A DNA stretch of 64,000 nucleotides, from contig NZ_JASVDS010000001.1 in assembly GCF_030285365.1 (NCBI RefSeq), positions 992,001 through 1,056,000 on the forward strand, given 5' to 3'. The notes beneath the pieces were generated by a model, which worked only from the letters and a program-made list of their open reading frames with translations, was not told the DNA's origin and ran no database searches. The translations under genes were made by a program, and so were the position numbers. Positions 1-64,000 of the stretch are shown here, one piece after another (the stretch's first letter is position 1; every line of letters starts with the position of its first letter). The DNA is from Roseateles subflavus. Lineage in GTDB: Bacteria; Pseudomonadota; Gammaproteobacteria; Burkholderiales; Burkholderiaceae_C.

Positions 1-1
1 C

Positions 2-1708
2 GTCAACGCGCTGGCCGAGGACGCCGAGGGGCGGCTGTGGGTCGGCGGCGAGGGCGGGCTGTACCTCCTGCCCAAGGGGGCGTCCGAGCTCGAGGAGATG
101 CGCTCGCCGCCGGGCGCGGGGCTGTCCAACCACTCGGTGCTGGGCCTGCTGATCGACCGCCAGCAGCGCCTGTGGGTCGACACGGCCGCGGGCCTGCACC
201 AGCTCAACGGCTGGAAGGGCCAGGAGGCGCTGTTCGAGCGCATCAGCGAGAAGCATGGCCTGGGCGGCAAGGCCTTCGGTGCGAATCTGATGGACGACGA
301 GCAGGGCCGCATCTGGACCCATCGCGCCGTCTTCGATCCCAAGAGCGGCCGCCACCACGAACTCAGCGTGGCGGACGGCGCCGCCTTCGGCACGGGCTGG
401 TTCCGGGCCTATGCGCGGCTGGACGACGGCCGCATGCTGGTCGGCGGCAGCAAGGGCGTGCTCGTCATCGACGCCGGGCGCTTCAAGCCCTGGACCTACC
501 AGCCGCCGCTCGTGGTGTCCGAGATGCGCGTGGCCGGTGAGCGCACCCCGCCGGGCCCGGTGGGCGAGACCATCGTCCTCAAGCCCGGCCAGCGCGATTT
601 CAGTCTGGAGTTCTCGGCGCTCGATTTCAGCAATCCGGCGGTGCTGAACTACCGCTACCGGCTGCAGGGCTATGACACGGACTGGGTCGAGAGCGAAGCC
701 AGCCAGCGCATGGCCAGCTACACCAACCTGGACCCTGGCCGCTACCTGCTGCAGGTGCAGGGCAGCAACCGCGTCGGCCAGTGGAGCCCGCACGAGCTGC
801 TGGTGCCGCTGCATGTGCAGCCGGCCTGGTGGCAGACGTGGTGGGCGCGGCTCGGCGGCGTGCTGGTCGCGCTGCTGGGGGTCTATGGGATCGTGCACCT
901 GCGCACCGGCTACCTGCGGCGCGCCCAGGCCGTGCTGGAGGCCCGGGTGCGGGAGCGCACGCACGAGCTCGTCAGCCTCAGCCAGGCGCTCAAGGAGGCC
1001 AGCCTCACCGACCCGCTGACCGGCCTGCGCAACCGCCGCTTCCTGGCCCAGCACATCGAGTCGGACATCAACAGCGTGGTGCGCGGCTACGAGGGCGAGG
1101 TCCAGCGCCTGGCCCGCGAGCCGGGGCAGGACATCGTCTTCTTCATGGTCGACCTGGACCACTTCAAGCAGGTCAACGACGACTACGGCCACGCGGCCGG
1201 CGATGCCGTGCTGGCCCAGATGCAGGCCCTGCTGCGCCAGGTCTTCCGCGATGCGGACTATCTGATCCGCTGGGGCGGCGAGGAGTTCCTCGTCGTGGCC
1301 CGCAACACGGACCGCCACCATGCCGCCGAGCTGGCCGAGCGCGCACGCCGCACGCTGGCGCGCTACGAGTTCCGGCTGGACGACGGCCGCATGCTGCGAC
1401 GGACCTGCTCGCTCGGTTTTGCGGCCTTCCCGCTCTCGCCCAAGTTCCCGCGCGGGCTGGACTGGAGCACGGTGGTCGACCTGGCCGATGCGGCGCTCTA
1501 TGCCGTGAAGCGCGGCGGGCGCAACGGCTGGCTGGGCCTGGTGTCGGCCAATGTCGACACGCTGGAGGAACTGCGCGAGTGGAGCCGCCGGCCGCTGGCC
1601 GAATGGGCCGCGACCGGCCGGCTGGAGATGGTCGGGTCCGGGCAGTCGCGGCCGGAGTCGCCGCAGTCGCCGGGGGCCGGTGAGACGGACGGCGGATCGG
1701 GGCGTTGA
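2..1708 (+). CDS. Beta-propeller/Y_Y_Y sensor diguanylate cyclase (5' end outside window)
   Basis: The frame is open from the left edge, so the N-terminus is missing. The visible part begins with two-component-regulator propeller repeats (ALAEDAEGRLWVGGEGGL, then LLIDRQQRLWVDTAAGL). A Y_Y_Y domain follows (YRYRLQGYDTDWVE), then one membrane helix near base 840–900, a short coiled coil and a GGDEF domain. The active-site motif is GGEEF. An RxxD allosteric I-site (RDAD) lies five residues before it, so both catalysis and c-di-GMP product inhibition look intact. The propeller would be periplasmic and the cyclase cytoplasmic. A low-complexity tail of about 60 residues ends the protein. The ligand is unknown. 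It converges on the M28 peptidase gene. Confidence 0.9.
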   Translation, partial: VNALAEDAEGRLWVGGEGGLYLLPKGASELEEMRSPPGAGLSNHSVLGLLIDRQQRLWVDTAAGLHQLNGWKGQEALFERISEKHGLGGKAFGANLMDDEQGRIWTHRAVFDPKSGRHHELSVADGAAFGTGWFRAYARLDDGRMLVGGSKGVLVIDAGRFKPWTYQPPLVVSEMRVAGERTPPGPVGETIVLKPGQRDFSLEFSALDFSNPAVLNYRYRLQGYDTDWVESEASQRMASYTNLDPGRYLLQVQGSNRVGQWSPHELLVPLHVQPAWWQTWWARLGGVLVALLGVYGIVHLRTGYLRRAQAVLEARVRERTHELVSLSQALKEASLTDPLTGLRNRRFLAQHIESDINSVVRGYEGEVQRLAREPGQDIVFFMVDLDHFKQVNDDYGHAAGDAVLAQMQALLRQVFRDADYLIRWGGEEFLVVARNTDRHHAAELAERARRTLARYEFRLDDGRMLRRTCSLGFAAFPLSPKFPRGLDWSTVVDLADAALYAVKRGGRNGWLGLVSANVDTLEELREWSRRPLAEWAATGRLEMVGSGQSRPESPQSPGAGETDGGSGR

Positions 1709-1810
1709 TCGGGGGCCGTGCGAGTGCCGTGCAAGGCCCGGATCAGGCCCTCCCGGGCCAACGGATCCAGGCCTCGCGGGCGCGGCGTCGCGGCCGCACC
1801 CGCGCCGCGA

Positions 1811-3430
1811 TCACTGCGGGCGGTAGGTCACGGTCAGCGTGTAGCTGCCGGCCGTGTAGCCCTTGACCAGCACGTAGCCATCGCTGTTGGCGGTGACGTT
1901 GATCGTGCAGGTCTCGGTGGCGGTGCTGCCGTCGGACTTGCAGCCATACGTGCTGGTGGTGGGCACGGAGCCGAGCCTGCCGTAGATGTCGATGTCGCCC
2001 GTGCCGGTGGTGGACAGCTTGAAGGTGCCGCCCGCGCCGACCTTGAAGGGACCGAAGCTCTTCGTCTGGCCCGAGCTGAGGCTGCCGGTGAAGGTCTCGG
2101 TCTTGTTGCCGGGCGTCGTCGTCGGGCCGTCGCTGCCCAGCTCCACCGCATAGGCCAGGCCCATGCGCGCGAACTTCAGCGAGTGGGCGCCCGTGCTGTC
2201 GCTGTTGGCCAGCGTGTCGTTGGCGGTGTGGATCGCCTTGTTGTCACCCGAGAACGACGACTCGAACGGCATCGTCGTGGCATAGCCCTTGGCATTCCAG
2301 GAGGCGTGGTCCGAACAGGCGTAGCCGCAGCGGTCCGTGCCCACCGTCAGCGTCGGCAGGTAGGTCTTGATCAGGTTGGTGACGAAGGTGTTCTGGGCGC
2401 TGTCGGTGTAGTCGGTGAAGATGTAGATGTCGTTCGCCGCGCCCTTGTAGTTCGTCATGTCCAGCTGCACGACGCCCACGACGTTGGCACCGGCGGCCGA
2501 GAAACTGTTGGCGATCTCGGCCGAGCCGCGCAGGCCCACTTCCTCGGCCGCGTAGGCCATGAACTTGATCGTGCGACGCGGCTTGTAGTTGTTGGCCAGC
2601 AGCGTGCGGTAGATCTCGGTGATGCTGGCGACGCCCGAGGCGTCGTCGTCAGCGCCCGGCGCACGGGTGGTCTCGGTGGTGCCGGAGCCGTTGATCGAGT
2701 CCAGGTGGCCGCCCAGCACGACGATCTCGTTCGGGTTGTCCGTGCCCTTGATGGTGGCGATCACCGACTTCTGCTTCCAGCCGCTGTGCGTGAACTGCTC
2801 GACGGTGATGTCGGTGCGGCCATTGGCCATCGTGAGCCACTTGTTCTTCAGCCAGTCCGAGGCGTTCACGCCGCCGCTGGTCTGGTAGTAGCGGTTCGTG
2901 TAGTTGTTGGACAGGTCCGAGATGGTCTGGACGATGTTGCTGGCCTGCATCTGCGACAGCATCGGGTTGACCACCGTCTGCTGGTCGATGACGTAGCTCG
3001 GGCGCGTGGCGAGGCTGCGGCGGTCCGTCAGGATGCGGGCATTGACGCTCCCGGCGGCATGCAGGTCCAGGGCCCGGCGGCCGTCGCGCTCGCTGGCATG
3101 GTGCATGTAGCCGCCGCAGCGGTGCTGGTTCTCATGCAGCGCCTCGGACAGCGTGGGCAGCAGGTCCTCGTCGATCTGCACGAGGTGCACCTTCTCGCCC
3201 TTGAGGGCGGCGGCGGGCGTGGCCAGGCCGGCGATCTCGCCGCGGCGCAGCTGGGCCTCGGACACGGCCACGGAGGCCGTCGGGCGGGTGGCGGGCTGCA
3301 GCTTCTGGAGCTCGCCGAAGGCGACGTCGCCCAGGCTGATCCAGATCTTCTCGCCGGCGTGGGCCGGGACGCTGAGGCACACGAGGCTGGCCGCGAGGGC
3401 CAGGGCGGACAAGGCGTTCTTGCGTTGCAT
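1811..3430 (-). CDS. Secreted M28-family zinc aminopeptidase with C-terminal PPC domain
   Basis: This 539-residue exported peptidase resembles the Aeromonas/Vibrio leucyl aminopeptidases. The ATG at 3430 follows AGGAG by a good distance and opens a classical signal peptide ending near SVPAHA. The M28 metal and catalytic residues are readable in order: GGHLDS (His about 242), APGADDDASG, AAEEVGLRGS, an Asp in QLDMT, and a late His in CSDHASW. Two cysteines flank that last segment (CGYAC), as in Aeromonas aminopeptidase. The last 100 or so residues form a PPC (bacterial pre-peptidase C-terminal) domain with another Cys pair, usually removed on maturation. It probably supplies amino acids from extracellular peptides. 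Confidence 0.9.
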   Translation of the reverse strand: MQRKNALSALALAASLVCLSVPAHAGEKIWISLGDVAFGELQKLQPATRPTASVAVSEAQLRRGEIAGLATPAAALKGEKVHLVQIDEDLLPTLSEALHENQHRCGGYMHHASERDGRRALDLHAAGSVNARILTDRRSLATRPSYVIDQQTVVNPMLSQMQASNIVQTISDLSNNYTNRYYQTSGGVNASDWLKNKWLTMANGRTDITVEQFTHSGWKQKSVIATIKGTDNPNEIVVLGGHLDSINGSGTTETTRAPGADDDASGVASITEIYRTLLANNYKPRRTIKFMAYAAEEVGLRGSAEIANSFSAAGANVVGVVQLDMTNYKGAANDIYIFTDYTDSAQNTFVTNLIKTYLPTLTVGTDRCGYACSDHASWNAKGYATTMPFESSFSGDNKAIHTANDTLANSDSTGAHSLKFARMGLAYAVELGSDGPTTTPGNKTETFTGSLSSGQTKSFGPFKVGAGGTFKLSTTGTGDIDIYGRLGSVPTTSTYGCKSDGSTATETCTINVTANSDGYVLVKGYTAGSYTLTVTYRPQ

Positions 3431-3713
3431 GGAGGTCTCCTGACGATTAGGAAAGAGGGACCCCACACCGCCCTGCTCGTGGCAGCGAGCAATGTCAGCA
3501 GGCCCCGGATTGCATGCACGCTGCGGGACTGCCAGCGGCGCGAGGCGATTGTTCGGGCGGCAATCGCACCGCGTGCTCAGGGTTTGCGCGCGCTTCGCAC
3601 GCCGTTTGGCCTACAGGCGGGGCGAAGCTGTAAGACTTGACAGGGTTCAGGCGCGAGCAAGCGTCGCGGCCTGTTGTGGCGGGCCGACGTCTTGTATCGG
3701 AACGTTGGGATCG
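3431..3713. other. Intergenic region between peptidase and murU
   Basis: Non-coding on both strands as far as I can see. It should hold the minus-strand promoter of the peptidase gene, but no convincing -35/-10 pair was found. A TTGACA on the plus strand near 3637 points at no gene. Confidence 0.4.
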
Positions 3714-4436
3714 TCAGCCGGCGGCGGGCCCGGCGTCGCTGCCCCGCTGGGCGGCGGCCAGGCGCTCGGGCGTGCCGACGTCGGCCCATTCGCCGGGGTA
3801 GAGCGAGGCGCTGATGCGCTGGGCGCCGATGCCGCGCTCCAGACAGGGGCGCAGGGGCTGGGGCTGGTCCGGCGGCACGCCGTCGAACAGCGCCCGCCGG
3901 AAGAGGCCCACGCAGGACCAGGTGTAGCGCGGGCTCACGGCATCGCCGCTCAGGGCGAGTCCCTCGGCGCTGATGCCGAAGTCGCCGCGGGGATGGTGGG
4001 GCTGGTTGGGCACCAGCCAGAGGTGGGCGAGGCGCTCGCTGGCGGCGAAGTCCTGCGCCGCCTGCACGTCCAGCGCCAGGCCGGGCAGGAAGACGTCGCC
4101 GGAGAGCACCCAGAACGCATCGTCGCCGTCCGCGCACAGCAGGGGCAGGGCCTTGGCGATGCCGCCGGCCGTCTCGAGGGCACGGCCGTGGTCGCGCTGC
4201 TCGTCGCTGTAGTGCAGGCGCACGCCGTAGCGGCTGCCGTCGCCCAGCTGCGCGGGGAACTGCTCGGCGAGCCAGGCGCAGTTGATGACGATGTCTCGCA
4301 CGCCGGCGGCGGCCAGGGCCTGGATGTGCCAGACGATGAGCGGCTGCCCGCGGACGTTCAGCAGGGGCTTGGGTGTGTGGTCGGTCAGCGGCCGCATGCG
4401 CTCGCCGCGGCCGGCTGCCAGGATGATGGCTCTCAT
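3714..4436 (-). CDS. murU: MurU-type N-acetylmuramate-1-phosphate uridylyltransferase
   Basis: A 240-residue nucleotidyltransferase. The N-terminus is the sugar-phosphate nucleotidyltransferase signature (IILAAGRGERMRPLT followed by PKPLL), and a metal-binding Asp lies in LSGDVF. Length and overall pattern match MurU, which makes UDP-MurNAc from MurNAc-1-phosphate in the fosfomycin-bypassing cell-wall recycling route of many Gram-negatives. Its usual partner, the AmgK kinase, is not visible downstream, and upstream it is separated from the binding-protein gene by a terminator. A general NDP-sugar pyrophosphorylase is the alternative. The ATG at 4436 fits the family N-terminus exactly. Confidence 0.75.
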   Translation of the reverse strand: MRAIILAAGRGERMRPLTDHTPKPLLNVRGQPLIVWHIQALAAAGVRDIVINCAWLAEQFPAQLGDGSRYGVRLHYSDEQRDHGRALETAGGIAKALPLLCADGDDAFWVLSGDVFLPGLALDVQAAQDFAASERLAHLWLVPNQPHHPRGDFGISAEGLALSGDAVSPRYTWSCVGLFRRALFDGVPPDQPQPLRPCLERGIGAQRISASLYPGEWADVGTPERLAAAQRGSDAGPAAG

Positions 4437-4484
4437 GGGCGGGAGTCTATCCAGGCCGGGCGGGCCGCCTCGGTGCCGGCCATG

Positions 4485-4517
4485 AAAAACGGGCAGCCCC
4501 CCGGAGGTGGCTGCCCG
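4485..4517 (-). terminator. Intrinsic terminator after the phosphate-binding-like gene
   Basis: Read on the minus strand, CGGGCAGCC and GGCTGCCCG form a 9-bp stem followed by five T. It lies 28 nt after the stop of the gene ending at 4545 and isolates it from murU. Confidence 0.75.
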
Positions 4518-4544
4518 CAGGCAGGACCAAGGCGGTCGCGGCGC

Positions 4545-4973
4545 TCAGCGCTTGAGCACCTTCACGCCGCTGCCGGCCTTGCCGGCATCGACATAGCCGA
4601 TGGCGCCCGGCGTGCTGGCCACGAACTTGGCCACGGCCTCGTCGCCGTCCAGCTCCTTCGGCGGCTTGGCGCCACCGGTGAAGATCTGGCGCGCCCACAG
4701 GGCCTTGAGCTGCGCCGAACTCTTCTTCAGCACCTTGGCGTTGAAGTCCTCCCGCGCCGCCGCGCCTTCCTTCTGGTCGACCGGCATGGCCTCGCCGCCG
4801 CCGGGGAAGGTCTTGGTCTGGCCGAGGAAGATCTTGCTGATCTGCTCGTCATCCATCGCAGCGGCATTGCTGGGATGCACGATCACGACCATGTCAGCCT
4901 GCGCCGAGGCGCTCAGGCCGAGCGCCAGGGTCAGTGCGGCAAAGAGGCGGGTGGGGGTCTGGTGATGTTGCAT
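4545..4973 (-). CDS. Short PstS-like periplasmic phosphate-binding-domain protein
   Basis: A 142-residue exported protein. The start at 4973 follows GGGGAG, and a signal peptide ends at SASAQA. The mature part looks like a half-length PBP-like domain of the PstS type (DEQISKIFLGQ; a late TPGAIGYVD strand). Full PstS proteins exceed 320 residues, so this is only a fragment of the fold. Such short proteins usually accompany outer-membrane porins and sensors rather than a Pst ABC transporter. The stop of the upstream porin gene lies 13 bp before its start, so the two are one operon. Binding of phosphate or another oxyanion is inferred, not shown. Confidence 0.8.
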   Translation of the reverse strand: MQHHQTPTRLFAALTLALGLSASAQADMVVIVHPSNAAAMDDEQISKIFLGQTKTFPGGGEAMPVDQKEGAAAREDFNAKVLKKSSAQLKALWARQIFTGGAKPPKELDGDEAVAKFVASTPGAIGYVDAGKAGSGVKVLKR

Positions 4974-4986
4974 GTCGACTCCCCGC

Positions 4987-6132
4987 TCAGAAGACGGTGT
5001 CATAGGACAGGGTGACGACCTTGCGCAGCGTGTCGGTGCCGTTCAGGTAGTCCCAGTGGCTGCGGTCGTACTGGAACTTCAGCGAGCTGCTGTCGTTGAG
5101 CTGGTAGCGCAGCGTGAAGGTGCGCAGCTTGTCCCGCTCGGCCAGCACGCTGAAGTCGTTGTCGTAGGCGCGCAGCTGGCTCATGGTGAACATGGGCGTG
5201 AAGTTCCCGAAGCGGTAGCCGACGCCCACGAGGTAGCCGAAGTAGCTGCCCCGGGCCGGCGAGCGGTCCACCTTGGAGAACTCGCTGCGCACGATCAGGT
5301 CGTCCTTGTCGACGTTGAACGAGATGGACGCGAAGCTCTGCTTGGAGTTCTTGCCGAAGAGGGCCGGGTCCGGGCTCGTCTGCACGCCCTCGCGCACCAG
5401 GCGCTGCTTGGAGCTGTTGTAGGCGATGCGCATGGTGAACCAGTCGCGGGTGAGCTCCAGGTCGGCGCCCCACATGTTGTCCCAGTCGATCTGCGCCGGC
5501 ACGGGCGACTCGAGGCGGGCAATGGGGTTGTCCTTGGTGTGCTCCTGGCCGACGTAGGCGCTGGACTTCACCGCCCAGCCCATCACATCGCTGCGGTAGG
5601 TGATGTTGGCGCCGTTGTAGTTCACGACGGCCCAGCCGTAGACGTCCGGCGGCACGCGCGCCCAGGTGTAGGCAAAGCTCACGTCCTGGTAGTCGGAGTA
5701 GTAGAACAGCGGCAGGCGCTTGCGGCCGGCCTGCAGCGTCCACTCCGGCGTGAGCGCATACGAGAGGTAGGCCCACTCCAGTTCGAGCTTGGCCTTCTGG
5801 GCGCTGTGGCGGGCCATGGCCTGGGCGGTGAAGGACCACTTCGGGTCGAAGGTCCAGCTGCCCTGCAGGCCGAGGCGGGACTCCGGGGTCAGCGACCACT
5901 TGGACTCGATCACGCTGCCATGCGAGAAGTCGGAGATGAAGCAGGGGCAGTTCGTCCACTGCGTGGTGTCGGGGTAGCCGATGTCGAGTCCGGAGCCGCT
6001 GACCACCTTGGAGGCGGTCACGTTGGCGAAGCCGGACCAGCTGAAGTCCACCGCCTGTGCCGAGGCGCAGAGGCCGCCGAGCGCGAGGAGGGCGCCGAGG
6101 CGGTGCCGCTTGGAGAGCCGGGCATGTGTCAT
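4987..6132 (-). CDS. Outer-membrane porin-like beta-barrel protein
   Basis: A 381-residue protein with a signal peptide (GALLALGGLCASAQA) and alternating amphipathic strands rich in Tyr, Trp and Phe up to a C-terminal aromatic residue (SYDTVF), typical of outer-membrane barrels. The ATG at 6132 lies 7 nt after AAGGA; a GTG one codon upstream is less well placed. A CPC motif near the N-terminus is unusual for a porin and could form a disulfide or bind metal. It is first in an operon with the PstS-like protein, which suggests uptake of an anion or a role in sensing it. The family could not be named more precisely. Confidence 0.8.
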   Translation of the reverse strand: MTHARLSKRHRLGALLALGGLCASAQAVDFSWSGFANVTASKVVSGSGLDIGYPDTTQWTNCPCFISDFSHGSVIESKWSLTPESRLGLQGSWTFDPKWSFTAQAMARHSAQKAKLELEWAYLSYALTPEWTLQAGRKRLPLFYYSDYQDVSFAYTWARVPPDVYGWAVVNYNGANITYRSDVMGWAVKSSAYVGQEHTKDNPIARLESPVPAQIDWDNMWGADLELTRDWFTMRIAYNSSKQRLVREGVQTSPDPALFGKNSKQSFASISFNVDKDDLIVRSEFSKVDRSPARGSYFGYLVGVGYRFGNFTPMFTMSQLRAYDNDFSVLAERDKLRTFTLRYQLNDSSSLKFQYDRSHWDYLNGTDTLRKVVTLSYDTVF

Positions 6133-6296
6133 CACAAGGTCCTTCTGAGGGAGTCGCGCCAGCCCATCTGGCGTCCATGCGGCTTTATCGACCCTGGCGC
6201 ATCTCAGTAGAAGCCCTAATACGTGCGACAGGCGCCCGTCTGTTGCTTAGCTCACGACTGGGCGACTGTCGCCCCCCCGCAAGTGTTGCGCCGCGG

Positions 6297-6932
6297 TCAC
6301 GTCCGGCCCGGGCCGCGACCGGGCGCCGGGGCCAGGCCCAGCGGCTCGGGCAGGGCGCCCAGAACGCGCTGGAAGACGGCCTGGTAGGGGCCGGCGAGAT
6401 CCTGCTGCCGCTGGCCGAGGTGGCGGCCCGTCAGCGGGTCCTGGTTCTGGGCGAAGGCCTCGTCCAGGTCCTGCCAGTCCTCCTCGCTGAGCAGCTGGAT
6501 CGCGGCGGGCAGGATCTCCCGCTCCTCGATTTCCATGTGCTGGAGATAGTGGTGGACATAGCGCTCGGCCTGCTGCTCGAAGGGCTGCCGGCGAGCGTCG
6601 CCCAGCATCTCGAAGCCCAGCAGCGTGTGCTCGAGGTCCCGGATGGCGCGTTCGCCCCGGGCGTGGTCGTCGTCGAGCTTGTCCAGCAGTTCGCGCAGCG
6701 CCGGCGCCCGGGCGCGCAGCTTGGGAAAGAGCAGCTCCGACTCCTTCGGATGGTGCAGCCGCTCGGGGAACTCGTCCACGTAGAACAGCATCGCGCGCAG
6801 CGCGCTGAAGTCCGGCAGCGTGCCGGCGCGGCGATGCTCGGCCAGCAGCAGCGGCAGGGTGCGCAGCATGGCGGCCAGGGCCGAGTGCTCGTCGCGGATG
6901 ATGCGCAGGGTCAGGGGCTTGAGGCCGGTCAT
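6297..6932 (-). CDS. Hemerythrin-domain protein
   Basis: A 211-residue cytoplasmic protein. The start at 6932 has GGAGA 7 nt upstream; an in-frame extension upstream lacks such a site. Di-iron ligand positions are recognisable: DEHSA, RLHHPKES, DDDHARGE and HHYLQHMEIEE. This is the YtfE/hemerythrin HHE arrangement, in which a four-helix bundle binds O2, NO or iron. The C-terminal 40 residues are Pro/Gln-rich and unlikely to fold. It is divergent from transketolase. A role in nitrosative or oxygen stress is inference from the family. Confidence 0.85.
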   Translation of the reverse strand: MTGLKPLTLRIIRDEHSALAAMLRTLPLLLAEHRRAGTLPDFSALRAMLFYVDEFPERLHHPKESELLFPKLRARAPALRELLDKLDDDHARGERAIRDLEHTLLGFEMLGDARRQPFEQQAERYVHHYLQHMEIEEREILPAAIQLLSEEDWQDLDEAFAQNQDPLTGRHLGQRQQDLAGPYQAVFQRVLGALPEPLGLAPAPGRGPGRT

Positions 6933-7101
6933 GGCGAGGTCTCCGTGCGTGTTCTTGTCGATCCCGCCTAGGCTCGTCGCTGGGGGCGCAGGCCGCCTTG
7001 CCATGGATCAAGTTCCGTGAAGCCCTTGGCGGCGGCCGGGGACGTAATCGTTTGCGCGCGGGCAGGGTTTGTCGGCGCGTGCCGGTGTCGTCTTCGCCGC
7101 T

Positions 7102-7107
7102 TAAAAT
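7102..7107 (+). promoter_or_regulatory. Candidate -10 box for tkt
   Basis: TAAAAT followed by GCCGGG, about 37 bp before the ATG. It fits the recurrent -10 pattern of this window. No good -35 is visible. Confidence 0.4.
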
Positions 7108-7143
7108 GCCGGGTTTACCCCCAACTTCCCGCCCGCACCCACC

Positions 7144-9186
7144 ATGGCTGACACCGCTGCAAGCACCCCCACCCTGATGGCCCACGCCATTCGCGCACTG
7201 GCCATGGACGCCGTGCAGCAGGCCAACTCCGGCCACCCGGGCGCGCCCATGGGCATGGCCGAGATGGCCGTCGCCCTGTGGGGTCGCCACCTGCGTCACA
7301 ACCCGACGAATCCGCAGTGGGCGGACCGCGACCGCTTCGTGCTGTCCAACGGCCATGGCTCGATGCTGATCTACGCGCTGCTGCACCTGAGCGGCTACGC
7401 GCTGTCGATCGACGACCTGAAGGCCTTCCGCCAGATGCACAGCAAGACGCCGGGCCACCCCGAAGTGGGCATCACCCCGGGCGTCGAGACGACCACCGGC
7501 CCGCTGGGCCAGGGCATCACCAACGCCGTGGGCCTGGCCCTGGCCGAGAAGATGCTGGCCAAGGAATTCAACCGCGACGGCCATGCCATCGTGGACCACC
7601 ACACCTACGTCTTCCTGGGCGACGGCTGCCTGATGGAAGGCATCTCCCACGAGGCCTGCTCGCTGGCTGGCGCCTGGAAGCTGAACAAGCTGATCGCCCT
7701 GTACGACGACAACGGCATCTCCATCGACGGCCAGGTCGCCCCCTGGTTCATCGACAACACCGCCCAGCGCTTCGAGGCCTATGGCTGGAACGTGATCGGC
7801 CCCATCGACGGCCATGACGTCGATGCCGTGGACGCCGCCATCGCCGCCGCCAAGAAGAGCAGCGACAAGCCTACGCTGGTCATCTCCAAGACCCACATCG
7901 GCAAGGGCTCGCCCAACCGCGCCAACACCGCCAAGGCCCACGGCGAGCCCCTGGGCGCCGAGGAAATCAAGCTGACGCGCGAAGCCCTGGGCTGGTCGCA
8001 CGAGCCCTTCCAGATCCCGGCCGACGTCTACGCCGCCTGGGACGCCAAGACCGCCGGCGCCGCCGCCGAGAAGGCCTGGGACGAGCGCTTCGAGGCCTAT
8101 GCCGCCGCCCACCCCGAGCTGGCGGCCGAGTTCCAGCGCCGCATGGCCGGCGTGCTGCCCACCAACTTCGCGCAGATCGCCGTGGACGCCGTCGTGGCCG
8201 CCCATGAGAAGGCCGAGACCGTGGCCAGCCGCAAGGCCAGCCAGCTGGCGCTGGAAGCCTTCACCGCCGCACTGCCCGAGCTGCTGGGCGGCTCGGCCGA
8301 CCTGACCGGCTCCAACCTGACCAACACCAAGAGCACGCCCGCCTTCCGCATCGAGGCGGACGGCAGCGCCAATGGCGGCCGCCACATCAACTACGGTGTG
8401 CGCGAGTTCGGCATGGCCGCCATCATGAACGGCATTGCCCTGCACGGCGGCTACATCCCCTACGGTGGCACCTTCCTGACCTTCAGCGACTACAGCCGCA
8501 ACGCCATCCGCATGGCCGCGCTGATGAAGCAGCGCGTGATCCATGTGTTCACGCACGACTCCATCGGCCTCGGCGAGGATGGCCCGACGCACCAGTCCAT
8601 CGAGCACGTCTCGAGCCTGCGCCTGATCCCGGGCCTGGACGTCTGGCGTCCGGCCGACACCGTGGAAACGGTGGTCGCCTGGACCATGGCCATCGGCAAC
8701 GCCCAGCGCCCCAGCGTGCTGGCCCTGTCGCGCCAGAACCTGCCCTACGCGCCCAAGACGGCCGTGGACGAAATCGCCAAGGGTGCCTACGTCCTGGCCG
8801 AGCCGAGCGAGGTGGGCCTGAAGAAGAAGGCCCAGGTCGTGATCATGGCCTCCGGCTCCGAAGTGCAGCTGGCCATGAACGCCCAGGCCCTGCTGGCCAA
8901 GGACGGTATCGCCGCCCGCGTGGTCTCGGTCCCCAGCACCAATGTCTTCGACCGCCAGGACGCCGCCTACAAGCAGAGCGTGCTGCCCGCCGGCCTGCCC
9001 CGCGTGGCCGTCGAGGCCGGCGTGAGCGACTTCTGGTGGAAGTACGGCGTGAGCGCCGTCGTGGGCATCGACACCTACGGCGAATCCGCCCCGGCCCCGG
9101 TGCTGTTCAAGCACTTCGGCTTCACGGCCGAGAACGTGGTCGACACGGTCAAGGTGGCTGTGGGGGCCGCACGTCTGAAGCGTTAA
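7144..9186 (+). CDS. tkt: Transketolase
   Basis: A 680-residue thiamine-diphosphate enzyme of the non-oxidative pentose phosphate and Calvin pathways that transfers two-carbon ketol units. The family pattern runs throughout: N-terminal [27 protein letters not shown], the ThDP/Mg site (GDGCLMEG with the downstream N of YDDNGISID), the second-domain RYINYG-like segment ([11 protein letters not shown]), and [10 protein letters not shown]. Length is standard. The start is the ATG at 7144; the Shine-Dalgarno is weak. A strong terminator follows the stop, so it is transcribed alone. GAPDH, a common partner in related genomes, lies 6.4 kb downstream beyond the Roco-TIR block. Confidence 0.97.
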
Positions 9187-9236
9187 GGGTCGGGAGCCGC
9201 CCGCGCCGTCGGGCGGCCTGCCCCGTGCTTCCAGAT

Positions 9237-9256
9237 GCCGCCTCGGGCGGCTTTTT
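9237..9256 (+). terminator. Intrinsic terminator of tkt
   Basis: GCCGCC–TCG–GGCGGC stem followed by TTTTT, 51 bp after the tkt stop and 54 bp before the convergent Roco gene ends. Confidence 0.85.
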
Positions 9257-9309
9257 CATGGGCCGTCGAGATCGTGACGCTCGGGTCACCCTGGTGTCGG
9301 CTGCCTGCC

Positions 9310-12300
9310 TCAGCCCAGCTGATGCCGGCGCTTCACCAGGTCCACGACGGGCGAGTAATTGCTGGCCTCCAAGGTGGCCTTTCCGCGTGGCATGACCTTG
9401 TCAGCCAGGGTGTTCAAGGCGTCCGCCAGGTGGACGGTGAAGGTGCCGATGTCCTGCAGCTGCTGCGTCGTGGTCTGGCCGCATTCCACCGGACCAATCT
9501 CAGCCACAAGTGCCTTGAGCTCTGCCAGGGTCGCCTTCCAGTGCTGCACATGACGCAGCCGATCCGCCAGCTTTCCGATGCCGGCATCCTCCAATACCAC
9601 GGGAACGACCCGATCGGCGAACTGGGCTGGATCGCGCTGAGCGCGTTCCCACACAAAACCGAGTTCACGCATGCAGTCGACGCTGCGCATGTAGCGGGCA
9701 CTCAGCACGACGAGGACGCACAGCCCGCGACCGATCTCCTCCTCGAAGCGTCGAATGCTGTCGCCAGTACGCATCACCTCCTTGTCGCGGTGCACCTCGA
9801 CCCAGGGAGCCAGGGCCTTCTGGAGTCCATCCACAGTGGCGTCGCTGTCGCCGCCCCAGGCATAGGACACGTAGACCACGGGCTTGTTACGGGTTGCCGT
9901 GGTGCCTGGCGGCAGGGCGGCGGGCATGACTACAGGGGTGTTCGTGGTTGGTTTGTCCATCGGGTCCTTGCTGTTGCGCTCCTCATCCAGCGGTGGCCTG
10001 GCTTGGGGCTCGCCGCTGATCCATGCGAGTTCGGGAGGCCTTCCAATCCGCACCCGGTCCAGCAGATGCGAGACTAGCTGCCGCAGGTAGTCTCCTGCCT
10101 GCGGCCCAGCAGCCTGCAGCACCACACGCCCATGCCTGACCCCCGCGGCGGCCGGCTCGCAGTCCATGCGCAGCAGCGCCTGCGCCTTTGCGTCGAAAAG
10201 GCAGCAGCCATGGCGCCAGTACACCGCATTCATGCCGGCCATGCCGCCGATTTCTGCCAGCAAGGTCCGCTGCAGTCCCGCGTGCAGGAAAGGGTAGATC
10301 AGGTGCAGCTCCGCATCCGGCCGGGCACCGCGCCAGACACTGTCTTCGGCGGCGGCTACGGCCGCGCGCTCCTGCAGGCAGTCGGGGGCGATGTACTCGC
10401 CATCCGACAGACTGAAGCACACGCGGCAGGACTCCATGAGGCTGAGGAAGTGGGCCTGTTCCGCCTGGTTGAAGTGCCCTTCCCAGAGCAGACTTTCCAG
10501 CAGCTCCGGCGTGAAGCGCCCACCCTGGCGACGCAGGACAGGCAGCACCTTGTCCCGGTGCAGCAACGCATAGACGCCCTCCAGCGCCCAGGCCTGGTCC
10601 AGGATCAGGGCGCTGTCGAAGACAGCTTCGCGCCAGAACACCTGGCCGGACTGGTGGAGGTAGGTCAGCAGCGTTGTCGGGGCGCGCACGCCATGAGCCG
10701 CGCATAGCGCCTGGTAGTCCGCCAGGGACATCACCTTCCGGGTCCGGGCATGCTCGCGCAGGACCTTGCCCAGCGCGACCCAGTTCCTGGGGATGAGTTC
10801 CTCGCCATAGCGCTCGGCCAGGAGCTTGGCGGCCGATCGCAGGTCCAGCACCAGGCGCTCGGTGCCGTCTTCGCTCCTTGCACTGCAGCTGCTGCGTCGC
10901 AGCCACCGGAAGCCATGCTCGGGGGGGATGGGGGCTTCCACGACGGCCGATTCTTCGTCGCACTGGGCCTGTGCCACGATCGTGGGTGCCTCAGGTCCCG
11001 CCATGGACTGGACATAGTCGAGCCAGTAGGACAGGCGGTGCGAGGGCAGGCACAGGCCGCCGTCCCAGACCTCCTTCTCGTTTTCCAGCGCCGGATGCCA
11101 CAACAGCAGGTACATGGCCCGTGCGTCGAGGAAGAGGCTGTGCGTGCCGAGGAAGAGATCCTGGCCGCCGAAGTCCCACAGCTGCACGGTCTGCTGCGGG
11201 CGGCCGGCCGAGATGGGCAGCTCAAAGCGCTGCAGGACCACGCCGTGGGTGCTGGGCACCTCGGGGTCAAAAGGCTGGCCGCACAGGCGTCGCGAGACCT
11301 GGGTCTTGCCGATGCGGCCGTTGCCCAGCACGAAGAGCTTGACTTCGTCGATGGGGATGCTGCCGTGCTCGGCCAGGTCGTCCATCCAGCCCATCATGCG
11401 CTCCAGCAGGGAGTCATGGGCCTCGCTGGACAGGAGGTCGCCCGGCAGGCCCTGAAGCGTGCTGGCCACCAGTGTCGACAGTTGCGGCCAGAAGGTCCAG
11501 CACGTCGATGCCAGCAATCCCGCCGTCGGTGTTCCTAAAAGATGGAGCGCCCGCAGGTTCTGAAGCGTCGTCAGAGGGGTGAGGTCCTGCAGCGCGGCGC
11601 AATTGGTCAAGTCGAGGAACTCGAGCTGGGTCAGTTGCGACAGCGCTCCCACATCCTGGACCGCGGCACATTGCGCCAGTGCCAATGTCGACAAGCTGTG
11701 CAGGCCGGCCAACGGCGCCAGATGCCGGATGGCAGGGCAGTCACGAAGCACCAGCATGCGGAGTCGGCTCAGTTGGCTGAGTGCGGACAGGTCCTCGATG
11801 GCCTTGCAGCCCGACAGATTCAGCTCCGTAAGCTGCTCCAGTCCGGCAAGGCTGGCAATGTCGCTGAGCTGGCGGCAGTTGCGCAGCTCAAGTGCTTCCA
11901 GCTGTGTCATGCCTGCCAGCGCCGACAGGTCCTGGACAGCAGTGCACCCAGTCAGGTCCAGCTGCTGCAAGCGGGTCAGGCCGGCCAGCGCAGTCAGGTC
12001 GCGCAGGGTGCCGTTCCACCCCAGATCCAGGCTCTGGAGTTCCGTGGCCTGCGTGAGCGGAGATAGATCCAAAAGCGATGTACAGCCTGACAAATCCAGG
12101 GATCTCAGCTGTGTCAACGCTGCTAGCGCCGAGAGGTCCTTAAGCCTGGGGCACCAGGTCAACTGTAGACTGTGGAGCGCCGTGAACAGCCTCAGCACCG
12201 ACACGTCCCGGAGTGATTCGAAACCGCGAATGTTGAGTCCCTGCAATTGCTTCAAGGGGGTCAACGCAGACAGATCCTCAAGCTCATCGAAGTTCTGCAG

Positions 12301-13350
12301 AGTGAGTGACGTCAGCTGAGGCAGCTTCGCCAATGTCTGAACGTCTCGAAGCAGTGCTGAACCGCACAAGTGCAGGGCCTGCAGTTGATCAAGTCCTGCG
12401 ATCGGGGACAGGTCCCGAATCGAGGGGCAGCGGTTCACAGTCAGCGACTGCAGCTGGGTCAGCTGGGCAAGCGGGCCGAGGTCCCGGATACCCTTGCATC
12501 GTTGCAGTGCCAGAGACCGCAGCTGGGCCAGCCCAGCGAGCGCGGTGAGGTCCTGAAGCCCCTCGCATTCGCCCAATTGCAGCGAACTCAGCTGCCGCAG
12601 CTCCGCAAGCGCTGACAAGTCGCGGATCTTCTGGCACCCGCTCAAGTCCAGCTCCTGGAGCTGCGGCATCCTGGTCAGGGCCCCCAGGCCCTCAAGCGAC
12701 ATGCACCAGCTCAAGTCCAGCTCCTGGAGCTGCGGAAAATCAATGCAAGACAGGTGGCTGATGCATGAAACGGAGCCACCCAGGACGAAGGTCCGAAGCT
12801 GTGGCAAGCGGGCCAGGGCAGACAGATCCAGCTCTCTTGCGCGGGCGCTCAGCTGCAGCGTCTGCAACGCCGACAAATCGGCGAAGAAGGACAGGTCCCG
12901 GAATGCCGCGCTTTGGGTCGCCGCCAATTCCTCGAGTCGAGGCAGGCAAGCGAGTGCGGCCAGGTCCTGTACTCCAAGGCAATTGCTTAAGTTCAGCTGG
13001 CGCAACGTCTTCAGATTGGCCAAGGCCGAGAGGTCCTTGAGGTTCTCGCATCCCTGCAGATCCAGCCCTTCCAGGGCGGGAATCCCGGCGAGTGCATCGA
13101 ACTTGCCGAGGCGGCTGCAGCTTTGCAAGCGCAGCTGCTGCAGGGCATGGAATTCGTCCAGCCGCGGCAACTCGAGCAGCACCTCGCAATGACTCAAGTC
13201 CAGCTCCAGCAGCTGCGGCGCCAGCTGCTGGAAGCTCTCCGGCAGCCTGTCGATGCGCAGGGCTCCCAGCGACAGCTTGGTCGCTCCGGTGTCCAGGGCC
13301 TGTCGAATCCGTTCTTCCGCGATGGCATGCGCCAGCTCGTGCCTTGGCAT
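9310..13350 (-). CDS. LRR–Roc–COR–TIR protein (bacterial Roco with TIR effector), candidate immune sensor
   Basis: A 1346-residue cytoplasmic multidomain protein with no signal peptide. Residues about 25–620 hold some 25 leucine-rich repeats of 23 residues (consensus LxxLxxLxLsxCxxlxDLsaL). Residues about 668–850 are a Roc GTPase: P-loop GNGRIGKT at 676–683, switch-II WDFGGQ at 725–730, and a degenerate G4 (AQCD). A COR module follows (about 860–1100, from IPRNWVALGKVL). After a Pro/Thr-rich linker comes a TIR domain (about 1156–1300), opening KPVVYVSYAWGG. The CMRE motif places its Glu at 1229, where NADase TIRs carry the catalytic acid. The start follows AGGGGATCCC. By analogy with NLR and Avs proteins, LRRs could sense, Roc-COR switch and TIR deplete NAD or signal. 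The antiphage role is inference. The LRR half looks lower in GC than its neighbours. Confidence 0.9.
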   Translation of the reverse strand: MPRHELAHAIAEERIRQALDTGATKLSLGALRIDRLPESFQQLAPQLLELDLSHCEVLLELPRLDEFHALQQLRLQSCSRLGKFDALAGIPALEGLDLQGCENLKDLSALANLKTLRQLNLSNCLGVQDLAALACLPRLEELAATQSAAFRDLSFFADLSALQTLQLSARARELDLSALARLPQLRTFVLGGSVSCISHLSCIDFPQLQELDLSWCMSLEGLGALTRMPQLQELDLSGCQKIRDLSALAELRQLSSLQLGECEGLQDLTALAGLAQLRSLALQRCKGIRDLGPLAQLTQLQSLTVNRCPSIRDLSPIAGLDQLQALHLCGSALLRDVQTLAKLPQLTSLTLQNFDELEDLSALTPLKQLQGLNIRGFESLRDVSVLRLFTALHSLQLTWCPRLKDLSALAALTQLRSLDLSGCTSLLDLSPLTQATELQSLDLGWNGTLRDLTALAGLTRLQQLDLTGCTAVQDLSALAGMTQLEALELRNCRQLSDIASLAGLEQLTELNLSGCKAIEDLSALSQLSRLRMLVLRDCPAIRHLAPLAGLHSLSTLALAQCAAVQDVGALSQLTQLEFLDLTNCAALQDLTPLTTLQNLRALHLLGTPTAGLLASTCWTFWPQLSTLVASTLQGLPGDLLSSEAHDSLLERMMGWMDDLAEHGSIPIDEVKLFVLGNGRIGKTQVSRRLCGQPFDPEVPSTHGVVLQRFELPISAGRPQQTVQLWDFGGQDLFLGTHSLFLDARAMYLLLWHPALENEKEVWDGGLCLPSHRLSYWLDYVQSMAGPEAPTIVAQAQCDEESAVVEAPIPPEHGFRWLRRSSCSARSEDGTERLVLDLRSAAKLLAERYGEELIPRNWVALGKVLREHARTRKVMSLADYQALCAAHGVRAPTTLLTYLHQSGQVFWREAVFDSALILDQAWALEGVYALLHRDKVLPVLRRQGGRFTPELLESLLWEGHFNQAEQAHFLSLMESCRVCFSLSDGEYIAPDCLQERAAVAAAEDSVWRGARPDAELHLIYPFLHAGLQRTLLAEIGGMAGMNAVYWRHGCCLFDAKAQALLRMDCEPAAAGVRHGRVVLQAAGPQAGDYLRQLVSHLLDRVRIGRPPELAWISGEPQARPPLDEERNSKDPMDKPTTNTPVVMPAALPPGTTATRNKPVVYVSYAWGGDSDATVDGLQKALAPWVEVHRDKEVMRTGDSIRRFEEEIGRGLCVLVVLSARYMRSVDCMRELGFVWERAQRDPAQFADRVVPVVLEDAGIGKLADRLRHVQHWKATLAELKALVAEIGPVECGQTTTQQLQDIGTFTVHLADALNTLADKVMPRGKATLEASNYSPVVDLVKRRHQLG

Positions 13351-13572
13351 GGGATCCCCTGTTTATGTCTGGTTATGGGCAGTGACCGGGGGATTGTGCC
13401 GACGGAATCCAGGGTGCCGCCGCAGTCCCCGGCAATCGTTGTCTCCGATACCACATCGCGGGGTCGGCGACGGCCTGCCTGGCGAGTGCGAAGGAAGGCC
13501 CTGGCGGGCCGTCGGCGATGCGTTGTGGCTGCCTGCGATAGAGTCCGGGCTCATTCAACAGGGGAGGAGCGC

Positions 13573-14598
13573 ATGACAACAAGATCGCCCATCAACGCCC
13601 TGAAAGGCCGCCTCGTGGCGGCCCTTTTTATGTCCGGCGCACTGGCCGGCGCCGCCCTGGCCCAGACGGACAGCACGCCGCCCTCGGCGGCGCAGTCGCT
13701 GAGCTGCCTCAAGCCGCCCTCGGCGACCCTCAGCTATCCGGAGAAGCACCGCCTCGACCGCACCTGCGGCTTCATACGCTTGCACTTCAGCAAGCCGGAC
13801 GCTGAGCCGCGCGTCGAGGAGCTGTCCAACACGGCGCGCGAGGACATGCAGGACCTGGTCTACTGCCATGTCGGCGCCTACCGCCTGCCCTGCCAGCAGC
13901 CCCAGGACGGCACGGTGAGTGCCGTGCAGGAGTTCCAGTTCGACAACTCGATGTTGGATGAGGCGCCGGTGCCCGAGGACGCGGCGCCGAGTGCCGCGCT
14001 GTGCATCGTGATGCCCCGGCGCGACCCGGATCGCCTGGACACGCTGACCCGCGAGATGCACCACGTGATGGCCGAGGCCACCTTCACGGGCGACGGGACG
14101 CAGGCGCCCGAGGTGAAGCTGGTCTACTCCTCCGGCAACAAGCGCCTGGAGGCCGCCGTCATCGAGCGCGTGCAGGCCTACCGCATGCCCTGCCGCACCG
14201 GGCAGGAGAAGCCGCAGACCATGGAGCTGCGCTTCACCTTCGTGCCGTACGGGCACCGCCAGACGGTGCTCAAGCGCGAGGCCTTCGCCCTGGCCGAGTT
14301 CCTGGGCTTCATGCAGGGCGCGCAGCAGCTGCAGGCCTACTTCGACTTCAGCACGATGAACTGCCTGTTCAAGCTGCACTTCACGAACTTCGGCCCGGCC
14401 CGGCCGAACCGGGTCCGGGAAGTCGGCGCCCATGACCCCAACCGCACGGTCTTCCTGAAGTGGCTGGGCGAGCGCCAGATCGCCTTCGCGTCGGACCGGC
14501 AGGCCAACGAGCTGTTCGGGACCACCCTGCAGGTCGAGGTGCCCTGCGGCAAGCTGGACCTCGCGCCTGCGGCCGCCGCCGCGGCGCCGGGATCCTGA
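13573..14598 (+). CDS. Exported protein with two TonB-C-like modules, function unknown
   Basis: A 341-residue protein. The ATG at 13573 follows GGGGAGGAGC, and a signal peptide ends at GAALAQ. Two segments look like the TonB C-terminal fold. The clearer one runs from APEVKLVYSSGN through LEAAVIERVQAYRMPC to MELRFTFVPYG. The other runs from IRLHFSKPD through VYCHVGAYRLPCQQ. Both carry an RxPC Cys at the position of the usual 'RFxPA', so each copy may make a disulfide. There is no N-terminal TonB membrane anchor, so it is not an ordinary TonB. A terminator-like hairpin lies in the signal-peptide codons. It is divergent from the Roco gene and followed by a PEP-CTERM gene. Confidence 0.75.
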   Translation: MTTRSPINALKGRLVAALFMSGALAGAALAQTDSTPPSAAQSLSCLKPPSATLSYPEKHRLDRTCGFIRLHFSKPDAEPRVEELSNTAREDMQDLVYCHVGAYRLPCQQPQDGTVSAVQEFQFDNSMLDEAPVPEDAAPSAALCIVMPRRDPDRLDTLTREMHHVMAEATFTGDGTQAPEVKLVYSSGNKRLEAAVIERVQAYRMPCRTGQEKPQTMELRFTFVPYGHRQTVLKREAFALAEFLGFMQGAQQLQAYFDFSTMNCLFKLHFTNFGPARPNRVREVGAHDPNRTVFLKWLGERQIAFASDRQANELFGTTLQVEVPCGKLDLAPAAAAAAPGS

Positions 14599-14686
14599 GC
14601 CGGAGGGCGGGCGAGCCCCCTCACGCCGCCGCCCGCAGGCGTGCTACAAGGCCACGGCGTGGCGCCCCCAGGGCGCCCGTCAATAG

Positions 14687-16585
<1,899 letters not shown>

Positions 16586-16607
16586 ATCCGGCGCGCTCCC
16601 GCTGCAG

Positions 16608-16631
16608 AACCCCGCCACGGCGGGGTTTTTT
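16608..16631 (+). terminator. Intrinsic terminator of gap
   Basis: AACCCCGC–CACG–GCGGGGTT stem running into six T, 23 bp after the stop. Confidence 0.9.
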
Positions 16632-16723
16632 CATGTCTGGGCGCCGGGCAAGCACGAGGCCGCGGTCTTGGCCCTGCGTGTTTTGCCTAGCGATTCTTTA
16701 CGTCCGTGCCGCGTGCAAATCCC

Positions 16724-16729
16724 TACACT
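16724..16729 (+). promoter_or_regulatory. Candidate -10 box for the S8 protease gene
   Basis: TACACT followed by GCCGGGC, 37 bp before the start codon; same pattern as at 35940 and 48067. Confidence 0.4.
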
Positions 16730-16766
16730 GCCGGGCATTGAACCGACCTGCACCGGAGCCTTTCCC

Positions 16767-18512
16767 ATGTCTCTCCCCACCCGCCTGCGCCCACTTGCCC
16801 TGGGCCTGCTGATGGCCGCCCTGGCCGCTCCCCTGGGCCTGCAGGCCCAATCCGGCACCGGCACCGGCGCGAGCGCCACCGCCGAGCCTGTCGGGCGTGT
16901 CATCGTCCGCTTCAAGGCCGGCGCGCAGAGCGTGCGGGCCCAGGCCCTGAGCGCCCGCACGGATGTCGCCACGGCGCGGCAGATCGCCCGCGTCCGCGCG
17001 GAAGGCCTTGGCGGGCGGACCGGCCTGGCCCTGCGCGCCCATCACAGCCTGGACGAGCGCACGCAGGTGGTGCTGGCCAGGGGCCTGAGCTCCGACGCGC
17101 TGGCAGCGCGCCTGGGCAAGGACGCCGAGGTCGAGTTCGTCGCGGTGGACCAGCGCCGGCACCTGGCCGCGGTGCCGAACGATCCGCTGTATCCCCAGGT
17201 CAACCAGGCGCAGGGCAGCAATGGCCACGGCCAGTGGTACCTGATGGCGCCGGGCAAGGACCTCGTCTCCTCCATCAATGCCGAAGGGGCCTGGGATCTC
17301 AGCACCGGCAGCAGCAGCGTGGTGGTGGCGGTGCTCGACACGGGCGTGCGCTACGACCATCCGGATCTCGCCGGCAAGCTGCTGCCCGGCTACGACATGA
17401 TCGGCGCGAGCACGAATGACATCGACGCCCTGGCCGTGGCGAATGACGGCAACCGGGGGGACAGCGATGCCAGCGACCCGGGCGACTGGGTGAGCGACGC
17501 GGACATCGCCAGCGGCCTCATCAGCGGCTGCACCTACGATGACGTGAGCAACAGCTCCTGGCACGGCACCAAGGTGTCCGGGCTGATCGGCGCGGCCGGC
17601 AACAACGGCGTGGGCATTGCCGGCGTCTCCTGGAGCAGCAGGATCCTGCCCGTGCGCGTGCTGGGCAAGTGCGGCGGCTATGACTCCGACATCATGCTGG
17701 GCATGCGCTGGGCGGCCGGCATCACGGCGCCGGGTGTGCCGGCGAACCCCACGCCGGCCCGGGTGCTCAACATGAGCCTTGGCGGCAACGGCAGCTGCAG
17801 CGACGGCAGCAGCATCGCCAAGCTCTACACGGAGACCGTGGCCGAGGTCCGGGCCAAGGGGGCGGTGATCGTCGCGGCGGCCGGCAACTCGGCCGGCCTG
17901 GCGGTCGGCCTGCCGGCCAACTGCAGCGGCGTCATCGCGGTGGGAGGCCTGCGCCATGTGGGCACCAAGTCGGGCTTCTCGAGCGTGGGTCCCGAGGTCA
18001 CGCTCTCGGCGCCGGGCGGGAACTGCGTCCTGGCCGAAGGCCCCTGCCTGTATCCCATGCTCACGACCAGCAACACCGGCAAGCAGGGGCCGGAGGCCGC
18101 GGTCAATGCCTACACGAACAACGAGGTCACGATCGGGACCAGCTTCTCGGCGCCCCTGGTCGCGGGCTCGGTCGCGCTGCTCCTGTCCGTGCGTCCCGAC
18201 CTGACGCCGGACCAGGTGCGCCAGACCCTGGTGAGCACCGTCCGGCCCTTCCCCACCACCGGGGGTGGGTCCTCGGGTGACGCCAATCCGGCCGCCTGCA
18301 AGGCGCCGGACGGCACCCCCCAGTTCGAGTGCTACTGCACGACCAGCACCTGTGGCGCCGGCATGCTGGACGTGCAGGCGGCCCTGAAGAGCGTGGCGCC
18401 GACGCCGACCTCCAGCGGCGGTGGCGGCGGCGGCGGTGCCATGAGCCCGGTCTGGCTGCTGGCCCTGCTGGCCAGCGTGCCCTGGCTGCGCCGCGCACGG
18501 CGGCTGCGCTGA
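16767..18512 (+). CDS. Secreted S8 (subtilisin-like) serine protease with GlyGly-CTERM tail
   Basis: A 581-residue preproprotease. The start at 16767 has GGAG upstream, and a signal peptide ends at GLQAQ. An inhibitor-type propeptide of about 130 residues follows (GRVIVRFKAG). The catalytic triad is readable: Asp191 (AVLDTGVRYDHPDL), His266 (SSWHGTKVSG) and Ser459 (IGTSFSAPLVAG). Several Cys in the mature domain suggest disulfides. The C-terminus is a Gly run (SSGGGGGGGAMS), a hydrophobic helix and a basic RRARRLR tail, which is the GlyGly-CTERM signal processed by rhombosortase and tied to type II secretion. It is probably an extracellular protein-degrading enzyme, like the Xanthomonas protease family. 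Confidence 0.92.
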   Translation: MSLPTRLRPLALGLLMAALAAPLGLQAQSGTGTGASATAEPVGRVIVRFKAGAQSVRAQALSARTDVATARQIARVRAEGLGGRTGLALRAHHSLDERTQVVLARGLSSDALAARLGKDAEVEFVAVDQRRHLAAVPNDPLYPQVNQAQGSNGHGQWYLMAPGKDLVSSINAEGAWDLSTGSSSVVVAVLDTGVRYDHPDLAGKLLPGYDMIGASTNDIDALAVANDGNRGDSDASDPGDWVSDADIASGLISGCTYDDVSNSSWHGTKVSGLIGAAGNNGVGIAGVSWSSRILPVRVLGKCGGYDSDIMLGMRWAAGITAPGVPANPTPARVLNMSLGGNGSCSDGSSIAKLYTETVAEVRAKGAVIVAAAGNSAGLAVGLPANCSGVIAVGGLRHVGTKSGFSSVGPEVTLSAPGGNCVLAEGPCLYPMLTTSNTGKQGPEAAVNAYTNNEVTIGTSFSAPLVAGSVALLLSVRPDLTPDQVRQTLVSTVRPFPTTGGGSSGDANPAACKAPDGTPQFECYCTTSTCGAGMLDVQAALKSVAPTPTSSGGGGGGGAMSPVWLLALLASVPWLRRARRLR

Positions 18513-18535
18513 AGGCCACCGCGCCTGCTCATGCC

Positions 18536-18561
18536 GACAGGGCGCCCGCGGGCGCCCTGTC
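18536..18561. repeat. Perfect 26-bp palindrome after the S8 protease gene
   Basis: The arms GACAGGGCGCCCG and CGGGCGCCCTGTC abut with no spacer, 24 bp after the stop. There is no T-tract, so it may act as a factor-dependent or RNA-stabilising hairpin. The rest of the gap up to 18810 shows nothing recognisable. Confidence 0.6.
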
Positions 18562-18810
18562 TGCTTCTGGCCCACGCTGAGTCTGCCGCTGGCCCGGTGG
18601 CGGCGGCCCTGACGGTCTGCCGTCGGGGGTGGCAGGCCGAGGTGCCGTGGGGAGGGCGGAAGCGCCCGTGACGCCCGGGCCCGTCCACGCGATCCGAGGT
18701 CTCGTGCGGCATGCCCAAGCGCCCGGGGCGATGTGCGCATCGTCAGGCATCGAGGGGGCAGGGCGGACGCGGCCCGGCCTCACCGGGCACGGCCGGCACT
18801 CGCCTGTGGA

Positions 18811-19509
18811 TCAGCGGGCGCTGGAAGCGGCGCTGGCGGCTGCGCTGTCGGCGGTGGCAGGCGCCCCCGAGGCCGGGCAGGCCCGCCCTTCGCCCAGCTC
18901 CTTGATGCCGCGCAGCTTGCCCTGCGTCACGCCGTCCGCCTGGGCAAATCGCAGCACGTGCAGGCTGCTGGCGGCCTGGAGCTGCATCACCCGCAGGCCC
19001 TTGAGCGCGCGCTGGCTCATGGCCTCCAGGGCGGCCTCGGCGGCCTTCTCGCTGCCGTGGCGGGAGAGCACCATCGTCGGCACTTCTTCGGGGGGGCCGG
19101 CGAGGTACTCGAAGTTGATCCGCATGCGCTTGTAGGTCTCTTCCTTGCGCTGCTGGAAATCCTTGTTCGGGAAACGGATGGTCGCCACGGCCCACACGCC
19201 GGCCTGTTCGGCCCGCTGGTCCTGCCACTGCGAGGCGGCGATGCCGGCCTTGTCCAGCTGCGCCTGCACGCTGCGCAGGGCGTCGTCGCCCATCAGCGGG
19301 CCGAACTCGAGGCAGGCGCGCGCCTGGACGGACTTCGCCGCCTGCGCATTCAGGAGCTGGAGCTGCTCCGGCTGCACCTGCCGGGCGAGACGCGTCGGGT
19401 CGCTGTCGCCGCGAGCGCGCAGACCGGTGATGCTGTCGAGCCAGCCCTGGGTGAAGGCGAACACCAGGGCGTTCAGGAGCAGGGCGGCGATGAAGAGGAT
19501 TCTCAGCAT
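18811..19509 (-). CDS. SPOR-like inner-membrane-anchored protein downstream of birA
   Basis: A 232-residue protein with one N-terminal membrane helix (RILFIAALLLNALVFAF), no cleavage site and a periplasmic body. The central 70 residues have the look of a SPOR-type fold but no confident peptidoglycan-binding motif. The tail is Ala/Ser-rich. Its start overlaps the end of birA by 7 nt, so it is translated with it. In related genomes a protein like this follows birA, often after a type III pantothenate kinase gene that is missing here. The function is unknown. Confidence 0.75.
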   Translation of the reverse strand: MLRILFIAALLLNALVFAFTQGWLDSITGLRARGDSDPTRLARQVQPEQLQLLNAQAAKSVQARACLEFGPLMGDDALRSVQAQLDKAGIAASQWQDQRAEQAGVWAVATIRFPNKDFQQRKEETYKRMRINFEYLAGPPEEVPTMVLSRHGSEKAAEAALEAMSQRALKGLRVMQLQAASSLHVLRFAQADGVTQGKLRGIKELGEGRACPASGAPATADSAAASAASSAR

Positions 19510-20411
19510 GCGGGCGGCTCGCTGGCTTGCAGGCGGACAGAGACTTCGCCAGCGCTCACGACCTGGCGCTGGCCGCGCACGTCCATCAGCAGCTCGCCCT
19601 GGGCGCTGACACCCGCGCCCAGGCCCTCGGCGCCGGCGGCGCTGATGGGGCGGCCCCGCAGCAGGTCCCGGGCCTGGTAGCGCTGCTGCCAGGCGCCGAA
19701 GCCGCCCTGGGCAAAGCCGGTGACGGCGAGGATCAGCGGCCGTGCCACACGGCGCAGCACCTCGGGGGCGCTGAGGCTCGCGTCGAGCTCATCGAGGCTG
19801 GCGTAGCCGCTCATGAACTGGCTCTCGTTGCCGGGGTGCTGCGGGCGGATGTTCAGGCCCACGCCGATCACCGCGATGCGCTGCTCACCGGCGCTGACGG
19901 TCTCGATGAGGATGCCCCCGAGCTTGCGGCCGTCCAGCCAGAGGTCATTGGGCCACTTGAGCTGCAGGCGCGGCGCGGCGGCGGGCGCGGGCTCCAGCGC
20001 CTCGGCCATGGCGCACCCGACGGCGAGCGACAGGCCGGACCAGTCCGGCAGCGCGAGCGGCAGGGCCAGGGAGAAGGTCAGCGAGGCGCCGGCCTCCGCA
20101 TGCCAGATGCGGCCCATGCGGCCACGGCCGGCGGTCTGGTGCTCGGCCACCAGCAGGCAGGGCTGCATGTCGTGGGCGCGGCGGCCGAAGCGGGGGGTGT
20201 CATGGCGGTCGATGCCGCGTTCCTGGCCTCGCTCCGGGGGGCGCTCCGCCCCGCGATCGCTGGTGGAGCGCTGCTCCGAGCGCACGCGCTCCAGCAGCAC
20301 GCTGTTCGTGGAGTCCGTGCGGGCCAGGACCTCGATGGACAGGCCCGGCAGCAGGGGTTCCAGGTCTTGCCAGAGCGACTCGGCGCCCCAGTTCTGATGA
20401 TTGACGGCCAT
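19503..20411 (-). CDS. birA: Biotin–[acetyl-CoA-carboxylase] ligase, no DNA-binding domain
   Basis: A 302-residue biotin protein ligase that activates biotin with ATP and transfers it to the BCCP lysine. Motifs are DSTN, AEHQTAGRGRMGR (biotinyl-AMP loop), KWPNDLW and GVGLN. The N-terminal helix-turn-helix of E. coli BirA is absent, so it is an enzyme and not a repressor. A charged insert of about 35 residues rich in Arg, Glu and Gln lies between DSTN and the GRGR motif and is probably a disordered loop. The C-terminal SH3-like domain is present. It starts 16 bp after the SET-domain gene ends and overlaps the SPOR-like gene. Confidence 0.92.
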   Translation of the reverse strand: MAVNHQNWGAESLWQDLEPLLPGLSIEVLARTDSTNSVLLERVRSEQRSTSDRGAERPPERGQERGIDRHDTPRFGRRAHDMQPCLLVAEHQTAGRGRMGRIWHAEAGASLTFSLALPLALPDWSGLSLAVGCAMAEALEPAPAAAPRLQLKWPNDLWLDGRKLGGILIETVSAGEQRIAVIGVGLNIRPQHPGNESQFMSGYASLDELDASLSAPEVLRRVARPLILAVTGFAQGGFGAWQQRYQARDLLRGRPISAAGAEGLGAGVSAQGELLMDVRGQRQVVSAGEVSVRLQASEPPAC

Positions 20412-20426
20412 TGTGGGGCGGGCGGT

Positions 20427-20954
20427 TCAGCGTTTGGGCGTGAGCATGGTGCCACGGCAGTGCGGCGCGCCGCAATGACAGGCGTATTCCTTCTTGAGCT
20501 TCGGCGTGTAGCGCTCGTCCACCGTCAGCCCGTAGTCGTAGAACAGCTCCTCGCCGGGCATCAGGTCACGCAGGGCCTTGATGAAGACGCGGCCGTTGAC
20601 CTCGTCCGCCTCGCAGTTGGGGTCGCAGCTGTGGTTGATCCAGCGGGCGCTGTTGCCGCCGTGCAGGGCGTCGATCACCGTGCCGTCGTCCAGGCCGAAG
20701 TAGAAGGTGTGGTTGGGCTGCGCCGGGTCATGGGGGTGGCGGTCCATGGCCTCGTCCCAGTCGATGCGCTCGCCGGTGTACTCGACCAGGACCTCGCCCG
20801 CCGCGATCTCCGCCACGGCGAAGACGCCGCGGCCATGCACGCCCGAGCGGCGCACCTGGATGCGGCGGCCACCGCCCTTGACCACCTTGGCGGCCTTGCG
20901 AACGGCCATCGGGGCGGGAGCGTCTGCGGACTTCTTGCGGGCGGCTTGCGGCAT
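20427..20954 (-). CDS. SET-domain protein (putative protein-lysine methyltransferase)
   Basis: A 175-residue protein. After a basic N-terminal tail rich in Lys and Ala, a compact SET domain begins at IQVRRSGVHGRGVFA. It carries the S-adenosylmethionine/pseudoknot motif WINHSCDPNCE, the catalytic-Tyr segment GEELFYDYG and a post-SET Cys cluster (CHCGAPHCRG) able to hold zinc with the NHSC Cys. All key SET residues are therefore present. Targets of stand-alone bacterial SET enzymes are mostly unknown; histone-like proteins have been proposed. It is first in a unit with birA and divergent from topB. The start at 20954 gives the longest reasonable frame; an internal Met 16 is possible. Confidence 0.88.
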   Translation of the reverse strand: MPQAARKKSADAPAPMAVRKAAKVVKGGGRRIQVRRSGVHGRGVFAVAEIAAGEVLVEYTGERIDWDEAMDRHPHDPAQPNHTFYFGLDDGTVIDALHGGNSARWINHSCDPNCEADEVNGRVFIKALRDLMPGEELFYDYGLTVDERYTPKLKKEYACHCGAPHCRGTMLTPKR

Positions 20955-20983
20955 GGCTCGAGTTGGTTACATTGAAATCATGG

Positions 20984-21008
20984 GTGCGTGCGCGTGTGCG
21001 TGCGCGCG
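20984..21008. other. 25-bp alternating purine-pyrimidine tract (Z-DNA-prone)
   Basis: Bases 20984–21008 alternate G with T or C without a break (GTGCGTGCGCG..., ending CGCGCG). The tract lies between the divergent SET and topB genes. Such tracts flip to Z-DNA under negative supercoiling. Confidence 0.7.
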
Positions 21009-21074
21009 AGGCCGCATTGTAGGCAGAGCTTTCGATGCCGGCGGCCAGCCCCACCAGGAACGTCAGAAGAGACC

Positions 21075-23684
21075 ATGAGCAAAGCCCTGATCATTGCCGA
21101 GAAGCCTTCCGTCGCGCAGGACATCGTGCGCGCCCTCACGCCGCAGTCCGGCAAGTTCGACAAGCATGACGAGTACTTCGAGAACGACCAGTACGTGGTG
21201 AGCTCCGCCGTGGGCCACCTGGTGGAAATCAAGGCGCCGGAGGAGTACGACGTCAAGCGCGGCAAGTGGAGCTTCGCCCACCTGCCCGTCATCCCGCCGC
21301 ACTTCGACCTCAACCCGATCGACAAGAGCAAGGGCCGCCTCAACGCGCTGGTCAAGCTCATCCGCCGCAAGGACATCGAGACGCTCATCAACGCCTGTGA
21401 CGCGGGCCGTGAAGGGGAGCTGATCTTCCGTCTGATCGTGCAGTACGCCGGCACGGCCAAGGCCGCCATCAGCAAGCCGGTCAGCCGTCTGTGGCTGCAG
21501 TCCATGACGCCGCAGGCCATCCGCGACGGCTTCGATCGCCTGCGCACGGATGCGCAGATGCTGCCCCTGGCCGACGCCGCCCGCTGCCGCTCCGAGGCCG
21601 ACTGGCTCGTGGGCATCAACGGCACGCGCGCCATGACCGCGTTCAACTCGCGCGACGGCGGCTTCTTCCTGACCACCGTCGGCCGTGTGCAGACGCCCAC
21701 GCTGTCCATCGTCGTCGAGCGCGAGGAGAAGATCCGCAAGCACGTCGCGCGCGACTACTGGGAGATCCGCGGCAGCTTCGATGCCGAGGCCGGCCAGTAC
21801 GAGGGCAAGTGGTTCGACCCGGCCTGGAAGAAGAACGCCGAGGATGCCGAGCTCAGGGCCGACCGCGTCTGGACCCAGGCCGAGGCCGAGGCCATCGCCG
21901 CCGCGGTGAAGGGCCAGCCGGCATCCGTCACTGAAGAGAGCAAGCCCAGCTCGCAGAGCAGCCCGGGCCTCTATGACCTGACCACGCTGCAGCGCGAGGC
22001 CAACTCGCGCTTCGGCTTCTCGGCCAAGACCACGCTGGGCCTGGCCCAGGCGCTGTACGAGAAGCACAAGGTCCTCACCTACCCGCGTACCGACTCGCGC
22101 TACCTGCCGGAGGACTACCTGGCCGTCGCCAAGCAGACCGCGGAGATGATCGCCGAGGAGGACCTGCCCGGTCCGCTGCAGGCCCTCGCCGGCCATGCGC
22201 GCGTGGCGCTCAACAAGGGCTACATCAAGCCCACGAAGAAGGTCTTCGACAACGCCAAGGTCTCGGACCACTTTGCCATCATCCCCACGCTGCAGGCGCC
22301 CAAGAGCCTCACCGAGGCCGAGGCCAAGCTCTATGAGCTCGTGGTCAAGCGCTTCCTGGCGGTGTTCTTCCCCGCGGCCGAATTCCAGGTCACCACCCGC
22401 ATCTCGACCGTGACCGCCGCCGGCAAGGACTACAAGTTCCAGACCAACGGCAAGGTGCTGGTGAACCCGGGCTGGCTGGCCGTCTACGGCAAGGAAGCCC
22501 AGAGCGAGGACGACGGCAGCGGCGCGAGCCTGGTGCCGGTGAAGCCCGGCGAGGTGGTGCGCACCGAGAGCGTCGACGTCAAGGGCCTGGCCACGAAGCC
22601 GCCCGCCCGCTACACGGAAGCGACGCTGCTGTCCGCCATGGAAGGCGCGGGCAAGCTGGTGGACGACGACGAGCTGCGCGAGGCCATGGCCGAGAAGGGC
22701 CTGGGCACGCCAGCCACGCGCGCCGCCACCATCGAAGGCCTGATCACCGAGAAGTACATGCTGCGCGAGGGCCGCGAGCTCATCCCCACGGCCAAGGCCT
22801 TCCAGCTGATGACGCTGCTGCGCGGCCTGGGCGTCGAGGACCTCACCAAGCCCGAGCTGACCGGCAACTGGGAGCACCAGCTCGCCGAGATGGAGAAGGG
22901 CCGCCTGAACCGCGAGGAGTTCATGGCCCGCATCGCCGAGATGACCCAGCGCGTGGTGCAGAAGGCCAAGGAATACGACCGCGACACCATCCCCGGCGAC
23001 TACGCCACCCTCAAGACGCCCTGCCCGAAGTGCGGCGGCGTCGTGAAGGAGAACTACCGCCGCTTCACCTGCTGCGGCAAGTCGGGCGAGGGCGAAGGCT
23101 GCGGCTTCTCCATCGGCAAGATCCCGGGCGGCCGCAGCTTCGAGCTGCATGAGGTCGAGAAGTTCCTGCACGACAAGAAGATCGGCCCGCTCGAAGGCTT
23201 CCGCTCCAAGGCGGGCTGGCCCTTCACGGCCGAGCTGGCCCTGGTCTATGACGAGGAGATCCAGAACTGGAAGCTGGAGTTCGACTTCGGCGAGGACGCC
23301 AAGAAGGCCGATGAGGCCGCCGAGGCCGTGGACTTCAGCCAGTCCGAGCCGCTGGGCGCCTGCCCCAAGTGCGGCGGCACCGTCTACGAGCACGGCAGCA
23401 ACTACGTCTGCGAGAAGAGCACCGGCCCGGCGCCCTCCTGCGACTTCAAGAGCGGCAAGATCATCCTGCAGCAGCCCATCGAGCTCAACCAGATGCGCAA
23501 GCTGCTGGAGGCCGGCAAGACGGACCTGCTGGAGAACTTCGTCTCGAACAAGACCCGCCGCAAGTTCAAGGCCTTCCTGGCCTTCGACGCCAAGGCCGGC
23601 AAGGTGATGTTCGAGTTCGAGCCGCGCGCGGCGAAGCCGGCGGCGAAGTCGGCGGCGCGCAAGACCGCCGCGAAGAAGGCCTGA
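21075..23684 (+). CDS. topB: DNA topoisomerase III
   Basis: An 869-residue type IA topoisomerase that decatenates and relaxes negatively supercoiled single-stranded regions. The Toprim domain opens with [15 protein letters not shown] and carries the acidic DAGREGELI motif. The active-site Tyr is residue 336 in [12 protein letters not shown]. The C-terminal third has two Cys4 zinc ribbons ([15 protein letters not shown]..., [12 protein letters not shown]...) and a Lys/Ala tail ([12 protein letters not shown]) that may contact DNA. E. coli TopB is about 650 residues; this longer, ribbon-bearing form is common in beta- and gammaproteobacteria. The start follows a GAAGAGACC leader; an in-frame extension upstream of 21075 is not conserved-looking. 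Confidence 0.95.
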
Positions 23685-23718
23685 CCGCGCAGCCGTGGTG
23701 CCCCCCACGAGGAGTCGC

Positions 23719-25578
23719 ATGCGCTTGCCGCTGAGGGACTGGAGCATCCAGACGCGCCTGATGGCGGGCCTCGGCCTCGTGGCCACGCTGCTGGTGCTCG
23801 CCGTCGGTGCGTACTGGACGAGCCGCGAGGAACGCCAGCTGACCGAGGCGCTGCTGCAGCGCCAGGAGCGGCTGGCCGAGATCGCCGCCCGTGGCTTTGC
23901 AGGCCCGATCTGGAATCTCGACAGCGCCGCGATCTCCAATCTGCTGGATGCCGTCATGGCCGACCCGGAGGTGCTGTCGGTCGAGCTGGAGGCCCTGGGC
24001 GTCGACGTCCAGCCGATGCGCCGCCACCGCGAGCAGGAGAGCCGCACGCCGCCGCTCGTGAAGGAGTTCGACGTCGTCTACCAGACGGCCTCGCAGCACC
24101 GGCCCGTGAAGGTCGGCCAGGCGCGGCTGCACTTCACCGGGGACCGCGTGGCGGCCGCGGTGTCGGAGATGCGCCGCTTCGTGGTGATGCTGCTCGCGGC
24201 CGTGCTCGTGGCCGTGCTGGCCTCCTGCTACTGGCTCGTGAACCGGCTCGTGAAGCAGCCGGTCTCGCGCCTGGGCGCCCTGGCGCAGCGCGTGTCGCAT
24301 GGCGAGCTGGGGGTCACGCTGGACGTGGTGCGCCACGACGAGATCGGCGAGCTCACGCAGCAGTTCAACATCATGAGCCACCAGCTGCAGCAGTCCTCGG
24401 AAGGGCTGCGGGCCAGCGAGGCGCGCTACCGCAGCCTGTTCGAGAACGCCACCGAAGGCATCTTCCAGACGGACGGCCGCGGCCGCCTGCTCGGGCTGAA
24501 CAAGGCCATGGCGCAGATGCTGGGCTACGAGCGTCCGGCCCAGGCGCTGGCGGTGTCCCGCAATCTGCGCCGCCTGGTCCGGCTCGAGCCCGGCGAGCTG
24601 CGGCGCGTGCTGCGGGCGCTGATGCGCCATCGCCTGCTGCAGCAGGTGCCGATGCTGGTGGGCACGCATGACGGCCGCCAGCTGTGGATCGAGCTCAGCG
24701 CCCACGTCGTGCCCGGGGCGCAGGGGCAGGGCGCGCGCATCGAGGGCATGATCAGCGACATCACCCAGCGCCGCCTGGCCGAGCAGGAGCTCACGCGGCA
24801 CCGCGACCACCTCGAGGAGCTGGTGGAGGCGCGCACCATGGAGCTGTCCCAGGCCAAGATCCGCGCCGAGGCGGCGAACCAGTCCAAGAGCCGCTTCCTG
24901 GCCACCATGAGCCACGAGTTCCGCACGCCGCTCAACGCCATCCTCGGCTTCGCGCAGCTGCTGCAGATGGACGAGCGCCTGGACGACGGCCAGCGCGGCA
25001 AGATCAACCTCGTGCGCGACTCCGGCGAGCACCTGCTGGCACTCATCACGGATCTGCTGGACATGGCCAGCATCGAGGCCGGCAAGGTGCGCCTGCAGCC
25101 CGCCACCGTGGACCTGCGCGCGCTGCTGGAGGTGGCCTGCGACGCCATCCGGCTGCGGGTGGCGGAGAAGCGCCTCGCCTTCCAGGTGCACATCGACGAG
25201 AACCTGCCGCTGCGCGTGCGCGTGGACGGCCAGCGCCTGCGCCAGGTGCTGCTCAACCTGCTCTCCAACGCCGTCAAGTTCACGGACCACGGCCGGCTGA
25301 GCCTCGTCGCCGAGCTCGTGGCGCAGAGCCCGGCCACCGCCACGGTGCGCATCGAGGTCAGCGACACCGGCATCGGCATGGACGACGCCCAGGCGAGCCG
25401 CCTGTTCCAGCCCTTCGAGCAGGTGGCCGAGGATGCCCGCCGCGCCGGCGGGACCGGCCTCGGCCTGTCCATCAGCCAGCAGCTCGTGCGCCTGATGGGC
25501 AGCCGCATCGAGGTGCACAGCGAGCCCGGCGTCGGCAGCCGCTTCTGGTTCGACCTCGAGCTGCCGCTGCAGTCGTGA
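23719..25578 (+). CDS. Membrane sensor histidine kinase (HAMP–PAS–HisKA–HATPase)
   Basis: A 619-residue kinase. The start at 23719 follows GAGGAG. Membrane helix 1 (residues about 11–30) and helix 2 (about 155–175, [16 protein letters not shown]) bracket a periplasmic sensor of about 120 residues. A HAMP region, a PAS domain ([18 protein letters not shown]) and a coiled coil come next. HisKA has its phospho-acceptor His399 in [15 protein letters not shown]. The HATPase boxes follow: [19 protein letters not shown] and GTGLGLSIS. There is no receiver domain and no adjacent response-regulator gene, so it is an orphan whose partner lies elsewhere. The AEC transporter gene starts 16 bp downstream, probably in the same unit. 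Confidence 0.93.
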
Positions 25579-25594
25579 ACGGGCGGGGCGGGCG

Positions 25595-26584
25595 ATGAAC
25601 GACACGGTCCTGGCCAAGCTGATGGCCATCATGGCCGCGGTCAGCATCGGCTGGCTCGTCGGGCGCATGCGCTGGCTTGGCGAGGCCGATGCCGGCGGCA
25701 GCGGCGGCGATCCCGCCCGGGTGCTGTCCAACGCCGCCTTCTTCATCTTCGTGCCGGCGCTGATGTTCCGCACCACGGCCCGCATCGACTTCCACCACCT
25801 GCCCTGGGTCACGCTGATCGGCTTCTTCACGCCCGTCGTGCTGGGCATGCTGGCCTGCTACGGCTGGCTGCGCCTCCGCGGGCAGGGGGCGGTCGCGAGC
25901 CCCAGCGTGCGGGCCATCACGGCGAGCTTCGGCAACACGCTGCAGGTGGGCGTGCCGCTGGCCGCGGCGGTCTTCGGGGAGCAGGGGCTGGCCATCCACA
26001 TCACCGTGGTCAGCCTGCATGCGCTGACGCTGCTGAGCGTGCTGACCCTGCTGGTGGAGCTGGACCTCGCCCGCGCCGCGCATGCCCACAACCCCCTGGG
26101 CCTGCGCGCGACGATGCGGGCCACGGCGCGCAACACCATCATCCACCCCGTGGTGCTGCCGGTGCTGGCGGGCCTCGCCTGGAACGCGACCGGGTGGGCG
26201 CTGCCGGCGGCGCTGGACGAAGTGCTGCAGATGCTGGGCACGGCGGTGGTGCCGCTGTGCCTGACGCTCATCGGCATGTCCCTGGCCTACTACGGCTGGC
26301 CGGCGCGCTGGCGCTCGGTGCTGGGCCTGCTCGTGTGGAAGCTGCTGGTGCTGCCGGGCCTGGTGCTGGCCCTGGGCCTGTGGGGGCTGAAACTGCCGGC
26401 CCTGCCGCTGGCCGTGATCGTGATGATGGCCGCGCTGCCGCCGGGCTCCAATGCGCTGATCTTCGCGCAGCGCTACCGCTGCGAGGAAGCCGAGACCACG
26501 GCCGCCGTCGTGCTGGGCACCCTGATCTTCGCCGGCACCGCGCCGCTATGGCTCCTGGGACTGGCGCGCCTCGGCTTGCTCTGA
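25595..26584 (+). CDS. AEC (auxin efflux carrier) family transporter
   Basis: A 329-residue integral membrane protein with about ten hydrophobic helices in two halves, separated by a cytoplasmic loop near residue 150. The AEC pattern shows in AITASFGNTLQVGVPLA, LCLTLIGMSLAYYG and MMAALPPGSNALIFAQRY. Family members move dicarboxylates such as malate or other organic anions. The substrate cannot be told from sequence. It starts 16 bp after the sensor kinase with GGGCGGG upstream, which suggests the kinase and transporter are co-expressed. Confidence 0.88.
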   Translation: MNDTVLAKLMAIMAAVSIGWLVGRMRWLGEADAGGSGGDPARVLSNAAFFIFVPALMFRTTARIDFHHLPWVTLIGFFTPVVLGMLACYGWLRLRGQGAVASPSVRAITASFGNTLQVGVPLAAAVFGEQGLAIHITVVSLHALTLLSVLTLLVELDLARAAHAHNPLGLRATMRATARNTIIHPVVLPVLAGLAWNATGWALPAALDEVLQMLGTAVVPLCLTLIGMSLAYYGWPARWRSVLGLLVWKLLVLPGLVLALGLWGLKLPALPLAVIVMMAALPPGSNALIFAQRYRCEEAETTAAVVLGTLIFAGTAPLWLLGLARLGLL

Positions 26585-26642
26585 TGCACTGGGGGCCTGT
26601 TCTGTCAGGGGCCCCGCGCCAGGCGAGGGCCAGGTCTTGCCC

Positions 26643-27491
26643 ATGTCCCCCTCTGTCACGCTGATCTGCGCCGATGCGGTGCCCGCCGCATCGCTGCACG
26701 AGGCCTTCACCGCCGCCTTCGCCGACTACCTGATCGGCCCCTTCGTGCTGCCGCCCGAGGCCTGGCCGGGATTCCTGGCCCGGCAGGGGATCGACCTGGC
26801 ATTGAGCCGCGTGGCCGTCGATGGGCAGGGCCGTCCGCTGGCCTTCGCCTTCACGGCGCCGCGTCCGGCCCGGTCCAGCTGGCGCCTCGGCACCATGGGC
26901 GCCTTGCCGGCCGCACGGGGCAGCGGGGCGGCCCCCGCGCTGCTGGCGGACTTCCTGGCGCGGGCGCGCGCCGCCGGCTGCGAACAGACGGAGCTTGAAG
27001 TCTTCGCCCAGAACGAGCGGGCCCGGCGGCTGTATGAGCGCCACGGTTTCGAGACGCGGGACCTGCTGCAGGGCTGGGCCGGGACGGTGCCGCCCGGCCC
27101 CGGCGTGGGCTGGCGCGAGCTGGCCTGGAACGAGGCCCTGGCCTGGCTCGACGCGGCCGAGGCCGAGGGCCTGGCCCTGCCGCTGCAGCAGACGCGGCTT
27201 GGCCTCGCGTCCGCGCAGGGGCAGCGGGCCTTCGCCTGGGGCGGGGCGCTCGTCACCGGGGCGCCCAGGCCCGACGACGACGGGTGCTTCCAGCTCAGTG
27301 CCGTCGTGGACCGCGATCCCTCGCAGGCGGACCTGCGCGCCTTGCTGCAGGCCCTGGCCGCCGCGCATCCCGGCTGGCGGCATTGGCGCATGCCGCAGCT
27401 GCTGCGCCCGTCGGTCGGGGGCGAGGCCCTGGCGTCGCTGGGCCTGGGCGCCGAGCCCCTGCACCAGCTCTGGATGCGCCGGGTCGGGTGA
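26643..27491 (+). CDS. GNAT-family N-acetyltransferase
   Basis: A 282-residue protein. The N-terminal 140 residues carry a GNAT fold with the acetyl-CoA-binding stretch around LGTMGALPAARGSGAAPALL and the late ELEVFAQNERARRLYERHGF signature. The C-terminal half may be a second, degenerate GNAT module, lacking a clear pyrophosphate loop. The acceptor is unknown. The ATG at 26643 is chosen over a TTG two codons upstream. Its TGA forms a TGATCA palindrome with the stop of the convergent AraC-type gene, leaving no intergenic space. Confidence 0.85.
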   Translation: MSPSVTLICADAVPAASLHEAFTAAFADYLIGPFVLPPEAWPGFLARQGIDLALSRVAVDGQGRPLAFAFTAPRPARSSWRLGTMGALPAARGSGAAPALLADFLARARAAGCEQTELEVFAQNERARRLYERHGFETRDLLQGWAGTVPPGPGVGWRELAWNEALAWLDAAEAEGLALPLQQTRLGLASAQGQRAFAWGGALVTGAPRPDDDGCFQLSAVVDRDPSQADLRALLQALAAAHPGWRHWRMPQLLRPSVGGEALASLGLGAEPLHQLWMRRVG

Positions 27492-28406
27492 TCAGGCCGC
27501 CTGCAGCGGCAGGTGGATCTCCACCAGCGCCTCGTGCGCGGGCACATCGGGGAAGAAGCGCAGTCGGTGCAGGAAGGGCGGCGCGTCGCGCAGCTCGTGG
27601 CCGCTCTGCGGCAGCCAGACGCCGTAGAGCCAGCGGATGGCCTGGTCGAGGCTGGCGTCCGGCCCTTCGTGGCGCAGCACCGCGTGCAGGCCGCCCTCGA
27701 TGCGCGAGGCCACCAGCCCTTGCGGATTCGGCGGCACCGGCGCCTCCCAGGCGACGGCCAGCCCGAATCGGCAGTCGGCCGGGGCCACGGAGGCCGGATC
27801 GTCATAGAGCAGGTTGTAGGTCGCGGCCCGCGAGGGCGGCAGCTGGCGCTCGCGCCGCCACGCGATGAAGCGCTGCAGGCTGGGCGCCAGGTCCTGCATC
27901 GGGCCGCGATGCACCAGCAGCGCGACGGGGACGTCCGGGCGCCGCTCGAGGCGCACCTGGGCGAGGGAGAAGATCGTGTCGTTCATGGGCCATTGCTCCG
28001 CGAGATGAAGTTGCTGCTCGCAGGCGGCCCAGCGGGCGGAGCGCGGGTCACGCCGCCACTGGCTGGGCGTCTTGCCGAGCAGGCGACGAAACGCCCGGGT
28101 GAAGGCCTCGGGGCTCTCGTAGCCGCTGGCCAGCGCCACCTCCAGCACCGGCAGCGCCGGCCGGTGCGCGAGCTGCTGGGCGGCGCGTCGCATGCGGGAG
28201 AGCAGCACGTAGCGCGCCAGCGGCAGCCCGCACAGGGCGGCGAACTGGCGGTGGAAGTGGAAGGGCGAGCTGTGGGCGAGTGCCGACAGGCCGGCGAGGT
28301 CCAGCGCCGCGCCGGGCTGGGCATCGACATGGCGCAGGACCCGCTGCATGCGGGCCTGCCAGCGCTGGGGGCTGTCGGTCGGGGAGGGCAGGGCGGGCGT
28401 GTTCAT
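27492..28406 (-). CDS. AraC-type regulator with C-terminal GyrI-like effector domain
   Basis: A 304-residue protein. Residues about 15–120 form a double helix-turn-helix of the AraC type ([48 protein letters not shown]). Residues about 145–300 are a GyrI/BacR-like small-molecule-binding domain ([19 protein letters not shown] ... [14 protein letters not shown]). This Rob/SoxS-plus-GyrI layout usually senses amphipathic drugs or cations. It is divergent from proA, and the gap holds a 13-bp inverted repeat that may be its operator. The ligand and regulon are unknown. Confidence 0.9.
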
Positions 28407-28446
28407 CGTGGGGCGAAGCCTACCCCCGCACCCGCCCGCGCGCCGT

Positions 28447-28499
28447 GCCGATCTTGCGGACCCGCGGGCGCTGCCGGCCCGTGCTGCCGCAAGATCGGC
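28447..28499. promoter_or_regulatory. 13-bp inverted repeat in the AraC-type/proA intergenic region
   Basis: GCCGATCTTGCGG (28447–28459) is matched exactly by CCGCAAGATCGGC (28487–28499), 40 bp centre to centre or about four helical turns. It sits between the divergent starts at 28406 and 28562, so it is a candidate operator. Confidence 0.5.
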
Positions 28500-28548
28500 T
28501 TGCCCAGCGGCGAAAGCCGTCGCCGGGCGCCGGCCGGGGGCGAGGGCG

Positions 28549-28554
28549 GAGAAT
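28549..28554 (+). promoter_or_regulatory. Candidate -10 box for proA
   Basis: GAGAAT ends 7 bp before the proA ATG, so a transcript from it would begin at or next to the start codon. Confidence 0.3.
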
Positions 28555-28561
28555 GGGGCGC

Positions 28562-29887
28562 ATGAGTACCGCCGTTTCGCTCACCGCCGGGGCCGCGCCC
28601 CGGCCCGATCCCGCCCAGGACCTCCCGGCCTACATGAGCGCCCTGGGCGTGGCCGCCCGTGCCGCCAGCCGGCTGATGGCCGCGGCCCCGACCGCCGCCA
28701 AGAACACCGCCCTGCTGGCCCTGGCGCGGCGCCTGCGTGCCGAGGGGCCGGCCCTGGCCGCCGCCAACGCCCGCGACCTGCAGGCCGCCGAGGCCGCCGG
28801 CCTGGCCGGCCCGATGCTGGACCGCCTGCGCCTCACGCCCGCCGTGATCGCCACCGTGGCCGAGGGCTGCGAGCAGATCGCCGCCATGCCGGACCCCATC
28901 GGCGAGATCACCGGCGTGAAGCGCCGCCCCACCGGCATCAGCGTGGGGCAGATGCGCGTGCCGCTGGGCGTCTTCGGCATGATCTACGAGAGCCGCCCCA
29001 ACGTGACCATCGAGGCCGCCTCGCTGGCCATCAAGAGCGGCAATGCCTGCCTGCTGCGCGGTGGCTCAGAAGCGTTCCACTCGAACCAGGCGCTGGCCGC
29101 GCTCGTGGCACAGAGCCTCGAGGAGGCCGGCCTGCCGGCCGCCGCCGTGCAGCTTGTCGGCACCACCGATCGCGCCGCCGTGGGCCTGCTCATCGCCATG
29201 CCGGCCTATGTGGACGTGATCATCCCGCGCGGCGGCAAGGGCCTCATCGAGCGCATCGCCGCTGAGGCGCGCGTGCCCGTCATCAAGCACCTGGACGGCA
29301 ACTGTCACTGCTACGTCGATGCCGAGGTCGACCTCGACCTGGCCCTGCGCGTGGTGGACAACGCCAAGACGCAGAAGGTGAGCCCCTGCAACGCGACCGA
29401 GTCCCTGCTGGTGCATGCGGCGCAGGCGGCGGCCTTCCTGCCTCGCATGGGTGCGGTGTTCGCGGCCAAGGGCGTCGAGATGCGCGGCTGCCCGCGCAGC
29501 CTCGCGCTGCTTCAGGGCGTGCCCGGCGCGACACTCGTCGCGGCAACGGAGGCGGACTGGGACACGGAGTACCTCGCGCTGGTCATCAGCATCAAGGTGG
29601 TGGACAGCCTCGACGAGGCCATGGACCACATCAACCGCCACGGCTCGCACCACACCGATGCCATCCTCACCACGAACCACCCCAATGCCATGCGCTTCCT
29701 GCGCGAGGTGGACTCCGCCAGCGTGATGGTCAACGCCAGCACGCGCTTCGCGGACGGCTTCGAGTACGGCCTGGGCGCGGAGATCGGCATCTCGACCGAC
29801 AAGTTCCACGCCCGCGGCCCGGTCGGCCTGGAAGGGCTGACGTCGATGAAGTGGGTCGTGCTGGGGCAGGGCGAGGTCCGCGGCTGA
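28562..29887 (+). CDS. proA: Glutamate-5-semialdehyde dehydrogenase (gamma-glutamyl phosphate reductase)
   Basis: A 441-residue NADPH-dependent enzyme catalysing the second step of proline synthesis, reducing gamma-glutamyl phosphate. Family landmarks are the substrate segment [17 protein letters not shown], the cofactor-side [11 protein letters not shown], and the active-site Cys in [12 protein letters not shown]. The C-terminus has the usual [25 protein letters not shown]. Length is slightly above the 415–430 norm because of an Ala/Pro-rich N-terminal extension. ProB is not adjacent. The ATG at 28562 has only a GGGGCG before it. Confidence 0.95.
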
Positions 29888-29951
29888 GGGCCCGCCGTCG
29901 AGGGGCGATGTGGGGCGCCGCGCAGGGGCCGTGTTATGGTCCGCGCACCGG

Positions 29952-30680
29952 ATGTCCCTCGATGCCATGACCGCTGCTCCCCGACTGTCTTTCGCCTCGC
30001 GCGCCCTGCTGGCCGCCGCGCTGTCCCTGCCGATGGTCGCGCTGGCGGCCCCACCGGGCACCCGCTACGTCACGGAGAAGGGCTGGGGTGACCTGAGCTT
30101 CGAGGGTGACAAGTTCGAGCTGCTCGCGATGGGCTCCAACGGCCACAGCTGCACGCTGGACGGCCCGCGCAAGGGCGACATCGGGGATGCGGGCGACGGC
30201 TGCAAGGTGGCGTTCAAGCCGCTGCCGGGCGGGCGCCTGCAGGTGGGGCCCGCCTCGCCGGCCATGGAGTCGGCCTGCCGGATGTTCTGCGGCCAGCGGG
30301 CCACGTTCGAGGGCATCTACCACCCGACGCCGGCCGGCTGCACCGAGCCCGAACGGCAGGCGCGCCAGGCGGCGGGCCTCAAGGACTACAAGGCCGGCCG
30401 CCATGCCGAGGCCGCGGCGCGCTGGGCGGCGCTGGCCACCGCCTGCGGCCCCTACCTGCATTGGTCGGAGGCCTATGCCCTGAACAACGACCGCGCGGTG
30501 GCGGCCTATCACCTGGGGCAGTCGGACGAGTGCATCCGGCTGTCCCGCGAGGGGGCGAACGAGGAGCAGCTGAAGATGTTCCGCGAGACGGCCCCCACGG
30601 ACCACGACATCCTGCTGCCGCTCTACCGCGCCGCGCGCTACAACCTGCAGCGCTGCAGCGGCAAGGCGGCGAAGTCCTGA
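29952..30680 (+). CDS. Exported Cys-rich protein of unknown function
   Basis: A 242-residue protein (237 if the ATG at 29967 is used) with a signal peptide ending at MVALAA. The mature part has at least eight Cys (including SCTLD, CKVAF, CRMFCGQ), consistent with periplasmic disulfides. A TPR-like helical stretch (AAGLKDYKAGRHAEAAARWAALA) follows. No family was recognised. The two possible ATGs lie 12 and 27 bp after a candidate -10 (TATGGT at 29935), so the 5' leader would be very short. It may be transcribed separately from proA, 64 bp upstream. Confidence 0.7.
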   Translation: MSLDAMTAAPRLSFASRALLAAALSLPMVALAAPPGTRYVTEKGWGDLSFEGDKFELLAMGSNGHSCTLDGPRKGDIGDAGDGCKVAFKPLPGGRLQVGPASPAMESACRMFCGQRATFEGIYHPTPAGCTEPERQARQAAGLKDYKAGRHAEAAARWAALATACGPYLHWSEAYALNNDRAVAAYHLGQSDECIRLSREGANEEQLKMFRETAPTDHDILLPLYRAARYNLQRCSGKAAKS

Positions 30681-30698
30681 CCGGGGGGCGTGGGTGGC

Positions 30699-32282
30699 TC
30701 AGCGCCAGCCCGTGACCTGCGCGTCGGCCGGGGCCGAGAGCTTGTAGCGGGCGCTGAAGCGCTGCGTCTGCTTCGGGGCGAGCGTCTGGCGCCAGGCGCG
30801 GATGCCGCGTTGCTCGCGCCATTCGCCCGGCTGGGGCTCGGGGGTGAAGGTCGCATCGATGCGGATGTCCGCATGCTGGCTGACCGGGCTGGCCTCCAGC
30901 ACCACGACCGGGATCGGCTTGTCGAGGCGGTTCTCCACCTCGTAGCTGCGTTCCACCTGGCGCTCCTGGCGCTGGCTGATGAGGCCGGACTGGGCGCCGT
31001 CAAGGCGCTCCGGCAGGCGGCGCACGCGCAGGCGATCGTCCCGGCCGAAGACCCAGTCGACCTTCTGCTCGCCGCTGAACAGCAGCTGGGAGTCCCCGAC
31101 CAGCAGGCCGTCGCGGTAGAGCTGCAGCTTGCCGCGCGGCCAGCTGCCGGCCGGGCGCGAGAGCTCGGCGATGAGGAAGGCGGCGTTGTCGACCTGCGGC
31201 TGCACGCGGCTGTAGACACCGGCCTCGATCACCTCCTGGCCGAGCGACAGCTGCAGGGCTTGCGCGCCGCTGAGCAGGCGCTGGCGGCCGGGCAGGGTGT
31301 AGTCCGTGGCGAACTCGCCGGCAAAGACCTCGGGCGTGAACGGCGACCGCACCCGCGAGCCGGTGACCTGCACGTGCTCCAGCGCCCCGGGCTTGCTGTC
31401 CGCCATCATGACGGGGGCCGGCGCGGCGGCATAGCGAGGGCGCGGCTCCTCTTTCGGGCGGATGTCCAGCAGCCAGGGCGCGAGAAAGCCCGGCCCACCC
31501 TGCGGCCGGCCGAGCTCGGTGCTCAGGCGCAGCGGCACGCTGCTCCAGTCTTCGCCCGTCTTCTGCGAGGCCTCGGCGCGGCGCTCCACGCTCAGCTTGC
31601 CCGTGGCGGTGTCGAGGCGGGCGCGGTAGAGCGGCGTCCAGCCCGCCTGCTCGCTGCGGTAGACCAGGCGCAGCTCGCCGCCCGCGGCGGTGTCCACGGG
31701 CACGGTCAGGACCTGGTACTGGCGCTGCTCACCCTCCTGCTCACGGGCCTGGGCCAGCTGGCGGTCCAGGGCCTCCGCGCGTTCCTTGAGCGACTGCTGG
31801 CGCTGCAGCTGCTCGAACGTCTGGCGGCGCAGCGTCTCGAGCGTGTCCTGCAGGCGCGGGCCCGGGGGCAGCTCCTTGCCGGTCAGGTGGCGCAGGAAAT
31901 TCAGCGAGACCTCGAGCGCCTCCTTCTCGGCCTGGAGCTGGCGGGACTGCTGCTCCAGCTCCCGCACCCGGCTGCCACGGTCGCATTCCGGCAGCAGCTC
32001 GGCGGGCTTGAGCTCCAGCCGGACCTCGCCCACGCCCATGTCGGCTGCGGGCAGGAGCTGGAGGGAATCGGCGACGAGGTCCGGGCTCAGGCAGCTGAAG
32101 CGGGCCTCGCGGGCATGGGGCGCCAGGGTCAGCGCCCGCTCGATCGTGGCGCCCTGGGGATGCAGGGTGACCTGGCGGAGGGTGTCGGAGGCGGGGGCGG
32201 CCTGGGCCAGGGAGGCCTGGCCCGCGGCGAGCAGGATCAGCAGCGGGAGGGGGCGGCACGTGACAGGCAGGGCGACGGGCAT
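30699..32282 (-). CDS. DUF4140/DUF4139 exported protein (mucoidy-inhibitor-like)
   Basis: A 527-residue protein with a signal peptide (LPLLILLAAGQASLAQA). A DUF4140-type N-terminal beta domain (VTLHPQGATIERALTL) is followed by a coiled coil at residues about 110–210, rich in Gln, Leu and Glu. The C-terminus is a DUF4139 domain (YRSEQAGWTPLYRARLD; SSVPLRLSTELGRP). Distant relatives are called MuiA-like, but the biochemical role is unknown. The segment VTGSRVRSPF inside DUF4139 resembles a TonB-receptor linker and is probably coincidence. A TTG at 32300 is an alternative start. Confidence 0.82.
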   Translation of the reverse strand: MPVALPVTCRPLPLLILLAAGQASLAQAAPASDTLRQVTLHPQGATIERALTLAPHAREARFSCLSPDLVADSLQLLPAADMGVGEVRLELKPAELLPECDRGSRVRELEQQSRQLQAEKEALEVSLNFLRHLTGKELPPGPRLQDTLETLRRQTFEQLQRQQSLKERAEALDRQLAQAREQEGEQRQYQVLTVPVDTAAGGELRLVYRSEQAGWTPLYRARLDTATGKLSVERRAEASQKTGEDWSSVPLRLSTELGRPQGGPGFLAPWLLDIRPKEEPRPRYAAAPAPVMMADSKPGALEHVQVTGSRVRSPFTPEVFAGEFATDYTLPGRQRLLSGAQALQLSLGQEVIEAGVYSRVQPQVDNAAFLIAELSRPAGSWPRGKLQLYRDGLLVGDSQLLFSGEQKVDWVFGRDDRLRVRRLPERLDGAQSGLISQRQERQVERSYEVENRLDKPIPVVVLEASPVSQHADIRIDATFTPEPQPGEWREQRGIRAWRQTLAPKQTQRFSARYKLSAPADAQVTGWR

Positions 32283-32339
32283 GGCAGTGGGGGCTGGCAA
32301 TGGGAGCCTGAGCCTAACACCGCCAGCCCGCTGCCGGCC

Positions 32340-32984
32340 TCAGGTGCCCCAGAGCCCTTCGAGGCGGGATTCGCTGTGCAGCGCGTCCAGCGCCATGGCC
32401 GCGCTGGCCGGGCTCGGCTCGCGCAGCTGGCGAGCCAGGCGCGGGCGGGCCCAGACCCAGGCCACGGCCATCGCCAGCACGAGGCCCAGGGCGTAGAGCT
32501 CGAGGAAGCCGCCGACGCCCATCACCGCGGCCAGCACCTTGGCGAGGCCGAGGAAGGCGGCGAAGAGCCAGCTGCAGGCGCTCACGGCCCCCAGCAGGCT
32601 CGGGACCTTGGCGGCCTGACGCGCATAGTCCGCGTCACCGGCGGGCGCCAGCAGGCGGGGCAGGGCCCAGCGGTGCAGGGCGAAGCCGTTGAGCGTCAGC
32701 ACGACCACGACGGCGATCTTGGCCAGCAGCTTGCCCTTGGAGGCGATGACGGCCGGCGCAAAGCCGGTGTCGATCCCGATGATCACCAGTCCGGTGATCC
32801 ACAGAGCCAGCAGGGCGCGGCTCACCCAGACCGTGCCCTCCCTCAGTTGCTCGTGGTCGATGCGGCGGCGCATGAACACGGCCAGGTCGCCCATGACGAT
32901 GCCCGCCGCAGCGGCGAAGCAGGCCAGGACGTGGGCATAGAGCGCCACCAGGCGCAGCAAGGCATCCCAATCCGGGAGTTGCAT
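32340..32984 (-). CDS. Multi-spanning inner-membrane protein, unknown function
   Basis: A 214-residue protein with five or six hydrophobic helices and no soluble domain (VALYAHVLACFAAAAGIVMG; ALLALWITGLVIIGID; LLAKIAVVVVLTLNGFAL). Conserved-looking His residues in helices 1 and 4 could bind a metal or heme, as in CopD-like families, but no firm assignment is possible. The start at 32984 is preceded by AGGAC. A small inverted repeat, AGGTC–GACCT (33001–33014), lies about 20 nt upstream in its leader. It is 57 bp from the DUF4139 gene and in the same direction. Confidence 0.75.
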   Translation of the reverse strand: MQLPDWDALLRLVALYAHVLACFAAAAGIVMGDLAVFMRRRIDHEQLREGTVWVSRALLALWITGLVIIGIDTGFAPAVIASKGKLLAKIAVVVVLTLNGFALHRWALPRLLAPAGDADYARQAAKVPSLLGAVSACSWLFAAFLGLAKVLAAVMGVGGFLELYALGLVLAMAVAWVWARPRLARQLREPSPASAAMALDALHSESRLEGLWGT

Positions 32985-33216
32985 GATGAAGTCCTCGTGT
33001 AGGTCCTAAGACCTCCTCGGCACCGTCGTTCTTCTTTTTCTTGCGTGGATCGTTTGCAGGACGGGTGCGGCAGTCTAGGAGTGCGGAAGCCCCTCCGACT
33101 TCAGGGTATTGCCCGAGCCATGTCCTTCCAAACGGTTTCACGTCGACCCTGCCCCTTGGCGCGGCGCCGGGCACTGCGGCAAGGGGCTCGATCGGGAGCA
33201 GCTCGGCCGGCAATGG

Positions 33217-33222
33217 CACACT
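33217..33222 (+). promoter_or_regulatory. Candidate -10 box for queC
   Basis: CACACT ends 7 bp before the queC ATG, and no Shine-Dalgarno lies between. If used, the mRNA would be leaderless. Confidence 0.35.
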
Positions 33223-33229
33223 GCGGGCC

Positions 33230-33958
33230 ATGAGTCTTCCCCCGCAAGCCAATTCCAGCCGCAAGGCCCTGGTGCTGTTCTCCGGCGGCCAGGATTCCAC
33301 CGCCTGCCTCGCCTGGGCGCTGGACCGCTACGCCCGCGTCGAGACGCTGGGCTTCGACTACGGCCAGCGCCACCGCGTCGAGCTCGACTGCCGCCAGACC
33401 GTGCGCCGCGAGCTGGCCGCGCAGTTCCCCGCCTGGGGCGCCAAGCTGGGTGAGGACCATGTGCTGGATCTCTCTCTCCTGGGTCAGATCTCCGACACGG
33501 CGCTGACCGAATCGCGCGCCATCGAGATGCAGGCGAACGGCCTGCCCAACACCTTCGTGCCCGGTCGCAACCTGCTCTTCCTGAGCTTCGCGGCGACGCT
33601 GGCCTACCGCCGCGGGGCTTCCGTGCTGGTCGGCGGCATGTGCGAGACGGACTACTCCGGCTACCCGGACTGCCGGGACAACACGCTCAAGGCGCTGCAG
33701 GTGGCCCTGAGCCTGGGCCTGGACCAGCCCATGACCATCGAGACGCCGCTCATGTTCATCACCAAGGCTGAGACCTGGGCCCTCACCGAGCGCCTGGGCG
33801 GCGCGGCGCTGAACGCGCTGGTGGTCGAGCACACGCACACCTGCTACCTGGGCGACCGCACGCTGCGGCACGCCTGGGGCCATGGCTGCGGCACCTGCCC
33901 GGCCTGCGAGCTGCGGGCGCAGGGCTATGAGGGCTGGCTGGCGGGTCGCGGGGCGTGA
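33230..33958 (+). CDS. queC: 7-cyano-7-deazaguanine synthase
   Basis: A 242-residue ATP-dependent enzyme converting 7-carboxy-7-deazaguanine to preQ0 in queuosine biosynthesis. The PP-loop ATPase motif is [18 protein letters not shown]. Family signatures include [22 protein letters not shown] and [15 protein letters not shown]. The zinc site is the C-terminal set HTHTCYLG and [11 protein letters not shown]. FolE, which makes the GTP-derived precursor of the same pathway, lies 1.05 kb away on the other strand. No preQ1 riboswitch was seen upstream. Confidence 0.95.
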
Positions 33959-33963
33959 GCGGG

Positions 33964-34509
33964 ATGACGTCCTGGTCCTGGACCCCCTGGGTGCTCGGCG
34001 CCCTGCTCTTCTTCTGGGGCGTGGGTGGCTACAACCGCATGATGCGGCTGCGCAATGCCATCGGCGCGGCCTACGGGCAGCTGGACGGCCTGCTCAGCCA
34101 GCGTGCGCAGCTGTGCGCCCGGCTGCTGGAGGGGCTGCGGCCGCTGCTGCAGAACGAGCAGGCCACCTTCGATGCGCTGGAGAGCGCCCAGGCCGAGGCC
34201 CAGGCGGCGGCGAACGCCGTGCGCGCCCGGCCCTTCGCGGCGGACCCGGTCGCCGCGCTGGCCGTGGCGGCGGCGGTGCATGCCGCGGCGCTCACGCGGC
34301 TGATGTCCCTCGTCGAACACCACGGCGAGCTCGCCGAGCATCCCGAGGTCTTCGCGCTGGTCGACGAGCTGAAGATGGTCGAGCGCCAGCGCGCCTTCGC
34401 CCGGCAGCTGTTCAACCAGGCGGTGAGTGTCTACAACGAGGCGGTGCAGCAGTTCCCGACGCGGGTCCTGGCCAGCTTCTTCGGCTTCGGCGAGGCCCGC
34501 TCGCTCTGA
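33964..34509 (+). CDS. LemA-like membrane-anchored helical protein
   Basis: A 181-residue protein. One N-terminal membrane helix (WVLGALLFFWGVGGYNRM) is followed by a long helical body with the LemA pattern: an RNAIGAAYGQLDGLLSQRAQLC segment near the membrane, and ERQRAFARQLFNQAVSVYNEAVQQFP near the end. LemA proteins are structural and of unclear function; some are linked to MHC-like presentation in Listeria, others to membrane stress. A GTG at 33955 overlapping the queC stop is an equally plausible start and would couple the two genes. Confidence 0.85.
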   Translation: MTSWSWTPWVLGALLFFWGVGGYNRMMRLRNAIGAAYGQLDGLLSQRAQLCARLLEGLRPLLQNEQATFDALESAQAEAQAAANAVRARPFAADPVAALAVAAAVHAAALTRLMSLVEHHGELAEHPEVFALVDELKMVERQRAFARQLFNQAVSVYNEAVQQFPTRVLASFFGFGEARSL

Positions 34510-34555
34510 TCTTGCGCGCGGCCGGGAGGCGGTGGCCCCCAGCCCGGCGCGGGTC

Positions 34556-34978
34556 TCAGCTGCACTCGATCACGCCGGAGCTCACCAGCTCCTGGAACAG
34601 CGCCATCAGCGCCTGGCCGCGCATCGCGTAGGGGTTCAGGCGCGTGGTGTCGCAGTACTTGAGCACCAGGGCCGGGTTGAGCCGGTGCAGGTTGACCTGG
34701 CCCATCGACCAGCCGGCGAAGCGGCGCTCGTCGATTTCCTCGTAGCTCAGCAGGATCACGTCGTGGTGGCGCGGATCCTGGACGATGGCCTTGTAGCGCG
34801 CATTGACGGCATCGCGGCCGCCCTCGAGCACCTGGATGAAGACACCGTCGCTCAGGCACAGCAGGCCGGTGATGCCTTCGGCCGGGTTGTGTTCTCGTGA
34901 CTGCTTGAGGATGGCGGCCAGCTGGCTTTCCTTGGTGCCTTCGGCGGCACGGCTGGCATAGAGAAGACGGACAAGCAT
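34556..34978 (-). CDS. BLUF-domain blue-light sensor
   Basis: A 140-residue single-domain protein. FAD-binding BLUF landmarks are all there: the photoactive Tyr at the start (VRLLYASRA), the Asn of SREHNPAEGITGLL, and the key Gln of GVFIQVLEGG. A C-terminal helical cap of about 40 residues follows, with no attached enzyme, so output must be by protein partner (the short PixD/Slr1694 class). The start at 34978 has GGAG upstream. It lies 28 bp downstream of folE on the same strand, a probable operon. Confidence 0.92.
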   Translation of the reverse strand: MLVRLLYASRAAEGTKESQLAAILKQSREHNPAEGITGLLCLSDGVFIQVLEGGRDAVNARYKAIVQDPRHHDVILLSYEEIDERRFAGWSMGQVNLHRLNPALVLKYCDTTRLNPYAMRGQALMALFQELVSSGVIECS

Positions 34979-35006
34979 GGGGCACTCCGGGAGGGTGGGG
35001 CGGGGC

Positions 35007-35732
35007 TTACTTCTTGCTGAGCAGCGAGAGGAATTCGCGACGCAGGTTCGGATCCTTGAGGAAGGCGCCGCGCATCACACTGTTGGTCATCATCGAGTCG
35101 CTGTCCTTGACGCCGCGCCAATGCATGCAGAAATGGTCGGCCTCCATCACGATGCCGAGGCCGTCCGGCTGGACCCGCTCCTGCAGCTCGTTGGCCAGCA
35201 TCGTCACGGCCTCTTCCTGGATCTGGGGGCGGCTCATGATCCAGTCGGTGAGCCGCGCGTACTTCGACAGGCCGATCAGGTTCGAGTGCTCGTTGGGCAG
35301 CAGGCCGATCCACACCCGGCCGACGATGGGGCACAGGTGGTGCGAGCAGGCCGAGCGCACGGTGATGGGGCCGACGATCATCAGCTCGTTGAGCCGCGTG
35401 ATGTTGGGGAACTCGGTGACGTCCGGCGCCTGCACATAGCGCCCCTTGAACACCTCGCGGACGAACATCTTGGCCACGCGCTTGGCGGTGTCCTGCGTGT
35501 TGTGGTCGCTGTCGGTGTCGATCACCAGGGCCCGCAGCACGCCCTGGAGCTGCTTCTGGACTTCGGCCTGGATCTCGTCGAGCTCGCCGTCCTCGATGAA
35601 GTCGGCGATGTTGTCGTTGGCGTGGTGTCGGCAGTCGGCGGCGAGCAGGCGGTAGCGCACGCGCTCCGAGGCGGGCAGCGCGGCCAGCTCGTCGGCGCTG
35701 AGGGCGGGGAGGGAGGCGGTCTTGCCGGGCAT
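35007..35732 (-). CDS. folE: GTP cyclohydrolase I
   Basis: A 241-residue enzyme converting GTP to 7,8-dihydroneopterin triphosphate, the entry to folate and, through QueD, to queuosine. The zinc ligands sit in VRSACSHHLCPIVG (Cys, His) with the second Cys in ADHFCMHWRGV. The signature MIVGPITV precedes them. The N-terminal 50 residues are a species-typical extension. The start at 35732 gives a short leader. Downstream after 28 bp is a BLUF photosensor gene; queC lies just beyond, suggesting a pterin/deazapurine neighbourhood. Confidence 0.95.
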   Translation of the reverse strand: MPGKTASLPALSADELAALPASERVRYRLLAADCRHHANDNIADFIEDGELDEIQAEVQKQLQGVLRALVIDTDSDHNTQDTAKRVAKMFVREVFKGRYVQAPDVTEFPNITRLNELMIVGPITVRSACSHHLCPIVGRVWIGLLPNEHSNLIGLSKYARLTDWIMSRPQIQEEAVTMLANELQERVQPDGLGIVMEADHFCMHWRGVKDSDSMMTNSVMRGAFLKDPNLRREFLSLLSKK

Positions 35733-35939
35733 GGGGGTCTCGCAGAGAACTTGTTGTGCGCGGATTGTGGCCTCTTTGGCGGCAAAGAGCGCAGGCGCCG
35801 GGCGCTTGTCCCCAGGGGCCGGCAGGGCAAGGGCGGTGGGCGTCGCATGGAGGCAGGCTGGGGAGGCGACGGCGCCGCCGTCTGACGCCCGTCGCCGGCC
35901 CCCTTCAAACCGGCCTAAGTCTCGGAACGGGGCGGCACT

Positions 35940-35945
35940 TACACT
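35940..35945 (+). promoter_or_regulatory. Candidate -10 box for rsmB
   Basis: TACACT followed by GCCCGG and then the GTG start codon. A transcript would begin at the GTG itself. Confidence 0.4.
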
Positions 35946-35951
35946 GCCCGG

Positions 35952-37346
35952 GTGTCTGAAAACTCCTCCTCCACCGCTGCCGGCATCCCCCTGCAGCGCC
36001 TCCTGCTCCAGACCGCGGACGCCGTCCAGGCCGTGCGCCAGGGGCGCTCGCTCACGGATGTCCTGGCCCGCTGCCCGCGCGAGCTGCGCCCTGGCACCCA
36101 GGCCCTGAGCTTCCACGTCCTGCGCCACCTGGGCGCGGCCCAGGCTCTGCGCCGCCAGCTCGCGCCCAAGGCGCCACCGCCCAAGGTCGAGAACCTGCTG
36201 CTGTGCGCGCTGGCCCTGCTGTGGCCCGCCGAGGAGCCGCCCTACGCCGCCCATACCGTCGTCGACCAGGCCGTGCGGGCCATGCGCCAGCGCGCGGCCC
36301 CGAGCGCTGGCTTCGTGAACGCCGTGCTGCGCCGCTTCCTGCGGGAGCGCGAGGCCCTCGTGCAGGCCCTGCAGCGCGACCCGGTGGCGCACCACAACCA
36401 TCCGCAGTGGTGGATCGACCGCGTCCGTCAGGACTGGCCCGAGCACTGGCAGGGCATCCTGGCCGCCAACAACAGCCGTCCCCCCATGACGCTGCGCGTG
36501 AACGCCCGCCAGGGCAGCGCGGCGGACTACCAGGCCCGCCTGACGGCGCAGGGACTGGCCTCGCGCCTGCTGGGCGATCGTCTGCCGCAGGGCCTGCTGC
36601 TGGATCGCCCGCAGCCGGTGTCCGCGCTGCCGGGCTTCGAGCAGGGGGCCGTGTCGGTGCAGGACGCCGCCGCCCAGATCGCCGCCCCGCTGACGGTGGC
36701 CGCCCTGCGCGGGCGCACGGGCGAGGGGCAAGACCTGGCCCTCGCCGCCCTGCCAAGCGGCGCCCGGGTGCTCGACGCCTGCTCCGCGCCGGGGGGCAAG
36801 ACCGCGCACCTGCTGGAGCTGCAGGCGCTGGACCTGCTGGCCCTGGACGCCGACGCCGAGCGCCTGGCCCGCGTCAATGACAACCTTGCCCGCCTGCAGC
36901 TGCAGGCCGGCACCCGCGCGGTGGATGCCCGCCAGACCGCCGACTGGTGGGACGGCCGCCCCTTTGACGCCATCCTGCTCGACGCGCCGTGCAGCGCCTC
37001 CGGCATCGTGCGCCGCCACCCGGACGTGCGCTGGCTGCGCCGCCCGGAGGACATCGCCCAGCTGGCGCGCATCCAGGCCGAGCTGCTGGACGCCCTGTGG
37101 CCGCTGCTCAAGCCGGGGGGGCGGCTCGTCTACGCCACCTGCTCGCTGTTCAGGGCGGAGGGGCAGGACCAGGTCGACGCATTTTTGCAACGCCGGCCTG
37201 ATGCGAAGGCCCTGGAGTGTGCCGGGCTCACGGGCCATCTGCTACCCGTGCCTGACAATGGCTCCCAGAACGCGGCCGGGCAGGCTGTCCCGCTGGACGG
37301 CTTCTTCTATGCCCTGCTCCTGAAATCGCCCGCATCCACCCACTGA
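35952..37346 (+). CDS. rsmB: 16S rRNA (cytosine-967-C5) methyltransferase
   Basis: A 464-residue SAM-dependent enzyme making m5C967 in 16S rRNA. The N-terminal 150 residues are the NusB-like RNA-binding domain (LLLQTADAVQAVRQG ... APSAGFVNAVLRRFL). The C-terminal methyltransferase has the SAM motif LDACSAPGGKTAHLLE and the two catalytic Cys regions ILLDAPCSASGIVRR and VYATCSLF. The start is a GTG; no Shine-Dalgarno is present and a -10-like box ends 6 bp upstream. The stop overlaps the next start by one base. Confidence 0.95.
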   Translation: MSENSSSTAAGIPLQRLLLQTADAVQAVRQGRSLTDVLARCPRELRPGTQALSFHVLRHLGAAQALRRQLAPKAPPPKVENLLLCALALLWPAEEPPYAAHTVVDQAVRAMRQRAAPSAGFVNAVLRRFLREREALVQALQRDPVAHHNHPQWWIDRVRQDWPEHWQGILAANNSRPPMTLRVNARQGSAADYQARLTAQGLASRLLGDRLPQGLLLDRPQPVSALPGFEQGAVSVQDAAAQIAAPLTVAALRGRTGEGQDLALAALPSGARVLDACSAPGGKTAHLLELQALDLLALDADAERLARVNDNLARLQLQAGTRAVDARQTADWWDGRPFDAILLDAPCSASGIVRRHPDVRWLRRPEDIAQLARIQAELLDALWPLLKPGGRLVYATCSLFRAEGQDQVDAFLQRRPDAKALECAGLTGHLLPVPDNGSQNAAGQAVPLDGFFYALLLKSPASTH

Positions 37347-38008
37347 TGGTTCTTGCTCCCCTGGCGCCGGTGTCGCCATGTCTGCTGCGCTGCGCCTGGC
37401 CCGCCAAGGGTCTGGGCCGCGCTGTGGCATGGGGCGGGCGGCTGCTTCTGGGGATCGTGCTGATGCTGGCCCTGCTGCTCGGGGCGGTGTCCGCGGCGCG
37501 CGCCGAGGGCATCCACCTGAGCGACCTGCGCACGGAGCGCACCGACGACGGCTTGCAGCTGAGTTTCAGCGCTCGCTTCGAGCTGACCCGCCCGGTGGAG
37601 GAGGCCTTGCTCAAGGGCTTGCCGGTCTTCTTCCAGGCCGAGGTCACCGTGATGCGCAGCCGCTGGTACTGGCGCGATGCCCGTGCGGCGCGGGCCACGC
37701 GCAGCTGGCGCCTCGTCTGGCAGCCGCTGACCCGCCAGTACCGGGTGACCACCGAGGGCCTGCACCAGAACTTCGACTCCCTCCCCGAGGCCCTGGCCTT
37801 CATGCGGGGTGTCGCCGGCTGGCGCATCGCCGAGCCCCGCGACATCGACGAGGAAGGCAAGTACTACCTCGAGTTCAGCTACAAGCTCGACACCTCCCAG
37901 CTGCCGCGCCCCATGCAGATCGGCCTGGGCGCGCCGCAGGGCTGGGGCCTGAGCGTCGAGCAGCGCCTCAACCTCGCGCCTGATTTCAGCGCCAAGCTGC
38001 AGCCATGA
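37346..38008 (+). CDS. DUF4390 exported protein
   Basis: A 220-residue protein with an N-terminal hydrophobic helix (LLLGIVLMLALLLGAVSAARA) that looks like a long signal peptide or anchor. The body has DUF4390 features (LRTERTDDGLQLSFSARFEL; FFQAEVTVMRSRWYWRD; EFSYKLDTSQLPRPMQIG). The family is a constant neighbour of NtrY-like kinases in betaproteobacteria and may supply a periplasmic input to it. The function is untested. ATG overlaps the rsmB stop (TGATG), and its own stop is overlapped by an ATG that opens the tandem-repeat frame at 38005. Confidence 0.85.
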   Translation: MVLAPLAPVSPCLLRCAWPAKGLGRAVAWGGRLLLGIVLMLALLLGAVSAARAEGIHLSDLRTERTDDGLQLSFSARFELTRPVEEALLKGLPVFFQAEVTVMRSRWYWRDARAARATRSWRLVWQPLTRQYRVTTEGLHQNFDSLPEALAFMRGVAGWRIAEPRDIDEEGKYYLEFSYKLDTSQLPRPMQIGLGAPQGWGLSVEQRLNLAPDFSAKLQP

Positions 38009-38157
38009 GCGCCGCCCGGCCGCCCGTAGGCGCGAATTCCCGCCTGGCGGGACCGCACATCGTGCGAAGGGTGCCCACAATGGACGCCGCCCGGCCGCCC
38101 GTAGGCGCGAATTCCCGCCTGGCGGGACCGCACATCGTGCGAAGGATGCTCCCGTGA
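38005..38157 (+). CDS. Candidate 50-residue ORF made of a perfect 25-residue tandem repeat
   Basis: The ATG at 38005 overlaps the DUF4390 stop (ATGA), and the TGA at 38155 overlaps the ntrY GTG (GTGA). The product is two copies of a 25-residue unit sharing ARPPVGANSRLAGPHIVRR; only the joints differ (VPTMD against MLP). Each copy ends in the purine-rich GCGAAGG, which can serve as Shine-Dalgarno for the next start. No family is known to me. The underlying DNA is a 61-bp repeat of REP-like character, so the frame may be an accident of the repeat. The double stop/start coupling makes it worth keeping. Confidence 0.4.
   Translation: MSAARPPVGANSRLAGPHIVRRVPTMDAARPPVGANSRLAGPHIVRRMLP
38010..38145. 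repeat. Two identical 61-bp repeat units, period 75 bp
   Basis: Copies at 38010–38070 and 38085–38145 are identical and separated by 14 bp. Each contains short palindromes (CGCCCGTAGGCG, CCCGCCTGGCGGG, CGCACATCGTGCG), so each can fold into consecutive hairpins like REP/BIME elements. The 75-bp period preserves the reading frame. Confidence 0.85.
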
Positions 38158-40409
38158 GCCGTGTGAGACGCTGGGCCTGGCTGGTCTCGCTGCTGGCCGT
38201 TGCCGGGGCGGGCGGCCTGCTGGCCTTCCTGCTGTCCATCGGCGCCACGGCGGAGCGCGGCTTCTTCGTGCGGCATTCGCTCTGGCTCCTGGGGCTGAAT
38301 GTCGGCGTGGCGGTCGTGCTGGCCACGGTCATCATCAGCGCCGGCGTCCGTCTGGTGCTGCGGGTGCGCCGGGGCAAGTTCGGCAGTCGCCTGCTGCTCA
38401 AGCTCGCCGGCATCTTTGCCCTCGTGGGCGTGGTGCCGGGCGTGCTGATCTACACCGTGTCCTACCAGTTCGTGAACCGCTCCATCGAAAGCTGGTTCGA
38501 CGTGCGCCTCGCCAGCGCCCTGGAGTCCGGCCTGAAGCTGGGGCAGGGCACGCTCGACGGCCTCGTCAACGAGCTGGGCACCAAGACACGCAGTGCCGCC
38601 GAGCGCCTGGGCGAGCAGGGCGGCACGCCGATGACGCTGGCGCTCGAGCGGCTGCGGGACCAGCTCTCGGCCCGTTCCGTCAGCCTGCTGGGCGCCAACG
38701 GGCAGCCGCTGGCGGTGGTCGGCGGCGCGGACAACCCCTCGCTCACCCTCAGCCGCACCAGCAGCAACCTGCTGCGCGACGTGCGCCGCCAGGGCGTGAT
38801 CAGCAAGATCGAAGGCCTGGAGGACGAGGCCAAGGCGCTGCAGGGCCAGGCCCGCATCCGCGCCCTGGCCCTCGTGCCCAGCAACGACTTCAGCCTCGGC
38901 GCCAGCGACCGCTATCTGATGGTCGTGCAGGGCCTGCCGGGCTCGGTGCTGGCCAATGCGCTCGCCGTGCAGAACGCCAACCTCGAGTACCAGCAGCGCT
39001 CGCTGGAACGGGACGGCATGCGCGGCATGTACCTCGGTACGCTCACGCTGGTGCTGATCCTGGCCACCTTCGCCGCGCTGCTGCTGGCCGTGACCCTGGG
39101 CGACCAGCTCGCCCAGCCGCTGCTGCTGCTGGCCGACGGCATGCGCCAGGTGGCACAGGGCGACCTCACCGCCAAGCCCACCATCGCCTCGCGCGACGAG
39201 CTGGGCGGCCTCACCCGCAGCTTTGCCGACATGACCCAGCAGCTGGCCGATGCCCGCCACATGGTCGAGCAGAGCGTGACCCAGCTTGAAAGCGCCCGCA
39301 CCCACCTCCAGACCATCCTGGACAACCTCACCGCCGGCGTGATCGGCTTCGATGCCCGCGGCGGCATGGACACCATCAACCCCGGCGCCACGCGCATCCT
39401 GCGCCTGCCGCTGTCGGCCTACCAGGGGCAGCGCATGGAGGCGGTGCCCGAGCTGCAGGACTTCGCCGCCGAGGTCGCCCAGCGCTTCGCCAGCAGCGAG
39501 GACAGCGACGGCACCTGGCAGGACAGCTTCGAGCTCAAGCTGCCGGGGCAGGAGGAATCGCTCAACCTGCTGATGCGCGGCGCGACCCTGCCCGAGGGCG
39601 AGCGGCTGATCGTGTTCGACGACATCTCCGAGGTCGTGTCGGCCCAGCGCTCCGCGGCCTGGAGCGAAGTGGCCCGGCGTCTGGCGCACGAGATCAAGAA
39701 CCCGCTGACGCCCATCCAGCTCTCGGCCGAGCGCCTGCAGCACAAGCTCGAGGCCAAGCTCGAGGGGCCGGACCAGGCCATGCTCGTGCGTTCGGTCGGC
39801 ACCATCGTCAACCAGGTGCAGGCGATGAAGCAGCTCGTCAACGAGTTCCGCGACTACGCCCGCCTGCCCGCCGCGCAGCTCAAGCCGCTGGACCTCAATG
39901 CGCTGGTGGGCGAGGTGCTGATGCTCTATGCCTCGGCCCAGGAGGCCGGGCGGCTGCATGCCGAGCTCACCGCGGATCTCCCCATGATCGTGGGGGACGC
40001 GACCCAGCTGCGCCAGGTCATCCACAACCTGGTGCAGAACGCGCTCGACGCGGTTGCTGATCGAGAACAAGGGCATGTGCGGGTACGCACGCTCAAATCT
40101 CTGGGCGACACTGGCGAACTTCGGGGCTTGCGCCTCGTGATCTCGGATAACGGTCCCGGCTTTGCGGAGAAAGTGCTCAAGAGAGCCTTCGAGCCCTACG
40201 TGACCACCAAGTCCAAGGGCACGGGGCTGGGGCTGGCCGTGGTCAAGAAGATCGCCGACGAGCATGGGGCGCGCATCCGCCTCAGCAATCTGCATCCCGA
40301 GGCCGACGAGTCCCTGCCGCCGAACGGCGCGCAAGTTTCGTTATCATTTTCAAAACTCGCGACTGCACCGAGCCCGGCCGAGCCGAGCGACGCTCCCGGG
40401 GCTGCGTGA
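38154..40409 (+). CDS. ntrY: NtrY-like membrane sensor histidine kinase
   Basis: A 751-residue kinase. Two N-terminal helices (residues about 7–28 and 38–60) and further hydrophobic segments near residues 85–105 and 290–310 frame a periplasmic region of about 180 residues, as in NtrY. HAMP, a PAS domain (LQTILDNLTAGVIGFDARG), HisKA with His512 in RRLAHEIKNPLTPIQLS, and HATPase boxes (NLVQNALDAV, SDNGPGF, GTGLGLAVV) follow. NtrY relatives sense nitrogen or redox state. The GTG at 38154 lies 8 bp after GAAGG of the second repeat copy. The response regulator starts 13 bp downstream. Confidence 0.9.
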   Translation: MSRVRRWAWLVSLLAVAGAGGLLAFLLSIGATAERGFFVRHSLWLLGLNVGVAVVLATVIISAGVRLVLRVRRGKFGSRLLLKLAGIFALVGVVPGVLIYTVSYQFVNRSIESWFDVRLASALESGLKLGQGTLDGLVNELGTKTRSAAERLGEQGGTPMTLALERLRDQLSARSVSLLGANGQPLAVVGGADNPSLTLSRTSSNLLRDVRRQGVISKIEGLEDEAKALQGQARIRALALVPSNDFSLGASDRYLMVVQGLPGSVLANALAVQNANLEYQQRSLERDGMRGMYLGTLTLVLILATFAALLLAVTLGDQLAQPLLLLADGMRQVAQGDLTAKPTIASRDELGGLTRSFADMTQQLADARHMVEQSVTQLESARTHLQTILDNLTAGVIGFDARGGMDTINPGATRILRLPLSAYQGQRMEAVPELQDFAAEVAQRFASSEDSDGTWQDSFELKLPGQEESLNLLMRGATLPEGERLIVFDDISEVVSAQRSAAWSEVARRLAHEIKNPLTPIQLSAERLQHKLEAKLEGPDQAMLVRSVGTIVNQVQAMKQLVNEFRDYARLPAAQLKPLDLNALVGEVLMLYASAQEAGRLHAELTADLPMIVGDATQLRQVIHNLVQNALDAVADREQGHVRVRTLKSLGDTGELRGLRLVISDNGPGFAEKVLKRAFEPYVTTKSKGTGLGLAVVKKIADEHGARIRLSNLHPEADESLPPNGAQVSLSFSKLATAPSPAEPSDAPGAA

Positions 40410-40422
40410 ACAGTAGGCATAC

Positions 40423-41133
40423 ATGGCAACCATTCTTGTTGTTGACGACGAACTGGGCATCCGGGCCCTGTTGTCTGAAATCCTGACCGACGAAGGTCAC
40501 ACGATCGAGCTGGCGGAAAACGCCGGCCAGGCCCGCGCCGTCCGTGAGCGCATGCGCCCCGACCTCGTGCTGCTGGACATCTGGATGCCCGACGTCGACG
40601 GCGTCACCCTGCTCAAGGAGTGGGGCAGCAGCGGCCAGCTGACCATGCCCGTCATCATGATGAGCGGCCACGGCACCATCGACACCGCGGTGGAGGCCAC
40701 CAAGTTCGGCGCCATCGCCTTCCTGGAAAAGCCCATCACGCTGCAGAAGCTCCTGCGCGCGGTCGAGCAGGCCCTCGTCAAGACCGCCCCGCGCCCGGCC
40801 GCCCCGGCGCCCGGTCTGCCGAGCTACGCGGCGCGTCCGGAGCTGCCCATGCACCCGCACAGTTCGGTGCTGAACCACAGCGGCCATGCCGTGGCGCCGG
40901 TGATCGCCCCTGTGCAGGCGCTGGCCTCCGAACAGCTCTTCGAGCTCGACCGTCCGCTGCGCGAGGCGCGCGATGCCTTCGAGAAGAGCTACTTCGAGTT
41001 CCACCTGGCCAAGGAGAACGGCTCCATGACCCGCGTGGCCGAGAAGACCGGCCTCGAGCGCACCCATCTGTACCGAAAGCTCAAGCAGCTGGGCGTTGAT
41101 CTTTCAAGAAATAAGCGCAACAGCCAAATTTAG
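40423..41133 (+). CDS. NtrX-like response regulator lacking the AAA+ sigma-54 domain
   Basis: A 236-residue regulator. The receiver domain (residues 1–120) has the acidic pocket in VVDDE, phospho-Asp52 in VLLDIWMPD, and the late KP of FLEKPI. A Pro/Ala-rich linker of about 60 residues follows, then a Fis-type helix-turn-helix (ENGSMTRVAEKTGLERTHLYRKLKQLGV). True NtrX (about 450 residues) has a sigma-54-activating ATPase between the two; here it is absent and no remnant remains, so this must act without it. It is the cognate partner of the kinase 13 bp upstream. tRNA-Phe follows. Confidence 0.92.
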   Translation: MATILVVDDELGIRALLSEILTDEGHTIELAENAGQARAVRERMRPDLVLLDIWMPDVDGVTLLKEWGSSGQLTMPVIMMSGHGTIDTAVEATKFGAIAFLEKPITLQKLLRAVEQALVKTAPRPAAPAPGLPSYAARPELPMHPHSSVLNHSGHAVAPVIAPVQALASEQLFELDRPLREARDAFEKSYFEFHLAKENGSMTRVAEKTGLERTHLYRKLKQLGVDLSRNKRNSQI

Positions 41134-41136
41134 TGT

Positions 41137-41142
41137 TATAGT
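41137..41142 (+). promoter_or_regulatory. Candidate -10 box for tRNA-Phe
   Basis: TATAGT, 56 bp before the mature tRNA 5' end and 4 bp after the regulator stop. Read-through from ntrYX is also possible. Confidence 0.35.
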
Positions 41143-41198
41143 CATGGTCTTCGCTGATCTTTGCGCCGCAAGACGCAGGCGGTCAGAGAAGAAAAGAT

Positions 41199-41274
41199 GG
41201 CCAAGTAGCTCAGTTGGTAGAGCAGCGGATTGAAAATCCGCGTGTCGGTGGTTCGATTCCGCCCTTGGCCACCA
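41199..41274 (+). tRNA. tRNA-Phe (GAA)
   Basis: A 76-nt cloverleaf. The acceptor arms GGCCAAG and CTTGGCC are followed by an encoded ACCA. The D-loop region AGCTCAGTTGGTAGAGC is standard. The anticodon stem GCGGA/TCCGC has loop TTGAAAA with anticodon GAA at 41232–41234. The T-arm contains GGTTCGATTCC. All four stems pair. Confidence 0.98.
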
Positions 41275-41316
41275 AGACAAGTGCTTCGATCGCCTCCCGG
41301 CGGCTGAAGCCGCAAC

Positions 41317-41343
41317 AAAAGCCCGGCATGCCCGGGCTTTTTT
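41317..41343 (+). terminator. Intrinsic terminator of tRNA-Phe
   Basis: AAAA, GCCCGG–CATGC–CCGGGC, then six T, 43 bp after the tRNA. Confidence 0.92.
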
Positions 41344-41465
41344 GCGTCCGTGTGGGCCACCGACGGTGGGTGACGGGCCGCTCGCCTCGGGGCGGCTTCC
41401 GCAATTCCCCCGTAGGCCCGGGCGGCGGTCCCACGTAGCATGCCGGACTTTTTAGGGAGCCTCCC

Positions 41466-41948
41466 ATGGATCAAGACAATTCGCTCAACGTCGGCCGCGA
41501 CGCCCGCATCCTGGCCCGCAAGTCCTGGACCGCCTACATCCGCGTCGTCCTCCTGGGCCTGGTGGCCCTGGTGCTGCTGGCCGCGTTCTGGGGGGCCAAC
41601 TGGAAGGGCGGGCTGCTGCTCACGGTGCCGGTGGTGGCCTTCCTGGTCTACCAGGTGCTGGAAATCCGCAGCCACCATCTCTATGTCGACGACATCGGCG
41701 TCTGGCATTCCCGCGGCATCCTGCCCTGGAGCAAGGGCATCACCGGCGTGAAGTGGCGCGACCTGGACGAGGCCGTCTTCTTCCAGGGCCTGGGCAGCTG
41801 GCTGCTGAAGTCCTACACGGTGCGCATCGGGCACCGCTTCACCAAGGCCAACGAGATCATCATGACGCACATGGCCGGCGGGCATGAGGCCGCCATGACG
41901 GTCAACGCCATGCACCAGGACCTGGTGCGCCAGGGACGCCTGGGCTGA
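41466..41948 (+). CDS. Small membrane protein with a PH-like (bPH2) domain
   Basis: A 160-residue protein. Two adjacent hydrophobic helices (residues about 24–45 and 48–64) are followed by a cytoplasmic domain of about 90 residues. Its pattern (HHLYVDDIGVWHSRGILPWSKGITGVKWRDLDEAVF) resembles the bacterial PH-like YdbS/YdbT type. The start at 41466 follows GGGAG. No partner is adjacent and the function is unknown. Confidence 0.75.
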   Translation: MDQDNSLNVGRDARILARKSWTAYIRVVLLGLVALVLLAAFWGANWKGGLLLTVPVVAFLVYQVLEIRSHHLYVDDIGVWHSRGILPWSKGITGVKWRDLDEAVFFQGLGSWLLKSYTVRIGHRFTKANEIIMTHMAGGHEAAMTVNAMHQDLVRQGRLG

Positions 41949-42068
41949 CGCCGGGCCGCGCCGTGCCGCGGGCCCGCCCGGCGCCTGTGTGACAGCCCCG
42001 ACACGCCGCCCTTATCAAGCTGTCATCCGGCCTTGCGATGCTGCCGGACTTCACTCACGGAGTCCCGC

Positions 42069-43268
42069 ATGTCCATCGTCCCAGTGCCCGTTTCCACCCG
42101 CGCGTCGCGCCGCCTGACGCCGCTGGCCGCCTTGCCGGTGGCCATCCTGCTGGCGGCGTTGGCCGCCTGCGGGGGCAGTGCCTCCGAACCCCAGCCCTGG
42201 CCGCCGGCCTCCGCGGTGATCGCTCACCGTGGCGCGTCCGCCCTGCGTCCCGAGCACACGCTGGCCGCCTACCAGAAGGCCATCGACGACGGCGCGGACA
42301 TCATCGAGCCCGATCTCGTCTCGACCAAGGACGGCGTGCTGGTGGCCCGCCACGAGAACGCCATCGCCATCCTGAACGCCGACGGCAGCCTCAAGGAGGC
42401 CACGACGAACGTGGCGGACAAGCCCGAGTTCAAGGACCGGCTGCGCACCAAGTCCGTCGACGGCGTCAGCATCCGGGGCTGGTTCACGGAGGACTTCACG
42501 CTGGCCGAGCTCAAGACGCTGCGCGCCCGCGAGCGCATTCCGGCCGTGCGCCCGGGCAATGTCACCTTCAACGACCAGTTCGAGGTCCCGACGCTGCAGG
42601 AGGTGATCGACCTCGCCAAGGCGCAGACGGCCGCCAAGGGCCGCACCATCGGCATCATTCCCGAGACCAAGCACCCGTCCTACTTCCAGTCCATCGGCCT
42701 GCCGCTGGAGCCGACCCTGCTGTCGGTGCTCGACAAGAACGGCTGGAACCACCGCGATGCGCCGGTGATCGTCCAGTCCTTCGAGGTGGCCAACCTGAAG
42801 GCCATCGCGCAGAAGAGCACGGTGCGCCTGGTGCAGCTGATCAACAGCAGCGGCCGGCCCTGGGACTTCATCCAGGAAGGCGCGGCCAACACGCGCAGCT
42901 ACGCCGACCTGGTCACCCCGGACGGGCTGAAGGAGATCGCCCGCTACGCCTATGCGGTCGGTCCGTACAAGGAATGGGTGATCCCGCAGGTCCGCGATGC
43001 CAAGGGCGTGGCCACGGGCCTGGGCCAGCCGACGAGCTTCGCGCGTGACGCGCACGCGGCGGGGCTGAAGATCACGATCTGGACGCTGCGACCGGAGAAC
43101 GCCTTCCTGCCGACCGGTCTGCAGGGGGCGCCGTCCGCCGACGCCACGGCGCGCGGCAACAGCGTGGCGGAAATCCGCGCCTACCTCGATGCCGGCATCG
43201 ACGGCTTCTTCACCGACGACTCCGCCGTCGGCCGCCTGGCGGTGCAGGGCTGGAAGCCGGCGAACTGA
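42069..43268 (+). CDS. glpQ: Glycerophosphodiester phosphodiesterase, lipoprotein
   Basis: A 399-residue exported enzyme that hydrolyses glycerophosphodiesters to glycerol-3-phosphate and an alcohol. The signal peptide ends in a lipobox (LAALAAC), so the mature protein is lipid-anchored. The GDPD catalytic signature is complete: IAHRGASALRPEHTLAAYQKAI, DIIEPDLVSTKDGVLVARHE (metal Glu and Asp, second His), a later IIPETKHPSYF, and the C-terminal DGFFTDD. Length and inserts match the periplasmic GlpQ class. A CTGTCAT half-site of the Pho-box type occurs at 42020, but its partner repeat is poor. Confidence 0.92.
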   Translation: MSIVPVPVSTRASRRLTPLAALPVAILLAALAACGGSASEPQPWPPASAVIAHRGASALRPEHTLAAYQKAIDDGADIIEPDLVSTKDGVLVARHENAIAILNADGSLKEATTNVADKPEFKDRLRTKSVDGVSIRGWFTEDFTLAELKTLRARERIPAVRPGNVTFNDQFEVPTLQEVIDLAKAQTAAKGRTIGIIPETKHPSYFQSIGLPLEPTLLSVLDKNGWNHRDAPVIVQSFEVANLKAIAQKSTVRLVQLINSSGRPWDFIQEGAANTRSYADLVTPDGLKEIARYAYAVGPYKEWVIPQVRDAKGVATGLGQPTSFARDAHAAGLKITIWTLRPENAFLPTGLQGAPSADATARGNSVAEIRAYLDAGIDGFFTDDSAVGRLAVQGWKPAN

Positions 43269-43357
43269 GCGGGCGCGCGGCGGTGATTTGACGCACGGAC
43301 CCGCCGTGCGTCGGGCGGATTCCCTGGCGCGGCGCGGATCTTGAGCGGGCCTCGCGG

Positions 43358-43363
43358 TACGAT
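43358..43363 (+). promoter_or_regulatory. Candidate -10 box for the YkgJ-type gene
   Basis: TACGAT followed by GCCGGCC, 37 bp before the start codon; fits the window's common -10 pattern. Confidence 0.35.
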
Positions 43364-43400
43364 GCCGGCCCCAGCCGCATCAACGCCCGCCGCCCGCGCC

Positions 43401-43814
43401 ATGAGATCGTCCATCCACATCGTCGACGTCGACCGCACGGAGACCTGGACGCGCTACCGCAAGGGCCTGTGCGACACCTGCGCCGCCAACTGCTGCACCA
43501 TGCCCGTGGAGGCCCGCCTGGCGGACCTCGTGCGACTGGGGCTGGTCGATGCCTTCGAGGCCGAGCACGAGGCGCCCAAGCAGATCGCCAAGCGTCTGAG
43601 CAAGGCGGGGCTGATCGAGCACTTCAGCTTCCGCCATGAGATCTTCCAGCTGGCCCGCCGTGCCGGGGGCGACTGCCAGTTCCTCGATGCGAAGACGCGA
43701 CGCTGCACGGTCTACGAGCGCCGCCCGGACATCTGCCGCAAGCATCCCCAGGTGGGGCCGCGGCCCGGGCACTGCCCCTTCGGCCCCCGCCGCGAGGCAC
43801 CGCAGCGGGACTGA
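43401..43814 (+). CDS. YkgJ-family Cys-cluster protein
   Basis: A 137-residue cytoplasmic protein with the zinc/iron-chelate pattern of the YkgJ/UPF0153 family: GLCDTCAANCCTMPV near the N-terminus, then CQFLD, RRCTVYERRPDICRKHP and CPF. At least seven Cys are available for a metal site. Some relatives have been linked to Fe–S or oxygenase assembly, but no reaction is known here. The start at 43401 is chosen because upstream in-frame codons are low complexity. Confidence 0.85.
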   Translation: MRSSIHIVDVDRTETWTRYRKGLCDTCAANCCTMPVEARLADLVRLGLVDAFEAEHEAPKQIAKRLSKAGLIEHFSFRHEIFQLARRAGGDCQFLDAKTRRCTVYERRPDICRKHPQVGPRPGHCPFGPRREAPQRD

Positions 43815-43894
43815 GACCGCGGGATGGATGCGGCGTCAGCGCGGCCCGTCCCTCGGCCGCAAGGCCCCGGCGCGCCGGGGGCGGGCCGATCCGG

Positions 43895-43900
43895 GATAAT
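43895..43900 (+). promoter_or_regulatory. Candidate -10 box for the murA-like gene
   Basis: GATAAT followed by CGGCGCC, 48 bp before the ATG. Confidence 0.4.
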
Positions 43901-43948
43901 CGGCGCCGTCCCCCTTCCCAGGGGCCCGACCCTCTCGCTGCAGCATCC

Positions 43949-45250
43949 ATGTCGAATCTGATTGTTCACGGCGGCACCCCGCTGGCTGGCCGCATCATCC
44001 CCTCGGCCAACAAGAACGCCATCCTGCCCATCCTGTGCGCCACCCTGCTCACCGCCGAGCCGGTGCGCTTGCGGGGCATCACCGAGATCACCGACGTCAA
44101 GAAGATCCTCGAGGTCTTCCGCAAGCTGGGCAGCACCGTCGAGGTGGACTACAAGACCGGCATCCTGGACGTGCACCACCGCGACACCCATTTCGATGCC
44201 GCGACGGACCGCCTGCCGGAGGAGATGCGCTCCTCCATCATGCTGGTGCCGGGCCTGATGGCGCGTTTCGGCGCCGCCCGCATCGAGGACGACGTCAAGG
44301 GCTGCACGCTGGGCGCCCGCGAGATCGATCCGCACGTGGAGGTCTTCGAGCGCTTCGGCGCCAGCGTGCAGCGTCTGAGCGACGGCCTGCTGCTGAGCGT
44401 CGACCGCCCGCTCAAGGCCAACGACCACTGGACGGACTACGCCTCCGTCACCACCACCGAGAATTTCGTGCTCTGCGCCGCGCTGGCCGAAGGCACCTCG
44501 ACGCTGATGAACGCGGCCTCCGAGCCGCACGTGCAGGAGTTCTGCGCCTTCATGCAGATGCTGGGCGCGAAGATCGAGGGCCTGGGCACCTCGCGTCTCA
44601 AGATCACCGGCGTGCCGCGCCTGGGCGGCGGCGACTTCACCTTCGCCGAGGACTTCCACGAGATCGTCACCTTCCTCGCGCTCGGCGCGATCACCGGCGG
44701 CGACGTGCAGGTCAAGAACTCCCATCCCGAGCAGTTCCCGCTGATCGACCGCACCTTCGCGAAGTTCGGCGTGCACATCGAGCACAAGGACGGCTGGTCG
44801 CGGGCCGTCACGCAGGGCCCGCTCAAGGTCAAGGAGCCCTTCACGCGCAACATCCTGCAGAAGGTCGAGGCCGCGCCCTGGCCCTACCTGCCGGTGGACC
44901 TGCTGCCCATCTTCGTGGCCCTGGGCGTGAAGGCCGAGGGCAGCGTGATGTTCTGGAACAAGATCTACGACGGGGCGATGGGCTGGACCTCCGAGCTGTC
45001 CAAGTTCGGCGGGCATGCCTTCCTCTCGGACCCGCACCGCATGGTCACCTTCGGCGGCAAGCCCCTGCATGCGGCCGAGGTCGAGAGCCCCTACATCATC
45101 CGCGTGGCCATCGCCCTGCTGATGGTGGCGGCGTCGATCCCCGGGCGTTCGGTGATCCGCAACGCGACGCCCATCCGGCGCGCCCACCCGCACTTCGTCG
45201 AGAACATCTGCACCCTCGGCGCCCGCATCGAGTGGGTGGACGGGGACTGA
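43949..45250 (+). CDS. MurA-like UDP-N-acetylglucosamine 1-carboxyvinyltransferase (divergent)
   Basis: A 433-residue enolpyruvyl transferase of the EPSP-synthase/MurA superfamily. Lys and Asn of SANKNAILPIL match MurA Lys22/Asn23. The catalytic Cys loop is KGCTLGAREID, matching Cys115 (fosfomycin target). LPVDLLPIF keeps the Asp305 position, and SPYIIRVAIAL keeps an Arg near 397. Between these landmarks the sequence departs strongly from standard MurA, with extra residues around FWNKIYDGAMGWTSELSKFGG. I infer a second MurA paralogue rather than the housekeeping copy, which in betaproteobacteria usually sits beside hisG. It could make peptidoglycan precursor or another enolpyruvyl sugar. Confidence 0.85.
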   Translation: MSNLIVHGGTPLAGRIIPSANKNAILPILCATLLTAEPVRLRGITEITDVKKILEVFRKLGSTVEVDYKTGILDVHHRDTHFDAATDRLPEEMRSSIMLVPGLMARFGAARIEDDVKGCTLGAREIDPHVEVFERFGASVQRLSDGLLLSVDRPLKANDHWTDYASVTTTENFVLCAALAEGTSTLMNAASEPHVQEFCAFMQMLGAKIEGLGTSRLKITGVPRLGGGDFTFAEDFHEIVTFLALGAITGGDVQVKNSHPEQFPLIDRTFAKFGVHIEHKDGWSRAVTQGPLKVKEPFTRNILQKVEAAPWPYLPVDLLPIFVALGVKAEGSVMFWNKIYDGAMGWTSELSKFGGHAFLSDPHRMVTFGGKPLHAAEVESPYIIRVAIALLMVAASIPGRSVIRNATPIRRAHPHFVENICTLGARIEWVDGD

Positions 45251-45281
45251 TCCGGCCCCCTGACGCCATCCCGCTGTCCGC

Positions 45282-46214
45282 ATGCTGCCGCAGTTCCTGG
45301 GCTCCTGCCTGCGCTCCCTGCTTCCGGGGCTGGCGCTGCTGTCGGCCCTCGCCGCACCGGCGCGGGCCGCCGAGCTGCCGGCGATCACCTGGCTCGTCCA
45401 GGACGTGCCGCCGCACTTCAGCTACACCCGCTCGGGCCAGACGCCGCTGACGGTGGAGGACCTCGGCCAGGGCGAGCTCGACGGCTTCATGCGCATCCTG
45501 CTGAAGCGCATGCCGCAGTACCGTCACGTGCTGGTCGAGATGCCCTTCACGCGCTTCGAGGTCCAGGCTCGGCAGGGGCAGACGATGTGCAGCCTGCTGC
45601 ATGTGCGCACGCCGGAGCGCCTGGCCTGGCTCTACTTCAGTCATCTGTACCCGCCGCTGTTCTCGCGCCAGCTCCACGTCGTGGTGCACCGGGACCGGCT
45701 CGCGCAGTTCGAGACCGCCACGACCGGGCAGGCGCTGCAGCTGACCGACCTGCTCCAGCGCCCGGACCTCCAGGGCCTGCTGCCGCGGGACCGGGCCTTC
45801 GGTCCGCGGATCGATGCCCTCCTGAAGCAGGCGGGCGAGGCCGCACCCCGCACCGTCGTGCCCAACCGGAACATGCACCTGCTGCACATGCTGCGGGCCC
45901 GGCGCATGGACTACACGCTGGAGTACCCCTCCGTGGTGGATGAGTTCCTGCGCCTGCAGGGCGGGGACGACCTGGTGAAGCTGCCGCTGGCCGAGGGGCG
46001 CAGCACGCAGCTCGCCACCGTCGCCTGCAGCCGCACGCCGGAGGGGCGCCAGCACATCGAGGCCATCGACGCCGCCGTGCGCCGCCTCGCCCAGGAGAAG
46101 GACCGCGAGGGCTGGATGCGTGGCTGGCGCAAGGAGGGCCTGGACGAGCAGGACCGTCAGCGCGTGATCCGCTACATGGACGAGCGGGCCCGCGGCGGCC
46201 CGGCCATCGAGTGA
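45282..46214 (+). CDS. Periplasmic solute-binding-like protein (TIGR02285-type)
   Basis: A 310-residue protein with a signal peptide (LALLSALAAPARAAE). The body looks like a PBP type II fold (ITWLVQDVPPHFSY; GELDGFMRILLKRMPQYRHV), as in the TIGR02285 family that is often found without an ABC transporter. The ligand is unknown. It follows the MurA-like gene by 31 bp, and its stop overlaps the GTG of the pseudouridine synthase by 4 bp, so all three are probably one transcript. Confidence 0.8.
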   Translation: MLPQFLGSCLRSLLPGLALLSALAAPARAAELPAITWLVQDVPPHFSYTRSGQTPLTVEDLGQGELDGFMRILLKRMPQYRHVLVEMPFTRFEVQARQGQTMCSLLHVRTPERLAWLYFSHLYPPLFSRQLHVVVHRDRLAQFETATTGQALQLTDLLQRPDLQGLLPRDRAFGPRIDALLKQAGEAAPRTVVPNRNMHLLHMLRARRMDYTLEYPSVVDEFLRLQGGDDLVKLPLAEGRSTQLATVACSRTPEGRQHIEAIDAAVRRLAQEKDREGWMRGWRKEGLDEQDRQRVIRYMDERARGGPAIE

Positions 46215-47146
46215 GCCGTCCGCCCAAGCTCGCGCTGCCCATGCGCGAGGGCGTGAGCGCCTCCGCCCTGGCCTGCCCGGCCGGCGCCTGGACCCTGTTG
46301 CTGGACTTCCTGGCGGAGCGCCTCCCCCTGGTCGAACGCGAGGACTGGGCCGACCGCATGGCCGCCGGCGACGTGCTGGGGCCGCAGGGTCAGGTCTTGC
46401 CCCCCGGCACGCCCTACCGCGCCGGCCAGCGCATCTACTACTACCGCCGGGTGGCCCACGAGGCGCCCGTCCCCTTCGAGGAGCGGCTGGTGCAGGTGGA
46501 CGAGCACCTCGTGATCGCCGACAAGCCGCACTTCCTCTCGGTCACGCCCAAGGGCCGGCACGTGCAGCAGACGCTGCTGACGCGCCTCAAGCGCCGGCTG
46601 GATCTGCCGGACCTCACGCCCGTGCATCGCCTGGACCTGGAGACCGCCGGGCTCACGGTGTTCTGCGTGCAGCCGGCCCACCGCGATGCCTACCAGCGCC
46701 TGTTCCGCGAGCGCAGCGTCGATAAGGTCTACGAGGCCGTGGCCGCCGCACCGCCGGCGGGCCTGGCCCTGCCGCTGCGCTACCGCAGCCGTCTGGTGGA
46801 GCGCGCGGGCGATGCCTTCATGCAGATGGCCGAGGTGCCGGGCGAACCCAATGCCGAGACGCAGATCCGCTGCCTGCGCCTGCTGGGGCAGGGCCGGGCG
46901 CTGTACGAGCTGCACCCGCTGACGGGGCAGAAGCACCAGCTGCGCGCGCAGATGTGCGCGCTGGGGCTGCCGCTGGCAGGGGATCGCATCTACCCGGTGC
47001 TGCAGCCGCCGCGCGAAGACTTCGACGAGCCGCTGCAGCTGCTGGCGCGGGCCATCGCCTTCACGGATCCGGTGACGGGCGAGCGCCGGGCCTATCGCTC
47101 GACGCGTCAGCTGGCGCTGGCCGAGGCGAGCAGCAGCTCCGCCTGA
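46211..47146 (+). CDS. RluA-family pseudouridine synthase
   Basis: A 311-residue RNA pseudouridine synthase. The catalytic Asp is in VHRLDLETAGL. Other family landmarks are VIADKPHFLSVTP, KVYEAVA and LHPLTGQKHQLRAQM. It lacks an obvious S4 domain but has an N-terminal extension of about 80 residues. Its RNA target (rRNA or tRNA position) cannot be told. The start is GTG in a GTGA overlap with the preceding gene. Its last 40 bp overlap the convergent Cho-like gene tail to tail. Confidence 0.9.
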   Translation: MSRPPKLALPMREGVSASALACPAGAWTLLLDFLAERLPLVEREDWADRMAAGDVLGPQGQVLPPGTPYRAGQRIYYYRRVAHEAPVPFEERLVQVDEHLVIADKPHFLSVTPKGRHVQQTLLTRLKRRLDLPDLTPVHRLDLETAGLTVFCVQPAHRDAYQRLFRERSVDKVYEAVAAAPPAGLALPLRYRSRLVERAGDAFMQMAEVPGEPNAETQIRCLRLLGQGRALYELHPLTGQKHQLRAQMCALGLPLAGDRIYPVLQPPREDFDEPLQLLARAIAFTDPVTGERRAYRSTRQLALAEASSSSA

Positions 47147-47928
47147 TCGCTCAGCAGCGGCCGCACGAGGATGCGGTAGCCGTCGAGGTCGAAGGGCGGC
47201 GGCCGGTGCGACGCCGGCAGTGCCAGGTGGGGGCCCTCGACGGTGCCGAGGTAGGCCCAGTGCTGCAGCACATGGGTCTGGACCCAGTCGCCGTCCCGCT
47301 CCACCAGCCCCACGGCGCCGTCGAAGGGCCAGGCCTGCACCTGCCAGTCGCCCAGGGCCGTGAACAGGCGGGCATCGTGCGCGGCGGGGGTGTCCTGCCC
47401 GGCGCACAACGCGCATCGTCCCAGCTGCCGGGCGAAGCAGCCGCGTGACGAGGCGCTTTCCAGGCCGAGCCGGGCGAGGCACAGGCGGTGGTCCTCGGCC
47501 AGGCTGCGCAGGGCCTGCTGGGCGGCATGGGCCGAGCTGAAAAGGCCGAAGAGGCCCGGGCTGCGCGCGAAGTCGTGGTCCCGCGAATGCACCAGACGCA
47601 GCACGGCGGGCTTGCCCGCCGCCATCCAGGCGCACAGCGAGCGGCTGCGGCGCAGGCGCTTGTTGAACAGCGGCTGCTGCTCCTTCACCCAGCGGGACTC
47701 CAGCAGCAGCGCCCCGACCTCGCCGGCCGTGCGCTGCCAGCTGATGCGGCAGGTCTGCGCCAGCAGGCGCGCCTCGGCCGGCTCCCGCAGGTGGGCCAGC
47801 ACGCGCGAGCGGATGTTGACGCTCTTGCCGATGTAGAGCGGCAGCGCGCCCTCGCCATGGAAGACGTAGACCCCGCAGGCGGCGGGCAGCTCGGCGAGAT
47901 TGGCGTCGGGGATGCGGTGGGGCAGCAT
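47107..47928 (-). CDS. GIY-YIG nuclease, Cho-like (UvrC homologue)
   Basis: A 273-residue protein. The N-terminal GIY-YIG domain reads CGVYVFHGEGALPLYIGKSVNIRSRV with a Glu in LLLESRWVKEQQPLFNKRL, as in UvrC and Cho, which make the 3' incision in nucleotide excision repair. A Cys-rich stretch follows (CFARQLGRCALCAG). The helix-hairpin-helix and second nuclease domain of UvrC are absent, matching Cho length. The start at 47928 is preferred to an upstream GTG-like start 11 codons earlier. No LexA box was looked for successfully. Confidence 0.85.
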   Translation of the reverse strand: MLPHRIPDANLAELPAACGVYVFHGEGALPLYIGKSVNIRSRVLAHLREPAEARLLAQTCRISWQRTAGEVGALLLESRWVKEQQPLFNKRLRRSRSLCAWMAAGKPAVLRLVHSRDHDFARSPGLFGLFSSAHAAQQALRSLAEDHRLCLARLGLESASSRGCFARQLGRCALCAGQDTPAAHDARLFTALGDWQVQAWPFDGAVGLVERDGDWVQTHVLQHWAYLGTVEGPHLALPASHRPPPFDLDGYRILVRPLLSDQAELLLASASAS

Positions 47929-48066
47929 GGGGCGCAGGGCGGGGGAGCCGCAGTATGCCAAGAGGCGTCATGGCTGTGCGAGGGGCGTGCCGGCTGTGCT
48001 GTCATCCCCCCAGCAGGAGGGAGCAACAAGCCGCAACAGGGACCCGGCGCGAGGGGCGGCGCGCCC

Positions 48067-48072
48067 TACACT
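48067..48072 (+). promoter_or_regulatory. Candidate -10 box for the alpha-2-macroglobulin gene
   Basis: TACACT followed by GCTGGCG, 33 bp before the start codon. Confidence 0.4.
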
Positions 48073-48105
48073 GCTGGCGCCCTTTGATCACAGCAGGGCG
48101 GGAGC

Positions 48106-51100
48106 ATGACGATGGCAACGATGGGCAAGGGACTGAAGATCCTGGCGGGCGTGGGCCTGGCGGCGGCGGTGGCTGCCGCGGGCTGGTGGGGCTGGCAGCG
48201 CCTGCGCGGCACCCCGGAGGCCTCCGAGGCCGACAGCGGTCCGCCGGCCGCCTTCGCGCTGGCGGACTGCAAGGCGCGCCTGTTCGACGGCTCGCCCGCC
48301 ATCGCGGTGATGTTCACGCAGGCGCTGGCCGGCGGCCAGGACTTCGGCAAGCTGCTCACGGCCACGGAATCCGCCACGAACGAGGACGCCGACAAGGCCA
48401 AGCCCGTCGAGGCCCGCTGGGTCCTCGGCGACAACCCGCGCGTGCTCTACCTCCCCTACGTGAAGCCCGAGCGCAAGTTCCGCGTGAAGCTGGCCGGCGA
48501 GCTGGCCGCCCGCGCGGGCGCGACGCTGGCCACGCCGCAGACCTGCGAGGTCGCGAGCGAGGCCATGCCCGATGCCTACTATTTCGCCAGCCGCGGCACC
48601 GTGCTGCCGGCCGAGATCAACGGCGGTCTGCCCGTCGTGACGGTCAACACGCCGCAGGTGGACGTGCAGTTCCTGCGCATCCGCCCCGAGAACCTCAGCG
48701 CCTTCCTCGACCAGGTCGGCGGCCGCCGGGATCGCCCGCGCGCCGCGAGCTACGAGGAGGGCAGTGAGGAGTACGAGGGGGGCTACTACTACGAGGACCC
48801 GGGCCGCCGTCTCAAGGGCACGACCTCGGGCTACGTGCTGGACCAGCTGCGCGGCATGTCCGACAGCGTCTACATCGGCCGCTTCACCACGGACGAGCGG
48901 CCCAACCGCCGCAACGTCTCCTTCCTGCCCGTCGAGCGCATCAAGGAGCTGCAGGAGCCCGGCATCTACGTGGCTGTCATGAACACCCCCGGCCGCTTCG
49001 GCTGGGACTACCAGGTCACGCATTTCTACGTCACCGACATCGGCCTGCACCTGCGTCGCCACGCCGCGCAGATCGACGTCTTTGCCACCTCGCTCAAGAG
49101 CGGCTCGGCGCTGACGGGCATCGAGCTGACGCTGGTGGACGAGGCCGGCAAGGCCGTGCAGCAGGCCAGCAGCGACGGCCAGGGCCATGCCGTCTTCACG
49201 CAGAAGCTGGACAAGGCCCGCGTGGTGCTGGCCAAGCGCGGCAAGGAGATGTCGGTGCTGTCGCTGGGCGATGCGGCGCTGGATCTCTCGGAGTTCGACG
49301 CCGTCGGCCATCCCTCGCGCAACAACAAGCTCTTCGTCTACGCCGGCCGGGATCTCTACCGGCCCGGCGAGAGCTTCCAGGCCTCCGTGCTGGCCCGCGA
49401 TGCCGACGGCCGCGCCTGGACCAAGCCCGTGCCGCTGACGCTGAGCCTCAAGAAGCCCGACGGCAGCAATGCCGCCACGCTGCTGGTGCGCCCCGGCGCC
49501 ACGGGCGCGGGCTACTACCAGCAGGCCCTCACGCTGCCGGCTGATGCGCCCACGGGCCGCTGGCAGCTGCAGGCGCGCGTGGACCCGGCCGCCAAGCAGC
49601 CGGATGCGCAATGGAGCTTCCAGGTCGAGGAGTTCCTGCCCGAGCGCATGAAGCTGCAGCTCAGCGCGCCCGAGGCCGTGCTGACGGGCGACGCGGAGCT
49701 GAGCGTCGACGTGCAGGGCGACTACCTCTACGGCGCGCCGGCCTCCGGCAACCGCGTCCAGGCCAGCCTCTACAGCGAGCGCCAGGTCAATCCGCTGGCA
49801 CGCCAGCTGCCCGGCTTCATCTTCGGTGACTTCGCGGACGACAAGGCAAAGAAGCGCGGCGATGCCTCGGACACCGAGCTCGACGACAAGGGCCACGCGA
49901 GCCTGAGCTTCAAGCCCGAGCTGACGGAGCGCAGCTCGCCCATGCTGCTGCGCACGAGCGTGGCGCTGCTGGAGAGCGGCGGCCGCCCGGTGGTGCGCTC
50001 GCTGGAGCGCAGCTGGTGGCCGGCCGAGCAGCTCGTGGCACTTCGCCCGCTGTTCGACCGCAACGTCGTGCAGGAAGGCGGCATGGCCGAGTTCGAGATC
50101 ACGCGCGTGGACGCCGCCGGCAAGTTCCACCCCGCCGCCGATCTGCAGCTCAAGCTGATCTACGAGGAGCGGCAGTGGTACTGGCGCTATGACGACAGCC
50201 GTGGCTGGCACTCGGGCTTCAATACGCAGGAGGAGCTGGTCGAGGCCCGCCAGATCAAGCTGGACAAGCGCAGCAAGATCGCGCTGCCCGTGCGCTGGGG
50301 CCGCTACCGCCTGGAGATCGCGGATCCGGGCACCCAGGAGACGCTGCGCTACGGCTTCTACGCCGGTTGGGGCGCGCAGGACGCCGATGACGTCGGCAAC
50401 CGTCCGGACCGCGTGCAACTCAAGCTCGAGGGCGCCCCCTTCAAGCCGGGCCAGAAGGCGAAGCTCGAGATCAAGCCGCCGCATGACGGCGAGGCGCTGG
50501 TGACCGTCGAGGGCGACCGCGTGCTGTGGAGCGAGCGCCTCTCGGTCAAGGCGCGCGGCACCACGGTCGAGATCCCCGTGGCGGAGGACTGGAAGCGCCA
50601 CGACCTCTACATCACGGTGGCCGCCTTCCGCCCGGGCAGCCAGGGCGACAAGGTGACGCCGGCGCGCGCGCTGGGCCTGGTGCACCTGCCGCTGTGGCGC
50701 GAGGACCGCAAGCCCAAGGTGGAGCTCGTCGCGCCCCCGAAGGCCACGCCGGAGCAGGCGCTGCCGATCAAGGTCAAGGTGCCGCAGCTGGCGGGCAAGT
50801 CGGCGATGGTGACCGTGTCCGCCGTGGACGTGGGCATCCTCAACATCACCCGCTACAAGACGCCGGACCCGCAGGACTTCTTCTTCGGCAAGCACCGCTA
50901 CGGCGCCGATCTGCTGGACCTCTACGGCAAGCTGATCGAGAAGATGGAGGGCAATGCCGCCCGCCAGCGTTTCGGCGGTGATGCCGGCAAGCGCGACACG
51001 CAGAGCATGCCGCGCAAGGTGCTGTTGGTGGACCTCTTCAGCGGCCCCGTGCTGCTGGACGCCAAGGGGGAGGCGACGGTCAGTTTCAAGCTGCCGGACT

Positions 51101-53178
51101 TCAACGGCACCCTGCGCGTGATGGCGGTGGTGTCGAGCCCCGACAGCTACGGCAGTGCGCAGGCCGAGACCGTGGTCGCGGCGCCGCTGGTGGCGGAGCT
51201 GTCGATGCCGCGCTTCCTCTCGCCGGGCGACAAGGCCACCATCGCGCTCGACGTGAGCAATCTCTCGGGCAGCGCCCGCGAGGTGAAGGTGCGCCTGGAA
51301 GCCGAGGGGCCGCTGCGCGTGGCCGCCCAGCCCGAGCCCGTGCAGCTGGCCGACAAGCAGCGCAAGGTGCTGAGCTTCCAGGTCGAGGCGACCGAGGCCG
51401 CGGGGCTGGTGCCGATCAAGCTGCACGTGCAGGCCGGCGACCTCAAGCTCACCCGCGAGGCCGCCCTGCAGCTGCAGCCGCTCACGCCGCCGGTGCACGA
51501 GCTCAGGCGCACGCGCCTCGAGCCCGGCGCCACGCTCAAGCTCGAACCGGGGCTGCTCGACGGCTACTGGGGCGGCTCGGCCAGCGCGACGCTGAGCCTC
51601 TCGGACTCCCCGCCCATCGACATCCGCGAGCAGGTCAAGGGACTGCTGGGCTATCCCTACGGCTGCCTTGAGCAGACGACCAGCAGCGCCTACCCGCTGG
51701 CCATGATCGACGAGGAGGCCGCCAAGGCCTTCGGCATGACGCCCGTCCCGCGCGAGGAGCGTGCCAAGCGCCTGGACACCGCCTTCGGGCGGCTGGCCGG
51801 CATGCAGCAGGCCAAGGGCGGCTTCGGCCTGTGGAGCAACACCAGCCCCTACGAGGCCTGGCTGACGGCCTACGTGACGGGCTTCCTGCAGGATGCCAAG
51901 GACGCCGGCTTCGCGCCGCCCGAGAGCATGATGACGCGCGCCATGGACAACCTCCTGGAGCAGTTCCAGCGCAGCCCCGGCCAGCAGACGCAGCCGCCCA
52001 AGGACCCGAAGCGGGACGACAAGGGCCGCGTGGCGAGCTACAGCGACATCGAGCTGATCCGCATCGCCCACCAGCGCTTCGCCGAGGCCGCACACGCGGG
52101 CTACATCCTGGCCCGCGCGCAGAAGGCACCGCTCGCGACGCTCAAGACGCTGCATGACCAGTACCGCGGCAATGCCCGCTCGCCGCTGCCCCTGATCCAC
52201 CTGGGCCTCGCGCTCAAGCTGATGGGCGACGAGACGCGGGCGAAGCAGGCGCTGGACGAAGGCGTGAAGCGCGCCTACGGCATCAACCCCGCGCTCGCGC
52301 CGGTGCAGGAGTGGTGGTGGTGGGAGGAATGGCTGGGCGACTACGGCAGCCGCGTGCGCGACCAGGCGTTGGCCTACGCCCTGCTGACCCGGCACGGCAT
52401 CCAGCACGAGCGCCGCGAGGGCCTGCTCTTCGACCTGGCCTCCGACTTCGACCGCCGCCGCTACTTCTCGACGCAGGAACGCCTCGCGCTGTTCCTGGCG
52501 GTGCGCAGCGCCCACGGCCAGGCCGGCGGCGAAGGCTGGAGCGCCAGCCTGCAGACCGCGGCCGCCGCACCCGAGGCGCTGGCCGGCAAGGAGACCGCAC
52601 AGCGCGACATTCCCGGCGCCAAGCTCAAGGCCGGCACCGTGGTGAAGAACGAGGGCAAGGGCTCGCTCTTCGTGGAGGTCCATGCCCAGGGCTACCCGAC
52701 GAAGCCACTGCCACCGCAGGCGGACAGCATCGTGGTCGAGCGCAGCCTCTTCACGACGTCCGGCAAGCCCGTCACGACGCGCCAGTTCACCACCGGGGAG
52801 ATGTACATCGTGCGCCTGCGCGCCACGGCCAAGCGTCCGATCAAGGACGGCCTGATCGTGGACCGCATCCCGGCTGGCTTCGAGGTGGAGAACCTCAACC
52901 TCAGCCAGGGGCCGCAGGCGGGCGAGTTCGAGGTGGACGGCCAGAACATCGCGCAGGCCAACGCCAATGCCCGCATCGTGCACACCGAGTACCGCGACGA
53001 CCGCTTCGTGGCCGCCGCACAGCTCGACGGCAATCCGCTGGACGTCTACTACCTCGTCCGCGTGGTGACGCCGGGCCGCTACCAGGTGCCGGCGCCCTTT
53101 GCGGAGGACATGTACCGGCCGGAGCTGCGCGGCATCGGCAAGGCGGAAGGCGAGATCACCGTGCTGAACAAGAAATGA
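48106..53178 (+). CDS. Bacterial alpha-2-macroglobulin (thioester type)
   Basis: A 1690-residue periplasmic protease-trapping protein. An N-terminal helix (LKILAGVGLAAAVAAAGWWGW) looks like a membrane anchor rather than a lipobox. Many macroglobulin (MG) beta domains follow, including LFVYAGRDLYRPGESFQASV (MG2-like). The ANA-type domain begins VLLVDLFSGPVLLDAKGEA. The thioester motif is CLEQ with Cys1187 and Gln1190 in GYPYGCLEQTTS, so covalent capture should work. A receptor-like end domain closes the protein. It is followed after 79 bp by PBP1C, the classic pairing in which A2M guards the cell while PBP1C repairs peptidoglycan. GGGAGC precedes the ATG. Confidence 0.95.
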   Translation: MTMATMGKGLKILAGVGLAAAVAAAGWWGWQRLRGTPEASEADSGPPAAFALADCKARLFDGSPAIAVMFTQALAGGQDFGKLLTATESATNEDADKAKPVEARWVLGDNPRVLYLPYVKPERKFRVKLAGELAARAGATLATPQTCEVASEAMPDAYYFASRGTVLPAEINGGLPVVTVNTPQVDVQFLRIRPENLSAFLDQVGGRRDRPRAASYEEGSEEYEGGYYYEDPGRRLKGTTSGYVLDQLRGMSDSVYIGRFTTDERPNRRNVSFLPVERIKELQEPGIYVAVMNTPGRFGWDYQVTHFYVTDIGLHLRRHAAQIDVFATSLKSGSALTGIELTLVDEAGKAVQQASSDGQGHAVFTQKLDKARVVLAKRGKEMSVLSLGDAALDLSEFDAVGHPSRNNKLFVYAGRDLYRPGESFQASVLARDADGRAWTKPVPLTLSLKKPDGSNAATLLVRPGATGAGYYQQALTLPADAPTGRWQLQARVDPAAKQPDAQWSFQVEEFLPERMKLQLSAPEAVLTGDAELSVDVQGDYLYGAPASGNRVQASLYSERQVNPLARQLPGFIFGDFADDKAKKRGDASDTELDDKGHASLSFKPELTERSSPMLLRTSVALLESGGRPVVRSLERSWWPAEQLVALRPLFDRNVVQEGGMAEFEITRVDAAGKFHPAADLQLKLIYEERQWYWRYDDSRGWHSGFNTQEELVEARQIKLDKRSKIALPVRWGRYRLEIADPGTQETLRYGFYAGWGAQDADDVGNRPDRVQLKLEGAPFKPGQKAKLEIKPPHDGEALVTVEGDRVLWSERLSVKARGTTVEIPVAEDWKRHDLYITVAAFRPGSQGDKVTPARALGLVHLPLWREDRKPKVELVAPPKATPEQALPIKVKVPQLAGKSAMVTVSAVDVGILNITRYKTPDPQDFFFGKHRYGADLLDLYGKLIEKMEGNAARQRFGGDAGKRDTQSMPRKVLLVDLFSGPVLLDAKGEATVSFKLPDFNGTLRVMAVVSSPDSYGSAQAETVVAAPLVAELSMPRFLSPGDKATIALDVSNLSGSAREVKVRLEAEGPLRVAAQPEPVQLADKQRKVLSFQVEATEAAGLVPIKLHVQAGDLKLTREAALQLQPLTPPVHELRRTRLEPGATLKLEPGLLDGYWGGSASATLSLSDSPPIDIREQVKGLLGYPYGCLEQTTSSAYPLAMIDEEAAKAFGMTPVPREERAKRLDTAFGRLAGMQQAKGGFGLWSNTSPYEAWLTAYVTGFLQDAKDAGFAPPESMMTRAMDNLLEQFQRSPGQQTQPPKDPKRDDKGRVASYSDIELIRIAHQRFAEAAHAGYILARAQKAPLATLKTLHDQYRGNARSPLPLIHLGLALKLMGDETRAKQALDEGVKRAYGINPALAPVQEWWWWEEWLGDYGSRVRDQALAYALLTRHGIQHERREGLLFDLASDFDRRRYFSTQERLALFLAVRSAHGQAGGEGWSASLQTAAAAPEALAGKETAQRDIPGAKLKAGTVVKNEGKGSLFVEVHAQGYPTKPLPPQADSIVVERSLFTTSGKPVTTRQFTTGEMYIVRLRATAKRPIKDGLIVDRIPAGFEVENLNLSQGPQAGEFEVDGQNIAQANANARIVHTEYRDDRFVAAAQLDGNPLDVYYLVRVVTPGRYQVPAPFAEDMYRPELRGIGKAEGEITVLNKK

Positions 53179-53257
53179 GCCCGACGTGAAGTGCGCCCCG
53201 TCGGTGCGTCGTCGGCGCGTCGTCAGGGCGTGCTGAGCCGGGCCAGGTGATCGTCCC

Positions 53258-55675
53258 ATGCCTGCGCGTCTGAACTTGAAACGATGGGCCCGGCGCCGCC
53301 GGGTCTGCGGAGTCCTGGCCCTGCTGGCGCTGGCCCTGCTGGCCCTGGACCGGCTGTTCCCGCTGCCGGCGGCAGCCTGGCCCGACAGCCCGGCGCGGCG
53401 CCCGCTGGAGGCCGTCGTGGTGCTGGCCGAGGACGGCACGCCGCTGCGCTACTGGCCCGGGGCGGATGGCGCCATGCGGCACCGCGTGACGATCGAGCAG
53501 GTGTCGCCGCGGTACGTCGAAGCCCTGCTGCACTACGAGGACCGCGCGTTCTGGTGGCACCCGGGCATCAACCCGGTGGCCTTGGCGCGGGCGGCCTGGC
53601 AGTGGGTGCGCGCGGGGCAGGTGGTGTCGGGCGGCTCCACGCTGACGATGCAGGTCGCGCGCCTGCTCGACCCGGAGTGCGCCGACCGCCGGCGCAATCT
53701 GCAGACCTGCGCCACCCGCACCGTCGGCGCCAAGGCGCGGCAGATGCTGCGCGCGCTGCAGCTCGAATGGCATCTGGGCAAGCGCGAGATCCTCACGCTC
53801 TACCTCAACGAGGCCCCAATGGGCGGGATGGTCGAAGGCGTCGAGATGGCGGCGCAGGCCTACCTCGGCAAGTCCGCGCGCGATCTCTCGCAGGCCGAGG
53901 CGGCGCTGCTGGCCGCCCTGCCGCAGAGCCCGTCCCGGCTGCGACCGGATCGCCATCCGGCGCAGGCCCAGGCGGCGCGGGACAAGGTGCTGGATCGTCT
54001 GATGAGCCAGGGCGTGTGGCCGGCCGCCGAGGTGCGGGACGCCCAGCTGGAGAAGGTCTTCGCGCCGCCCCTGCGCTCGCGCGTGCTGGCACCGCTGTTC
54101 GCCGAGCGCCTGCGCCAGCGCGGGCTGAAGGCGGGCACCGCCGTCGTGCCCTCGCTGCTCGATGCCGGCCTGCAGCTGCGCCTGGAGCAGGTGCTGCTGG
54201 ATCGGCTCAACACGCTGCCCGAGCAGGTCTCCATCGCGGCGCTGATCGTGGACAACCGCGACGGCGCCGTGCGCGCCTACGCCGGCTCGGCGGACTTCGG
54301 CGACATGAAGCGCGCCGCCCACGTGGACATGGTGCGCGGCCTGCGCTCGCCGGGCTCGACGCTCAAGCCCTTCCTCTACGCCATGGCGCTGGATCAGGGG
54401 CTCGTCCACTCCGAGAGCCTGCTGATCGACGCGCCGCAGAACTTCGGCGGCTATGCGCCGGGCAATTTCCAGGCGGACTTTTCCGGGCCGGTGAGCGTGT
54501 CCGAGGCGCTGCAGCGCTCGCTCAATGTGCCGGCCGTGGACCTGCTGGACCGGATCGGGCCGGAGCGCTTCGCGGCGCAGCTGCGTGGCGCGGGCCTGCG
54601 CCTGCGCCTGCCGGCGAACGCGACGCCCAACCTCAGCCTGATCCTCGGCGGCGGCAGCACCCGGCTGGAGGAGCTGGTCGGGGCCTACACGGCGCTCGCA
54701 CGGGGCGGCGAGGCCGTGCAGCCGCGCCTGCAGGCCGCGGACCCGGTGCGCACGACGCGTCTCATGAGCGAGGGGGCGGCCTTCATCGTGCGGGAGATCC
54801 TGGAAAACGGGGGGCGGCCCGGCGCGCCCTTTCGCGAGTCCGGGGCTCGGATCGCCTGGAAGACGGGCACGAGCTTCGGCTTCCGGGACGCCTGGGCGCT
54901 GGGCGTGACGGACCGCTACACGCTGGGCGTCTGGATGGGCCGGCCCGATGGCACGCCGAACCCGGGCCACTTCGGGGCCAACAGCGCGGCGCCGCTCCTG
55001 CGAGATCTGGCCGCCGCGCTGGGGCCGCAGCAGCTCGCGCCGCGCCGCCAGCCGGCCAGCGTGCAGGCCGCGGCCGTCTGCTGGCCGCTCGGCCGCCTGG
55101 CCTCGAGCACGCCGCCCGACCAGTGCCTGCAGCAGCGCACGGCCTGGCTGCTGGACGGTGCGGCGCCGCCCACGCTGCCGGAGCGCGGCGTGTCGCAGGG
55201 GCTGGAGATGCAGGTGATGGTGGAGGGCGCCGGGCGCGAGCGCGTGTCGGGCGACTGCGCCGGCCCGGGCGCACACAGCGTGCCCGCCGTGCGCTGGCCG
55301 CAGCTGCTGCAGCCCTGGATCGAGCCGGCGCAGCGGCATCCGCTGGAGCGTCTGCCGTGGAAGTCCGGGTGCCGTGGCGAGGCGCAGGGCGGGCCCAGCG
55401 CCCGGTTGCGCATCGTGGGGCTGGAGCCTGGCACCGTGCTGCGGCCGTCGCCCGGACAGACGCACATCCGGCTGCCGCTGCAGGTGCTGGGCGCGCAGGG
55501 GGCCGTCGCCTGGCTGCTCGACGGGCAGCTGCTGGCCTGGCAGGACGCGCCCGCGGGGGCGGCAGCCCGGGGCGGCGTCCTGCTGCAGCCGCAGCGCAAC
55601 GGCGAGCAGCAGCTCACCGCGCTGGATGCGCAGGGGCGCTACGCCCGGCTGCGCTTCACGGTCCAGGGGCTCTGA
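53258..55675 (+). CDS. pbpC: Penicillin-binding protein 1C
   Basis: An 805-residue bifunctional peptidoglycan synthase. A membrane helix (residues about 17–32) is followed by a GT51 glycosyltransferase domain with catalytic Glu in HYEDRAFWWHPGINP and GGSTLTMQVARLL. The transpeptidase has the Ser in SPGSTLKPFLY, SLN in the second motif position, and KTGTSFGFRDAW. The last 110 or so residues form the BiPBP_C domain. It pairs with the upstream alpha-2-macroglobulin. The TGA makes TGATCA with the stop of the convergent ribH gene. Confidence 0.95.
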   Translation: MPARLNLKRWARRRRVCGVLALLALALLALDRLFPLPAAAWPDSPARRPLEAVVVLAEDGTPLRYWPGADGAMRHRVTIEQVSPRYVEALLHYEDRAFWWHPGINPVALARAAWQWVRAGQVVSGGSTLTMQVARLLDPECADRRRNLQTCATRTVGAKARQMLRALQLEWHLGKREILTLYLNEAPMGGMVEGVEMAAQAYLGKSARDLSQAEAALLAALPQSPSRLRPDRHPAQAQAARDKVLDRLMSQGVWPAAEVRDAQLEKVFAPPLRSRVLAPLFAERLRQRGLKAGTAVVPSLLDAGLQLRLEQVLLDRLNTLPEQVSIAALIVDNRDGAVRAYAGSADFGDMKRAAHVDMVRGLRSPGSTLKPFLYAMALDQGLVHSESLLIDAPQNFGGYAPGNFQADFSGPVSVSEALQRSLNVPAVDLLDRIGPERFAAQLRGAGLRLRLPANATPNLSLILGGGSTRLEELVGAYTALARGGEAVQPRLQAADPVRTTRLMSEGAAFIVREILENGGRPGAPFRESGARIAWKTGTSFGFRDAWALGVTDRYTLGVWMGRPDGTPNPGHFGANSAAPLLRDLAAALGPQQLAPRRQPASVQAAAVCWPLGRLASSTPPDQCLQQRTAWLLDGAAPPTLPERGVSQGLEMQVMVEGAGRERVSGDCAGPGAHSVPAVRWPQLLQPWIEPAQRHPLERLPWKSGCRGEAQGGPSARLRIVGLEPGTVLRPSPGQTHIRLPLQVLGAQGAVAWLLDGQLLAWQDAPAGAAARGGVLLQPQRNGEQQLTALDAQGRYARLRFTVQGL

Positions 55676-56167
55676 TCAGCCCGCCAGCGGCGCGAGCCGC
55701 TCGTGCGCGGCCAGCGTCATCGCGCAGGCCTGGGCCGCCTCCACGCCCTTGAGCGCCAGATGCTCGTGGAAGAAGCGCTGGTGCACGTCGTGCTCGTGGA
55801 AATGCTGGGGCGTGAGCGAGGCCGAGATGACCGGCAGGCCGCTGTCCAGCTGCACGCGCATCAGCCCGTCGACCACGGCCTGGGCCACGAACTCATGGCG
55901 GTAGATGCCGCCGTCCACGACCAGGGCGCAGGCGATGACGGCCTGGTGCTGGCCGCCGGCGGCGAGACGGCGGGCGTAGAGCGGGAACTCGAAGGCGCCG
56001 GGCAGCTCGTGCACCTCGATCTGGTCGTCGGTCCAGCCCAGGCGCCGCAGCGCCTCGGTGGCGCCGCCGGTAAGGCGCTGGACAAGCTCGGGATGCCATC
56101 GGCTGGCCAGCAAGGCGATGCGGCCGCGATGCTTCGGAGCGGGAAGGGTGTCAAAGGTCTGATTCAT
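55676..56167 (-). CDS. ribH: 6,7-dimethyl-8-ribityllumazine synthase (RibH2-like)
   Basis: A 163-residue enzyme condensing the ribulose-derived butanone phosphate with the pyrimidine to give the riboflavin precursor. The pattern LPGAFEFPLYARRL and the catalytic-region HEFVAQAVVDGLMRVQLDSGLPV identify the family. The sequence is closer to the RibH2 group (Brucella/Mesorhizobium-type) than to the usual operon-borne RibH, so it is probably a second copy. It stands alone, away from other rib genes, and an FMN riboswitch controls it. A GCTTTC/GAAAGC hairpin just before the ATG may cover its weak Shine-Dalgarno. Confidence 0.93.
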   Translation of the reverse strand: MNQTFDTLPAPKHRGRIALLASRWHPELVQRLTGGATEALRRLGWTDDQIEVHELPGAFEFPLYARRLAAGGQHQAVIACALVVDGGIYRHEFVAQAVVDGLMRVQLDSGLPVISASLTPQHFHEHDVHQRFFHEHLALKGVEAAQACAMTLAAHERLAPLAG

Positions 56168-56282
56168 GTTGAGCTTTCTGAAAGCAGGTCACACAAATCA
56201 GGGCGCGCGCAGACAAGCCACAGCGGCGCTCCGGCCTGGCGTGAACAAGGCAGGTGCGCCGCATGGCTTCAACAACGCGATC

Positions 56283-56420
56283 TCTTTCATCCGGACTGTG
56301 ACCGTCGGCCCTGGCCTCGCACCAGGTCTGCTGACCCTCGGCCGAAGCGGCCGAGGCGCTCGCGGGCTCCTGCGCGTGGCGCAGATACCGCCGGTGAGGA
56401 ATTGCACCTCGCCCTGAGAA
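56283..56420 (-). promoter_or_regulatory. FMN riboswitch (RFN element) upstream of ribH
   Basis: On the minus strand all conserved blocks appear in order: AGGGCGAGGTGCAATTCC, ACCGGCGGTA, GAGCCCGCGAGC, GTCAGCAGACCTGGTG, GGGCCGACGGT and AGTCCGGATGAAAGA. The variable P-stem is GCCTCGGCCG–CTT–CGGCCGAGG. It starts about 250 nt before the ribH ATG. No T-tract terminator follows, so control is probably at translation. Confidence 0.95.
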
Positions 56421-56452
56421 CGCGCCGACCCAGGGGGGGGGCCGGCGGCCGC

Positions 56453-56458
56453 ATTCTA
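56453..56458 (-). promoter_or_regulatory. Candidate -10 box for the FMN riboswitch/ribH transcript
   Basis: TAGAAT on the minus strand, followed by GCGGCCGCCGG, about 30 nt before the riboswitch. A run of nine G lies at 56433–56441 between them. Confidence 0.4.
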
Positions 56459-56478
56459 GGGGCCGGGACGGGCCGCGT

Positions 56479-57231
56479 TCAGAACAGCAGCTTCGCCGTG
56501 GCCGAGAACATGTTCCCGCGCTGGCCGTAGGTCTTGCCCAGCAGCCACGCGGCCTCGACGTGCAGGCTTCGCTGCGCGCCGAGCGTCCAGTCGGTCTGCA
56601 GCGACGGGCCGGCGCGGAGGGACTGGCGCTCGGCCGGCTTCCAGCGCCGCCAGTTGCCCAGCTCGCCGAAGCCCTGCACGCCCGCGCGCCAGCCGGGCTG
56701 CAGGGGCCAGCTGAGCTGCCACTGGACCTTGAGCTCGGTGCCGTTGCGGGCGAGGTCGCCCCAGCCGTGCTCAAGGATCGCGTTCGCCTGGAGGCGCGCC
56801 AGACGCCATTCCGTCTGCGTGACGAGGCCGAGCTCGAGCGCATGGCCGCGCTGCTCGCCGCCGGTCTTGATCAGCTGGACATGCAGCGCCAGATCGCTGT
56901 CGCCCCGGCCATCGTCGAGCCGGACCTGATGGATCCAGTTCCAGGTGTCCAGTCGCACGGCCTCCTCGCGCGTGCCTTCGTAGCTGGCCAGCAGCGCGCT
57001 GGTCCAGCGCTCGGAAATGCCATAGGACAGCGCCAGCTCCGGCCACAGCACCGCCGGGCTGCCGTCACGCTGCTTGACCGTCCAGTAGCGCAGCTCCAGG
57101 CCCCATTGCGCCGCCTGGGCATAGGGGCGGATCACGTAGTAGCCAGGGTCGGCGTGGGCGGTGCCCAGGCCCAGCAGGGCGGCGACGAGCGGCGCCCGGC
57201 GCAGCAGGGTGGGCAGGAACGGACGCAGCAT
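56479..57231 (-). CDS. Outer-membrane beta-barrel-like protein, unknown function
   Basis: A 250-residue protein with a signal peptide (VAALLGLGTAHA). The mature part alternates aromatic and charged residues (YYVIRPYAQAAQWGLELRYW; SYGISERWTSALLAS) and ends in a C-terminal Phe (ATAKLLF), as outer-membrane barrels do. The start at 57231 has GGAGG upstream. A -10-like TACATT lies at 57276–57281 on its strand. The substrate is unknown. Confidence 0.78.
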   Translation of the reverse strand: MLRPFLPTLLRRAPLVAALLGLGTAHADPGYYVIRPYAQAAQWGLELRYWTVKQRDGSPAVLWPELALSYGISERWTSALLASYEGTREEAVRLDTWNWIHQVRLDDGRGDSDLALHVQLIKTGGEQRGHALELGLVTQTEWRLARLQANAILEHGWGDLARNGTELKVQWQLSWPLQPGWRAGVQGFGELGNWRRWKPAERQSLRAGPSLQTDWTLGAQRSLHVEAAWLLGKTYGQRGNMFSATAKLLF

Positions 57232-57275
57232 GAGGCTCCTCCGGAGGGCCGGCTCCCCCTTGGAGCGGCGACGCC

Positions 57276-57281
57276 AATGTA
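57276..57281 (-). promoter_or_regulatory. Candidate -10 box for the outer-membrane protein gene
   Basis: TACATT followed by GGCGTCGCC on the minus strand. The surrounding 13-mer (57270–57282) recurs exactly near 60765–60777. Confidence 0.35.
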
Positions 57282-57423
57282 GCAAGCGTTGCCAACTTGT
57301 GCCTCAGTTTGGGGACACAAGCGCCGCTCCGGCGACAAAGTTCCGGGGATTCCCGGGTGTGCGATCCGCGCGAATCGGCCGATGCTGAAGAACCGGCAAC
57401 GTTTGCAATGCCGGTGCCGCATC

Positions 57424-58734
57424 ATGAACGCCACCTATGCTCCGCTCCGATCGCTCAAGTCCCGCACGCTGATGGGTCTCTTGCTGCTGGGCCTGGCCAT
57501 GGTGCTGGTGCTCGGCGGCTGGCATCTGCGGCGCGAGCTGAACCTGCAGGCGGAGCAGGCCGAGGCCAGCCAGCAGTTGCTGCCGCTGCTGTATGCCGAG
57601 CCGCTGTCGCGCGCGATGGCCAGCAGCCAGACGAGCGCGGCCCAGCGCCTGCTGGAAGCGATGGTCAGCCGCCACGAGCTGCAGTCCGCCGAGCTCCGGG
57701 GGCGCGATGGCCTCCGTCTGCTGAGCGGGCCGGACGCATTGCCCGGCCAGGACAGCCCCCACAGCGAATTCGCACTGCGCCTGCCGGGTGACAGCGAAGA
57801 GATCGGCCGCGTGCGTGTCATCGCCCCGGAACTGAGTGCGTGGGGGCAGCTGGGCAAGCCCTCGATGCAGCACTGGCTGCTGCAGCTGCTGGCCCTGGCC
57901 CTGGCCCTCGGGCTGGGGGCGGCGATGCTGGTCGACCGCCTGCTGCTGCGCCATCTGCGCCGCATGGCCTCGGACATGGAACGCTTCGATCCCAGCCGCC
58001 CGCCCAGCGAATTCAGCTGGTTCGACGACGGCCTGCCCGCCCGCACGCCCGCCGAGCTTCAGCAGATCAACCGCGCCATGGCGCACGTCCACCAGAGCGT
58101 GGACCAGCAGCTGCAGCGCAAGCAGCGCGAGATGCGGGACCTGAGCGCCCAGGTGGCCCAGCAGGCCCGCGCCCTGCACGAGGCGCAGGCGGCGCTGGAC
58201 ATCAAGCAGCGCGAGCTGGCCCAGCTGGCGCGCCATGACAAGCTCACGGGGCTCGCCAACCGGCGCGAGTTCGACGACGCCCTGCGCCGCGAGTTCAAGC
58301 GCGCCCAGCGCCAGCAGTCCCGCCTGGCCCTGGCGGTGCTGGACCTCGATCACCTCAAGGCCTACAACGAGCTGCACGGCCACGACGCCGGGGACGAGCT
58401 CCTGCGCCGCTTCGCCCGGCTGCTGGGCGAGCGCTTCAAGCGCGATACCGACCTGGTGGCGCGCCTCGGCGGTGAGGAGTTCGGGGCGCTGCTGCCGGGC
58501 TTTGACGCCGACTCGGCCCAGGGCCTGCTCGAAAGCCTGCGCGAGGAATGGCGGCGCCTGTCGCTGCCGCATGGCGCAAGCCCGGTGGATGCCGTGGTGA
58601 CGGTGAGCATCGGGCTTGCCGCCTACAGCCCCGCCCAGCCCTACCTCAGCCCCCTGGCCCTCATGCAGGCGGCCGACGAGGCGCTGTACATCGCCAAGCA
58701 CGCCGGGCGGGACCGCCTCAGCCTGGCCGCCTGA
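57424..58734 (+). CDS. Membrane-bound diguanylate cyclase
   Basis: A 436-residue protein. Helix 1 (residues about 15–36) and helix 2 (about 155–177) bracket a periplasmic sensor domain of about 120 residues without a recognised family. A HAMP-like linker and a coiled coil (QQLQRKQREMRDLSAQVAQQ) lead into the GGDEF domain. The catalytic motif GGEEF is intact, and the I-site RDTD lies five residues before it. It should make c-di-GMP in response to an envelope signal. It converges on the HDOD gene. Confidence 0.92.
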   Translation: MNATYAPLRSLKSRTLMGLLLLGLAMVLVLGGWHLRRELNLQAEQAEASQQLLPLLYAEPLSRAMASSQTSAAQRLLEAMVSRHELQSAELRGRDGLRLLSGPDALPGQDSPHSEFALRLPGDSEEIGRVRVIAPELSAWGQLGKPSMQHWLLQLLALALALGLGAAMLVDRLLLRHLRRMASDMERFDPSRPPSEFSWFDDGLPARTPAELQQINRAMAHVHQSVDQQLQRKQREMRDLSAQVAQQARALHEAQAALDIKQRELAQLARHDKLTGLANRREFDDALRREFKRAQRQQSRLALAVLDLDHLKAYNELHGHDAGDELLRRFARLLGERFKRDTDLVARLGGEEFGALLPGFDADSAQGLLESLREEWRRLSLPHGASPVDAVVTVSIGLAAYSPAQPYLSPLALMQAADEALYIAKHAGRDRLSLAA

Positions 58735-58761
58735 GCGCTGGCGTGCGAGGTCGCAGGCCTC

Positions 58762-58792
58762 GCCAAAGAAAAAGCCGGCCCCGGGCCGGCTT
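58762..58792 (-). terminator. Intrinsic terminator of the HDOD gene
   Basis: On the minus strand GCCGGCCC/GGGCCGGC is followed by TTTTTCTTT. On the plus strand the T-run is poor, so it mainly serves the minus strand though both genes end here. Confidence 0.75.
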
Positions 58793-58815
58793 CGTTGTGG
58801 CGGGGGCGCCGGACT

Positions 58816-59637
58816 TCAGTCGCGGCCGTGGGCCTGCGCCTCCAGCAGCTGCTCGCTGACGCGACGTGCGGCGCGCAGCACCAGCGTCTCGTCGAGCTGC
58901 GCCTGCGGGGCGATGGCCTGGGCGATCTCGTCCAGGCGTTCCGGGGCGTTCATCAGCGCCCACGCAATGACCGAGATGGCGCAGATGCTGCGGCGCTGCA
59001 GCGTCTCGGGCATCTCGAGCTTGGTCTGCACCTCGACGTGGCTGCGCACGCTGGCCACCGAGGCGGGGGCGAGGCCCCAGCTCTCGCACAGCGCGGCGCC
59101 CAGGGCATCGTGGCTCACGCCGAAGGCCGTGTGCTCCAGCTTCACCAGCTCGGCGTCATCCTGCGTGGCACGAAGCATCGCGGGGTAGTGGGCCGGCGCG
59201 TGGCGGTACAGCACGGCCTTGCCGCATTCCTCGAACAGGCCGGCCGAGTGCGCGGCCCAGGGATCGACGCCCAGCATCTGCCCCATGCGGCCCATCAGCA
59301 GCCCGCGCTGCGAGGCGCGCGCCCACACCGGCTCGAGCTCGGGGGCGGGCGGGAAGGCGGCGCGCAGGCCCATCTCGAAGGTGATGGCGGCCACTTCGCG
59401 CATGCCGAGGTAGGTCAGGGCCTGGTGCACCGTCTGCACGCGCCCGCGCAGGCCGTACAGCGAGGAGTTGACGGCCTTCATCACGGCAGCGGCGAGGGCC
59501 ATGTCGGTCTCGACGAGGGCCGAGACGGCGAGCAGGTCGATGTCGTCGGCCGCCATCAGCAGGGACAGCTTGACCAGCACCTCGGGCTGGGTCGGGATTT
59601 CGATCTCGAGGTTGCGCAGTTCAGGATCAACGGACAT
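58816..59637 (-). CDS. HDOD-domain protein
   Basis: A 273-residue protein covering a single HDOD domain (IEIPTQPEVLVKLSLLMAADD; SALVETDMALAAAVMKAVNSSLYGLRG; VHQALTYLGMREV). HDOD is an HD-like fold without the catalytic His-Asp pair, used in signal-transduction scaffolds. It faces a diguanylate cyclase, so it may belong to c-di-GMP signalling. That link is inference from position only. Confidence 0.88.
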   Translation of the reverse strand: MSVDPELRNLEIEIPTQPEVLVKLSLLMAADDIDLLAVSALVETDMALAAAVMKAVNSSLYGLRGRVQTVHQALTYLGMREVAAITFEMGLRAAFPPAPELEPVWARASQRGLLMGRMGQMLGVDPWAAHSAGLFEECGKAVLYRHAPAHYPAMLRATQDDAELVKLEHTAFGVSHDALGAALCESWGLAPASVASVRSHVEVQTKLEMPETLQRRSICAISVIAWALMNAPERLDEIAQAIAPQAQLDETLVLRAARRVSEQLLEAQAHGRD

Positions 59638-59828
59638 GGGCGGCCTTGAATGAGAGCATCTCCGGGAAACGGGCCGGGCCCGTTCCGCCCCCCGCGGGAG
59701 TCAGGCCGGCCGGCAGGGTGCGGCGGCGTCCTGAGAGACGTAATCCGGCAATGGTAGCGCCGCAGCAGGCCCGCCGCGGCATCTTGTGACGCCTGGAAAT
59801 GATTCCGCGCCTCGAACAGGCCGGCGCC

Positions 59829-60590
59829 CTAGCGCAGGAAGGCGTCGTAGCTGGTCTTGAGGATCAGCGCCCCGACCACCAGCACGAACATGCCCCGCAC
59901 GAAGCCCGTGCCGCGGGCCAGGGCCATGCGCGTCCCCAGCAGGCTGCCGATGACGTTGGTGACGGCCATCACCGCGGCGATGTGCCACCACACATGCCCC
60001 TTCAACGAGAAGAGGACGAGCGCGGCGGCGTTGGTCGCCGTGTTGAGCAGCTTGGCGCTGGCCGAGGCGTGCAGGAAGTCGAAGCCCAGCAGGCGCACGA
60101 ACAGGAAGACGAAGAAGCTGCCGGTGCCCGGGCCGAAGAAGCCGTCGTAGAAGCCGATCACGCCGCCGATCAGGCAGGCCACCGCCGCCTCGGTGCGGCC
60201 GCTGAAGCGCGGGGCGTGGTCGCGGCCGAGGTCCTTCTTGGCCAGGGTGTAGAGCAGCACGGCGCCGAGGATCAGCGGCAGCAGCTTGCGCAGGCCTTCC
60301 GGGCTGATCAGGGTGACGGTCCAGGCCCCGCCGAAACTGCCCAGCAGCGCGGCGCCCGCGGCGGGCAGCAGGGCGTGCCAGGGCAGGGTGACGCGGGCGG
60401 CGTACTGCTTCGTGGCCCAGGCGGTGCCCCAGATGGCGGCGCCCTTGTTCGTGCCGAAGAGCGTGGCCGGTGCCGCCTGCGGGTAGACGCTGAAGAGGGC
60501 CGGCACCAAGATCAGGCCGCCACCGCCGACGATGGCATCAATGAATCCGGCCAGCAGGGAGGCCAGGGCGACGGTGACGAGATCCAGCAT
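59829..60590 (-). CDS. TSUP-family (TauE/SafE) anion transporter
   Basis: A 253-residue integral membrane protein with seven or eight helices. TSUP landmarks are ASLLAGFIDAIVGGGGLILVP in the first repeat and GVIGFYDGFFGPGTGSFFVF in the second; each is an inverted-topology half. Relatives export sulfite or sulfonates, or take up related sulfur anions. The substrate is not predictable. Its leader of about 170 nt carries alternative hairpins. The Shine-Dalgarno is weak. Confidence 0.9.
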   Translation of the reverse strand: MLDLVTVALASLLAGFIDAIVGGGGLILVPALFSVYPQAAPATLFGTNKGAAIWGTAWATKQYAARVTLPWHALLPAAGAALLGSFGGAWTVTLISPEGLRKLLPLILGAVLLYTLAKKDLGRDHAPRFSGRTEAAVACLIGGVIGFYDGFFGPGTGSFFVFLFVRLLGFDFLHASASAKLLNTATNAAALVLFSLKGHVWWHIAAVMAVTNVIGSLLGTRMALARGTGFVRGMFVLVVGALILKTSYDAFLR

Positions 60591-60626
60591 GGGCAGGCTT
60601 CAGGCGGCAGGGCGGTGGCCGCGAGG

Positions 60627-60663
60627 CGGGCACCAATGAAAACGGGCACCGATGTGGTGCCCG
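60627..60663 (-). promoter_or_regulatory. Alternative-pairing hairpin in the TSUP leader
   Basis: On the minus strand the arm CGGGCACC (60663–60656) can pair with GGTGCCCG at 60650–60643, giving a 5-nt loop followed by TTTTC, or with a second identical GGTGCCCG at 60634–60627. The two pairings exclude each other, which is attenuator-like geometry. Confidence 0.5.
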
Positions 60664-60769
60664 TCGATTGTGACAGTGGCGCGCCACGGTAGTGGCGGCC
60701 CCGTCTTGTTTGTCTCCTCAGCCCCCGTAGGCAGACACTGCAAAAGCAGCATCCGCGTCGAGTGACGCC

Positions 60770-60775
60770 AATGTA
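60770..60775 (-). promoter_or_regulatory. Candidate -10 box for the TSUP gene
   Basis: TACATT followed by GGCGTCAC on the minus strand, implying a leader of about 170 nt. Confidence 0.35.
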
Positions 60776-60984
60776 GAGGCGGGCCGACATGCACGCACTT
60801 GGGGTTTTTACGGGATGTCACGCACCGTTACGGTGCCGTCCGCGCCGTTCGGGGGCTCGCCGCCAGTCGTCCGCACCCCGTTTTTCTCCATGACGCAGGG
60901 CCGGCGGCGCCGGTTTGCGGGCGCTCCACCGCGCGCCAGCGGTCGGCGGGCGGCTGTCCCTTGATCCGGGGGCGCCGGGCGGGC

Positions 60985-62052
60985 TCAGCGCGGCGACAGC
61001 GGATTGAACAGTGGCTTGAACGCGAAGGGATCGGGGTTGGCCGGATCCACGGTGACCCGCACCGCATGCACCTCCTGCTCGCCGAAGACCTGCAGGCGCA
61101 GCAGGTTGCGCAGGACCTGGCCCTTGCCGGGTTCCTTCACGGCCTTGAAGGGGCGGTCGATCACGAAGCGGTGGCTGTCGCCGTGGATCAGCAGCACCGG
61201 GCGGCCCCAGTCCTGCACCATCGGGAGCAGTCCCTGCTCGAAGAGCCGGGTGAAGCCGCTGTGGCTGGGGAACTCGGACCACACATTGGCACCGAGGAAG
61301 GGATCGGCCTGCATGGCGATCACCACGGCGCGAGCGTCCTGCCGGCGAGCCTGCTCGAAGCCAGCCTGCAGCCAGGCCAGGTTGGCGTCGGTGCGGGCGA
61401 AATGCTCCTGGACGGCGGCGAGGTCGCGAGGTTCGAAGCCGTTGTTGGAGCCCGGCACGTTGAGCGTCAGGAAGAGCACGCCCTCGCGCGTGAAGCGCAG
61501 GTTCTCGCGGTAGCGCGCATGGGCCGGCTGGACATCGGCCTGCCGCTCCACGGCCAGCGGACGCCGGCCGAGGCTGCGAGGCGCGCCGAAGAACATCTCG
61601 CGCAGCGCCTCCAGCCGCTCCTGGGGCGCGTAGCCGCCTGCGGCGGGGCGGTGGCAGTCGGTCCATTCGTTGTCGCCCGGGGTGTAGACCAGGGCGCTGT
61701 CGAACTGGTTGAAGAAGTCGCGCTGGCGGGCGAACTCGTCGTCGCTGCAGAGGCTGCTGCCGCTCTTGAAGTCGCCCACGTGGACGCTGAAGGCCGGGGC
61801 CTGCGCGTTGACCAGCCCGATCAGGTGCTGGTAGACCGGGTAAGCCGTCTCGGGCGCGCCGTAGGGCATGTCGCCCAGGGCCACGAACTCGAAGGGCTTC
61901 GGCGGCGCGGGCTCGGCTGCCAGCGCGGAGGTGCCGCCGAGCAGTCCCGCCAGGCTCAGCGCGGCGTGGGTGGCGTGGGCGGCCAGCCGGTGCAGGGCCC
62001 GATCGAGGCGCCCGCGGGCGGGCAGGGGGCGACGGGGGGCGGCAGCGCTCAT
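60985..62052 (-). CDS. Exported metallophosphatase-like protein
   Basis: A 355-residue protein with a signal peptide (LSLAGLLGGTSALAAEP). The calcineurin-like metallophosphoesterase blocks are visible: FVALGDMPYG, VHVGDFKSGSSLCSD, TPGDNEWTDCH (the GDNE Asn/Asp), and the late LIHGDSHRF. It is therefore probably a periplasmic phosphoesterase; the substrate is unknown. Two Cys pairs may form disulfides. ATG overlaps the stop of the RDD gene (ATGA), so the two are translationally coupled. Confidence 0.88.
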   Translation of the reverse strand: MSAAAPRRPLPARGRLDRALHRLAAHATHAALSLAGLLGGTSALAAEPAPPKPFEFVALGDMPYGAPETAYPVYQHLIGLVNAQAPAFSVHVGDFKSGSSLCSDDEFARQRDFFNQFDSALVYTPGDNEWTDCHRPAAGGYAPQERLEALREMFFGAPRSLGRRPLAVERQADVQPAHARYRENLRFTREGVLFLTLNVPGSNNGFEPRDLAAVQEHFARTDANLAWLQAGFEQARRQDARAVVIAMQADPFLGANVWSEFPSHSGFTRLFEQGLLPMVQDWGRPVLLIHGDSHRFVIDRPFKAVKEPGKGQVLRNLLRLQVFGEQEVHAVRVTVDPANPDPFAFKPLFNPLSPR

Positions 62053-63005
62053 GGGGCGGTCTCGGTGGACGGGGTGGCGGGGGCTGGGGTGGGAGCCGGA
62101 GCAGGCACCGGGGCGGGGGCCTGCATCCGCGCGTCCTCGAGGGGCAGGCGGTCCCGGCGGCGCAGGTCCAGCACGACGGTATGGGCGGCCTTGTCCTGCA
62201 GGGCCTGCCGGTTGGCGTCCCAGAACACCTGGGCGAAGCCCATGCCGCCCGTGCCCATGCCGGCGAGGTAGCCGCCATAGCGGCTGAAGCTGCGCAGGAA
62301 GTTGATCGGCTTGCCGCTGAGTTCCGCGACCCGCAAGCCCATCAGCCGCTTGCCGACGGTCTGGCCTGGCCACAGCACCGGCAGCAGGGTGAAGTAGACG
62401 ATGGCCAGGCTGAAGCGCAGTCCGGCCTCGCCCAGGGCCTCGTCCAGCCACTCCCGGGGACGGAAGCCGCTGTGCTTGCGCGCCTCCTCTTCCGAACGGC
62501 GCAGCTGCTGGATCCGACGTTCCAGGTCGGCGATGCGGCGGCTTTCTGCGCTGGCGGCACTGGCAGCGCCCGCCTCGGGCAGGGCCGCCGCCGGGGCGTC
62601 GGCCCGGTCCTCGCTCTCGTCGTCCGCCGGGGCGGTGGCGGCAGCGCGCGAGGGGCCTTTCTCACGGAAGCTCGCAGGGCGGAGGTCCTGCCAGACCCCG
62701 TACAGCCCGAGCACCAGGGCCAGGGCCACGGGGACCCACCACAGCACCGATGGCGCCGGCCGTGCCGCCTGCTCGGCGTCCCGCTGGCGGATCTTCAGCC
62801 AGGCCGCGGCGGCCACGCTCCCCAGCAGCATCCAGTTCCCCAGCGACGAGGCCAGGCCGATCAGCGCCAGGTCCAGCGCCATGGCCCAGGCCCGCTGCGA
62901 TGGCCGCGCCAGGGCGTGGCCCAGCAGGTCGGGGCTGACGTTGACGTCTTCGGGTGTGACCCAGTCACGGCGGGGCGAGGGCTTGATGAGGGCGGGCAGG
63001 CGCAT
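62049..63005 (-). CDS. RDD-family membrane protein
   Basis: A 318-residue protein. An N-terminal helix pair (residues about 40–115) carries the RDD-type AMALDLALIGLASSLGNW. A charged coiled coil (ESRRIADLERRIQQLRRSEEEA) interrupts the domain. The second half has FSLAIVYFTLLPVLWPGQTVGKRLMGLRV and HTVVLDL near the end. The tail is Pro/Ala repeats. RDD proteins are thought to act in ion or small-molecule transport, without clear chemistry. It overlaps the metallophosphatase start by four bases. Confidence 0.88.
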   Translation of the reverse strand: MRLPALIKPSPRRDWVTPEDVNVSPDLLGHALARPSQRAWAMALDLALIGLASSLGNWMLLGSVAAAAWLKIRQRDAEQAARPAPSVLWWVPVALALVLGLYGVWQDLRPASFREKGPSRAAATAPADDESEDRADAPAAALPEAGAASAASAESRRIADLERRIQQLRRSEEEARKHSGFRPREWLDEALGEAGLRFSLAIVYFTLLPVLWPGQTVGKRLMGLRVAELSGKPINFLRSFSRYGGYLAGMGTGGMGFAQVFWDANRQALQDKAAHTVVLDLRRRDRLPLEDARMQAPAPVPAPAPTPAPATPSTETAP

Positions 63006-63100
63006 CGGGAAGGCGGCAACGCGGAAGGCAAGGCTGCCGATTCTGCCCCGCGGACCAGGCCCGCGGGTGACTCGCGACCCATCGGCCGCGCGGCCTGCGC

Positions 63101-63529
63101 TCAGTCGTCTTCCAGGCTGTCGCAACCGGCGGCGGGGCACAGCACACCGATCTGGCTGAGCAGGTCCAGCGCGTTGTCCCGCCAACTCGGGCTCTCCGGT
63201 TCGGTCGCGGCCATGGGACGGCTGGCCGGACCGGCGGGCAGGTCCGGTGGGGCGAACGCCGGCGTCGCGGCGTGGGGGGCCGCCCGGGATCCGGCGCCCG
63301 CCGGGAGCGGATCCTGGGCCGGCGACGGCTGCAGTGGTCCGGCCTGGGGCGGCGCTTCGTAGGCGACGCGCAGCAGGCCGTCCGCCGCGGGAGCCGCCGG
63401 CCGGTGTGCGGGACGGGGCGGGGCCGGCTCGCTCACGACGCCGTCCGCCGCGGTCGACTCCAGCGAGGGCAGCCGGTGGCCCAGGACCACGGCGGCAAGC
63501 GCAAGAGCAAGGAAGACCGTGGATTTCAT
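63101..63529 (-). CDS. Small exported Pro/Ala-rich protein, unknown function
   Basis: A 142-residue protein. The start at 63529 opens a hydrophobic N-terminus (VFLALALAAVVLG), either a signal peptide or an anchor. A disordered region of about 90 residues rich in Pro and Ala follows. The C-terminal 30 residues (WRDNALDLLSQIGVLCPAAGCDSLEDD) look more ordered and hold two Cys. No family was recognised. Composition makes a false frame possible, but the start context and ordered end favour a gene. Confidence 0.6.
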   Translation of the reverse strand: MKSTVFLALALAAVVLGHRLPSLESTAADGVVSEPAPPRPAHRPAAPAADGLLRVAYEAPPQAGPLQPSPAQDPLPAGAGSRAAPHAATPAFAPPDLPAGPASRPMAATEPESPSWRDNALDLLSQIGVLCPAAGCDSLEDD

Positions 63530-63718
63530 GGAGGCAGGGCGGGCAGGGAGCCGTGGCACGAGGGAAGAGCAGGCCGAAGGATGCGTGCCCTGCCTGAGCC
63601 GCTCGCGTCTGTTGTGCGAAGAAATGCAAAGCTGCTCAGCCCGTCAGCCTCTCAATCCCCTCAACCCGTGCGGCATCGCCGGCCTCCCGGCGCGACCCGG
63701 GGGTGCCCCACGCGTCGG

Positions 63719-64000
63719 TCAGGGCTGCGCCCGGGCGTCGGTGCCCCGGGACTGAAGCCGTCGCTGCAGGGCGACGAAGTCGTCCAGGGCCTGCCACAGG
63801 GGGGTGGCGTCCAGCGACGGCTGCAACTGCCCCAGCGCCAGGGCCGCCGCCTCCAGCGTGCTCAGCTGGTGCGCGGCATGGGCCTTGCGGATGGCGTAGC
63901 GGCTCGGCGGGGGCTCGGCCAGCGTCAGGCGGGGCAGGGCCTGCAGCCAGGGCGAGGCGCGCAGCAGCTGTCGGCTCTGGCGCCAGGTGCCGTCCAGCAG
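63719..64000 (-). CDS. DTW-domain protein, C-terminal part (TapT-like tRNA aminocarboxypropyltransferase)
   Basis: Only the last 93 codons lie in the window; the gene continues past the right edge. Translated on the minus strand it opens LLDGTWRQSRQLLRASPWLQ, holding the DGTW form of the DTW motif, followed by LPRLTL, SRYAIRKAH and HQLSTLEAAALAL. This matches DTW/TapT enzymes that use SAM to put acp3 on U47 of tRNA. Identification rests on this C-terminal part alone. Confidence 0.82.
   Translation of the reverse strand: MLDGTWRQSRQLLRASPWLQALPRLTLAEPPPSRYAIRKAHAAHQLSTLEAAALALGQLQPSLDATPLWQALDDFVALQRRLQSRGTDARAQP

Follow-up and report, generated by a model that had tools for sequence, protein, structure and literature searches.

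The 150 bp that lie between a DUF4390 gene and an ntrY-like sensor kinase gene in the window (the whole 64,000-nt stretch of a Roseateles subflavus contig analysed here) are, judged from their sequence, a tandem duplicate of a dispersed element that sits mostly at the stop/start joints of operon genes. The reading we favour, to which a probability of about 0.75 is given, is that this is an interspersed element of MIRU-like type which is transparent to translation, and whose frame would preserve termination-reinitiation coupling between the genes that it separates. The repeat thus probably enters operons without interrupting the flow of ribosomes. The features of the locus are collected in the table below.

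Features of the DUF4390-ntrY locus, with positions in the window; R1 is the covariance model of the element
Feature	Position	Strand	Remarks
Upstream gene DUF4390 (PF14334)	37346-38008	+	own TGA inside ATGA 38005-38008
Bridging micro-ORF, 50 codons	38005-38157	+	ATG 38005, TGA 38155-38157
Element unit 1, 75 bp	38005-38079	+	R1 77.2 bits
Element unit 2 and downstream joint, 78 bp	38080-38157	+	R1 82.7 bits, the unit being among the 15 sequences used to build R1
Hairpin 1	unit 1 38009-38013 with 38029-38033; unit 2 38085-38088 with 38104-38107	+	projected by hand
Hairpin 2 (CCCGC/GCGGG)	unit 1 38039-38043 with 38047-38051; unit 2 38114-38118 with 38122-38126	+	projected by hand
Hairpin 3 (GCAC/GTGC)	unit 1 38055-38058 with 38062-38065; unit 2 38130-38133 with 38137-38140	+	projected by hand
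GAAGG, Shine-Dalgarno-like	38066-38070	+	9 nt upstream of inner ATG 38080
GAAGG, Shine-Dalgarno-like	38141-38145	+	8 nt upstream of ntrY GTG
GTGA, ntrY start overlapping micro-ORF stop	38154-38157	+	
ntrY-like sensor kinase (HAMP, HisKA, HATPase_c)	38154-40409	+	
Response regulator downstream of the ntrY-like kinase	40423-41133		

The window pair is made up of two units spaced 75 bp apart (TRF gives a 98% match and a score of 273, the top of its 14 rows for the window), of which 61 bp are identical (38010-38070 and 38085-38145). When up to 3 mismatches are permitted, a 42-bp core is found at two places in the window, both times as an exact match, and in none of 100 shuffles. An earlier note on this DNA, made from the letters alone, had described a 61-bp palindromic repeat; the two copies and the 75-bp period hold, but the repeat is not one palindrome and instead contains small hairpins. 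The 50-codon ORF which that note had read from an ATGA overlap with the DUF4390 stop to a GTGA overlap with the ntrY start was confirmed, and the GTG start at 38154 is that at which the alignments of many relatives begin (ntrY residue 1). The GAAGG that it had placed before each joint precedes the inner ATG and the ntrY GTG, but is absent before the first joint at 38005. No sigma-70 promoter or intrinsic terminator pattern was found between 37300 and 38600. By itself the open frame is little informative, because the DNA is GC-rich and the element consensus, past its leading TGA, is free of stops in the other two forward frames as well (read by eye). It is the phase, rather than the openness of the frame, that is the informative part.

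The covariance model R1, built from 15 copies of 77-79 nt, matches 118 of 150 genomes of the host's family at E<=0.01; approximately 31 candidates were scored per genome, so that the counts per genome are minimum values. In a draw from across the order, 16 of 200 genomes were matched at E<=1e-4, four from the host's family (own genome included) and 12 from other families. One genome outside the host's family (G237, family f44) has 15 matches, ten of them 81 long, which may reflect an element-rich lineage or transfer. Under laxer scoring eight chosen genomes gave 236 matches in total at E<=1e-4, with a maximum of 73 in G168, followed by G031 (50), G123 (34), G119 (24), G133 (22), G087 (18), G002 (9) and G001 (6). 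Beyond the window, the host genome holds one good R1 site at the joint of an MFP and an RND gene (C2:65176-65253), a degenerate copy between feoA and feoB (C18:42312-42389, 32.7 bits) and weaker matches. In the genome-wide count of the unit that the earlier note suggested, near-identical units are confined to the window (2 matches), and R1 adds the further sites just named. A DNA search also found related units elsewhere in genomes of the genus and family.

Ninety four regions were fetched from the score-ranked matches listed, and hence are not a random sample. R1 gave 99 and 83 matches over the fetched loci, which were reduced to 131 single copies by deduplication and the merging of neighbours; L007, L008 and L136 (duplicates of L119, L120 and L113) were dropped before counting, repeated places were removed by their flank, and array fragments of L101 and L104 were excluded. 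In 20 regions that were read, most copies fit exactly between two genes, with an ATGA head and an (A/G)TGA tail. Of the single copies, 110 combine an NTGA head with a tail that holds a start codon, and 87 of these 110 are flanked upstream and downstream by open frames, each 100 codons or longer, which meet the element at the joints. The joint frame at the head reaches 150 codons in 88/110 copies, versus 49/220 for the non-joint frames that served as control. The upstream joint frame is shorter than 60 codons in 14/110, five of which show a long frame with a stop that shares one base with the ATG (TGATG or TAATG), itself a known coupling overlap. Pfam searches of 12 chosen flanking pairs gave eight that, in our judgement, resemble operon partners: FeoA-FeoB, HlyD_D23-ACR_tran, an ABC permease-ATPase pair, two permease-permease pairs, PqiA-PqiA, a glycosyltransferase-exosortase pair and two glycosyltransferases. 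The pairs at L106, L113, L138 and L225 are less telling. Another joint is what we take to be FtsW-MurG, named from the MurG N-terminus and gene order. The flanking pairs are functionally mixed. Two copies (L118 832-910 and L248 1501-1575, minus strand) have no ATGA joints and perhaps lie inside long ORFs, as possible in-frame insertions.

The element reads, in order, ATGAGC, three hairpins, A(A)GGG and the next start, hairpin 2 being of the type CCCGC/GCGGG and hairpin 3 of the type GCRC/GYGC or GGCC/GGCC. The three hairpins covary. Among the 15 copies the covariation score was 0.124 versus 0.064 in shuffled alignments, a value reached in 0/500 shuffles, with one of five measures (further pair types) not above the shuffles; in 97 distinct model-aligned matches, an alignment fitted to the structure, it was 0.323 versus 0.077. 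In 48 ungapped 78-mers, which were not fitted, pair 38/44 is formed in 48/48 (GC 34, CG 10, TA 4; shuffled 0.57), pair 52/60 in 43/48 (shuffled 0.51) and pair 53/59 in 41/48 (shuffled 0.43); helix 1 is weak in this set and barely exceeds the shuffles. Folding energy is ordinary, with a mean z of -0.75 in the folded copies (none below -2), -0.94 for the window and +0.71 for one unit. An RNAalifold consensus hinted that the Shine-Dalgarno motif is hidden by the element's 5′ half and freed by translation; this was unsupported in 42 folded copies (predicted openness 0.38 versus 0.40).

Anchored copies span 66-106 bp and their lengths are strongly biased towards multiples of three, at which the micro-ORF can stop on the TGA that overlaps the next start. 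The 110 copies anchored as found divide into 96 of length 3n, 13 of 3n+1 and one of 3n+2. Re-anchoring of 11 more copies brings the counts to 105, 15 and 1 of 121, leaving 10/131 that could not be anchored at two joints. The bias is also present where the sequence was not read: the 149 matches among those listed for the eight genomes (one partial match omitted; 236 were counted in all) gave 111/30/8, and 62/13/5 of 80 when matches of 77-79 nt, the lengths from which R1 was built, were left out. These counts are not independent because all copies are related. A majority of 3n lengths is found in 26/29 clusters at 90% identity; at 85% seven clusters remain, all 3n (p=0.0005), and at 80% a single cluster. 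Counting each genome-length pair once gives a weaker result in the same direction (26/19/7, p=0.018). Lengths of 66, 75, 78, 81, 84 and 99 all occur among the 3n copies, with indels at differing places, and L112, L151 and L187 carry apparent compensating +1/-1 changes (by eye). In nine of the 13 copies of length 3n+1 anchored as found, the frame extends into the next gene for more than 100 codons, which would suit a -4 start as well; in L111, L183, L247 and L257 it does not. The frame of the only 3n+2 copy (L116) stops 7 nt beyond the joint stop.

Of 18 tandem arrays, seven read through as a single frame (window, L101, L104, L144, L194, L232, L119) and in six the first micro-ORF stops in the ATGA of the next unit (L184, L149, L212, L230, L190, L120), the later units of these six being in phase by length rather than read singly. 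Inner joints therefore carry the frame on, or end it in the next ATGA, in 13/18. The frame is broken in L207, an NTGA head is lacking in L157, L202 and L163, and for L146 the check covered the first inner joint only.

Orthologous joints were then compared with and without the element. At 32 of 69 DUF4390-ntrY loci (the window and 68 others) the overlap is a plain -4; the remaining 37 have gaps of at least 5 nt. Two further members of the genus are filled: Mitsuaria sp. WAJ17 (L034) has three 75-bp units and a gap of 220, Pelomonas sp. BJYL3 (L033) one degenerate unit and a gap of 52, compared with 145 in the window. A pattern search of the 68 loci matched only L034, besides a few chance matches in coding DNA. 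The three gaps differ by whole frames, and in all three the ATGA frame ends on a TGA overlapping the ntrY start (+1). The earlier note had proposed a survey of this gap in relatives, in which copy numbers that break the frame would count against its idea; copy number does vary, yet the frame is kept in 3/3 genus members. Where the upstream stop overlaps an ATG, all ten gapped ntrY loci either bridge (eight, with the stop at +5 rather than +1 in L071) or continue in frame into ntrY (two, for which the start position is itself uncertain). Where it overlaps GTG or TTG, 8/12 bridge (L052 and L087 fall short by 6 and 10 nt), one continues, and in L037, L042 and L100 the frame stops 13-33 nt before the start and does not bridge. 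The 15 loci without a start codon overlapping the stop (CTG, CTA, GTA) form a small natural control, with phases of 5/3/7. Other inserts are present at this joint in L049, L056, L050, L051, L039, L046 and L088, again with a frame that ends on the ntrY start, and the 243-nt gap of L071 (Pelomonas sp. KK5) holds an insert with long inverted repeats (by eye).

At the murG joint the host's own genome is empty (-4 overlap), while G002 has one unit and G001 three. The survey of this joint matched 37/40 genomes and fetched 30 loci, 29 of them usable: 16 have -4 overlaps and 13 a gap of at least 5 nt, made up of eight bridges and five in-frame continuations (start uncertain). In four loci of other genera (L266, L275, L276 and L287) the ftsW-murG joint carries seemingly unrelated inserts, which look like a duplicated ftsW 3′ end or a duplicated joint and leave the bridging phase intact (gap mod 3 = 1); the judgement that inserts at other joints have no relation to the element was made by eye. 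The MFP-RND joint is filled in G000 and G002 and empty in G001 and in the next genus (G009). Between feoA and feoB all three genus members are filled, diverged and in frame, the own copy ending in TGATGA. The element is absent from most loci in the surveys of these two joints (26 and 30 loci respectively), and in both every gap of at least 5 nt with a stop overlapping ATG is bridged or continued, provided that the upstream frame of the own feoAB locus (L306) is correctly chosen. At GTG/TTG joints L315, L318 and L349 are unbridged, and L308 overlaps by 8 with a frame that runs on. Where the element is missing, the orthologous joint is often a plain ATGA overlap, and two such cases (murG and MFP-RND) fall within one genus. 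Mobility of the element would account for these filled and empty sites, seen within the genus at murG and MFP-RND and against other genera at ntrY.

With this in mind, a relay may be envisaged. A copy arriving at an operon joint would leave an ATGA stop/start on both of its sides, and would bring with it small hairpins, a Shine-Dalgarno-like motif and a 3n open frame from the upstream ATGA to the downstream (A/G)TGA. A ribosome ending DUF4390 would reinitiate on the overlapping ATG, read the micro-ORF through the hairpins and then terminate atop the ntrY start, so that coupling would be relayed rather than lost across the 145-nt gap. In the six gene pairs tested by Huber et al. 2023 (PMC10666635), approximately 20 nt between genes reportedly nearly abolished coupling, and an insert of 74 or 149 bp at an ATGA joint should thus uncouple the genes unless it supplies a relay of its own. 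Selection for coupling may then be the cause of the 3n bias. One of the two proposals in the earlier note, that a repeat element landed in the operon and was recruited for translational coupling, fits the dispersed family, the plain ATGA overlaps at orthologous joints and the bridging in 3/3 genus members; 'recruited' is probably too strong, since copies generally bring the phase along (105/121 at 3n).

Its other proposal, a functional 50-residue protein that is made and acts with NtrY, is hardly credible and was rejected. The frame is indeed open and kept in three genus members, but at lengths that range from 19 through 50 to 75 codons, and related frames lie between unrelated gene pairs. Entropy by codon position in 51 distinct 78-mers is 0.86/1.10/0.82 bits, so that the third position is not the most variable, and these sequences gave no signature of purifying selection at the codon level. 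The A(A)GG block is in phase 2 in many copies and in phase 0 in others of equal total length, and the micro-ORF peptide had no match among Pfam or PDB sequences. Given the missing codon-position signature and the inner frame shifts, it is the stop at the joint, and not the peptide, that selection seemingly keeps; what is conserved seems to be the place of termination. A further alternative is that phase is a by-product, the element being a selfish or structural repeat of RNA or DNA whose length is fixed by structure and whose bridging frame is incidental. The structure is conserved, a single cluster takes in all copies at 80% identity, and open frames are cheap in GC-rich DNA; a spacing rule in the RNA could also be the source of a constant 3n length. 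However, many different lengths occur, those named above all 3n, some with seeming +1/-1 compensation, and the seemingly unrelated inserts at the ntrY, murG and feoB joints (stop overlapping ATG) are mostly in phase too. We consider this explanation very unlikely.

The element could instead be a domesticated regulator, in which hairpins and micro-ORF tune the product ratio or sense translation rate or a ligand, and coupling is its function and not just the means by which the element is tolerated. The covarying hairpins fit such a role, as does the presence of a form at both ntrY and feoA-feoB in all three genus members, diverged yet in frame. Against it, presence varies among close relatives at murG and MFP-RND, the flanks are functionally mixed, the predicted openness of the Shine-Dalgarno motif is unchanged when a ribosome occupies the 5′ part, and the element matches no Rfam family at threshold. 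A regulator of this kind is thus unlikely, and the translation-transparent repeat is preferred. A bolder form of the latter is put forward tentatively: a large, unnamed family of mobile coupling cassettes might pervade this Burkholderiales family, with a three-hairpin RNA or ssDNA that targets ATGA joints, splits the overlap in two with a micro-cistron and Shine-Dalgarno motif of its own, and in this way rewires the subunit ratios of many operons; several joints would also accept unrelated inserts, mainly if these bridge.

The closest known parallel is with the mycobacterial interspersed repetitive units (MIRUs), which a 2025 review (PMC12548453) describes as apparently mobile, inserted at start codons and carrying an ORF coupled by -4 spacing. 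The title of Supply et al. 1997 places MIRU in a two-component-system operon, as is the case for the window element. The present element is likewise short, dispersed and also found in tandem; it sits at start codons and joints with both filled and empty sites, and its own ORF is joined downstream by a -4 overlap (105/121 at 3n), from which coupling is predicted. Compared by description only, it differs in lineage, its hairpins covary, its copies fall into several length subfamilies, and some of them are 3n+1. The synthetic leader cistron of the bicistronic design (in the accounts of PMC5995908 and PMC12548453) similarly hands ribosomes from a short translated cistron to a coupled gene, whereas the element is natural, dispersed and mostly between two operon genes instead of following a promoter. 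Rickettsia palindromic elements, ERIC, BOX and NEMIS are also short interspersed repeats, many with ORFs that can fuse in frame with genes, but in the portions of PMC10969869 and PMC2229807 that concern them they are intergenic or fused inside genes, whereas the element is mostly exactly at stop/start joints. GTAG/CGTC REPs are palindromic repeats, some of which supply stop codons to flanking ORFs; they measure 20-40 bp with GTAG or CGTC ends (relevant section of PMC3733652), compared with 66-106 bp and mostly an ATGAGC start here. Assignment to REP/RAYT was rejected on length and ends and on the Y1 transposase: Y1 (PF01797) is present in 6/9 genomes but in none of the element-rich G168, G133 and G123, and around 13 Y1 loci the best R1 match was 11.2 bits, with no element beside Y1. 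Finally, the -4 overlap studied in work on termination-reinitiation (as covered in PMC6728339 and PMC10666635) is the joint that flanks the element both upstream and downstream; gene pairs are treated there, while here a repeat divides one joint into two or more.

These data suggest that dispersed repeats may colonise operons by mimicking the joints that they interrupt. They also offer a natural experiment on termination-reinitiation, in which one element is placed between various gene pairs in 0 to 3+ copies, with filled and empty sister sites. For annotation they carry a warning, as such small frames are probably relay cistrons and not proteins. If the MIRU parallel in a distant lineage is unrelated by descent, the strategy arose more than once.

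The literature was searched without finding a description of the element, most subscription papers lying outside the coverage; the intergenic motifs of Acidovorax and Polaromonas named in the relevant part of PMC5217627 are other ones. Rfam gave no family at E<=1 for window positions 37800-38400 and, for eight loci with other copies, four matches only, all below gathering scores. One of these, at L105 973-1053 (minus strand), is to Twister-sister (33 bits versus a gathering score of 34), overlaps the element end and murG, and is probably due to chance. A plasmid search with a typed consensus returned only two Variovorax records, one stretch of which is unannotated. On plasmid 4 of Variovorax sp. 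SRS16 (L260 2460-2566) the element precedes an alpha/beta-hydrolase gene whose annotated CDS start coincides exactly with the joint; ahead of the element, a 14-codon leader frame (by eye) terminates within its ATGA.
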